Source: a virus. From it: a stretch of DNA of 35,942 nucleotides. Under the pieces are notes generated by a model. It was given only the letters and a program-made list of their open reading frames with translations, ran no database searches and was not told the DNA's origin. The position numbers were made by a program, and so were the translations under genes. Within the stretch, counting starts at the first letter, position 1. Every line of letters starts with the position of its first letter. The DNA lies in IMG/VR virus record IMGVR_UViG_3300009184_000014, positions 1 to 35,942 of that record. The stretch is one strand, 5' to 3'. Shown here piece by piece: positions 1 to 35,942 of the stretch.

Positions 1-123
1 CCAATCTGATATGTACCAGTTGTTCCAATAAGACCAGTTGCAGTTACTCTATACCAACCATTACCTACAGATGTAATTGTTCCTCCTTGTCCTGTAGAAA
101 CACCACCTGTTGTAATTTGTCCA
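1..123. repeat. Direct terminal repeat, left copy (contig circularisation overlap)
   Basis: Bases 1-123 are identical to 35820-35942. The repeat lies inside a fibre gene whose frame stays open across the junction, so it is best explained as overlap of a circular assembly. A physical terminal redundancy or circularly permuted headful DNA would look the same. The unit genome is then about 35,819 bp. Confidence 0.95.
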
Positions 124-569
124 AAAACAGATACAGTAGAAACATCGTACCTAGTTCTGATGCTAGGGTTTCCTGTGCCTATCCACAACTGGAAAAAGTT
201 TCTGCCGTTTACTTTTACATAGGCGGAAACTGTGACGGATGCTGTACCCGATAACGATATGGATGTGGGAGAACCAAGCCAATGTAAACTTGTGCCTGTG
301 TTTTCAGTAAAAGTATCTGCGGTTGTAGTTCCATCAGGTGCGGCTATTGAATTAGCAGTTATAGTTGACGCTGATTTTGTCCAGTACGCATTATCAAATT
401 CTTGGCTGTAAGTAAACAAATTCTGTTCAGCTACAGCAGAAGTATTGTCATCATAATATGTAGCAGTAGTAGGTCTGCTAAATGTAATTCTAGGGTCGAG
501 TGCTTCTGTGTTAGCGAAATCTAGTAATAAAGAAGGTCTAATGCTTGGGTAATTTGCGGAGATTGTCAT
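1..569 (-). CDS. Tail fibre / appendage protein, N-terminal part (gene crosses contig junction)
   Basis: The ATG is at 569-567, one base before the stop of the next fibre gene upstream. The frame runs off base 1 and continues at 35819, joining the 34574-35942 part into one 604-aa protein with a split GGG codon at the junction. The N-terminus reads MTISANYPSIRPSLLLDFAN. It is followed by a carbohydrate-binding-like jelly-roll module of a type common in phage fibre and head-spike proteins: NLFTYSQEFDNAYW, then APDGTTTAD, ITSVGNGWYRV and finally GLFIWGAQ. A second copy of the same module lies in the other half. The order of genes in the late operon suggests a virion surface or receptor-binding role. 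The specific ligand cannot be told. Confidence 0.85.
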   Translation of the reverse strand, partial: MTISANYPSIRPSLLLDFANTEALDPRITFSRPTTATYYDDNTSAVAEQNLFTYSQEFDNAYWTKSASTITANSIAAPDGTTTADTFTENTGTSLHWLGSPTSISLSGTASVTVSAYVKVNGRNFFQLWIGTGNPSIRTRYDVSTVSVFGQITTGGVSTGQGGTITSVGNGWYRVTATGLIGTTGTYQI

Positions 570-570
570 G

Positions 571-2325
571 TTAAGCCACTATCCAGTTTGTGCCGTTATA
601 AAAAACAGGGATTGTTACTGCGCCACCACCAACAACAGTAGAGCCATAAGTAGGTGCTAAAGCATTGGTGACATAAGCCCTCATGCCTGTTACGCCTGTA
701 GGTAAGGTAGCTACTGTGTAGCCTGTGGTTTGTATTACGCCTGTAAATATTGTTGATTTATTAGTGTTGTTCCAGTATTGACTATAATTACCATCGCCAT
801 CAGATAACACAACATAATTACTTGCTGTGCGAATATCTAAACCACCTTGATTGCCTGTGTAAGCACCTAAAATAGAATTTTTACCGCCTGTAGTTATTGC
901 AAACCCTGATAACGGGCCGACAAAAGTGCTATATGAACTTGTTGTTGTACCGTATCCAGCTACAGCACCGACAAAAACATTGTAACTTCCCGAAGTGTTT
1001 GAATTTGCAGACCTTTCACCAATATATACATTTTCAACACCAGTTGTGTTTCCTAATCCAGCTTGATAGCCTACAAAAATATTGTTTTGAGAAATTGTGG
1101 TGTTATAGCCAGCTTGAAAACCAACAGCAGTATTTTGATAGCCTGTTGTGTTTTTATTTAATGTTTGATATCCATTTGAAACATTGCTAAAGCCAGTTGT
1201 GTTTGTCGCAAAAGCACTATTACCAACAACCGTATTTGTATTTACAGCACCACTACCAAGACCTACAGTCAAAGTATTTATATTGGCATCGCCAGTAAGA
1301 ATTACTCCAGCCTTATCTTCATAAGCCATGCTACCTAAATACTGGTTTAATGGGATTTGGCTAGGGGAAGAACCTACATCAGCCTGTGATACAAAGTTAT
1401 AACCATTTTCTTTCATTACCCCACTAACCATAGTGTAGGTAGAATTTCCCGCTAAAACTCCAGCGTTGTTGTACTGAATTTGAGTATCAGAGCCACCAGC
1501 ACCAGCCGCAGGGCTTCCCCATGTAGGAGTAGCACCACTACCAGCAGAGGTTAATACTTGACCGCTAGTGCCAAAGTTAGTAGTGCCTGTAATATTAGTG
1601 TTTAGTCCGATAGCACCACTAGCATTGATTACATGGGCTTTGTTTCCTGTTGTTCCCCAAGCTAAATAAGTCTTGTAGCCGTTGCCCGAACCATAGGTAA
1701 TATCACCATCGTGTCCTGAATAGTAAATGCCGTTATTAAGGCTAAAGTAATCGCTAGGAGTTCCACTACTAAACACAGAGGAGTTCATGCCAAACTCACC
1801 ATAGTAGGTAGAATCTGTGCCTAAATCGTTACTGACTGCAAAGTTTGTAGAAGCACCAGCAGTTCCACTCTTGTTTTGCATTACATTCTGTAGATAGCTT
1901 CCTGCTACTGTTGCGCCATTGGTTTGCGCAGAATTTGAAGCGTTGTAGCTTAAAACAGGGGTAAGGTTACTAGCAGAATTAGTCGCTAGATTGGGTACAG
2001 TTACAAGCCCATTGGAATCTTGGTATACCGATTTTCCTGCGGGGTAATCACAAAATACATTCTTTGTGCCACTTGTAAAGCTAACTTTAGACCCTGTGCT
2101 AGACGCTAGGACTGTATCCCTTGAGATACTGCCTGCGCTAACTGTTCCAATACCTACTTCCCATTCTGTTGTGTTGGGGTTTTCAATAGTGTAGTAAGTC
2201 GTGTTGGTATTGCCGATTGCGTTTGAAAAGGTGTCAAAGCCTACTACAGCACCCTTTAGCGTAAACGAGCCTGTGCCTGTGGTATCAGATGTTTCTAGTA
2301 CCCTGTCTTTAAGGATTAATGCCAT
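571..2325 (-). CDS. Tail fibre / adhesin with YadA-head-like repeats
   Basis: 584 aa; the ATG overlaps the portal stop as TAATG. The N-terminus (MALILKDRVLETSDTTGTG, then EWEVGIGT and ISRDTVLASS) matches a domain frequently found at the start of phage fibre or appendage proteins, likely the virion anchor. The middle is Thr/Ser/Asn/Gly rich. Roughly residues 360-480 contain a series of short repeats of the type NTAVGFQAG, NIFVGYQAG, NVYIGERSA, NVFVGAVAG, resembling the left-handed beta-roll head repeats of trimeric autotransporter adhesins. The C-terminus (APTYGSTVVGGGA, FYNGTNWIVA) is a small domain often seen at fibre ends. A receptor-binding trimer is likely; the ligand is unknown. Confidence 0.85.
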   Translation of the reverse strand: MALILKDRVLETSDTTGTGSFTLKGAVVGFDTFSNAIGNTNTTYYTIENPNTTEWEVGIGTVSAGSISRDTVLASSTGSKVSFTSGTKNVFCDYPAGKSVYQDSNGLVTVPNLATNSASNLTPVLSYNASNSAQTNGATVAGSYLQNVMQNKSGTAGASTNFAVSNDLGTDSTYYGEFGMNSSVFSSGTPSDYFSLNNGIYYSGHDGDITYGSGNGYKTYLAWGTTGNKAHVINASGAIGLNTNITGTTNFGTSGQVLTSAGSGATPTWGSPAAGAGGSDTQIQYNNAGVLAGNSTYTMVSGVMKENGYNFVSQADVGSSPSQIPLNQYLGSMAYEDKAGVILTGDANINTLTVGLGSGAVNTNTVVGNSAFATNTTGFSNVSNGYQTLNKNTTGYQNTAVGFQAGYNTTISQNNIFVGYQAGLGNTTGVENVYIGERSANSNTSGSYNVFVGAVAGYGTTTSSYSTFVGPLSGFAITTGGKNSILGAYTGNQGGLDIRTASNYVVLSDGDGNYSQYWNNTNKSTIFTGVIQTTGYTVATLPTGVTGMRAYVTNALAPTYGSTVVGGGAVTIPVFYNGTNWIVA

Positions 2326-4649
2326 TATTTAACCCCTACAATTTTGCCGTTTTCGTCACGAATAACTGTTTTCGGTTGGGCAATCTTTTCATACAAAGCA
2401 GAAATCATTTGCGCCAACTGTTGATTATGCAGTTGTAACTCTTGTAAGGCTGGCTCTAGTGGATGTTTTACCATATCGTACCCCATTATATCTTGTAACA
2501 ATTTAGCTGTTTCTACATTAGCGGTATAGGCAGAAGAACCATCGTCTAGTCCTGCGCCAATTCTAGCAGTTTCTATCTTATTAGCGTTATTTAGGTAGGC
2601 AACAAGAATCTCTTTATTGTTGTCTAACTCTGATTTTTTCTCGCCAGCAGTAATCTTCATCTGCTCTAACTGGGAATTGGAATCTGCTTCACGCTGATTA
2701 CGCTCATTTTCCAGTTGGAATTTAAGCTGATTCTCTTGTGCTTGGTACTCTTGCTTGGCCTTCTCAAGTTCCATCTGCATCTGCATCTTTTGTTGCTCAA
2801 GTTGCATATTCTGTTGGGCTTGTGCTTGTGCGGCCTGCATCTTGGATTGCTCAATCTGCATCTGCATCTGCATTTTTTGTTGTTCAGGACTTGGTGGTTT
2901 GGGTTGTCCTTCTGCTTGTTTAGCTTGTTCGCGGAACTTGTCAGCAGTTTCGTCAATGATTCCCTCAAGACCTTTACCACACTTAAACGCAGTTACGGCA
3001 AACTTTAACATTTCCATCAACATCGGTGTAGCTTCAGGCACTTGTGATGCCATCGGTACGGCTTGTTGAAAGAACTGACCCATAGCGGATAAGAACTCCA
3101 TCCTGTCAGCTTTTTCTTGCTGTTCGTCTTGGAATATCATCGAATCGCTAGTGACTTCCACGCGGAAGTTCTTGGCGGCTTCGTTTCTTAATAGTTGTAA
3201 AGCTTGTGGGATATGCTGTTGGTCACTCTGACTTAACTGCATCGCGCCCGAAATCTTGACAATCGTATCGTCTGTAAAGTGGTTACAAATGATTTGCGCC
3301 TTGATGGACAGCAGTTCTGTAGCAAAGTCTACGACTGCGTGTTGCATAGTCTTTAAGCGACCTGCCGCGTTGTTAGACTTAATAATCTGTGCGCCAAGGG
3401 TTTCGTTGGGGTCAGTCTGTCCACGCTGAATATCAGCGATACCCATAATCTCGTAGATTTGACCCTTGACCTGATCCATAGCCTGATAAGCCATAGTCAA
3501 TGCGGCCGCGATAGGTTGGATGTCTACTATATTGATAGCACCTTGCATACCCTGTTTCTCTGCAAACGCGCCCCAGTTCTTAACTGGAATTAATGTATTG
3601 TTTTCGCCTTCGGAGAACAGACGGGCAAGACTAGGTTCAGAAGCGTCATAGACACCCCGAACTTTCAATGCTTGTATAAACCCGTCTATACGGTCAGCCA
3701 ATGTGTCTAGCTGTCTTGCTTGGTCTTGGTACAGAACAAAGTCAGGGATAGGCTCAAGCTTATCGCTGGTCAATGTAGCGTACAAAGGTTTAGGGCATGG
3801 CCAAAAGTTTTCTAACTTAAGTGGGTCAGGTCTTGTGTCTAGGATTTCGCCCATAGACTTGGATAACCAAATAACTTCGCCTGTAGTCTTATCCCAAATT
3901 TCGTATACACAAGCTTCTGACGCGCCTTCGCCCATCTTCTCGTTGTAAGTCTTTGAATTTTCAGGCTTTGTATCAAGTGGAATCTTGCCGCCAAGTTCCT
4001 CGCCAAAGCGTTCTACTAGGGCAGGTCTGCCCATATAGACCTTACGCCATACGGCTGTTACTTCTTCCCATGTCCTAGCAATGGTATGACCAAAGTCACG
4101 CCAGTAAACATAGTCAACAGGGGCGCATTCGTACTCAATTCTTTCTTGATCTTCACGATGCATACCGCCTTCGGTTTCAGCTTCGTCAATATCTTCTGTT
4201 ACTTGGAAGCCATCATCGGGTACATCAGCACCTTCTATCTCATCTTCTTTAGCCTTGCCAGTAATATGTGGCTCGTAGCGCACCCAGCTAGTACCACGAC
4301 CACCAAGCAAGCGATCTTGTACAGACTGATTCATTGCAGACTTGTAGTCACCGTAGTGGGTGATCTCGTAGTCTAATGCTCGCTCTAACATCATTGATGC
4401 AACACGGGCTATTGGATCATTATCGCGAAATTTACGACTTACATCAGGTCTTGGCAGTCTTGCAAAGATAGCTGGGGTAATGGTTTGGACATTACTCCAA
4501 AGGATATTAAACTTGGCGTTAGGGTTGTTTCTAGTACGACTGTCATCCCTGTATCGCTTGATAATTCTATCTGTACGACCTTCCCATTCCTTGAAGCTAC
4601 GCTCGTAGCCTGCGATGGTGTTATACCAATCTTGGTATGTATGATCCAT
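2325..4649 (-). CDS. Portal protein (P22-like)
   Basis: 774 aa, close to the large P22-type portals (about 725 aa). It forms the dodecameric ring at the capsid vertex through which DNA enters and leaves. The N-terminal half has typical portal features: NILWSNVQTITPAIFARLPR, followed by repeated references to DYEITHYGDYK and RGTSWVRYEPH. The last third is an extremely Gln/Met-rich coiled coil (about residues 590-690, QKMQMQMQIEQSK and similar), consistent with the C-terminal helical barrel of P22-like portals. It follows terL by 2 bases and overlaps the fibre gene by TAATG. The repetitive Q-rich coding stretch creates several spurious open frames on both strands. Confidence 0.9.
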   Translation of the reverse strand: MDHTYQDWYNTIAGYERSFKEWEGRTDRIIKRYRDDSRTRNNPNAKFNILWSNVQTITPAIFARLPRPDVSRKFRDNDPIARVASMMLERALDYEITHYGDYKSAMNQSVQDRLLGGRGTSWVRYEPHITGKAKEDEIEGADVPDDGFQVTEDIDEAETEGGMHREDQERIEYECAPVDYVYWRDFGHTIARTWEEVTAVWRKVYMGRPALVERFGEELGGKIPLDTKPENSKTYNEKMGEGASEACVYEIWDKTTGEVIWLSKSMGEILDTRPDPLKLENFWPCPKPLYATLTSDKLEPIPDFVLYQDQARQLDTLADRIDGFIQALKVRGVYDASEPSLARLFSEGENNTLIPVKNWGAFAEKQGMQGAINIVDIQPIAAALTMAYQAMDQVKGQIYEIMGIADIQRGQTDPNETLGAQIIKSNNAAGRLKTMQHAVVDFATELLSIKAQIICNHFTDDTIVKISGAMQLSQSDQQHIPQALQLLRNEAAKNFRVEVTSDSMIFQDEQQEKADRMEFLSAMGQFFQQAVPMASQVPEATPMLMEMLKFAVTAFKCGKGLEGIIDETADKFREQAKQAEGQPKPPSPEQQKMQMQMQIEQSKMQAAQAQAQQNMQLEQQKMQMQMELEKAKQEYQAQENQLKFQLENERNQREADSNSQLEQMKITAGEKKSELDNNKEILVAYLNNANKIETARIGAGLDDGSSAYTANVETAKLLQDIMGYDMVKHPLEPALQELQLHNQQLAQMISALYEKIAQPKTVIRDENGKIVGVK

Positions 4650-4651
4650 AT

Positions 4652-6001
4652 TTATATCCTGCGAATAGTTTGTTTAGGTGTCATTTTCCACATTTCGTCA
4701 AGCGTTACATCCGTTTGGCCGACATGAAGTCCTTTGATTCTTGTGTCCTTAAGGATAGGGCTATCCTCGTCTTTCCATACAATTGAAAGATACCGCATTG
4801 CGTCTGCCGAATGGCTGGTGAAATCGTGTTTTGGGCGATCCCTAAAACATTTCTTATCGTCATCCCATTCCCTTTGATATTGACGCAAACATTCGATACC
4901 TTCTTCGCATCTATTATCGAACCAAGCGCGAGTTAATGCAAGCCTTGTTGCCTGTATTCCATCCTGAATTGACAGATTTGGAACAATTTTAAAGTGTTTT
5001 ATGTCAATTTTTGTCGCAAATTGTTCGATTATGCTCTTGCCACCCGATGCCATAGTTTTGGCTCTAGCGTCATGGGGCAGGTAATGGTAGCCGTACTTGT
5101 ACCCAAACTCATCCTCTTTTTGGGCGAGTAGTCCTGTGTAGTAGGGGATGGCTTGACCGTTAGATGAGTGATGGTCTAGCACCCGTATCTCACCGTACAC
5201 CACCTGAAACCACCATATTGAGGTGCTATCGTTGAAGCCCAAATCCCAAGCAGTATGGCAAGGAAACATAGGGTCGTAGTCAACGGTAGTAATACGCTCC
5301 AAATCTGTGATCCTACGCATTTCTTGACCATAGTACGCCCCTAAAATAGCCGCTTCAAATGAGCATAAAAACTCTTGCTCGTACTGGTTGGATGACATAG
5401 ACTGCTGGGCATCCAGTAGTTCAGCATCGGGCAGTAGCCCTGAATGGTCAGCCCGTAAGGTTTTGACATACCAATTAGGGTTCTTTAGACCCTCGTTATA
5501 GATGTCATAGAAGGCATTGTGTCCCTTTGGTGTACCGATAAAGGTAGCCCATCCCTGCCTGTCTGTAAGCAATGGCCTAACAATCTCACCCCACAGTCGG
5601 GGCTTCATGTCTGCGTACTCGTCTAATACCACGCCATCAAGATAAAGCCCACGCAAAGCGTCAGGATTATCAGCACCAAACAGTCTAATTTTTGCTCCGT
5701 TGACAAGTTCCACCCACAATTCTGATTGATTAGCCTTAACAATGGCTGGTTCTGCAAATTTTAATAAATAGTCCCACGCGATATTCTTGGCTTGTGCGTA
5801 ATATGGTGCAATATAGGCGTACCTGCCATCAGGCTTATTCTCATGTATTGCCCTACGAATAGTGTCGCAGATGGTAGCGACTGTCTTTCCTGCGCGCCTG
5901 TGGCAGACCAGTACAGCCCAGCGTTCCTCGCGCCTATGAAAGTCAAGGAAAGCTTCCCTAGCCTTGTAGGGGTACTCGTATCTTTTAACTACCTCAATCA
6001 A
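4652..6001 (-). CDS. terL: Terminase large subunit
   Basis: 449 aa packaging motor and nuclease. The ATPase half shows Walker A CHRRAGKT (residues 33-40) and Walker B GVVLDE (D127, E128). The nuclease half has acidic residues expected for the RNase H-like fold: D253 and D258 in TAWDLGFNDST, and D400 in HSADAMRY. The start is TTG at 6001, since an in-frame stop lies a few codons upstream and no ATG precedes the conserved N-terminus; it overlaps the terS stop by 8 bases, suggesting translational coupling. The order terS-terL-portal is typical. Circular permutation of the assembly would fit headful packaging, which is inference. Confidence 0.95.
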   Translation of the reverse strand: MIEVVKRYEYPYKAREAFLDFHRREERWAVLVCHRRAGKTVATICDTIRRAIHENKPDGRYAYIAPYYAQAKNIAWDYLLKFAEPAIVKANQSELWVELVNGAKIRLFGADNPDALRGLYLDGVVLDEYADMKPRLWGEIVRPLLTDRQGWATFIGTPKGHNAFYDIYNEGLKNPNWYVKTLRADHSGLLPDAELLDAQQSMSSNQYEQEFLCSFEAAILGAYYGQEMRRITDLERITTVDYDPMFPCHTAWDLGFNDSTSIWWFQVVYGEIRVLDHHSSNGQAIPYYTGLLAQKEDEFGYKYGYHYLPHDARAKTMASGGKSIIEQFATKIDIKHFKIVPNLSIQDGIQATRLALTRAWFDNRCEEGIECLRQYQREWDDDKKCFRDRPKHDFTSHSADAMRYLSIVWKDEDSPILKDTRIKGLHVGQTDVTLDEMWKMTPKQTIRRI

Positions 6002-6314
6002 GGAACTTGTGTTCGTGAACTATTGTTACTGGCTCATCCTGTGGGCTAGTGTGTTCTGTCCTAGATAGTTTAGGCACATGGAACTCTGCTACCTGCATTA
6101 AACAATCAAATGCTACTTTAGAACCAAACTTTTCATTGTTAGCAATGTCATCAAGCCATGCTTGTAGCCTATCAGCGTTGTTATCAACAAAAGCCGCAAA
6201 TGCTAATCGAGCCGCGCCCGTAGCTTTGTTAGGTGTACCAGCTTGTCTGCCCCCAGTTTTGGGTGATCCTTTAAGCTTGCCACCTTTTCTAGGAGTTTCT
6301 ACTTTAGATTGCAT
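5994..6314 (-). CDS. terS: Terminase small subunit
   Basis: 106 aa. The basic N-terminus with KTGGRQAGTPNKATGAAR is a common signature of small terminase subunits and related packaging proteins; it is followed by a helical segment (AFAAFVDNNADRLQAWLDDI) and an acidic-to-basic C-terminal tail. The family recognises phage DNA and hands it to TerL. ATG at 6314; the stop overlaps the TTG start of terL. The assignment rests on the motif plus position directly upstream of terL. Confidence 0.85.
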   Translation of the reverse strand: MQSKVETPRKGGKLKGSPKTGGRQAGTPNKATGAARLAFAAFVDNNADRLQAWLDDIANNEKFGSKVAFDCLMQVAEFHVPKLSRTEHTSPQDEPVTIVHEHKFLD

Positions 6315-6355
6315 ACCTTATCCAAGTGGTTGATTAAGATAGGTTAATTGTAGCG

Positions 6356-6523
6356 TTATTTATGCTTTTTGGCTAACTCTTTAGCAATCATATCTTTACG
6401 AGTTTCTTTGCCGTGCTTACTCTCAACATTTTTATTAAGAGCGTCAGCAAATTCATGTACCCAATCAGGTATAGGTTTCTTATCTCCTATCCAATTTGAT
6501 TTATTTTCCAATTGTGCCTTCAT
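6356..6523 (-). CDS. Small basic protein of unknown function
   Basis: 55 aa starting MKAQLENKSNWIGDKKPI and ending ELAKKHK. Its ATG lies 23 bases inside the 3' end of the zeta-like kinase gene, and its stop is about 40 bases before terS. Charged (many Lys, Glu) with a predicted helical C-terminal half. I do not recognise a family. The tight overlap with the kinase gene makes a functional link possible (for example an antitoxin or regulator), but nothing in the sequence demonstrates that. Confidence 0.6.
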   Translation of the reverse strand: MKAQLENKSNWIGDKKPIPDWVHEFADALNKNVESKHGKETRKDMIAKELAKKHK

Positions 6524-7577
6524 AAGTTTCCTTACTTATTTTACCAGTTTTAAATTCATTTTCTAAAGCATCGCGCAATTTTGTACCCATTTCATCGGAA
6601 TTAAACATGGGCAATTCTTCCAATGAAGATGCCCTAGCTTTGCCTTTACCAAAGGTATTGTTAATAACACCGATACTGACATTAGGGTTATCTTTGTATT
6701 GTTCCATAAGTTGTGGAATTACTTCTCTTACACCTACATGGGTTTTTAAATGTTCTTCAATAGGTACGGTGCGGCCTGAACCTAATTCTTGTTTCATGCG
6801 TTCAGCACGGGTTAAAGCGCCTTCTGTCAAAGATTCAACAGGATCGCGATATACATACACAATATTGACATTACGCCCTGATTCTAGGGCTTGGTCTATC
6901 TTTTTAGTAGCTGAATCCAATTTATTTAAATTAGTATCGTAAATTATTTCCGCTTGTTTGCTTAAACTTGGAAACGCATTTTCTAATGCTGTAGTCTTTC
7001 CTGCTCCTGTGCCACCACCAGTAAACAATACAGTTGAGTTTGGCGCGGCAGGTTGGGCCAGTTTTTGAGCATAAAGTTGTTTAACAAAAGCACTTGCAGG
7101 CTCATGCACATTGGCTGACAAAGTGCGGTTAGCAGCATAGTCAGGGCTTAACTCTCTAGCAATGTCAGTATTTAAGACTTTGCCGCCTTTAGATTCAGCA
7201 AGCAATTGATATTGATTAACTAGGTCAGGGTATTCTTTATCTAGTCTAGTTTGAAACTTTTGACCAATGTTATCTAATGTGGGCGCGGTACTAACCGCTT
7301 TTGAAGTTCTTAATCCTTTGGCCATTAGTGCTGCTGGCAAAACCATTGCACCAATTCCTGCTAACTCACCTTGATTTTGACCTTTTGCATACGCTTCATA
7401 ATTAGGGTTTGTCAGTACACCTTGGCTTTGCATGGAAGGCAAACCTGTAGCGTTTTCTAAAAATCCAGTAGCATAACCAGCTTGACGCGGTTTATTTAGG
7501 CCAACTTGCATTTGTGGATAACCAACATAAGCTTGATTTCCGTCATTTAAACGCAAAAGTTCAGCCAAATTAGGCAT
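6501..7577 (-). CDS. Zeta-toxin-like P-loop kinase domain protein
   Basis: 358 aa. Residues 1-110 are Gly/Ala/Gln rich with a hydrophobic stretch (GELAGIGAMVLPAALMAKG), unlike an enzyme domain and reminiscent of virion or polyvalent proteins. The C-terminal 200 residues hold a zeta-toxin-like kinase: Walker A GGGTGAGKT (187-195), IIYDTN (D214) and YRDPVESL (243-250), then an Arg-rich helix and EHLKTHVGV. Classical zeta toxins phosphorylate UDP-GlcNAc and block wall synthesis, but related domains occur in large phage and plasmid polyvalent proteins whose substrate is not known. It sits in the late operon just upstream of terS. Virion-delivered effector or intracellular late function are both possible. 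Confidence 0.75.
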   Translation of the reverse strand: MPNLAELLRLNDGNQAYVGYPQMQVGLNKPRQAGYATGFLENATGLPSMQSQGVLTNPNYEAYAKGQNQGELAGIGAMVLPAALMAKGLRTSKAVSTAPTLDNIGQKFQTRLDKEYPDLVNQYQLLAESKGGKVLNTDIARELSPDYAANRTLSANVHEPASAFVKQLYAQKLAQPAAPNSTVLFTGGGTGAGKTTALENAFPSLSKQAEIIYDTNLNKLDSATKKIDQALESGRNVNIVYVYRDPVESLTEGALTRAERMKQELGSGRTVPIEEHLKTHVGVREVIPQLMEQYKDNPNVSIGVINNTFGKGKARASSLEELPMFNSDEMGTKLRDALENEFKTGKISKETYEGTIGK

Positions 7578-7726
7578 TATTTAACTTCTTTATCCAAGTC
7601 TTTGAGCTTGTTCGCAATCATCTTCCTGCGCGCAATGCGGTCAGCTTGGTTCTTTTCAAGGGTAGATTGCTTATGCTCACGCAACATAGCATCTTCTTTT
7701 TTGTATTTGCGATCCATATGCTTCAT
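7577..7726 (-). CDS. Small highly charged protein
   Basis: 49 aa, MKHMDRKYKKEDAMLREHKQ at the start, ending DLDKEVK. Almost entirely Lys, Arg, Glu, Asp: probably one long helix. ATG at 7726 overlaps the upstream stop as ATGA; its own stop overlaps the next start as TAATG. These perfect junctions on both sides argue that it is a real gene. Function not recognised; short basic proteins of this kind recur next to phage packaging genes. Confidence 0.7.
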   Translation of the reverse strand: MKHMDRKYKKEDAMLREHKQSTLEKNQADRIARRKMIANKLKDLDKEVK

Positions 7727-7908
7727 GCTTTTTCCTCAATGTACTTGCCGTAAGCTTCTTCTAACTTGGCTTTTCTTGCGCCTTTGGCGTTTTCACGCTC
7801 AACATTTAAGGCAATAGCAGTAGCTTGGGCGGTACTTTTACCTGCCTTTTTCTCTGCCTTAATGTTTTTGCCGACAGATTCGGCTGATCCTGATTTGTCG
7901 AGTGGCAT
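7723..7908 (-). CDS. Small conserved phage protein of the DUF6496-like type
   Basis: 61 aa: MPLDKSGSAESVGKNIKAEK at the N-terminus, then KSTAQATAIALNVEREN. This pattern (MPL...GKS...V..NI..E...GK...QA.AIAL) is common in tiny phage proteins found near packaging and structural genes. Function unknown. It starts 2 bases after the upstream stop and overlaps the next gene by ATGA. Confidence 0.75.
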   Translation of the reverse strand: MPLDKSGSAESVGKNIKAEKKAGKSTAQATAIALNVERENAKGARKAKLEEAYGKYIEEKA

Positions 7909-7910
7909 GA

Positions 7911-8240
7911 TTATTCCTTTGGTATTGAAAAAAACCTATCACCAAATTGGCGTATTTCAAAACCTTTTGGTGCTGTTTCGGTTATATGTTGTTGCTCACC
8001 TGCTACTGCTTTGTGCCAAGTAGGGTGTTGAACGCCTTTAAGCATCATGTAGCTTTCGGCAGGTAAATTGTATTGTTCTATGTATTGCTGTGGTGCTGGT
8101 GCTACTGAACCCCAATGACCTGCATTTACACCTGTTCCTGTGCCACCCATACCATTAGCTTTAGCTGTTTCATAATCGTAGTCTGACCCATACGGATCAA
8201 ATTTACGCAATGCTTGAGCCATATCAATTGGATTAGCCAC
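7911..8240 (-). CDS. Conserved phage hypothetical protein (virion-associated type)
   Basis: 109 aa. The motifs FDPYGSDYDYETAKANGMGG, NAGHWGSVAP and SYMMLKGVQHPTWHKAV resemble short domains seen alone or at the ends of large proteins in many betaproteobacterial phages. The start chosen is GTG at 8240, two bases after the upstream stop; an ATG at 8223 would remove five residues. Its position next to the zeta-like kinase gene suggests the two may correspond to parts of one larger protein in other phages, which is inference. Confidence 0.65.
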   Translation of the reverse strand: MANPIDMAQALRKFDPYGSDYDYETAKANGMGGTGTGVNAGHWGSVAPAPQQYIEQYNLPAESYMMLKGVQHPTWHKAVAGEQQHITETAPKGFEIRQFGDRFFSIPKE

Positions 8241-8242
8241 AA

Positions 8243-8602
8243 TTAACTCTTAAATTTAAGTAGGTAGATGGTGGTGTCGATTTCTTGCGCGATGTTATCG
8301 ATCAATTGAACAATCTCTGAATCTTGTGGCAAGTCACCCCTAGCGTCTTTTACAAATGCTTGTAACGACTGTAGGTACGCCAATGGTTCTTTTGGCTGGT
8401 GGTATGTGCTAGGAAATTGGGTAATCTGACCATAGATGCCAAAAAAAGTTTCCGCCAAATCGTCTGTGAGCGATATGATGCGCTCGTAAAAACCGCCTAA
8501 AGCCTTGTGTTTAGCGTAGGACTTGGTAGCCCAATGGAAAAAATGGGCATTTGTCCCCGAATGTAGCAATGTTGCTAGGAATAAAGCCATCGATTTTTCC
8601 AT
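8243..8602 (-). CDS. DUF5856-like (Dps/ferritin-like helical) protein
   Basis: 119 aa, all-helical pattern. Residues HFFHWATKSYAKHKALGGFY followed by DLAETFFGIYGQ resemble the DUF5856 phage family and, more distantly, the Dps fold where His, Asp and Glu residues in the first helices bind iron. Whether metal is bound is unknown. The ATG at 8602 has an ideal ribosome binding site (AGGAG, 6-base spacer). It follows the VRR-NUC gene by 22 bases and heads the run of late minus-strand genes leading to the terminase. Confidence 0.65.
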   Translation of the reverse strand: MEKSMALFLATLLHSGTNAHFFHWATKSYAKHKALGGFYERIISLTDDLAETFFGIYGQITQFPSTYHQPKEPLAYLQSLQAFVKDARGDLPQDSEIVQLIDNIAQEIDTTIYLLKFKS

Positions 8603-8624
8603 AAAACGCTCCTTTTGCGCTATT

Positions 8625-8909
8625 TTATAACACTTTTTGTATTATTCCTAACGCTCTGATGGCGGCATCCACACTATCCACACGACTGACTGCGCCACCC
8701 TTCCACTTGCCCATAAAGTCTAGCTGGTCAGATGTAAACTTGGCTTTGGCATCGCGCTTAATTTCCATCAGCAAAGTTTCATTTTGGTAGCCCACCAATA
8801 AATCAGGACATCCGTGCTTCATTGACGCTAAAGAAACAACAGTTGCGCCTGCATCACGCAATGCTTTGACTATTTCTTTGTGGTTAGTATCAATTCGTGC
8901 GTATGTCAT
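8625..8909 (-). CDS. VRR-NUC domain nuclease
   Basis: 94 aa, stand-alone VRR-NUC (PD-(D/E)XK superfamily). The core GCPDLLVGY followed by LLMEIKRD provides the metal-binding Asp and the E-x-K catalytic motif; a C-terminal VDSVDAAIRAL helix is typical. Members cut branched DNA such as Holliday junctions, useful to resolve replication intermediates before packaging. It is the first gene of the leftward late unit, divergent from the metallophosphoesterase gene at 8967. Confidence 0.85.
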   Translation of the reverse strand: MTYARIDTNHKEIVKALRDAGATVVSLASMKHGCPDLLVGYQNETLLMEIKRDAKAKFTSDQLDFMGKWKGGAVSRVDSVDAAIRALGIIQKVL

Positions 8910-8966
8910 TGATTTTCCATTAAAATAGATTAGTATGAGCTAACTTTACCATTATAAAGGTTTTAT

Positions 8967-9926
8967 ATGGGCGGCTATTATCTGACGGATGAGCAATTTA
9001 TAGAAGAATGGAAAAAGATAGGGTCACCCCTTACATTTGCCAAAATTCACAAGCTGTCCGAAAGATCGGTATATAACCGCAGGCGGTCAGTAGAAACAAG
9101 ACACTCAATAACCCTTCCCAGCTTTAACGATACTAGATTAAATGATTACAAAAAGACAGAACAGACTGTCGGCAATACCCGCAGGGGCATGGATTTAGAA
9201 AAAGGTAGGATTATTGTATTTTCTGATGCCCATTTTTGGCCCGACCAAACCACTACAGCGTTCAAAGCGTTGCTAGAAATGATTAAAGAGTTTAAGCCTA
9301 CCGCCATCGTGTGCAACGGTGACGCGCTGGATGGGGCATCAATTAGCAGGTTTCCAAGACAGGATTGGGATGCGTTACCTACGGTCAAACAAGAACTTGA
9401 AGCTTGCCAGTACTTTTTGGGTGAAATTGAAGCCGTAGCTAAAGGGGCAAAGTTATATTGGCCGCTGGGCAATCACGATGCTAGGCTTGAAATGCGGATC
9501 ATAGAGAACCTTCCAGCCTTTGAAGGGGTGAGGGGTACAACTCTTAAAGAATACTTCCCTGCGTGGCTTCCTTGCTGGTCATTTTGGGTCAATGAAGATA
9601 CCTGCATTAAGCATCGATGGAAAGGTGGATTTAGTGCTGGTCGCGCTAACGCTTTAAATTCAGGCGTTAATATGATTACAGGGCATACGCACCATTTATC
9701 TTGTATGCCAGTAGGAGATTTTAATGGAACGCGTTGGGGGGTTCAGACAGGTACTTTAGCAGACATCAATGGTCAGCAATTTGCCTATACGGAAGATACC
9801 CCAAAAGATTGGAATAGTGGTTTTGTCATGCTTTCTTTTGAGCGCAATAGGCTTTTACAGCCCGAAATGATTAGGGTTTGGGGCGAGGATGAAGTCGAAT
9901 TTCGCGGTAAGATACACGGTGTATGA
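8967..9926 (+). CDS. Metallophosphoesterase with N-terminal helix-turn-helix-like region
   Basis: 319 aa. Residues 11-45 (FIEEWKKIGSPLTFAKIHKL, SERSVYNRRR) look like a helix-turn-helix DNA-binding segment. From residue 80 a calcineurin-like dinuclear metal core is complete: FSDAHF (D87, H89), NGDALDG (D119), LGNHDAR (N169, H170, D171) and GHTHH (239-243). Phage proteins of this layout are often suspected Mre11/SbcD-like nucleases; a phosphatase role is also possible. ATG at 8967 with AAAGG upstream. It overlaps the SprT-like gene by ATGA, forming a two-gene island on the plus strand between two minus-strand operons. Confidence 0.85.
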   Translation: MGGYYLTDEQFIEEWKKIGSPLTFAKIHKLSERSVYNRRRSVETRHSITLPSFNDTRLNDYKKTEQTVGNTRRGMDLEKGRIIVFSDAHFWPDQTTTAFKALLEMIKEFKPTAIVCNGDALDGASISRFPRQDWDALPTVKQELEACQYFLGEIEAVAKGAKLYWPLGNHDARLEMRIIENLPAFEGVRGTTLKEYFPAWLPCWSFWVNEDTCIKHRWKGGFSAGRANALNSGVNMITGHTHHLSCMPVGDFNGTRWGVQTGTLADINGQQFAYTEDTPKDWNSGFVMLSFERNRLLQPEMIRVWGEDEVEFRGKIHGV

Positions 9927-10270
9927 AGATCACGCCCAAAATCCTTGAAGGCATTTATCTTACTTTAGCCAAATGCCAGCCATTTTTGATGTGGGACATA
10001 CCACCCAGCGAGCTATGTCGCTTTGAAGTTGTAAACGACCATACGGTAATGGCTACCTACGAATACGATGAATCCCTAGCAAAGCCGCATATCTTCTGTA
10101 TATCTAAAGCTAGGTGCGGTCACTACGATACCGTCACTAGGTCAATGGCCCACGAAATGATCCATTGTTCCCGCCATAAGACAGGTAAATGGACATTGCA
10201 CGATGCTACATTTAAGCGTAGAAAGATGCTTGTGGGCCAAGAACTAGGTTTTGACGGACACGAACTTTAA
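9923..10270 (+). CDS. SprT-like zinc metallopeptidase domain protein
   Basis: 115 aa. The zinc-binding motif AHEMIH (H77, E78, H81) is followed by H93 in TLHDATFKRR, the arrangement of SprT/Spartan-like proteases, which in cells cleave DNA-protein crosslinks. In phages the role is not established. The ATG overlaps the end of the metallophosphoesterase gene by 4 bases. The stop codon directly abuts the stop of the opposing 36-aa gene, with no spacer. Confidence 0.8.
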   Translation: MKITPKILEGIYLTLAKCQPFLMWDIPPSELCRFEVVNDHTVMATYEYDESLAKPHIFCISKARCGHYDTVTRSMAHEMIHCSRHKTGKWTLHDATFKRRKMLVGQELGFDGHEL

Positions 10271-10381
10271 TTACTTGCTAAAGTTTTTTAAAGACTTTAA
10301 AAAGCAATCAATCCAAAAGTCATAAACTTGCATGGCTTGTTCGGATAATTTTTCAAACTTCTTTAATTGATCTTCGTACAT
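10271..10381 (-). CDS. Micro-protein, 36 aa
   Basis: MYEDQLKKFEKLSEQAMQVY starts a 36-residue amphipathic helical peptide ending KNFSK. It has a strong ribosome binding site (TAGGAG, 6 bases before the ATG at 10381) and a perfect TATAAT box about 33 bases upstream on the same strand (10414-10419). Converges with the SprT-like gene with zero gap. An imperfect AT-rich hairpin (10275-10307) inside its 3' end might slow transcription from both sides. No family recognised. Confidence 0.6.
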   Translation of the reverse strand: MYEDQLKKFEKLSEQAMQVYDFWIDCFLKSLKNFSK

Positions 10382-10400
10382 AGCAATCTCCTATTAAATG

Positions 10401-10419
10401 TTGCAATGCAATAATTATA
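10401..10419 (-). promoter_or_regulatory. Possible promoter for the 36-aa gene, with a TTGCA palindrome
   Basis: On the minus strand TATAAT (10414-10419) lies upstream of the 36-aa gene; no good -35 is visible at 17 bases. Immediately downstream of the -10 is an 11-base palindrome, TTGCA-A-TGCAA (10401-10411), placed where it could serve as an operator. It does not match the TTAAG-N4-CTTAA operator used elsewhere. Confidence 0.4.
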
Positions 10420-10448
10420 CACAAATTTTGGTATACCGCTGGTATGTA

Positions 10449-10592
10449 TCATTTAGCCATGATGTAAAGCCCGACATTTGAAAAGGCGTAGCCTGTATAT
10501 ACAACTGCCATAGGCAGGTTACCTTTTACACCCTGTTCTATGCCAATGTACAGGTAGATAAGACCTGTAACAATGATTAGCCAGCTACTCAC
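10449..10592 (-). CDS. Small two-segment membrane protein
   Basis: 47 aa, GTG start overlapping the last 8 bases of the HNH gene. Two hydrophobic segments are evident: SSWLIIVTGLIYLYIGIEQ near the N-terminus and MAVVYTGYAFSNVGLYIMAK at the C-terminus. Likely an inner-membrane hairpin protein. In an early replication operon such a protein might act in superinfection exclusion or host takeover, but there is no direct evidence. Confidence 0.6.
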   Translation of the reverse strand: MSSWLIIVTGLIYLYIGIEQGVKGNLPMAVVYTGYAFSNVGLYIMAK

Positions 10593-10857
10593 CTATAAGC
10601 CTTTTTGTTTGCTCAAGGAGTTCTTCTTCTGTGATTTGGTATTCCAACTCGAACCGTTTACGACCCATTCCGTGAATACTGGTATTTGATCCTCTATGGT
10701 GGTACGGGCATAACGGGATAACAGGGGCATTACTTCTTTTGCCAGTTCGTCTAATGTGATGCAATTCTGCTGGCGTTTCACCAAGCTGGAGATGCCTACA
10801 TAATGAGCATCCCAGTTCAGCAATTTTTCGGTTGCGTAGTTTTTCATTTTTTGTCAT
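10585..10857 (-). CDS. HNH nuclease related to the Ref family
   Basis: 90 aa. GCSLCRHL (C17, C20), ELHHIR (H33, H34), PLCPYHHRG (C50, H53, H54) and SIHGMGRKRFE form a zinc-bound beta-beta-alpha metal fold resembling the P1 Ref recombination-enhancement nuclease and related phage proteins. P1 Ref works with RecA to cut at displacement loops. The ATG at 10857 lies inside the end of the preceding nuclease-like gene (14-base overlap). A role in recombination or genome processing is likely by family. Confidence 0.8.
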   Translation of the reverse strand: MTKNEKLRNRKIAELGCSLCRHLQLGETPAELHHIRRTGKRSNAPVIPLCPYHHRGSNTSIHGMGRKRFELEYQITEEELLEQTKRLIGE

Positions 10858-11398
10858 TTTTTATGCTGTTAAACAATTCACCCCAGTTATGTATCTGATA
10901 AATCAAATCTTCGTTTTCAATCTCGTAGGTGTCTGCTTTTAACTCAAAAGTAGTGCCGTTAGTTCTTTCGCGAATCGTACCCTTTTCGTAAAACTTGGCA
11001 AGCCATAAAAAGGTTGCCTTTGGTAACCAACCACAGATAGTCAGCTTGTAGTCAATAGTGTTTAGGCTAGAAAATATGTAGCCATCAACATTAAACCTAG
11101 TCTGTGACGCGATTAGATTATTAACATACTTTAGGGTCGGTGTGACTGTGCGCCCCATTGTCTTGATGTCTATCTTCTTGCCGTGTATTACAAAGTCTAC
11201 GCCACCATCATGCGTTGTGGTCGGTTGCATAAACGGTAAACCTAACGCGTGGGCCATCATATTCTGACCGATAACACCAACTAACTGCTGGTCTTTAGTA
11301 CCATTTGAGTTATCAGGGCGCATTCCCAAGTTGTTATGCTCAACAAACTCTTTGCTTGCATCTATAACTAGCTGGGGGACTGATACATTAAACGCCAT
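10844..11398 (-). CDS. Probable PD-(D/E)XK-type nuclease
   Basis: 184 aa. GVIGQNMMAHALG is followed by HDGGVDFVIHGKKIDIKTMG, which reads as the D...D-x-K core of a restriction-endonuclease-like fold (Asp in GGVDF, DIK as the catalytic pair). Proteins of this kind appear singly in phage early regions and can be resolvase-like or anti-host nucleases. It overlaps both neighbours (start overlapped by the 57-aa gene, stop by the HNH gene), so it is firmly part of the leftward operon. Confidence 0.65.
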   Translation of the reverse strand: MAFNVSVPQLVIDASKEFVEHNNLGMRPDNSNGTKDQQLVGVIGQNMMAHALGLPFMQPTTTHDGGVDFVIHGKKIDIKTMGRTVTPTLKYVNNLIASQTRFNVDGYIFSSLNTIDYKLTICGWLPKATFLWLAKFYEKGTIRERTNGTTFELKADTYEIENEDLIYQIHNWGELFNSIKNDKK

Positions 11399-11561
11399 TA
11401 ATGTAGTCTACAGTCAACTGTTCTAGCTTTTCTGCGCTTTCGGCAATGTCTACGCTTAACTCTAGCATCTGCGTAGGATTTGCAGACTTAAGTGATTCGT
11501 CATACATCTTGCACAAAAGTTTAAGGATTAAAAATTCTTCGGTTACTTTTAATGTGGTCAT
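11388..11561 (-). CDS. Small acidic helical protein, 57 aa
   Basis: Starts MTTLKVTEEFLILKLLCKMY and ends VDYINGV. Predicted helical, no recognised domain. The ATG at 11561 overlaps the preceding stop as ATGA, and its end overlaps the next start by 11 bases, which supports translation as part of the operon. Confidence 0.65.
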   Translation of the reverse strand: MTTLKVTEEFLILKLLCKMYDESLKSANPTQMLELSVDIAESAEKLEQLTVDYINGV

Positions 11562-11887
11562 TTTAAAATCCTATCTTGAGTTCTGTTTGATACTTCTAGG
11601 GTCTGCCATGTGGCGTGTCTTAACCTAGCCGCTTCCAATTGCCATTTGAGTTTTTCTGCATTTTCTGTAGCTGTTCCAATCGCTTTACATAGATCTTGAT
11701 AATCTTGGCTTCGATAAGCTTCACGCTCCTGCGCCCCAAGTGAATTTTCGTTAGTTTCAGCCATTTTGATAGCTTTAAGCGAACTCTTGAACGCTTCAAG
11801 TTGCGCCAATTCACCTTTTGCTTGTGCATATTTACCTGCGTTTTCTAATATAAAGTCTATACATTGATTTGGGTCTATCTCTCTCAT
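11558..11887 (-). CDS. Conserved phage helical protein
   Basis: 109 aa. MREIDPNQCIDFILENAGKY then alternating charged helices (LAQLEAFKSSLKAI, QDYQDLCKAIGTATE, LKWQLEAARLRH) suggest a helical hairpin or coiled coil. Similar short proteins lie in the replication or recombination regions of many phages, function unknown. ATGA overlaps at both ends. Confidence 0.7.
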   Translation of the reverse strand: MREIDPNQCIDFILENAGKYAQAKGELAQLEAFKSSLKAIKMAETNENSLGAQEREAYRSQDYQDLCKAIGTATENAEKLKWQLEAARLRHATWQTLEVSNRTQDRILK

Positions 11888-12081
11888 TTTCCTAATCTCT
11901 TTTTAATTAACATTTTTATTTCCGCTTCGGTTTCGGGGTTCTGTTGTATTAACTTAACCACCGCATCCCAGCCACGCTTCTTTGCTACACCGATGTACCA
12001 ATCTACTAGGTACGCCTGCTTTACTGCTTTTGGCCTATGAATAATCCCATGAATCATTGACGCAAATGGGTCAGGCTTCAA
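11884..12081 (-). CDS. Small protein in replication operon
   Basis: 65 aa: MKPDPFASMIHGIIHRPKAV, then DWYIGVAKKRGWDAVVKLIQ. The furthest upstream start is TTG at 12081, inside the end of the preceding gene; ATG at 12057 is an alternative that drops eight residues, and neither has a convincing ribosome binding site. No domain recognised. Located directly after the putative replication protein, so a partner role is plausible but unproven. Confidence 0.6.
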   Translation of the reverse strand: MKPDPFASMIHGIIHRPKAVKQAYLVDWYIGVAKKRGWDAVVKLIQQNPETEAEIKMLIKKRLGK

Positions 12082-12442
12082 TTTGCTTTATCTTCTGACT
12101 AATCCTTGATCTTAACGCTTGCCAGCCTTCGCCAGCATAGGGAGTTATACCTATTTCTTGTGCTTTTTTGATGGTCAATTCTTCTGTAGCGTAAAACGGC
12201 AATTCAGGTTTCTTTAGTGGCTCAATATCAAGCTCATCATCGTAGCGACCAGCCCGTAACCAAGACGCGGGGTACGGTATGTAGTCTTTAGCGGTTTCTT
12301 TAATCTTCCAATACTTAAGATGCTGTGGCAGGGCTTCTATGGCCTTTAATTGTTCATCAACAGTCATAGACCGCCAAGCCTTTTCAGCGTCTTTACGGGC
12401 CATCTTACGGGGGTACAGGCCATAAAACACAGCAAATGTCAT
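12071..12442 (-). CDS. Putative replication protein (phage O / helicase-loader C-terminal type)
   Basis: 123 aa. FYGLYPRKMARKDAEKAWRS, then a helix with LKAIEALPQHLKYW and YIPYPASWLRAGRYDDEL match a short region found at the C-terminal end of many phage replication initiators or as a stand-alone protein. The full initiator would have a DNA-binding N-terminal domain, which is absent here. It could recruit host DnaB or be a remnant of a larger protein. The ATG at 12442 overlaps the upstream stop as ATGA. Confidence 0.55.
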   Translation of the reverse strand: MTFAVFYGLYPRKMARKDAEKAWRSMTVDEQLKAIEALPQHLKYWKIKETAKDYIPYPASWLRAGRYDDELDIEPLKKPELPFYATEELTIKKAQEIGITPYAGEGWQALRSRISQKIKQIEA

Positions 12443-12591
12443 TCTACATCCTCGACAAGTAATTGAATTTTAGAAATGATGTCATAAATATGTTTAACAT
12501 CGTTTAAAGATAACTGACCCAGTAATTGCAAAATCTTGATTACCGCGATGTCGTTGTCTAACGGCTGGGGTTTAACTATCGTTTCGATCAT
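12439..12591 (-). CDS. Small acidic protein, 50 aa
   Basis: Starts MIETIVKPQPLDNDIAVIKI and ends LLVEDVE; leucine/isoleucine-rich helices. ATG at 12591 sits 20 bases inside the preceding gene, and its stop overlaps the replication gene as ATGA. No recognised family. Reading-frame overlaps on both sides are the main support. Confidence 0.65.
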   Translation of the reverse strand: MIETIVKPQPLDNDIAVIKILQLLGQLSLNDVKHIYDIISKIQLLVEDVE

Positions 12592-12856
12592 TTAACTGTT
12601 TCCTTAATGCGGCACATTCATCTTCTAACATCTTGGTGTGGTCTGTTTCTTGGTTGTCGGCAAACTTTAAGATAGGCTTATCAAGGGCAAGTTTAGCAAG
12701 CTCGATGTACCTATCGACCTCAAGTCTATCTTCCCCACCAATGGCCGCTTTGCTATGACCCATAGGCTTACCCATCGTGTCGTAGTAGACTTCGCGAATT
12801 TCAAAGTAGTCCTCGTAAGAATTACTCATATTTACTAATCGTAGATTCCAAGTCAT
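12572..12856 (-). CDS. Conserved phage hypothetical protein, first gene of leftward operon
   Basis: 94 aa: MTWNLRLVNMSNSYEDYFEI, then REVYYDTMGKPMGHSKA. Similar proteins are common in the early regions of betaproteobacterial phages, with unknown function. The start is ATG at 12856, preceded by GGAG at a 6-base spacing; an upstream TTG at 12868 is less likely because the GGAG would then fall inside the gene. The C-terminal part (KMLEDECAALRKQLN) is a short coiled coil. The gene lies just downstream of an operator-containing promoter. Confidence 0.75.
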   Translation of the reverse strand: MTWNLRLVNMSNSYEDYFEIREVYYDTMGKPMGHSKAAIGGEDRLEVDRYIELAKLALDKPILKFADNQETDHTKMLEDECAALRKQLNDRNDS

Positions 12857-12884
12857 TTTGTACTCCAAATGTTAATCTAAATGA

Positions 12885-12913
12885 AGTATATGTTAAGTTT
12901 GCTTAAGAGTAAA
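12885..12913 (-). promoter_or_regulatory. Promoter of the leftward operon with embedded operator
   Basis: On the minus strand, TTTACT (12908-12913) and TATACT (12885-12890) are 17 bases apart. The palindrome TTAAG-TTTG-CTTAA (12893-12906, plus-strand reading) fills the spacer, so a bound protein would block RNA polymerase. Predicted transcription starts near 12878, giving a leader of about 20 bases before the ATG at 12856. Confidence 0.7.
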
Positions 12914-12922
12914 TATTTTTTA

Positions 12923-13132
12923 TTAGTGTTGTTTTTTTTCACAATAGGTTGCCCAAAGGTGATAAGCCTTCATCCATTCAAGAAGTTGTACTTGAACTAA
13001 TGCTACCGAAGTTAATGTTCAATCGATATAAGGTTGTCTATCACCATTGTCCTTATAACTTGTGCTGTACCCATTTAAGTCAGCGCGGCTTGCTATCAGG
13101 TGTAGATCAGCCGATGTATTCTTCCACGCCAC
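12923..13132 (-). pseudogene. Possible stop-interrupted small gene
   Basis: One minus-strand frame is open for 70 codons except for a single TGA at 13021-13019. The first half (GTG at 13132, reading VAWKNTSADLHLIASRADLN and on to RQPYID) and the second half (LTSVALVQVQLLEWMKAYHL, ATYCEKKQH, then TAA TAA) are in the same frame and both look protein-like. There is no clear ribosome binding site at the GTG. It could be a decayed gene, a readthrough gene, or chance. The opposite strand has a 63-codon open frame without a good start, which I take as its shadow. The remainder of the 12857-13316 gap holds a promoter and a long hairpin. Confidence 0.3.
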
Positions 13133-13185
13133 CCAGTTAGGTGCTTAATTTCGTTTGGAGTACGAATGGGAATTAACAATAAAAA

Positions 13186-13275
13186 AGGGCTTTAGGGGTA
13201 ACTCTGTGATTGAACGGCTTGGGAAATGCCTCTTTACTTCATTTCCTAAACCCACAGAACTACCTCTAAAACCCT
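13186..13275 (-). terminator. Long double hairpin downstream of the repressor gene (terminator or structured RNA)
   Basis: A 23-bp outer stem (13186-13208 with 13253-13275; 19 Watson-Crick pairs, one G-U, three mismatches) encloses a 7-base bulge and a 13-bp inner stem (13216-13228 with 13240-13252) capped by an 11-base loop. On the minus strand the structure ends in CCC followed by six T, as in a Rho-independent terminator for the repressor transcript. At 90 nt it is much longer than an ordinary terminator and may be a stable small RNA or an attenuator. Confidence 0.65.
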
Positions 13276-13316
13276 AAATTATCGAGTGTTCAACTCCTCA
13301 ATAACTTAATTGTACA

Positions 13317-13547
13317 TCACTTTAATTCAGGCCATATCATTTTATAAGAAAGCGGAAAAAGCTCTTTTCTAGTGATAAGACCAGCACTTTCCTTTTCTAG
13401 GGTCGCGGCAAGGATCACCAACTTATCGTAAGGAATTATGCCGTTTTGCCACATAGACACCGCTGGAACGCTTACCCCTACTAGGTTTGCCACCTTTGTA
13501 GGGCCGCCCAACAACTTAATCATTGCTCTTGTAGATATATTTTCCAT
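13317..13547 (-). CDS. Cro/YdaS-like helix-turn-helix repressor
   Basis: 76 aa. A single helix-turn-helix domain: MIKLLGGPTKVANLVGVSVP, AVSMWQNGIIPYD, then ESAGLITRKELFP and the typical ending IWPELK seen in short Cro/YdaS-family regulators of betaproteobacterial phages. The gene diverges from the early plus-strand operon. A near-perfect operator copy covers its own start codon, consistent with autoregulation. It is the obvious candidate to bind the five TTAAG-N4-CTTAA sites. No integrase is present, so it need not mean a lysogenic lifestyle. Confidence 0.8.
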   Translation of the reverse strand: MENISTRAMIKLLGGPTKVANLVGVSVPAVSMWQNGIIPYDKLVILAATLEKESAGLITRKELFPLSYKMIWPELK

Positions 13548-13559
13548 AAGCTATCTTAA
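13546..13559. promoter_or_regulatory. Operator copy over the repressor start codon
   Basis: ATAAG-CTAT-CTTAA, one base off the TTAAG-N4-CTTAA consensus, overlaps the ATG of the repressor gene (13545-13547). A protein bound here would block transcription elongation or initiation of the repressor, suggesting negative autoregulation. It is the weakest match of the five. Confidence 0.6.
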
Positions 13560-13588
13560 CATTTTTACAACAAATTTCAAATAATCTA

Positions 13589-13617
13589 TTGCAATCTTAT
13601 TTAAGTTGGCTTAATAT
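13589..13617 (+). promoter_or_regulatory. Early rightward promoter with operator
   Basis: TTGCAA (13589-13594) and TAATAT (13612-13617) are separated by 17 bases. The operator TTAAG-TTGG-CTTAA (13601-13614) overlaps the spacer and the -10. TTGCAA is itself palindromic and could also act as a -35 for the opposing repressor promoter. It drives the operon beginning at 13657. Confidence 0.7.
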
Positions 13618-13656
13618 CTAAATACGGTATGTGCCGTGTTAATTAGGAGAACTCGT

Positions 13657-13857
13657 ATGAGTGAGCAAGATCAAGACTTCAATAGCTTCCAAGAACATTT
13701 GGAACGCATCTTTAAAGACCTCGATGACGGAATGATGCTAACTGCCGATAAAATCGGTGACCTTCGTTACGCCTGCGGTTTACCTGCTCCAGTAAGAAAA
13801 AACCCAGTACTACAAGCAGTCTTTGATGACTTTTCAAATATTTTTAGGAACGCATAA
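13657..13857 (+). CDS. Small early protein of unknown function
   Basis: 66 aa: MSEQDQDFNSFQEHLERIFK then LRYACGLPAPVRKNP. Acidic and helical. The ATG at 13657 is chosen because AGGAGA stands 6 bases before it; a longer frame from 13636 lacks such a site. Its stop overlaps the next start as TAATG. First gene of the early operon, immediately before the SSB-like gene. No family recognised. Confidence 0.75.
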   Translation: MSEQDQDFNSFQEHLERIFKDLDDGMMLTADKIGDLRYACGLPAPVRKNPVLQAVFDDFSNIFRNA

Positions 13858-14471
13858 TGATTATTTCAGATAACAGTAAAGAATTTAAAATCGCCCCAGC
13901 AGGGCTTCACATGGCTCGTCTGTACAGCATTATTGATTTGGGCCACCAATCCGTAGAGTGGGCTGGCGAATCCAAGATTATGCACAAGGTCGTGTTGACA
14001 TGGGAGTTGCATGGCGATGACGATGCAGGACTTCCATTACAGACAGACGATAAGAAGCCTTTAATCGTGTCTAAACGCTATACCGTTTCTTTGGGTGACC
14101 AAGCGCGATTGCGTCAAGACCTTGAAAGCTGGTCTAACAAAAAGATGAGCGCAGAGGACAGAAAGAATTTTGACCTCAAAAATTTGTTGGGTAAGTTTTG
14201 CATGGTCAACATTACCCATTCAGAAGATGGCAAGTACGCTAACATCAGCGGTATTAGCCCTGTACCGTCAGCCTTGCGCGCGGCCCAGCCTGAAGGCATT
14301 AACCCTACCAAAATCTTTTGGCTACAGGACTACAAGCAAGAAGATTACGATGCCCTGCCAAAATACTACAAAGAAAAAATTACCGAATCGTCTGAATGGC
14401 GTGGCCAAAAACAGCGTGAAGCTGATGCGCCAAAGTTAGAAGATGATGACTTAAAGGACATCCCCTTCTGA
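13857..14471 (+). CDS. Single-stranded DNA-binding-like protein with SSB-type acidic tail
   Basis: 204 aa. The body (KIAPAGLHMARLYSIIDLGH, VVLTWELHGDD, LIVSKRYTVSLGDQARLRQD, GKFCMVNITHSEDGKYANI) is the pattern of a widespread phage OB-fold-like family found next to recombination exonucleases. The last residues, EDDDLKDIPF, copy the acidic C-terminal tip of bacterial SSB (DDDIPF), which docks host repair and replication proteins. The ATG overlaps the upstream stop, and its stop overlaps the exonuclease ATG (TGATG). Likely coats ssDNA and recruits host partners; DNA binding itself is inferred. Confidence 0.75.
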   Translation: MIISDNSKEFKIAPAGLHMARLYSIIDLGHQSVEWAGESKIMHKVVLTWELHGDDDAGLPLQTDDKKPLIVSKRYTVSLGDQARLRQDLESWSNKKMSAEDRKNFDLKNLLGKFCMVNITHSEDGKYANISGISPVPSALRAAQPEGINPTKIFWLQDYKQEDYDALPKYYKEKITESSEWRGQKQREADAPKLEDDDLKDIPF

Positions 14472-15232
14472 TGATAATTAAAGACAAACAACAAGATAGT
14501 GGCCATTGGTATACCCGTCAGGGTACGCCTGCCTACACTACCATTGGCAAGACTGGGGAAAGACCTACGACTTTGCGCGATGCGCGAAAAGAAGGTCTGC
14601 TTCCCAGCGTTACTACAATTATTAATGTCTTGGACAAGGCGGGCCTTACTAACTGGAAGTTGCAACAGGTCTTACTTGCCGCCTTAACCTTGCCTAGGGA
14701 AGTAAACGAACCTGAACAAGAATGGTTAAAGCGCGTTATGCAGGACAGCCGTGCTACTGGCAGGGAAGCGGCAGAGCGCGGTACGACTATCCACGCCATT
14801 ATTGAAAGCTATTTTGAGCAGGTGTATATGCCTGTCAAGCCAGCCTACCTTGATGCTATAGATGATGTACTAAAGCATCATTTTGGGAATCAGCCGTGGT
14901 TGGCAGAAAGGTCTTTTGGTCATGCCTTGGGCTATGGGGGGAAATGCGACCTCATGGCCAAACCTATTAATGGTCAGGGTACAGGGTTTGTAGTAGACTT
15001 TAAGACAAAGGACACCGATTTAGACAAAGTTGATGTTTTTTTTGAGCATGAGTTACAACTAGCGAGCTATCGTGAAGGCCTAAACTTGCCCAACGCGCGC
15101 TGTGCTATCGTATTTGTCAACGGCACTACAAACCAAGTAAAATTGGTAGAAGTGGAAGAATCCAAGCTACAAAATGGCTGGGAGTGCTTTCAACACTTGT
15201 TACGGGTCTATCAGATCAAGAACAATCTTTAA
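14471..15232 (+). CDS. RecB/Cas4-like PD-(D/E)XK exonuclease
   Basis: 253 aa. Expected catalytic elements occur in order: RGTTIHAI (H108), GYGGKCDLMA (D160), VVDFKTKD (D176, K178) and ELQLASYREG (QxxxY motif, Q196-Y200). This is the PDDEXK_1 type of phage exonuclease that pairs with an ssDNA-binding or annealing protein. It is directly coupled to the SSB-like gene. No RecT/Erf/Beta annealase is recognised nearby, so the SSB-like protein may fill that role. Confidence 0.85.
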   Translation: MIIKDKQQDSGHWYTRQGTPAYTTIGKTGERPTTLRDARKEGLLPSVTTIINVLDKAGLTNWKLQQVLLAALTLPREVNEPEQEWLKRVMQDSRATGREAAERGTTIHAIIESYFEQVYMPVKPAYLDAIDDVLKHHFGNQPWLAERSFGHALGYGGKCDLMAKPINGQGTGFVVDFKTKDTDLDKVDVFFEHELQLASYREGLNLPNARCAIVFVNGTTNQVKLVEVEESKLQNGWECFQHLLRVYQIKNNL

Positions 15233-15250
15233 TTCCTTCACGGGAACGGG

Positions 15251-15394
15251 GGAAAGCGTAAAGAAGCAAGTACCCCAACTTCTTTAGGGCGTTAAGCCGC
15301 CATAGTAGGATGCAGTAAGTTAGGCTTTTTGCGGCTTTCCACCTAACAGCTACCAACTGCCAAATACTGCCCTTTTTTATACATATTGTTGGTA
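15251..15394 (+). other. Non-coding region with competing inverted repeats
   Basis: No credible gene lies between 15233 and 15513. Several perfect arms are seen: GGAAAGC (15251-15257) with GCTTTCC (15334-15340); AAAGAAG (15260-15266) with CTTCTTT (15279-15285); AAGCCGC (15294-15300) with GCGGCTT (15331-15337); GTTAGG (15319-15324) with CCTAAC (15342-15347); TACCAAC (15351-15357) with GTTGGTA (15388-15394). Some exclude each other. A run CCTTTTTTAT at 15371-15380 could end transcription. Candidate attenuator, terminator or small RNA; folding not computed. Confidence 0.4.
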
Positions 15395-15423
15395 AATGTA
15401 TAAAATACGCTACATTTTATATA

Positions 15424-15505
15424 TGTTGTTTTTTTGCTAAATAACCCTTGCATTGTTAAGCCAACTTAACCTATACTGGTTTCACTTCAACAAAAAGTGA
15501 GATAG
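15424..15505 (+). repeat. Promoter-leader module, copy A
   Basis: Contains TGTTG-T7-GCT (15424-15438), the operator at 15456-15469, and GTGAGATAG (15497-15505). The same elements at nearly the same spacing recur at 16008-16087, indicating duplication of an entire promoter and leader. Confidence 0.7.
15448..15477 (+). promoter_or_regulatory. Early promoter with operator in the spacer
   Basis: TTGCAT (15448-15453) and TATACT (15472-15477) are 18 bases apart, with the operator TTAAG-CCAA-CTTAA (15456-15469) between them. This operator is the exact reverse complement of the one at 13601-13614. Drives the gene at 15514. Confidence 0.7.
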
Positions 15506-15513
15506 GAAAAAAA

Positions 15514-15750
15514 ATGAACTACGATCAAGAAAAAGAAATGTTTGGAACAAGCATTGGCATAGTAGAAGCTAATTTATGCAATGCCTACAACATTAATATG
15601 CGTTTAATGGGTATGTTGTCTGATGTTCAAGAATTGATTGAAATGGGCGATACCAAAAAAGCTAATCAAGTTATTAACCGTGTCAAATATTACTTTGCAG
15701 AGTTTACAAACACCCGTGATTGTATTTGTGCTGAAAGAGAAACTAATTAA
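15514..15750 (+). CDS. Small early protein of unknown function
   Basis: 78 aa: MNYDQEKEMFGTSIGIVEAN, then helical LMGMLSDVQELIEMGDTKKA and a C-terminal CICAERETN. No recognised family. Immediately downstream of a promoter module and the GTGAGATAG leader, 8 bases before the ATG. A weak hairpin (CCCC-TAC-GGGG, around 15760-15770) follows the gene and may be a partial terminator. Confidence 0.7.
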   Translation: MNYDQEKEMFGTSIGIVEANLCNAYNINMRLMGMLSDVQELIEMGDTKKANQVINRVKYYFAEFTNTRDCICAERETN

Positions 15751-15783
15751 TAAACAAGCCCCTACGGGGGTTACTTTTGAAAA

Positions 15784-15792
15784 GTGAGATAG
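15784..15792 (+). repeat. Third GTGAGATAG leader copy
   Basis: AGTGAGATAG recurs just upstream of the ATG at 15795 without an accompanying operator or clear promoter. The motif therefore probably acts at the mRNA or ribosome level rather than as part of the promoter itself. Confidence 0.5.
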
Positions 15793-15794
15793 AG

Positions 15795-16004
15795 ATGAAA
15801 GTAATTAGCAAAGACAAAATTGACTTAACTTGCACATATTTTTACCAGTATCTTTTTGATAACGGGTACAAATATCGGGTTTGGGATACTGACGCAATTA
15901 ACGCATATACCACTACAGGGCGTTATCCAAGCCAAAAAATGAAACAAAAAATGGAACGCATTATTTCTGAATGGGAAGATCGTAGGATTCAATTTCCAAA
16001 TTAA
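15795..16004 (+). CDS. Small early protein of unknown function
   Basis: 69 aa: MKVISKDKIDLTCTYFYQYL, then a region DAINAYTTTGRYPSQKMKQK and a charged end EWEDRRIQFPN. The ATG at 15795 is preferred over a TTG six codons upstream because that would put the GTGAGATAG leader inside the gene. No domain recognised; possibly a small winged or helical DNA-interacting protein, without firm evidence. Confidence 0.65.
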   Translation: MKVISKDKIDLTCTYFYQYLFDNGYKYRVWDTDAINAYTTTGRYPSQKMKQKMERIISEWEDRRIQFPN

Positions 16005-16007
16005 TTT

Positions 16008-16087
16008 TGTTGTTTTTTTGCTTAAGGTACTTGTGTTGTTAAGGTATCTTAAGTAAACTGGAGTTACTCCATTGGGGAGTGAGATAG
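16008..16087 (+). repeat. Promoter-leader module, copy B
   Basis: TGTTG-T7-GCT (16008-16022), operator (16039-16052) and GTGAGATAG (16079-16087) in the same order and nearly identical spacing as copy A at 15424-15505. The duplication probably placed a second gene set under the same repressor. Confidence 0.7.
16031..16059 (+). promoter_or_regulatory. Early promoter with operator in the spacer
   Basis: TTGTGT (16031-16036) and TAAACT (16054-16059) are 17 bases apart and enclose the operator TTAAG-GTAT-CTTAA (16039-16052). Drives the LPD29-like gene at 16103 and the small genes after it. Confidence 0.65.
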
Positions 16088-16102
16088 AAAAAGGAGTTTC
16101 AA

Positions 16103-16666
16103 ATGAAATATATCAGCGTAGTGAACACAGCAAAATTGGTAAGGGCAGCCCTTAAAGAATCATTTGTTGGCGTAAAGTTCAGCGTTACAAGCGATAGTTA
16201 TGCTGGCGGTGCAAGCATCAACATCAAATACACAAACGGCCCTACAGAAAAGCAAGTTAAAGAAGTTATTTCTAGCTTTGAGGGTTCTTACTTTGACGGC
16301 ATGATTGACTACAAAGGTTCTTGTTATGCCAATTTAAACGGTGAAGAAGTTAGATTTGGTGCTGACTTTATTTTTGTTAATAGAAAGTACAGCGTTGAGT
16401 TTTTAACAAAAATGGCTAATCAGGTTGCTTTTAGCTATCAAGTAAAAGAAGCTTTTGAGATTGTAGATAGCGTTTATAGCGGTGCTTATGTTAAAGGTTG
16501 TAATCAGGTTTATTTGCAAAGCAACAGGTATTTTGCTTCACAAGTAGCAACAGAAGCGTCAGAAGTTAGCTTTTGTGAATCCCAGCCAAGCAAAACAGTA
16601 GCAAGTGTTTACAGCATGGGTGATGACGGCTACGGTCAGGGTTGTGTTGGTAAGTTGGCTGCTTGA
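16103..16666 (+). CDS. LPD29-like domain protein (possible counter-defence)
   Basis: 187 aa. NTAKLVRAALKESFVGVKFS, then SYAGGASINIKYTNGPTEKQ and FDGMIDYKG match the LPD29-type large-polyvalent-protein-associated domain, usually found within polyvalent proteins or beside anti-restriction genes of plasmids and phages. Here it forms most of a stand-alone protein with a Ser/Tyr-rich C-terminus. Strong start: ATG with AAGGAG 6 bases upstream. Early expression under the repressor suits a role soon after entry; biochemical function of the domain is not established. Confidence 0.7.
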   Translation: MKYISVVNTAKLVRAALKESFVGVKFSVTSDSYAGGASINIKYTNGPTEKQVKEVISSFEGSYFDGMIDYKGSCYANLNGEEVRFGADFIFVNRKYSVEFLTKMANQVAFSYQVKEAFEIVDSVYSGAYVKGCNQVYLQSNRYFASQVATEASEVSFCESQPSKTVASVYSMGDDGYGQGCVGKLAA

Positions 16667-16675
16667 GGGGGATAT

Positions 16676-16879
16676 ATGGACATTAAAACATTAGAAAATA
16701 GTTTGTACTGGCAGGAGTTGGTTTTAAATCAGAGCAAAGACCCAGTTCAGATTGAGCGTGTTAAAAAAGCAATTGAGAAGCTACAAAAACAAATGCTTGA
16801 TTTAAAGAACGAAAACGATGCTTTAAGGAAACAATTAAAAACAGTATGTAACGCTTTGATGGAAAGGAAATTGACATGA
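16676..16879 (+). CDS. Small coiled-coil protein
   Basis: 67 aa: MDIKTLENSLYWQELVLNQS, then a coiled coil from about residue 22 (IERVKKAIEKLQKQMLDLKN, ENDALRKQLKTV). Probably dimeric. Nine bases after the LPD29-like gene; stop overlaps the next start (ATGA). No enzymatic motif. Confidence 0.7.
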   Translation: MDIKTLENSLYWQELVLNQSKDPVQIERVKKAIEKLQKQMLDLKNENDALRKQLKTVCNALMERKLT

Positions 16880-17151
16880 ATTTAGAAAAACTACAACAAA
16901 AACTACCAAAATTGCTAAATATGAAATTTGTTAATAAAAAATTGGTAGATGTGTATGAACCGCCTTATAGTTTTATAAGAGATGGCAAGTTGTTTATTAG
17001 CGGTGAAAACGGTGATTGCGCTTGCGATTTTTATGGTGAGTTTAGAGGTAATGACCCATACATTAACCCAGCTTTAGAGAAATTTGCAGCTAAAAATGGT
17101 GGGTATTTTGAATGGGAAAACCCAGCTTGTATCGTGTTTTGTAAAGATTAA
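16876..17151 (+). CDS. Small early protein of unknown function
   Basis: 91 aa: MNLEKLQQKLPKLLNMKFVN, then FIRDGKLFISGENGDCACDF, NPALEKFAAKNGGYFEW and a C-terminal ACIVFCKD. Mixed alpha/beta pattern with three Cys. I do not recognise a family. It is translationally coupled to the coiled-coil gene by ATGA. Confidence 0.7.
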   Translation: MNLEKLQQKLPKLLNMKFVNKKLVDVYEPPYSFIRDGKLFISGENGDCACDFYGEFRGNDPYINPALEKFAAKNGGYFEWENPACIVFCKD

Positions 17152-17243
17152 TCAACGGCAGGTCATTGACACTATTCAGCTCAAGTACTCGCAGACGAAC
17201 GACTAAAAAGACCTTGACCCGCCACCCAACTAAAGGAATCAAA

Positions 17244-17555
17244 ATGAAAGACTTTATCGGAAGTTGTTTATTAGGTGCTTTGCTAGGTGGAATGATGGCT
17301 TATGCTGTACCAGCCAAAGCGCAGACTTACCCTATGACCGATGCCCGTGGATACAATGTGGGTACGGTTCAGATACAAGGCAATACAGCCCAGTTTGTAA
17401 ACCCGATGGGGGTAACTACCCAAACTGCCACAATCTATCCTAATCAAGTTGTTTTTAGCACTCCTAGCGGTTACACCACAGGCGTAGTTGGGACTACAAG
17501 CTACAGCGTACCGCCTAGCCCACCAACCGTGCCAAGCGTGAGGGTATTGCAATGA
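17244..17555 (+). CDS. Exported protein with signal peptide
   Basis: 103 aa. The start at ATG 17244 has AAAGGA 6 bases upstream; the longer frame from 17166 lacks a site. The N-terminus MKDFIGSCLLGALLGGMMAY then AVPAKA|Q is a clear Sec signal peptide with an AxA cleavage site. The mature part is small, rich in Gly, Thr, Val and Pro with repeated beta-like strands (VGTVQIQGNTAQFVNP, TATIYPNQVVFSTPSG). Periplasmic or cell-surface location is likely. An early exported phage protein could alter superinfection or the host envelope; function unproven. Confidence 0.75.
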   Translation: MKDFIGSCLLGALLGGMMAYAVPAKAQTYPMTDARGYNVGTVQIQGNTAQFVNPMGVTTQTATIYPNQVVFSTPSGYTTGVVGTTSYSVPPSPPTVPSVRVLQ

Positions 17556-17764
17556 GAGAAGAATGGAATAAGGGCTACGAAAAGGGTCGTGATGACTATT
17601 GCTGTAATGGCGATTGCAATCAAGGTAGAGATTGCCCATTGCGTAAAAAAGAACTAACAGATGAGGAAATAGATAGTCTAATTATGGAAGTTGCTGAAAA
17701 ACCCACAGATGAAGATCTATATGACTTTGCTAGAGCCATTTTAAGAAAGGCACAAGAGAAATGA
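17552..17764 (+). CDS. Small cysteine-rich protein with CxGxCxQGRxCP-like motif
   Basis: 70 aa. DYCCNGDCNQGRDCPLRKK gives a four-cysteine cluster of the CNGxCNQGRxCP type frequent in tiny phage and plasmid proteins, possibly metal-binding. The C-terminal part is acidic and helical. ATGA overlap with the exported-protein gene. Confidence 0.7.
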   Translation: MREEWNKGYEKGRDDYCCNGDCNQGRDCPLRKKELTDEEIDSLIMEVAEKPTDEDLYDFARAILRKAQEK

Positions 17765-17949
17765 GTACAAGGTCAAAAGGAATGGTCGGCAAGACCTACA
17801 GAACAGCGTCAGAAGCGTTTAATGATGCCGACTATGCTACCGCCTTACAAAGACCCGAATCGTCTGATTTTGACGGGTTTGGTGCGTTCTGTGGGGCTTT
17901 ATTGTTTTTGGCTATATTTGCGTACAGCTTTTGGAGAACTATCAGCTAA
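17761..17949 (+). CDS. Small protein with C-terminal membrane segment
   Basis: 62 aa: MSTRSKGMVGKTYRTASEAF, then a single hydrophobic segment FGAFCGALLFLAIFAYSFW near the C-terminus. Likely tail-anchored in the inner membrane. Last gene of the early operon: its final 8 bases overlap the opposing endolysin gene, so the two operons meet head-on with no intergenic spacer. Confidence 0.65.
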   Translation: MSTRSKGMVGKTYRTASEAFNDADYATALQRPESSDFDGFGAFCGALLFLAIFAYSFWRTIS

Positions 17950-18529
17950 TCGCGTTTAAAACCATGTTAATTTTGGCTTTACGGTCATCAAGGCCAATAA
18001 GCCCACCGTTAATGCGTTTGGTCATAGTTTCAATATCCATGCTATCGGATAGCATATTTATGCTTTTTTTATTGAAAAACCAGCCTGCACTTAAAGCCGC
18101 ATATTTAGGAGTAGCCAGCCAATCAGGATTCCCAATAAAATCCACACCCAAACCAAGTCCGCAGTTTGCATAGTTTTCCCTGCCAGTAAGTTGTATTAAT
18201 CCACGCCCAATGTACTTGCCAGCATCTTCAGGTGTGAGGTTACCCATCCTACCTGCATACACTTTAGACGCAATCTTTATTGGGTTATGCGCATACTTTT
18301 CTGCTGTGTCCATGTCAGGAAAACGAGAAGGCCATGTATTCATCAAGCCCTTGGCAGAGTAGTTTAAGTTTTCTACAAGGTGCTTAAAGCCGCCTGATTC
18401 GTGCATACATTGACCGATAAAGCAGGCTTGTCTTTTGGGTGTGTTTATTTCGTATTTGGCAAATGTTTCGTTTAAGGGATCAAGCCACTTGTGGTCTATG
18501 CCCAACTTGTCTAACTGCTCTAATGTCAT
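17942..18529 (-). CDS. GH19-type endolysin (lysozyme/chitinase-like)
   Basis: 195 aa. FIGQCMHESGGFKH holds the expected catalytic Glu (E44), and YIGRGLIQLTGRENYANCG is the GH19 signature; later regions (NPDWLATPKYAALSAGWFF) also fit. It breaks peptidoglycan glycan strands at the end of infection. No signal peptide, so it depends on the holin directly upstream. Start ATG overlaps the holin stop. It ends the long leftward late unit. Confidence 0.9.
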   Translation of the reverse strand: MTLEQLDKLGIDHKWLDPLNETFAKYEINTPKRQACFIGQCMHESGGFKHLVENLNYSAKGLMNTWPSRFPDMDTAEKYAHNPIKIASKVYAGRMGNLTPEDAGKYIGRGLIQLTGRENYANCGLGLGVDFIGNPDWLATPKYAALSAGWFFNKKSINMLSDSMDIETMTKRINGGLIGLDDRKAKINMVLNAIS

Positions 18530-18894
18530 TTTTTAAGGTTAGCCATAATGCGAGTTCCGAATAAGAAACCAAAAGCAATGTTAGCCGCCTCAATACCTAT
18601 TCTTTGAATTTCGGGGGCTACTGGTAGAAATAGTGTACTTATGCCTACCACGATGACAAACAAAGCCCCTAGATACCGACTAGAAGCCCTTAAATCGATT
18701 ACCCATTGACTAGGTTGTCCATAAGGATTGTCAAGCTTTGCAATGGCTTCTAGCTTTGCTATGTCGTTTTGGTCTAGCTTAATTTGGTCATCTACATTTA
18801 AAGGCTTAACTCCGCCAGTAAACATACCAATTAGGCTTTTAATGCCGTCTATTCCTACAGGCACAAGAGCGCCAATAATGGTTTCTAAAATCAT
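18526..18894 (-). CDS. Putative holin (three-TM type)
   Basis: 122 aa. A hydrophobic N-terminus (MILETIIGALVPVGIDGI), a soluble charged middle, and two hydrophobic segments (RYLGALFVIVVGISTLFLPV, GIEAANIAFGFLFGTRIM) resemble the GTA/phage 3-TM holin group. Pores of this kind release the endolysin. Position immediately upstream of the endolysin and 4-base overlap with it strongly support the role. Confidence 0.7.
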   Translation of the reverse strand: MILETIIGALVPVGIDGIKSLIGMFTGGVKPLNVDDQIKLDQNDIAKLEAIAKLDNPYGQPSQWVIDLRASSRYLGALFVIVVGISTLFLPVAPEIQRIGIEAANIAFGFLFGTRIMANLKK

Positions 18895-19100
18895 TTACCT
18901 GTAATCCAATGAATTGCCCAGCCAATTAATGTAGAAAACGCAGATACGACCATGATTCCTACCCAAAAACCGCCCCTGCCTTTATTAGCCAATGCAAGCA
19001 GTTCTTCCATGCCAGCTTCTAGCTTGTCTATCTTGGCGGTTTGCTGGTCAACTTTTTCCCAAAGCTGTCCGTACTTAACGGGGTCGATTTCAAAAGACAT
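18891..19100 (-). CDS. Lysis-cassette coiled-coil membrane protein
   Basis: 69 aa. MSFEIDPVKYGQLWEKVDQQ begins a coiled coil (TAKIDKLEAGMEELLALANK) followed by a C-terminal transmembrane helix GGFWVGIMVVSAFSTLIGWA. Similar small proteins (XhlA-like accessory or alternative holins) lie just before holin genes. Overlaps the holin start by ATGA. No distinct spanin pair is recognised in this phage. Confidence 0.65.
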   Translation of the reverse strand: MSFEIDPVKYGQLWEKVDQQTAKIDKLEAGMEELLALANKGRGGFWVGIMVVSAFSTLIGWAIHWITGK

Positions 19101-19111
19101 AATTTTCTCAA

Positions 19112-19396
19112 TTAATATTTATTTTCGGCAAATATATTTACAAATACAGTTTTATCTTCTAGTGCTTCAATTTCATGCCATTCTTTACCAATTAGGTTAA
19201 GTGGCTGTGAATCTTTATTAATAGTAGCTGTTACTTTTGCTGTTCTTATAACGCAAGAACCAGCGGTACAAAACGATGCGTGGTCATAAGAATGGGTGTG
19301 GCTAGGCAAGCCCATACCTTTATCGGCATGATAAATATTTACCCTTGAGCCACCATAATTAAAGGTATGCGCTGGTGCTATTGGTTTAGCTTGCAT
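19112..19396 (-). CDS. Small cupin-like protein
   Basis: 94 aa with ATG at 19396; a TTG at 19405 is an alternative. PSHTHSYDHA (H33, H35, H39) and a later EWHEIEAL (H74) arrange His residues as in single-metal cupins, within a beta-strand pattern (CVIRTAKVTATIN, KTVFVNIF). The role in a phage is unknown; it sits between the third fibre gene and the lysis cassette, overlapping the 54-aa gene by 11 bases. Confidence 0.65.
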   Translation of the reverse strand: MQAKPIAPAHTFNYGGSRVNIYHADKGMGLPSHTHSYDHASFCTAGSCVIRTAKVTATINKDSQPLNLIGKEWHEIEALEDKTVFVNIFAENKY

Positions 19397-19550
19397 TGTT
19401 ATCAACTACAACTGGAGTAAAAGGCAAACCATCATCAACAATAGGAATATCTTGTTCAATAACTACAGATTCGCCCAAATCAGGAATTGTAGGTTCTGTT
19501 GGCGTAGAAGTATTGGGCGTTAGTTCGGGAGTTGTTAAGCCGTCAGTCAT
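19386..19550 (-). CDS. Small acidic Pro/Thr-rich protein, 54 aa
   Basis: MTDGLTTPELTPNTSTPTEP leads a disordered acidic peptide ending VVVDNNAS. ATG at 19550, 8 bases after the fibre stop, preceded by AAGGAAAATT. Overlaps the cupin gene. Possibly a short linker or chaperone-like peptide; unknown. Confidence 0.6.
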   Translation of the reverse strand: MTDGLTTPELTPNTSTPTEPTIPDLGESVVIEQDIPIVDDGLPFTPVVVDNNAS

Positions 19551-19558
19551 AATTTTCC

Positions 19559-21529
19559 TTAAACAATAGAAGTAGCAACAGGAATACCTTGCAAATATAA
19601 ATTTGAAGTAGTTGTAGGATATGGATTATATGAACTAATGCCGTAAGTTCCACTCAAAAATAAATTAATGCCCGTAGTCATTGAAGTTGGAACTGGTGTG
19701 TTAATGGCACTAGCAGAACCACCTGATACGCTGATATTCATTGTAGAAGATGTAGGGTCGTTTTGAACTAGACCGCTAGTACCTAACAAAATCACTTTAC
19801 TTGAAGAAACTAAATAAGTTGAACCAGTAGTTCCATACCCAGCATTAAGCGTTGCACCATTTACTGTTAAATAATTGGTAGAAAGCTGTGTTTTTGCTTG
19901 GTAAGAAGTAGAAGTATTAGCCAATACACTAGCTGTGCCAGCGTTAGTTACATCATACACACTACCATTTTGCAATATTTTGCCAGTACAGTATGTCCAG
20001 CCTTGCTGTCCTGAAATTCTATTAGCACCTGCACTTTCAGCATCACTAGCTGTTGTTCTTGCGCCTTGAGTAAATGTGTTTGCAGATGGGGTGCAAGACA
20101 CATATCTAGCGGCAATAATAAAGGTAGTTAAACTTGTTCTAACGCTACTAGCTATAGCTTGAAATAATGTATTACTGGCAGATTGAGTATAAGTTACTGA
20201 TGTCGTACCTGTTACTGTACCACCACGAATATGGGTATAATAAGTAGTGCCACAACAACCTATAGCTTGCGTAAACTCACAACCATACGCATAAGCACTA
20301 TTACTTCCTAAATAAGCTACATAAGGCCCACTAGCAGTATAACTGCCTTGGCTTACTGTATTTAATGCCGAAGCATAAAGTATTCCACCTGATACAGATA
20401 AACCAAAACTACCTAAAGTATTTCCTGAACCCATTGCTACCAAAGCGTGACCAGCATTATCTGTGTCCCAAGCAAAATTGCTATAAGAAGTGGCTACAAC
20501 AGTTATTTTATTGCCAACAGTAAAAGCACCTGTTGTGGTGTTTACAGTAAATAGCGTTGCGTAAGTTGCAGTTTGACCTGATTCTGTGTATACATAAGCA
20601 AAGTTAGTGCTATCTAATCTAATTATTACACCACTTGTATAAACACTTAAATTAGATGGGGCTACCATATAACTAGAACGAGGAATAAGCGTAGATGGGC
20701 CTGAATAACTGGCAAGTAAAGCTGGACTATTTTGAAAATACCAAACACCTGTTGCTGTTGCAATAGAGGTAATATTTAATGTATAGCTTCCACTTGATGG
20801 CAAATATTCACGAATAGTTCCACCAGTATCTTTTATAGCTAAAGCTAATCCTGTTTCATTTGAAATAACAAAGTAGCCTTGACCAGTAACTAAAGTAGTC
20901 ATATCAGGCATAACAATGCTAGGCAAATAAGGAACAGTTGTATCCAGCACAACACGAATATATTGATTGCTTGCAGATGTTAATGTTGCGCTAGGACTTG
21001 CAGTAGACAAAGTTACGGTAGTAATGCCACCTCTTACATTTCCTGTTGCAGAAGTCCAAGTAGTTCCGTTAGAAACTAATACATTGCCTGACGCGCCAGC
21101 AGAAGTTAAACCAGTACCACCTTGAGAAGCCGCTAGTGCAGTAGTTAAACCTGTAATAGAAGTAATGTCGCTATTTGCGCCTGATTTAGCCGCGCTTAAA
21201 TTAGTACGAGAAGTAGTAGTGTTAGCAACATCAGAAAGGTTATTAGCTTTTAAAAGGCTCAATGCTAAATTTGTAGTGTCGGCAGTATCTACATACAATT
21301 TGGTAGCACCATCTGTATCGAGCGTAGGGGTAGCAAGATTAATAATCTTATTGCTATTTAAATTTAATGAGCCAGTTATTGGTGTTTGACCATCCGCGGC
21401 TACAGAGCCAGTTAAAGCACTAGCAATATCTGTAAGCGTTGAATTAGCCCATGTAGAACTAATTGTGGTGTTAGTAACTACTGGGTTACCAGCAGGTAGG
21501 GAATAAGTCCCCGATCCGTTTCTACTCAT
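19559..21529 (-). CDS. Third tail fibre / tailspike-like protein
   Basis: 656 aa. The N-terminus GSGTYSLPAGNPVVTNTTIS, then STWANSTLTDIASALTGSVA and GATKLYVDTADTTNLALSLL is the anchor type seen at the start of many betaproteobacterial podophage fibres. The remainder is long, Ser/Thr/Gly rich and beta-predicted, typical of a trimeric beta-structured receptor-binding stalk. Its ATG overlaps the upstream ejection-protein stop (ATGA). Separate from the two fibres at the contig junction, so this phage has at least three adhesin-type proteins. Confidence 0.8.
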   Translation of the reverse strand: MSRNGSGTYSLPAGNPVVTNTTISSTWANSTLTDIASALTGSVAADGQTPITGSLNLNSNKIINLATPTLDTDGATKLYVDTADTTNLALSLLKANNLSDVANTTTSRTNLSAAKSGANSDITSITGLTTALAASQGGTGLTSAGASGNVLVSNGTTWTSATGNVRGGITTVTLSTASPSATLTSASNQYIRVVLDTTVPYLPSIVMPDMTTLVTGQGYFVISNETGLALAIKDTGGTIREYLPSSGSYTLNITSIATATGVWYFQNSPALLASYSGPSTLIPRSSYMVAPSNLSVYTSGVIIRLDSTNFAYVYTESGQTATYATLFTVNTTTGAFTVGNKITVVATSYSNFAWDTDNAGHALVAMGSGNTLGSFGLSVSGGILYASALNTVSQGSYTASGPYVAYLGSNSAYAYGCEFTQAIGCCGTTYYTHIRGGTVTGTTSVTYTQSASNTLFQAIASSVRTSLTTFIIAARYVSCTPSANTFTQGARTTASDAESAGANRISGQQGWTYCTGKILQNGSVYDVTNAGTASVLANTSTSYQAKTQLSTNYLTVNGATLNAGYGTTGSTYLVSSSKVILLGTSGLVQNDPTSSTMNISVSGGSASAINTPVPTSMTTGINLFLSGTYGISSYNPYPTTTSNLYLQGIPVATSIV

Positions 21530-23457
21530 TTTGATTTCCTCAATGCGTCTGCCATACCTTCAGGCGTATAGTTTACTGATTCTTTAACTTGCTTTTTAAT
21601 GCCCATTTCTTTAATTTTTTCTACGCCTTGTTTTACGCCAATTACACGGGAAACAGGAAGTAAAGCAACACCATCTAAAGCTTTCATTAAAGCACTAGAA
21701 GTATTTGAATAGTTGACAGCACCTTTAAGCGGAGCATTTACATTAAGGGTAGTTTGATAAAGGTTTCTAACTTCTTCAGCACCTTTTTTGCCAAAAATGT
21801 AATCTAACTTGTTATCTTGATCAATTTCATTAAGAACTGATCTAAATTTAGCAGGCGAAACAACAGAATTACCAAAAGAATCTACATCAATAGATGATGT
21901 AACCTTGTCTTTTATGTGCTGAATTGTTTGACCTTGTAACTCTTTCCAAGCTTGTTGGCCTTCTGCACCACCCTTTTTAAGGGTTAATCCAATTGCGGCA
22001 ACATCATCCCTAGAACCATCTAAAATTGAATGTTTAAATACATCCTCAAACGCTACAGCGCGGTCTGTAGTACCTTTTTTGGTACGCAATAATTTATCAA
22101 TTGCCCCAATATCTTCAAATTGCCTAGAATATTGAGTGCGTAGTTTTCTAGCATTTTGATATAGTTCGCCACCTTTGTTTTCGGTAGCGGCATTAATTAA
22201 TTTTTTCATTTCCCCAGCGTGTAGCATTCCAACTGCATCGCTAGGGTCATAATTCATATTAATAAACTGATAAACATCTTCCATTTGATTAATAGGTATA
22301 GATTTAGTTCCAGTTGGATCATTTACCTTTAATTGCTCATCAACGGCATCCAAAATCGGGGCTAATTTTGTCCTGACAGTAGGGGTTTGTTTGGCAATGT
22401 AGGATTCTAAAAGTGCATAGCTAACAGGTTCTTGCATTTCACCTGCTTTTCTAGCTTTTGTGTAAGCTGTTTTAATGTCAGCTTTAGCTTTCTCTACTTG
22501 TTGAACCAATGCTTTGTCTACAACTTTACCTGTTTCACGCAATCCATAAGTTTCTTTACCTGTAGCATCAACATAAGCATCAAAGTTTTGCAAAATAGCG
22601 TCATTTGCTTGGGCTTTTTGAGTAATTAACGGTTTGCCAATAGTGTCAGGATATAGCTTGGCAGTTTCAGCTTCAAATTGTTGAATGCCTAGATCGCGTT
22701 CTGCCATACCTTTACTTAAAGGAACGGGTACACGCAAATTTTGAGCAGTTTCATAACGGGTTCTAGCTTCAGGAACTTCTGCCGCGCCTACACCAGCCAT
22801 TGTTGGCTCTCTACGCAAAGCATTAGCAATTTTTGATGTAACAGGCTCTACTGCGCCAACTATTCTGTTTGTAACAGGCTGTACCGATTCTTGTATTAAT
22901 TGACCTTCATTACGCAATGCTTGAGCCATGTTGTTAACAACTGGCTTAATTGAAGGCGCATTTTGAATAGCTGAAGGAATTTTGCCTATTGTAGGAATAT
23001 ATGGTGGAATTTTTGCGGCTTGTAAACCTTCACCAATAGTTCCCATAATGGCTTGTGATTCAGGAGAGCTTGGTTGATAGCTAATATTTTGTTTAGCTTG
23101 TCTGTAATATTCATCCCTAGCTTGACCGCTTGGGGCTTGACCTTGCATAGCACCTTCTACAGCACTTCTACCAAGACCATAAGCCATAGATAATGGCTCT
23201 GTGATAAGTGGCGATACAACGGCTGTAGGAACTTCGTATAAAGTTTTAACTCTATCCATCATTGTTACTGGTTTTTTAGCGGGTGCGGGTTCATAGCCAA
23301 CAATATTAGGTTTTGCACCAGCAACGGTAGGAACATCACCATAAATCGGTGTTCCAGCACTAGCTTTAGACAAATCGTATCTAGACAACAAATCTGCTTG
23401 AGTTATGTTATCAGGCACATTTTTAACTAAAACGCCATCGGGCATCCGTACATCCAT
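21526..23457 (-). CDS. Large ejection (DNA-injection) protein
   Basis: 643 aa. MDVRMPDGVLVKNVPDNITQ gives a conserved start seen in podophage internal proteins; then Pro/Gly-rich and long helical regions. No enzymatic motif is evident, and no tape measure pattern. It is the last of three consecutive genes (111, 446 and 643 aa) downstream of the adaptor region, the arrangement of P22 gp7/gp20/gp16 or T7 gp14-16, proteins ejected to form the DNA conduit. The order supports the assignment; sequence homology is not proven. Confidence 0.65.
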   Translation of the reverse strand: MDVRMPDGVLVKNVPDNITQADLLSRYDLSKASAGTPIYGDVPTVAGAKPNIVGYEPAPAKKPVTMMDRVKTLYEVPTAVVSPLITEPLSMAYGLGRSAVEGAMQGQAPSGQARDEYYRQAKQNISYQPSSPESQAIMGTIGEGLQAAKIPPYIPTIGKIPSAIQNAPSIKPVVNNMAQALRNEGQLIQESVQPVTNRIVGAVEPVTSKIANALRREPTMAGVGAAEVPEARTRYETAQNLRVPVPLSKGMAERDLGIQQFEAETAKLYPDTIGKPLITQKAQANDAILQNFDAYVDATGKETYGLRETGKVVDKALVQQVEKAKADIKTAYTKARKAGEMQEPVSYALLESYIAKQTPTVRTKLAPILDAVDEQLKVNDPTGTKSIPINQMEDVYQFINMNYDPSDAVGMLHAGEMKKLINAATENKGGELYQNARKLRTQYSRQFEDIGAIDKLLRTKKGTTDRAVAFEDVFKHSILDGSRDDVAAIGLTLKKGGAEGQQAWKELQGQTIQHIKDKVTSSIDVDSFGNSVVSPAKFRSVLNEIDQDNKLDYIFGKKGAEEVRNLYQTTLNVNAPLKGAVNYSNTSSALMKALDGVALLPVSRVIGVKQGVEKIKEMGIKKQVKESVNYTPEGMADALRKSK

Positions 23458-23459
23458 GC

Positions 23460-24800
23460 TTATCTTCTTCCTGTTGGTAAAGTGCTAAAATCAACCTCTT
23501 TTTTAGGGCCTAATGAAACTTTACCTGTGTCTTTTAATTGTGTATCAATGCTATCCCAGTCACCGCTTGGAAAATATTTTTTCTGTAAGGTAACCATATT
23601 TTTCATGGTTGCTAAACGAGATTCAATAGGAATATTTGCGTTTCCTAAATCACCAGCTAATTTCTGATACAAAATAACATCAAGAACGCCTTGTGGCCCT
23701 TCAAATCGTGGTTGCTTCATAGTTAAAGCACCTGAAAGCATTTTTAATTGTGCATCTGCTTCTGATTCTTGTTTTCTTGCACCAAATGGCAAATTCACTA
23801 CTTCACCAGCATAAGTTAAAGCATTAGATAAAGCACCTGAACTTGGTGCGTTAGATGACAAAATCTTTCCTGCTTCTTTCATTAAATCAAAACTGTCTTT
23901 AGCGTTAGTAACATTAGCTTGTTGTTTTTTACTAAATTCCATTGCTAATTCTCTGTTTTGTTTAGGAGAAAGTGTTGGATCAGTTTGATAGGTCGGCAAT
24001 ACGCTTGGAGCAGGTGCGTTTACTGGTTGGCCTTGTGATACGCCTTGAGTTTGACCCATAGGTGTACCTGCGCGAACCATAGGCTGACCACCGCTAGGCG
24101 CACCGTATCCGCCAATACCTTGATCGGCAAGTTCAGCACCACGCATATTTAATGATGTGCGCTCATAAGCAGTCATTTCAGGTTTGACACCACCTACTTG
24201 GAAAGTAGAAATTGGGTCAGGAGAATTAACATTAATTACGCCTTGACGGGTTTTGCCTGTCTTTTCGTCTGTGTATTCTGCTTTTTCCCATTTAGGGCCT
24301 TCAGTCATGCGCTTAAGTCCCATTGCCCGTAAAGCTGGGCTGTAAGAACTAGCGGCAAACAAATTAGCGGCTTGTGGGTTAGGCCTAATTGCCGCAACTG
24401 GGGCTTTGTATTGACCCATTGGTTCTTCTATTGAACCCATTGCTTGACCTGTAGTTCCTAATGGCAGGTTTCCAGCTTGTGAAGGCGCACCAGCATTCAT
24501 TTGCTGGAACTTTTCAATATCGCCCATTTCTTGAGCGCGTAGTCTTTGTGCAAGATTAACCGCTTGTTCGTCACCTTTTTTGCCTACATACTGACCTGCC
24601 GCTATGTTAGCAATTTGGGCTAAATGTTGAAACGGGCTAGTAGGAACATAACGACCTGATACCATGCTACCAGCAGGCATTTGTTGTAAACCTTGTTGGG
24701 TAAGAAGGTCGGCTAAACGCTGTTGACGGTTAAGCTGTTGCTGTTCTGCCATCATTTCGGGTGGCATATTGCCAGCCAAGTTAATCATATTATCAGCCAT
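23460..24800 (-). CDS. Internal virion / ejection protein
   Basis: 446 aa. Starts MADNMINLAGNMPPEMMAEQ; the N-terminal half is Gln/Gly/Pro rich (RADLLTQQGLQQMPAGS type), the C-terminal half helical. Lies between the small and the large ejection protein genes with 2-base gaps to both. Function inferred from position and composition. Confidence 0.6.
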   Translation of the reverse strand: MADNMINLAGNMPPEMMAEQQQLNRQQRLADLLTQQGLQQMPAGSMVSGRYVPTSPFQHLAQIANIAAGQYVGKKGDEQAVNLAQRLRAQEMGDIEKFQQMNAGAPSQAGNLPLGTTGQAMGSIEEPMGQYKAPVAAIRPNPQAANLFAASSYSPALRAMGLKRMTEGPKWEKAEYTDEKTGKTRQGVINVNSPDPISTFQVGGVKPEMTAYERTSLNMRGAELADQGIGGYGAPSGGQPMVRAGTPMGQTQGVSQGQPVNAPAPSVLPTYQTDPTLSPKQNRELAMEFSKKQQANVTNAKDSFDLMKEAGKILSSNAPSSGALSNALTYAGEVVNLPFGARKQESEADAQLKMLSGALTMKQPRFEGPQGVLDVILYQKLAGDLGNANIPIESRLATMKNMVTLQKKYFPSGDWDSIDTQLKDTGKVSLGPKKEVDFSTLPTGRR

Positions 24801-24802
24801 AA

Positions 24803-25138
24803 TTAATCTGCCGCAGAGAATAAGTTACCAACTGATTGGCTATAGTCAGGGCCTTGTGGCGTATAACCGTATGGATTTTGTCCATTAGCGTCATAGGCTA
24901 AACCAGTACCCTGTGCAGTAATTTTATCGTTAGGCTTTTGTTTACGCAAAGCCATAGCCATAGCCATAGGGTTCATGCCACCACCTTGTTTACCAATTTG
25001 ACCAGCTTGCTGTGTCATCTGCTGACCCTGCATAGCCGCTTGATTTTGCATTTGCTGTTGTGCCGCCATGTTCTGATAGACAGCATTTAAGCCACCTAAA
25101 TCTTGTGCTTGCATAGCAGGATTGATGTATGTAGGCAT
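24803..25138 (-). CDS. Small internal virion protein
   Basis: 111 aa. MPTYINPAMQAQDLGGLNAV, then strongly Gln/Met-rich (MAAQQQMQNQAAMQGQQMTQ), ending DYSQSVGNLFSAAD. Likely a small ejected or internal protein in the same set as its neighbours. TAATG overlap with the S74-domain gene upstream. Confidence 0.6.
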   Translation of the reverse strand: MPTYINPAMQAQDLGGLNAVYQNMAAQQQMQNQAAMQGQQMTQQAGQIGKQGGGMNPMAMAMALRKQKPNDKITAQGTGLAYDANGQNPYGYTPQGPDYSQSVGNLFSAAD

Positions 25139-26187
25139 TATAGTAGTCCGTAATCTACGACTTTATAGCCGTCATTAAGTGTATGTACAGCGTATGGATA
25201 AACTTGTTCTACTTCTTGAGCCATGTAACCGTAACGAACGCCATGACCAGCTAATTCAAAATCTTTAAATTCAGGTTTGTATTCAAACTTGTACACAGTC
25301 AAACCGTTGTTAGCTATGCCAACAGGCTCAATGTTTTCTTTCATTCTTACATCAGAAGCCATAATTCCAGCACCGCCAAGGCTCATCAAACCTTGATTAA
25401 GGTTAGCTTGTTGTGCTTGTTTTGAATTAAAGTCACCCATCTGTGCGTTGTATTGCATCCCTGCCGCGCCTAACAAGTCAGCACCGCTAGTGGTAGCTTG
25501 GTTTGCGCTATTAACAAATGTAGGATTTTGTACTTGCGCGCCTGTACGCAATGAACTTAAAGTATTAAGTGGCAAGTTGTAGTTAGTCATAGCTTGGTTG
25601 TAAGCTTGTTGATTTGCTTGTAAGCCAGTACCAAAACCTTGTGTAGTTGCACCTAGCAATAAATCGTTTTCTTTTTGACTTTGATTCATCTGCGCCTTGT
25701 TCCAAGCTTCAGAACCTACAGGAATGCCTGCATTTGACAGTTGATTGTTTAGTAAGTCACGCTGTTGACCGATTTGTGGTGAAAGGCGTTGCATATAGGC
25801 ATCTTGGTAATTCTGACCAGCATTGATGCCTACTTGTGGAAGGTTAGGGTTAAAGCCCTGACCCATCATTTCTTGGGTACGACCTAATGCAGAATTAATT
25901 GTGCTACCAAGACCTAAAGATGCTTGGTTTTGATTGTTTAAAAGTTTTTGGCCGACATCAGAAAGACTTGTAGTAGCTGTCCATGTAGGATTTCCGTAGG
26001 GGTCAGCACCGCTAACTGTGTAATCCAAGTTACCGTAAGGCGTTACCTGATTTACGCGGTTTGCCGCAGTAGCGGTTCTTGCCGCATCAAGGTTACCTTG
26101 TGCTGTCGCATTAGCGGCCGCTGTATAGTCGGGGGCGGCTGGTGCGCTTGCCGCAGGCCCTAATCCTAAAAATCCACCACCACCCAT
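25138..26187 (-). CDS. Virion protein with C-terminal peptidase S74-like chaperone domain
   Basis: 349 aa. N-terminal MGGGGFLGLGPAASAPAAPD, then NQVTPYGNLDYTVSGADPYG and a Gln/Asn-rich helical middle, typical of internal/ejection proteins rather than fibres. At residue 278 an S74 signature begins, SDVRMKENIEPVG (Ser278, Lys283), followed by GYMAQEVEQVYP. S74 domains act as cis chaperones that release by Ser-Lys autoproteolysis, usually at fibre ends; here the domain is only about 72 residues, shorter than most. Self-cleavage is therefore uncertain. Confidence 0.7.
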   Translation of the reverse strand: MGGGGFLGLGPAASAPAAPDYTAAANATAQGNLDAARTATAANRVNQVTPYGNLDYTVSGADPYGNPTWTATTSLSDVGQKLLNNQNQASLGLGSTINSALGRTQEMMGQGFNPNLPQVGINAGQNYQDAYMQRLSPQIGQQRDLLNNQLSNAGIPVGSEAWNKAQMNQSQKENDLLLGATTQGFGTGLQANQQAYNQAMTNYNLPLNTLSSLRTGAQVQNPTFVNSANQATTSGADLLGAAGMQYNAQMGDFNSKQAQQANLNQGLMSLGGAGIMASDVRMKENIEPVGIANNGLTVYKFEYKPEFKDFELAGHGVRYGYMAQEVEQVYPYAVHTLNDGYKVVDYGLL

Positions 26188-26188
26188 G

Positions 26189-26629
26189 TCATACTCCTTT
26201 TAACTTTTTCAAAGGACATTGGATGTCAAGCCACCGACAATCCTCTTTCCTCATAGCCATAATTACCAAATCCCCATCCATATGGGCATCAGGTATTTCG
26301 GCTACTACTTTAAAGCCCAAGTGTCGGTTTAACCTTAAGGCATCTGTATTTTCAGCACAGATTTGCCCTAGTATAACGCTAACTCCTAGTTTATTAAAGG
26401 GGTAATCAAATACAGCCCATAAAAAATCCCTGCTTGCCCAATTCTTGCCAAGTGACCCAATATGGATTTCACAAGCTTTTGGCATAAAATTGGTGTAACC
26501 CGCTACCGCTACTAAATTACCGTCTTTTAACTGCCCTATAGATTGGGTTGTTTCGGGTAGTGGAAAGTTCAATACGCGAACTAGCCATTCCCCCAAATAC
26601 TGTTGATTCTCTGTGGTTACTGTACGCAA
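26189..26629 (-). CDS. GNAT-type acetyltransferase
   Basis: 146 aa. Ends with the GNAT-like pattern NTDALRLNRHLGFKVVAEIP and LVIMAMRKEDCRW, matching the acetyl-CoA-binding and C-terminal strands of the family; the N-terminal part has VAVAGYTNF. The start is TTG at 26629 immediately after the upstream stop, with GAGGGGG about 10 bases before; no ATG exists near the N-terminus. GNAT-fold proteins occur in podophage structural operons and could be a virion component or modify a host target. Confidence 0.7.
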   Translation of the reverse strand: MRTVTTENQQYLGEWLVRVLNFPLPETTQSIGQLKDGNLVAVAGYTNFMPKACEIHIGSLGKNWASRDFLWAVFDYPFNKLGVSVILGQICAENTDALRLNRHLGFKVVAEIPDAHMDGDLVIMAMRKEDCRWLDIQCPLKKLKGV

Positions 26630-28405
26630 TTACAGTACACCCCCTCGTTCCATTACATAGTCGGTAGATGCCCAATGAAAGTCTATTCCTTGTGATGCCA
26701 CATTCATATTGACCGATGCCGCAAAACCTGTTCCTGTCACACCTTGCCAATTTTTGCTAGTTGTTAGGAATCCACCCCAATTTACCTCATCCCATTTATC
26801 TACATCCCATTTAGCAACGGTCAATAATGATGGGTTAAAGCTAATTTCGTTGGTCAATGGCACGGTATCAAAGTCGGTTGATATACCGCATAACACCGTA
26901 GGCATACCGTTATCGGTCTGAATAATAGGGCGAATTAGGGTAAAACGTTTTAGTTGGCCGCGGGTATCAAAGTAGCTGTAAGCCTGCTGACAAGTTCCTA
27001 CAATATTGTTTATATTGTCAGTATTGGTATAAAAGAATCTGCCGACATAGCCATCACCACCAAAGTGCATATCCTGATCACCCGATACGGCAAAGCAGTA
27101 AGCTTCTATGCCAGTAAATCGCGCCCAAGACTTGCTAATAGTATTCATCACATACTGCTCCATTCCGCCATCCACAGGGATAGACAAAATGAGCATATTT
27201 TCAGCGGCTAAAAAGTTAATTTGCCAGCCAAAGTTTTGTGAAAAATTAGATGCGGCAAGGGAAACAGCGTAGTAAATCTTGTCTGTCAGGTTGATACGGG
27301 GGTCTAGTCGGTCAGACTGTAGTGCCGATGTCAACGGAAGTAGGCCATCTTGCGTTAGTAATAACAGGTCACCGCCCCACTTAAAGAAGCATCTACGGGT
27401 AAAGGTTTGACCCATCTGCCACAAACCCTTCATAGCCCAGTTGTTAGGGTCGCTAGGATTAAATCCTTGGTAAACAAGAATCTCGCCCATGCTAGACACA
27501 TACACGGCAAAGTCATCTACACCGTAACCAGCGTCAAGTGTCCATGTACCCATAGCCTGCAAGTACCCGCCATTGCGGAAAAAAGCACCTAAAGCAAATT
27601 CTGTAGCCGCGCCTGATATTGCTTGGACATCCAAATAATAAAAGCTTAAGCTATTGATTTTACAGAAATAAAGACGATTTTTAAATAAGTTGACATTAAC
27701 AAATGTGTTACTATTTACGCCCGTAATTCCTGTGATTGTGTAAGTTCCTACAACGGTAGCGTTACCGCTAGGAGCAGATGCCATCGTGTAGGTAAAGGAA
27801 GAAGCCCCTGTCACCGTGATAACAAAAGTACCATTAAATTGCGTTGGCGTTGCGCCTGATACAGTAATTCTGTTACCTGTTATTAAACCATGCGCTGATG
27901 CCGTGGTTAAGGTAGCCGTTAAGTTGCCTGTGCCACCCCTAGTGATAGTGCTAATTGTTTGGGCAGTCTGCGTTGTTGCCATAAATGCCCATGCCGTACC
28001 ATCATAAATTAGGGTAGGGTCGACACCATTACAAGCAATAATAAAATCACCACCAGCCGTGCTGATATTGACATATTGCCATTTTGCGTTAGTTAAACCA
28101 GTAAATACTACTGTAGCAGGGTCATTTGTGGCATCGTATATTTTGGTTTCTGCAAACGCAAAAAGCTTGTAACCCCGTGCGTTGTTGTACGGGTAGTTAA
28201 TGATTGTGTAGGCCTTGCCAGTAATGCCCGTAGATAGCTTTGTGTAGCCCTTACGCAATTGGACATCGGTTGTTGTAGGCCAAAAGTTGACCATCTGCAC
28301 CGCATCCAATGGTGGCATATCTGCCAAAGAATCCCTAGCGTTCCACCCACCAATAGGGGATGATAACGATGTAGTAACCGCGGTACGGCCTTGTGGTCGT
28401 GCCAT
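26630..28405 (-). CDS. Tail / head-completion structural protein (P22 gp10-like position)
   Basis: 591 aa when started at ATG 28405 (MARPQGRTAVTTSLSSPIGG). A longer frame to 28444 would overlap the upstream gene and is not preferred. SPIGGWNARDSLADMPPLDA and VQMVNFWPTTTDVQLRKGY mark the phage stabilisation or tail-hub-like family seen after the adaptor gene in podophages. Long beta-rich body. Position between the adaptor and GNAT/S74 genes supports a structural role in tail assembly. Confidence 0.7.
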   Translation of the reverse strand: MARPQGRTAVTTSLSSPIGGWNARDSLADMPPLDAVQMVNFWPTTTDVQLRKGYTKLSTGITGKAYTIINYPYNNARGYKLFAFAETKIYDATNDPATVVFTGLTNAKWQYVNISTAGGDFIIACNGVDPTLIYDGTAWAFMATTQTAQTISTITRGGTGNLTATLTTASAHGLITGNRITVSGATPTQFNGTFVITVTGASSFTYTMASAPSGNATVVGTYTITGITGVNSNTFVNVNLFKNRLYFCKINSLSFYYLDVQAISGAATEFALGAFFRNGGYLQAMGTWTLDAGYGVDDFAVYVSSMGEILVYQGFNPSDPNNWAMKGLWQMGQTFTRRCFFKWGGDLLLLTQDGLLPLTSALQSDRLDPRINLTDKIYYAVSLAASNFSQNFGWQINFLAAENMLILSIPVDGGMEQYVMNTISKSWARFTGIEAYCFAVSGDQDMHFGGDGYVGRFFYTNTDNINNIVGTCQQAYSYFDTRGQLKRFTLIRPIIQTDNGMPTVLCGISTDFDTVPLTNEISFNPSLLTVAKWDVDKWDEVNWGGFLTTSKNWQGVTGTGFAASVNMNVASQGIDFHWASTDYVMERGGVL

Positions 28406-28407
28406 GA

Positions 28408-29313
28408 TTAAGACCCGTAGCCAGTATCGGGAATATTTGCCCAACCAATAAGAACCGCGCTAGGTTGTGGGGCAAACGACAATGTAGCAGAACCCTTGTC
28501 ATTGGCTTTGGCAACCGATAAATAACGCTGGTAATCTTGTTGCAACGCTGTGGTATCAAATGACTTAATTTGGAAGTATTTAAGCTTTGTAGCCAATACG
28601 ATAATTGTGTCATCTAATACTGTTGTGTCTGTGTCGGCTGTAAAACTGTTCTTTACATCACCTGCCGCGCTTCTTACAAAACCTTTAGAACGGTACTCAA
28701 AACCTAGATATTCTTGGGTATTGTAAGGTGGCCAAATTTGAAATGTATTGCCAAGAATACGCCAGCGTACCCGTGGCCCTGTTGAGATATAGCCTGATTT
28801 AAGCCATTGCCATTGTTGTGCATCTACTGGGCCAAGCATCTGCCAATGCTTTGTCTTGTCCCAATGCGTGTTATCTGTAATAGTTTCGTAGTCAGGTGGT
28901 AGTGGGTAGATAGTCTTACTAAATGTAACTGTTCCACCTGCCGATGTAGCTGAAGATAACTGGGTAGAAGTCAATGCCGTACTGCTAGTAACCTCATCAA
29001 TGTAAGTATCTTGTGGGATTGAAGTACCCACAATAGAATAAGTGTTATCCAAGCCTGTGGTACTAGGAATGTTATTTAGTACATAAGTACCATTCGTTGT
29101 ATCACAGGTCGTGGTTACAGCAGTTGTGTAGAAACGATACTCAAGCTCTAATGCCTGCCAATCATGCTCCTTAACCAAGTCGTAACCAGCACGGTTCATT
29201 AACGCAAGAATTTGTTGCACATCTTGGCTAGTGTTACCAGCTACAAATGTAGGTACGGCTAGGTTTAATTCAGCGGTAACTTGTTGGACAAGTTGGAGCA
29301 GATTGTATGACAT
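28408..29313 (-). CDS. Head-tail adaptor / head completion protein
   Basis: 301 aa. NLLQLVQQVTAELNLAVPTF, ALMNRAGYDLVKEHDWQALE then YPLPPDYETITDNTHWDKTK and GNTFQIWPPYN match a P22 gp4-like/adaptor family that docks beneath the portal in podophages. It precedes the larger gp10-like gene by 2 bases and follows the coiled-coil gene, as expected. Confidence 0.75.
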   Translation of the reverse strand: MSYNLLQLVQQVTAELNLAVPTFVAGNTSQDVQQILALMNRAGYDLVKEHDWQALELEYRFYTTAVTTTCDTTNGTYVLNNIPSTTGLDNTYSIVGTSIPQDTYIDEVTSSTALTSTQLSSATSAGGTVTFSKTIYPLPPDYETITDNTHWDKTKHWQMLGPVDAQQWQWLKSGYISTGPRVRWRILGNTFQIWPPYNTQEYLGFEYRSKGFVRSAAGDVKNSFTADTDTTVLDDTIIVLATKLKYFQIKSFDTTALQQDYQRYLSVAKANDKGSATLSFAPQPSAVLIGWANIPDTGYGS

Positions 29314-29314
29314 A

Positions 29315-29968
29315 TTAGGCTTCCTCTGTGGCTACCGTTTTCGATTTACGGGGTTTCTTTTCACCAACAGCGGCTAAAATAGTGGCCATTTGTTCTTGCA
29401 TCATGGCTATTTTCGCATCTGTATCTTGCTTGATTTTAGCAGTTTCTTGCTCTTTTTTGGAAAGTTCTTCCTTTAAAGCGTTGATTTCTTGTTCACGCTT
29501 GTCGGTTTCTGCCGCGTTTGTTGCTAGATTTAAAAATGCCTTTGCCTTATCGCGAAATGCAAATGGGGACATCCCTGCCGCCATGCCCATACGCTGTAAA
29601 TGTGCGTCTGATGCGCCTGCAATAGATTCTACGGTATGAAACTTCATTGCCCGTAGTTCTTCTGCCTGCGATTTGGACACGATTGGCCATTCAGAAACAG
29701 GAGTTCCTACCACTTCCTCATCGTTTGCGCCAAGTCTATTTTGGTAGTTAGCCCATTGGATAGGAAAACGAGCCTTATGGTTTGCTAACGCATAAGTATC
29801 AATTTCGGTAAGTGTATCGCCAGCTACGCAAATATGTACAAAATCAAATTCTTTGTATATTGGTCTGCCAGCGTCTAAAGATTCCTGCTCTTGGTGTACT
29901 GGTCGCTTGTAGAAACGAACTTGTAATCGTGAATCCGCATTTCCTTCATCAGATGGAAGCATTGCCAT
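29315..29968 (-). CDS. Conserved structural-operon protein with coiled coil
   Basis: 217 aa. MAMLPSDEGNADSRLQVRFY, then a folded N-terminal domain with FVHICVAGDTLTEIDTYALA, and a C-terminal coiled coil (NALKEELSKKEQETAKIKQD) ending in a basic tail (KKPRKSK). Start ATG with GAGGAG upstream. A widespread phage protein of unknown function adjacent to capsid genes, possibly a minor head component or assembly factor. Confidence 0.65.
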   Translation of the reverse strand: MAMLPSDEGNADSRLQVRFYKRPVHQEQESLDAGRPIYKEFDFVHICVAGDTLTEIDTYALANHKARFPIQWANYQNRLGANDEEVVGTPVSEWPIVSKSQAEELRAMKFHTVESIAGASDAHLQRMGMAAGMSPFAFRDKAKAFLNLATNAAETDKREQEINALKEELSKKEQETAKIKQDTDAKIAMMQEQMATILAAVGEKKPRKSKTVATEEA

Positions 29969-30007
29969 TTTTAAATCTCCTCAAGGTATTAAGGTAAAAA
30001 GTTAAAG

Positions 30008-30039
30008 AAAAAAAGGGCTACCCTTTTGAGGTAACCCTT
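30008..30039 (-). terminator. Rho-independent terminator downstream of the decoration protein
   Basis: Arms AAGGGTTACC (minus-strand reading, 30030-30039) and GGTAGCCCTT (30013-30022) pair over 10 bp with one G-U, and are followed by a run of T (A7 at 30008-30014 on the plus strand). The plus-strand reading also ends with CGTTTTTAC, so it may work in both directions. It would lower transcription of the adaptor and ejection genes relative to capsid. Confidence 0.75.
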
Positions 30040-30060
30040 CGTTTTTACTACAAATTGCTA

Positions 30061-30357
30061 TTAAACACTAGCCTTACTAAACCAACCATAATCGCCTGAT
30101 GCCATAGAAGCACCTGCCAAATATGTGCCTGTCGCACCCAAAGTTACTTGGAATGTTGAAGCGTTGATGATGCAAGTTGCGGCTGATGTGCCAATTGCTA
30201 CAGCGGCTTGGGCGAAAACATAACGGAAGCCATCGCTACCGAAAGTTTCAGCACCCAAAGGGCCAAATGTTGCAATTGCTGTGCCAGCGGAATTAGGATT
30301 TGTAGTAGTTGTATTGTACAAATCCACGCCAGCGATGGGGAGAACTGAATATGCCAT
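30061..30357 (-). CDS. Probable capsid decoration (cement) protein
   Basis: 98 aa, beta-rich: MAYSVLPIAGVDLYNTTTTN then FRYVFAQAAVAIGTSAATCI and ASMASGDYGWFSKASV. It follows the major capsid gene and ends before a strong terminator, as do many cement genes that must be made in large amounts. Assigned by position and composition, not by homology I can confirm. Confidence 0.55.
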   Translation of the reverse strand: MAYSVLPIAGVDLYNTTTTNPNSAGTAIATFGPLGAETFGSDGFRYVFAQAAVAIGTSAATCIINASTFQVTLGATGTYLAGASMASGDYGWFSKASV

Positions 30358-30396
30358 GATTATTTCCTTTTCTATTCTAATTAAGTTGCGTTGATG

Positions 30397-30412
30397 GGTA
30401 CTATTAAGTACC
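30397..30412 (-). other. Short hairpin over the capsid stop codon
   Basis: GGTACT-ATTA-AGTACC (6-bp stem) spans the major-capsid stop at 30404-30406. In mRNA this could protect the 3' end of the capsid message or affect translation of the downstream decoration gene. Weak evidence only. Confidence 0.35.
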
Positions 30413-31384
30413 TGTCAAAACACCTTGTAGGAATGAGTTGGAGCAAGTTAAATTGCCCGCCCAGCCATACAATTTAACGATTGCGTCCTGATTGATCGAC
30501 TGACGCTCGCCACCGATAGGAACGAAGTTACGCTCTTTGTGTGGGCGTAGGAAGATGTAATTGGTGTTCAAGAAGTACATATAAGTTGCAGTTTCTTGTG
30601 CGCCATAACCACCGCCTAATACCACATCAGCAGACATACCACCACCATAGAACTTCAATGATGCAAAGCCAGCCGCGCCTTCTTCAACACCAGCAATACG
30701 CTGGATAGCTTGCAAAGAAGCTACATAGCGTGAATACAGGGTGTTACCAGCAACGATCAAGTCAACTTTGTCTGTGCCACGAACAGATTTGATAGCGGCA
30801 GAAGTCATAGCGGCTTGAATCAATGCGGCAGAATCCGCACCTGTGGAAGATTGGTTTTGCCAAAATGTCCAGTTTGCACGGTTAATACCACCGTATGTGC
30901 CTGTGGTATTTGAAGTCGGGCAGGCCGCGGCCAATCCAGTTATGTTTTTTCCGCCATTACCAGTACCATCGCCATAAATGTCACCTGAAATACGGTTCAA
31001 TAAACGGGCTTCAGAAACTTGCATACGACCATCTAACAAGTCAATGATTGCTTCTTTAGAACTGTTCTGCAACATTTCTAAACCACTCATTGTTACAGAA
31101 TCAGCATATTGAGTAATGCTGAACTGTGCCGCAGAGATAGGGCTATCAGGGGTGATGTTCAATACTTCATAACCGCTATATGAATTAGCGTTGTTAGTAT
31201 TTGGATCGTTGTACATGATTTCTTGCAAAATCACATTACCACCTGAAAATGGTTGTACATTACCTTTAGCGTTCAAACGCTGAAGGATCGCATTGTTTTG
31301 TGTTAAGTTATCTGCCAATACACCGCTACGACTTTGAATGGTGGTAGCGATAATATCGGTGATTGCTGAATTAGCAAATGCCAT
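30404..31384 (-). CDS. Major capsid protein
   Basis: 326 aa. MAFANSAITDIIATTIQSRS, then VTMSGLEMLQNSSKEAIIDL, GRMQVSEARLLNRISGDIYG and YIFLRPHKERNFVPIGGERQ are typical of HK97-fold phage capsid proteins. The size and place (after scaffold, before a small beta-rich protein) recall the arrangement in Bordetella BPP-1-like podophages. Start ATG with AAAGGA upstream. Confidence 0.85.
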   Translation of the reverse strand: MAFANSAITDIIATTIQSRSGVLADNLTQNNAILQRLNAKGNVQPFSGGNVILQEIMYNDPNTNNANSYSGYEVLNITPDSPISAAQFSITQYADSVTMSGLEMLQNSSKEAIIDLLDGRMQVSEARLLNRISGDIYGDGTGNGGKNITGLAAACPTSNTTGTYGGINRANWTFWQNQSSTGADSAALIQAAMTSAAIKSVRGTDKVDLIVAGNTLYSRYVASLQAIQRIAGVEEGAAGFASLKFYGGGMSADVVLGGGYGAQETATYMYFLNTNYIFLRPHKERNFVPIGGERQSINQDAIVKLYGWAGNLTCSNSFLQGVLTGT

Positions 31385-31407
31385 GATATTTCCTTTATAA
31401 AATTAAG

Positions 31408-32505
31408 TTAAACCCGACCACTCTCTGCTTCTGACAATTGAGCCATTAACACAGAGCGTCTATCCTTTGCATCTGTTTTAGACACCTGACCGCTAGGAGT
31501 AACGGACTTCGGACTAACAGCAGTTGCTTTAGCCTTTGCTACTTGTTGTGCTTTAGATGCTTGATTGCCTGCTGATTTTAGGAGTTTTTCCTGTTCCAGC
31601 CGATAAGCTTCATCGTTCATACGCACAGCTTTTGCATAAGCCGATTCAAGGTCTTGGGCTAAACCTCGCTCAAGTAATTGAGCCATATCTTCCCTAACCA
31701 TATCAAAGTGCGGAAACCGCGCTCTGTCACTACTTACTCGACTGATTTCTTGGGTCAATCGAGCGTTTTCTTCTTGCTCCCGAATCTGCGACAGTTGCGC
31801 AACTTGTTGCTGTGTAGCTTGAAGTTGTTGCATTAACTGTTGTTGATAAGGGTCAACATACGCCTGTTCAGGAGTTTGTATCGCATTTTGATCTAATTGT
31901 ATTCCATAATCTTGTGCAAGTCTATGAAACATCTGTACTTTTTGGTCATACGGTGCTTTAGACAAAACCATGTGGGCGCGACCAAGATTATTAATCCAAG
32001 CTACTGGGTGGATTCCTTGTTGTTGCAGTTCAGGAACAAACGGGCCAATGGCTTGGGTTAATTGTCTTGCGTTGTCAGCTTCAGCTTTGTAGGCAGATAC
32101 ACCACGCTTGTATTCTGCTTCGCGTTGGTTAGCGTATTCAGCAAACTTAACAAACTCTTGTTGGTTTAGTGGTTTGCCACCCTTCATCTTTTCCCAAACC
32201 TCTACATACTCTTTTTTCCATGTAGTTGGGCGCGATGGACTTACATCCGTTTCAGTTTTAGAACTATCTTCTGCCACCAGTTCAGGTTCTTCAAAACTAT
32301 CTTGATCGGTGCTATCGCTGGTGTCGCTACTCTTTTGGGTTTTGAAGCGACCTTTTTCGTCACGGTCGTTGCTTTCTTCAGAACTGGTTTCTTCTTGGAT
32401 TGGATCGTCATTTACTTCTATCTCCTTTTCGATAGGTGCTTCAAGTGTGCCTTCTTCGGCTTGGTCAAGTGCGGCTTCTAGTAACTCTCTACGATCTTCG
32501 CTCAT
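31408..32505 (-). CDS. Scaffold protein
   Basis: 365 aa, very acidic N-terminus (MSEDRRELLEAALDQAEEGT), long Gln-rich helical centre (QQQLMQQLQATQQQVAQLSQ) and basic Ala/Lys-rich C-terminus. Directly upstream of the major capsid gene with AAGGAG before its ATG. Typical of phage scaffolds that template and leave the procapsid. Confidence 0.85.
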   Translation of the reverse strand: MSEDRRELLEAALDQAEEGTLEAPIEKEIEVNDDPIQEETSSEESNDRDEKGRFKTQKSSDTSDSTDQDSFEEPELVAEDSSKTETDVSPSRPTTWKKEYVEVWEKMKGGKPLNQQEFVKFAEYANQREAEYKRGVSAYKAEADNARQLTQAIGPFVPELQQQGIHPVAWINNLGRAHMVLSKAPYDQKVQMFHRLAQDYGIQLDQNAIQTPEQAYVDPYQQQLMQQLQATQQQVAQLSQIREQEENARLTQEISRVSSDRARFPHFDMVREDMAQLLERGLAQDLESAYAKAVRMNDEAYRLEQEKLLKSAGNQASKAQQVAKAKATAVSPKSVTPSGQVSKTDAKDRRSVLMAQLSEAESGRV

Positions 32506-32515
32506 TTAATGCTCC

Positions 32516-32887
32516 TTATTTAAGTTTTTCGTATGCAATTTCCGCAATTTGACGCTTACGGTACTCTTGGTCTTTTCTTGAAAATTCATGCACTTTTTGT
32601 TGCGTTGGAACATCGTTGCCTAACTCGATACAATTGTTGCGTTTTAGGTTTTCGCGATGTTTTGAGCGAGAAGATACCCATGAGCCATCAGCCATAGAGA
32701 TATGGCCTTCAATGTCAGAAATTACCATCGGTGCGACCCTAGTTTTCATGGCAATTTTGTCTAACCATGATGCTTTGGCGGCTTCCTCGCCAATTGTAGG
32801 TGTCCACCACTCTAGGAAAAATTCTTCGTCAGACTTCTTTGTTTCTACATGATTATTGGCTATCCATCCACAATTAGGGCATTGCAT
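32516..32887 (-). CDS. Conserved protein with N-terminal CPNC motif
   Basis: 123 aa from ATG 32887, which overlaps the glycosyltransferase stop as TGATG; GGAG stands 6 bases upstream. MQCPNCGWIANNHVETKK has only a single CxxC pair, so a full zinc ribbon is not evident. Later parts (EFFLEWWTPTIGEEAAKASW, SRSKHRENLKRNNCIELGND) are unlike known enzymes. Short proteins of this type precede scaffold genes in several podophages; function unknown. Confidence 0.65.
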   Translation of the reverse strand: MQCPNCGWIANNHVETKKSDEEFFLEWWTPTIGEEAAKASWLDKIAMKTRVAPMVISDIEGHISMADGSWVSSRSKHRENLKRNNCIELGNDVPTQQKVHEFSRKDQEYRKRQIAEIAYEKLK

Positions 32888-33792
32888 CACATTCTCCTTA
32901 TTAAATCAGGGATTTGGTCATATTCATTAGGTCGCAGACACACTACGCTGTCGTACCATTTAGCATTTTTCCACCGCCAGCAGACAAATTCTTCTTTTGG
33001 TAGCAAGACAATAGTCTTTACGCCCAATGCGCCTGCCAAATGAGCCGTTCCTGTGTCTACAGTCACAATACCCTTCATGGCCTTCATGTGCGATGCGGTT
33101 TGTACCCAGTTTTTCTTCCATCCGTCATCAGGAAGTGGGTGAAATAAGCCATCAGAACTAGGATTTAGTGAATATGCGTCATCACCGACCAGTTCAGCCA
33201 TGTGCTGATGGGCAATAGACTTGATGTAGTACAAAGTTTGCTTGGATGCTTCCCAATTTACCCCGATTTTGGGCGGAATATTGCTTGGGATAGCATGAAG
33301 ATAGCCTTCTGAACCCATAATCTTGTTTTTAGTCACAGGGAACATTGATTTTACGATAGGGTGTGACAAAGAAATATAGTAAGGAAGCGACATCGAGCCT
33401 ATCCAGTAGTCTGATTCACTTGCAACACCTTCTAATCCGTTGCTAAACACATCTACAGCGTGAATTTGACCTAGTAGGTAGTGCAATGTACCTTCTTGCA
33501 AGACTACGACCCTAGACGCTCCTAAAGCCTTTAGCGCAGGTAAGAATCTAGCAAACATCAGGATGTCACCAAAACCTTGTTCCATCTGTACGGTAATCGA
33601 TTTACCCATCAGGGGTTCACCTCTCCATACAGGCATCTTTAAGGCGGGAGCGTATGGCTGGGCTTGCTTGGCAATAATGTCAGGATGCCAGCGATATTCA
33701 AATAACCTAAAGCCAGCTTCGTATCTGCCAGCGTGTAGGTGTTCGTATGCTAGTTTGTATTGACTGTCAGCGTTTAGTGCAGAAGTAATAAT
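32887..33792 (-). CDS. GT9-like glycosyltransferase-family protein (apparent ATT start)
   Basis: 301 aa if started at ATT 33792; 249 aa from the first ATG (33636). The downstream part has heptosyltransferase-like features: MEQGFGDILMFARFLPALKA, a central KIGVNWEASK and the sugar-nucleotide site TVDTGTAHLAGALGVKT. The codons upstream of the ATG read LAYEHLHAGRYEAGFRLFEY then RWHPDIIAK, the TPR-like hallmark that normally begins this family, so the real start is probably upstream. No ATG, GTG or TTG occurs there; ATT (33792-33790) has AGGA 6 bases before it. A frameshift is the alternative. Probably modifies a virion or host glycan. Confidence 0.7.
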   Translation of the reverse strand: MITSALNADSQYKLAYEHLHAGRYEAGFRLFEYRWHPDIIAKQAQPYAPALKMPVWRGEPLMGKSITVQMEQGFGDILMFARFLPALKALGASRVVVLQEGTLHYLLGQIHAVDVFSNGLEGVASESDYWIGSMSLPYYISLSHPIVKSMFPVTKNKIMGSEGYLHAIPSNIPPKIGVNWEASKQTLYYIKSIAHQHMAELVGDDAYSLNPSSDGLFHPLPDDGWKKNWVQTASHMKAMKGIVTVDTGTAHLAGALGVKTIVLLPKEEFVCWRWKNAKWYDSVVCLRPNEYDQIPDLIRRM

Positions 33793-34241
33793 AAGGCTTC
33801 CTCATCGTCTAGTTCCTCTAGGCGTTTGGCTTCCATATACCTCAATTGCTCTTGTATAAGAGTTTGTTGTTTTCTGTAAGCTATTGCCGCGAGGATGTTA
33901 TCCCGTTGTCTTTCAAGGTAGCTTATAGACCGTAGTAAATCTTCTGTTTCAGCTAACGGTATATCAGCTTTAACCTCTTGTTTTAATTGTACTTTAGATT
34001 GCTTAACTTTTGCAACAGGATCAATTAAATCTTTGAATGCTTGTTTCCGCGATGCGTTGGCATCCCTTGTTGCTTTTTCTAATAATCTTTGGCGCGCAAT
34101 AATCTTGTTATTTAATCTTTGAACGCGCTCTAATTCTTTTTTTGTCCAATGGCCACCATCATCCCCGCCAGGTGGGCGAGGACTTACCGTTATCTGATAA
34201 GTAGAAAACGGTAAGCTAGAAAATGAACTAAATCCAAACAT
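33774..34241 (-). CDS. Helical protein of unknown function in structural operon
   Basis: 155 aa. MFGFSSFSSLPFSTYQITVS, then a Pro/Gly turn (PRPPGGDDGG) and long charged helices (RQRLLEKATRDANASRKQAF, LRSISYLERQRDNILAAIAY) ending EEALLLLLH. Its 3' end overlaps the extended glycosyltransferase frame (-1 relative) by 19 bases from ATT 33792. No recognised family; may be a small structural or assembly protein. Confidence 0.65.
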   Translation of the reverse strand: MFGFSSFSSLPFSTYQITVSPRPPGGDDGGHWTKKELERVQRLNNKIIARQRLLEKATRDANASRKQAFKDLIDPVAKVKQSKVQLKQEVKADIPLAETEDLLRSISYLERQRDNILAAIAYRKQQTLIQEQLRYMEAKRLEELDDEEALLLLLH

Positions 34242-34571
34242 TTAGATTGCCCAGATACGCTGCGGAAAAGGGCTAGGCATTACTGCATAAGGCGTTAATG
34301 GAGTAGCATCTTCACCCTCTATTACCAGTACATTCACACCATAATTAGGTGCTGGATAGGGTACTGGAACATAATCTTCAGGCGTAGGAATAGGTGCTGG
34401 CTCGTATACTGTTCCTAGTACGCTAATGTTTGCATAGTTAGGAGTAACAGTAATGACTTCGGGGCTGATTTCTTTGCCGTCTTCGTCTACTACGGCTGGT
34501 GTAACAGTAGTTGTATAAAGCACAGAAATAGACTGTTCTTCGTCTGTAAATGCTAGGTAATAGGGAATCAT
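34242..34571 (-). CDS. Small conserved protein next to fibre gene
   Basis: 109 aa. MIPYYLAFTDEEQSISVLYT, beta-strand rich with Pro/Val/Tyr-rich linker (PAPIPTPEDYVPVPYPAPN) ending RIWAI. Its stop immediately precedes the ATG of the next gene. Likely a small virion or assembly component; unknown. Confidence 0.65.
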   Translation of the reverse strand: MIPYYLAFTDEEQSISVLYTTTVTPAVVDEDGKEISPEVITVTPNYANISVLGTVYEPAPIPTPEDYVPVPYPAPNYGVNVLVIEGEDATPLTPYAVMPSPFPQRIWAI

Positions 34572-34573
34572 AG

Positions 34574-35942
34574 TTATCCTGTAAGGGCTTGGAGTTGTGC
34601 GTTAGTTACTACCATTGGGTAATAAGCTATTTTTTTAATAGTTCCGTTTGCATATTTTGTTGAACTATTTGAATAACCTATATTTATTTTAATAAAAGTA
34701 TTTGGCAAAGTTACTGTAGTGTTTGTTGTTACTGTATTTCCTGAAACGCTACCTGCAAAAGCACCTGTCTTTAATGCAAAAGCATTTTTTGAATTAAGCG
34801 CAACTCCACCATTTATTTGAAACGCCAAACTTCCACCTACAACACCAAGAAATACATAATTGGCAGTATTTGAAGAAACTATTTCAAATGAATTTGCAGA
34901 AGTTCCGTCTGATATATTGGCAAATGGATAATTTGTTGCTGTTGTTATTCCATCAGCATACAGAGTACCTTGAGAAATGTTATACCAACTACTAAAGTTA
35001 GTTCCTGTCATGCTTGCACTATCAGCACTTCTAGTTACTTGAGAAGCTACTGTAGGGATATAGCTAGTAGCAAATGCACCAGCTTCTAGTTGTGCGCCCC
35101 AAATGAATACACCTGAATAGCCGTTGCCAGCGTATGAAACAGAACCATCAGTAGATGCACAATCAATTGTTAATCTTACAGCGGCAGCACCTAAAGTCTG
35201 TGTAATTGAGCATCTATACCATCCGTTACCAACAGAAGTAATTGTGCAATTTGATGCGCCTATTCCACCACCAACAGTCCCTACCGTGCCAGTAGATAAA
35301 TTAAACCAAGCATACCCACCACCATTTGCTTGAAACTCTAAAGCAACAAAAGTTCGTTCACCAGCTTTAACATAGGTTGAAAAAGTGTGGCTTGTAGCTG
35401 TGGCAGTTACAGAGTTATAAACAGAATGTGCTGAAGTAGTAGCTGATTCAACCAACTTATCGCCAGTTAATGTGCCATCAGGTGCAATGATTGTATTTGA
35501 TGTAACTGTAGCGGCTGTTTTAACCCATGCGGCATTATCAAACTCGCTAGAATATGTAGCTAAATTAGTCCTCTGTTCCTCTATCAGTAAACCTAAAGAT
35601 TCTCTTGTAGTTGGATTATGGTCAAACCTAGCTTCATTAGATTGCTGTGTGAGTAATACAGGAATGTAGTTTGTAATGGCGGCTGTAGTAGTGGCTGTGT
35701 AGGCTGTTACTGCGCTCCGAATTTCGGCTTGCGCTCCCCATATAAATAATCCGCTAGTGCCATCGCCTGTGTAAGAGCTATCGTAAGTACCATTAACAGT
35801 ACCATTATCAATAAACAACCCAATCTGATATGTACCAGTTGTTCCAATAAGACCAGTTGCAGTTACTCTATACCAACCATTACCTACAGATGTAATTGTT
35901 CCTCCTTGTCCTGTAGAAACACCACCTGTTGTAATTTGTCCA
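34574..35942 (-). CDS. Tail fibre / appendage protein, C-terminal part (gene crosses contig junction)
   Basis: The frame is open to the end of the contig; its 5' part is at 1-569 (604 aa in total). An apparent start at 35818 is only an internal TTG. This half contains the end of the first jelly-roll module (GLFIWGAQ) and a second copy: NLATYSSEFDNAAWVKT, then IIAPDGTLTGDK, NCTITSVGNGWYRCS and GVFIWGAQLEAGAFATSYIP. A C-terminal domain (SWYNISQGTLYADGITTATN) resembles lectin-like folds of phage spikes. Bases 35820-35942 repeat 1-123 and should not be counted twice. Confidence 0.85.
   Translation of the reverse strand, partial: GQITTGGVSTGQGGTITSVGNGWYRVTATGLIGTTGTYQIGLFIDNGTVNGTYDSSYTGDGTSGLFIWGAQAEIRSAVTAYTATTTAAITNYIPVLLTQQSNEARFDHNPTTRESLGLLIEEQRTNLATYSSEFDNAAWVKTAATVTSNTIIAPDGTLTGDKLVESATTSAHSVYNSVTATATSHTFSTYVKAGERTFVALEFQANGGGYAWFNLSTGTVGTVGGGIGASNCTITSVGNGWYRCSITQTLGAAAVRLTIDCASTDGSVSYAGNGYSGVFIWGAQLEAGAFATSYIPTVASQVTRSADSASMTGTNFSSWYNISQGTLYADGITTATNYPFANISDGTSANSFEIVSSNTANYVFLGVVGGSLAFQINGGVALNSKNAFALKTGAFAGSVSGNTVTTNTTVTLPNTFIKINIGYSNSSTKYANGTIKKIAYYPMVVTNAQLQALTG
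35820..35942. repeat. Direct terminal repeat, right copy (contig circularisation overlap)
   Basis: Exact repeat of bases 1-123. Removing one copy leaves a circular molecule of about 35,819 bp in which the fibre gene is intact. Confidence 0.95.

Follow-up and report, generated by a model that had tools for sequence, protein, structure and literature searches.

Introduction

The closest described counterpart of the kinase studied here is ng_zeta1 of Neisseria gonorrhoeae (structures 6epg, 6eph, and 6epi), for which the published description gives Asp56, located ahead of the P-loop, as the catalytic residue, Lys115 as the P-loop lysine, and Lys59 and Asn75 as substrate contacts (PMC5923241). Zeta-like kinases have also been placed in conjugative elements and in phage MuF fusions by Iyer et al. 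(2017, PMC5512222), whose account predicts injection for polyvalent proteins, which are encoded by phages and by conjugative elements. The internal proteins of T-even phages are diverse injected proteins that a common short targeting peptide directs into the scaffold core (PMC3012670). In a P22 system that is engineered rather than natural, a piece of the scaffold takes fused enzymes into the capsid (PMC9962691).

We analyzed a viral sequence of 35,942 nt (IMG/VR record IMGVR_UViG_3300009184_000014; hereafter the window) that encodes a zeta-like kinase. The kinase gene is one of the alleles found at a polymorphic cargo slot, which in a freshwater podovirus-like clade lies between a small gene, p49, and the terminase genes, an architecture that the original prediction for this DNA had missed. 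Compared with ng_zeta1 as described in the text cited above, the phage kinase is alike in fold, P-loop lysine, and pre-P-loop aspartate; it lacks the C-terminal OB domain, adds a leader, and by alignment carries serine in place of Asn75. No epsilon_1-type partner was found for it, and a partner gene lies downstream. The slot resembles polyvalent proteins in its late or virion neighborhood and in its ART-PolyVal and PBECR payloads. Its proteins differ in having one leader and usually one payload at one fixed swap site, and in a scaffold-like tail that goes unmentioned in the accessible portion of PMC5512222. Slot effectors would work much as T-even internal proteins do, but the phage type is unrelated, and the slot tag is similar to the ends of the scaffold itself and stands apart from the leader. 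The tail would likewise act as the scaffold piece does in the P22 fusions.

Results

Kinase gene and its surroundings

A 358-aa protein with a GGGTGAGKT P-loop had been predicted among tiny overlapping genes near the terminase, and the window bears this out. The ORF at 6501-7577 (minus strand) encodes 358 aa with this P-loop intact and matches Pfam Zeta_toxin (E = 1.2e-14; 54.6 bits, cut-off 22.3). Its start overlaps by 1 nt the gene p49 (7577..7726, minus strand), a constant gene that forms the 5' edge of the slot, and p49 in turn overlaps by 4 nt the constant upstream gene p61 (7723..7908, minus strand; phrog_2423). Farther upstream on the same strand are p109 (7911..8240), a small protein whose start, MAQALR, is like that of the leader, and a DUF5856/Dps-like protein (8243..8602; Pfam 2.6e-19, phrog_858) that serves as a constant upstream marker. 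The 3' end of the kinase gene overlaps by 23 nt the gene for p55, a kinase-linked partner (6356..6523, minus strand). A programmed frameshift joining kinase and p55, which lies in the +1 frame, was considered and is unsupported, as judged from coordinates only.

The tiny overlapping genes, including the kinase gene, lie just upstream of the terminase. The putative small terminase (TerS; 5994..6314, minus strand), called by position only, forms the 3' edge of the slot and is followed by the terminase large subunit (TerL; 4652..6001, minus strand; phrog_2, 4.3e-39) and the portal (2325-4649; phrog_12082, 9.8e-180). Between slot gene and putative TerS is a conserved intergenic block (6315..6355, minus strand), a possible recombination flank or regulatory site; similar blocks follow the stop codon of slot genes with differing payload types. 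The kinase gene is thus placed among late and virion genes, as is typical of polyvalent proteins; the window protein consists of a leader and one catalytic domain rather than several disparate catalytic domains per chain. Neither PADLOC nor NCBIfam gave a useful match to the window kinase or to those payloads that were searched.

A kinase domain of the zeta-1 type

The predicted structure and database comparisons assign the kinase domain, residues 100-358 (6504..7280, minus strand; Pfam, PDB phmmer/hmmsearch, AF2, VIA), to the gonococcal zeta-1 subfamily. A phmmer search of the PDB matched residues 116-354 to the Zeta_1 toxin 6eph (E = 1.9e-10). In an AlphaFold model (AF2; 26 aligned sequences), residues 100-358 mostly had pLDDT values above 90, and the leader mostly below 50. 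The solved fold closest to this model by VIA-align was ng_zeta1 chain 6eph_B (Z 27.0, 2.3 Å over 246 residues, 20% identity), against Z values of 12.0 for the classical zeta toxin 1gvn and 11.5 for AvrRxo1-ORF1; Foldseek gave 6epg (8.2e-15). The C-terminal OB domain is absent, the kinase ending opposite residue ~270 of the 401-residue PDB entry.

Alignment with ng_zeta1 places Asp56 at D138 and Lys115 at K194, and D138, R141, and K194 are invariant in 26 of 26 relatives. Together with the fold, these conserved catalytic residues give strong support to the zeta-like kinase originally proposed. The aligned substrate contacts are conserved among relatives but different from those of ng_zeta1: Lys59 corresponds to R141 and Asn75 to Ser154. 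Because Asn75 is replaced by an invariant serine, the substrate may differ from that of ng_zeta1. Two further expectations, an N-terminal region unlike toxins and the absence of a classical epsilon antitoxin, agreed with the searches: the N-terminal ~97 residues had no Pfam match, and no epsilon-like antitoxin was matched among p49, p55, and p61 in Pfam or PHROGs.

The same kinase domain was also observed inside large proteins of 737-3057 aa (L184, L185, L191, L231-L236, and L238), on phage contigs and in proteobacterial or other MAGs, with no obvious conserved small partner gene.

A polymorphic slot bounded by p49 and the terminase genes

With the full-length protein as query, 16 loci were found on viral contigs; in 11 of them the match was confined to the N-terminal region (inside residues 4-107), and the C-termini were different proteins. 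This N-terminal part, leader module N1, comprises residues 1-97 (7287..7577, minus strand) and starts M..LAELLR; ~92 aa of it are common to relatives' proteins with other C-terminal domains (11 aligned sequences, 61-88% identity to the first). A search with N1 recovered 31 loci, redundant copies included, and one of these (L002) matches the window exactly in every gene compared. Six of the 31 (L002-L006 and L019) carry the kinase as payload, and N1 also heads slot proteins with unrelated C-terminal domains. TerL lies downstream in 29 of the 31 (exceptions L024 and L033). p49 was matched in 26, alongside at least eight payload types, and was for that reason rejected as the kinase's antitoxin or partner, a role in which a test of it had been proposed.

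Polymorphic toxin systems likewise have a constant N-terminal part and swapped C-terminal domains. They differ from the slot in being bacterial and in not being placed in a phage virion.

A terminase-relative survey kept 80 loci out of 599. In 43 of these both p49 and putative TerS were recognized, so that the slot could be scored (37 could not be scored), and in 11 of the 43 nothing lay between the two genes. These empty slots bear on the idea that a late kinase depletes cell-wall precursors as infection ends and so aids lysis, for which its late position and the lysis of E. coli by ng_zeta1 (PMC5923241) could be cited. A slot that is empty in a quarter of scorable loci (11/43), and that elsewhere holds ART, ParB-like, or unrecognized payloads in the same place, makes such a role highly improbable. 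We know of no lysis role for ART, ParB-like, or unrecognized slot payloads.

Among 82 distinct slot ORFs of at least 150 aa, 52 were clustered, all but one of them chosen by their leader motif, so presence of the motif in this set is no evidence; those left out included, for example, methyltransferase-like genes. The 52 proteins fell into eight leader clusters and 16 payload clusters, and seven of the 16 payload clusters were found with at least two leader clusters. The kinase domains of L002 and L041 are 60% identical over 267 aa and follow unrelated leaders, and the same holds for the payloads of L011/L102 (76%), L024/L038 (73%), and L022/L055 (71%). Payloads of the ART-PolyVal family were matched in L053 (2e-9, above its cut-off) and L014 (8e-7, just below), L040 had a weak ParB-like match, and many payloads matched no known family.

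In other loci (L065-L076, L101, L107, and L110), the slot region holds ParB/DNA-methyltransferase-like genes (..PYAKNSRTH..) that replace, or stand beside, the leader-bearing protein.

Leaders and the internal-virion-protein position

In a count made without regard to the slot, a leader motif within the first 40 aa was present in 11 of 608 genes from 11 genomes (shuffle mean 3.0); slot proteins made up six of the 11. One leader has a counterpart among probable virion genes of the window. The N-part (22909..23280, minus strand) of p643 (gene 21526-23457) is homologous to the kinase leader of L041 and L140: blastp with the L041 leader gave E = 5.9e-7, and hhalign with the L041-type leader gave a probability of 99.1% (E = 7.2e-19, 96 columns). 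p643 shares a cassette with p349 (phrog_6121, virion structural protein), and by synteny its position is that of internal virion proteins in the annotated Pelagibacter phage Skadi-7. With N1, hhalign showed no homology to p643 (E = 0.19), and the virion link therefore comes from the L041-type leader; nor was homology found between N1 and that leader, and tblastn of N1 against annotated phage genomes gave no match at E ≤ 10. In genome G009, a leader of similar style is fused to PBECR5 (2.2e-22), and this gene lies between tail genes inside the virion cassette.

A motif resembling the leader start, A[ENQ]ALR, was also seen inside p643 homologs and between domains of large slot proteins (window p643, at 22810-22836, and loci L043, L068, and L082). 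It could be a processing site.

A C-terminal tail shared with the presumed scaffold

Many slot proteins end in a tail, a short basic stretch in which [STD]R[KR] precedes a run that seems to be amphipathic. Eight of the 16 payload clusters carry it in cis; the other eight, including the kinase, do not. By eye, the tail resembled the ends of a 365-aa protein encoded immediately upstream of the major capsid protein gene (MCP; 30404-31384, phrog_9953). We presume this ORF (31408..32505, minus strand) to be the scaffold from its position, which is that of the annotated scaffold of Rhodoferax phage P26218; the presumed scaffolds had no confident PHROGs match and no family match of their own. The motif is found on the minus strand at both its N terminus (DRRELLEAALDQ, 32461..32496) and its C terminus (DRRSVLMAQLSE, 31429..31464).

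The likeness, spotted before it was tested, was then scored with a 12-position profile built from 18 effector tails of eight payload clusters and weighted by payload cluster. Scaffold, p49, and p55 sequences were kept out of the profile, which was applied to the ends of 608 genes from 11 genomes. At the N terminus, the top seven of the 608 were all presumed scaffolds, which within one clade are related and so not independent. The C-terminal top scorers were slot-region small proteins, one slot effector, p55, and the presumed scaffold, whose C terminus took ranks 4, 6, and 8-12 in seven of the 11 genomes and scored low in the other four (ranks 66, 67, 212, and 271). Among 23 families with at least six members each, the scaffold family had the highest mean at the N terminus (12.2, next 0.6) and at the C terminus (8.1, next 4.8 for p61). 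In 3000 column-permuted profiles the N-terminal score was reached 0 times, the C-terminal score three times, and both together 0 times. With profiles made from either half of the tails alone, the scaffold was still first at the N terminus and first or second at the C terminus. It was also the top N-terminal match in all of five further clade genomes, where its C terminus scored high in one genome (13.5) and less in the other four (3.5-7.7).

Other comparisons delimit this likeness. Plain Smith-Waterman comparison of single scaffold ends did not single out slot proteins within genomes, and reciprocal searches from scaffold ends gave mixed results, mostly not slot proteins. Outside the clade, the motif was absent from the scaffold-position proteins of P26218 and MW202489 (p47), and in four other kinase-carrying phages (G022-G025) no protein end reached 11 when all ends were scored without picking out the scaffold gene.

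Leader and tail might be nothing but recombination flanks left by homologous exchange of accessory genes, with no packaging role, and the slot does swap between constant p49 and the conserved intergenic block. Slot tails, however, are 92% identical as 12-aa peptides and 78-83% identical in nucleotides, with differences at synonymous sites, so that the peptide has been kept while its codons differ. The motif is also present at either end of the presumed scaffold, whose gene is remote from the slot, and the same payload occurs with unrelated leaders. We therefore regard mere flanks as improbable.

p55, a tail-bearing gene linked to the kinase

p55 ends in a scaffold-like tail (TRKDMIAKELAKKHK, 6359..6403, minus strand) with a profile score of 14.3, which was reached by 0.016% of shuffled C-termini. 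At all 11 distinct clade kinases, a small gene starts 3-22 bases before the kinase end (one at 31, counting the longest start), and its tail score is 10.7-18.9, against at most 5.9 for the kinase itself. The 55-aa neighbor, which had been proposed for testing with the kinase, is thus linked to it. More widely, 75 of 80 viral kinase loci (80 kept of 111 found) have a small ORF that overlaps the kinase end or lies next to it (the partner-helix regular expression used in this survey was composed after the sequences had been seen), and in five of five Acidobacteria loci (L242-L246) a stand-alone kinase is followed by an overlapping ORF of 63-65 aa, possibly an uncharacterized chromosomal two-gene module. 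Because of these counts, we consider a partner gene to be the rule for this kinase. The layout is like that of effector-chaperone or toxin-antitoxin pairs.

A partner-helix profile ranked p55 fourth of 260 window ORFs, and 10 of 1000 permutations did equally well. The profile failed on other p55-like proteins; the likeness of the p55 helix to the partner helix of other phages was weak, and homology of p55 to those partners was not established by it. Our reading of the sequence is that p55 may join a kinase-binding part to a loading tail.

The kinase could instead be a zeta toxin with p55 as its antitoxin, forming a toxin-antitoxin or abortive/superinfection module that acts in the infected cell and is not packaged. 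The small ORF at the kinase 3' end in viral and Acidobacteria loci and the overlapping two-gene layout fit such a module. It would leave unexplained the scaffold-like tail, the leader, which is shared with ART, PBECR, and ParB-like payloads, and the fact that one leader is homologous to a protein in the internal-virion position; the behavior of the partner-helix profile also counts against it. We judge this explanation unlikely, if less so than lysis or mere flanks.

Elsewhere, a ParB-like payload was observed with its own downstream small gene (~60 aa) behind two unrelated leaders (L011:2033-2233 and L102:5484-5681). Private partner genes may be common for slot payloads.

Interruption of the capsid gene in relatives

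In three relatives (L226:2213-2455 in G003, L249 in G014, and L250 in G004), a conserved element of ~235 nt splits the MCP gene at one shared codon (~54); it contains stops and a hairpin that seems to covary. The MCP gene of the window is intact. The element looks like a small self-splicing intron. Rfam gave no match at gathering score for L226 and L228 and no fitting match at E ≤ 1 for L249-L251.

Discussion

We propose, with a probability of roughly 0.58, that the kinase is an effector of the polyvalent-protein type, loaded into the virion and injected, which receives a scaffold-like loading tag in trans via p55. Loading into particles and injection are suggested because p55 ends in a tail common with the presumed scaffold. 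Lysis timing, superinfection control, and virion carriage with injection had all been offered as roles for a late kinase. The last appears the best supported of the three, given the homology of one relative's leader to a protein at the internal-virion position, the scaffold-like tail, the swapping of payloads, and the late operon; the first two gained no specific support.

Slot proteins, as we picture them, would consist of a leader, a payload, and often a C-terminal tail. The kinase would be made late, together with virion proteins, and held by translationally coupled p55, whose scaffold-like tail would recruit it into the procapsid, other payloads carrying the tail in cis. It would then stay in the head, be ejected with the DNA, and in the new host phosphorylate UDP-sugar envelope precursors, the toxic activity that marks the ng_zeta1 subfamily, or a related nucleotide substrate, thereby acting early as a host-directed effector. 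A further possible role of p55 is to keep the kinase inactive in the producing cell.

To our knowledge, the loading of host-directed effectors into the heads of small podoviruses has yet to be explained, and in titles and abstract openings (subscription journals lying mostly outside the search) we found no published account of the slot or tail. A broader idea, which we hold tentatively and at less than even odds, is that podovirus-like phages possess a natural cargo-loading code. A tail like the scaffold's ends, copied or convergent, would bring interchangeable injected effectors into the procapsid, acting in cis on ART and other payloads and in trans, via p55, on the zeta kinase, and leaders derived partly from internal virion proteins would route the effectors out with the DNA. 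The novelty, if this is true, would lie in a natural tail that resembles the ends of the scaffold and serves swappable payloads both in cis and in trans. It would also yield a testable rule, that a tail-bearing or p55-bound protein should enter the capsid, and it would make the tail a sequence handle for finding injected effectors not yet recognized.
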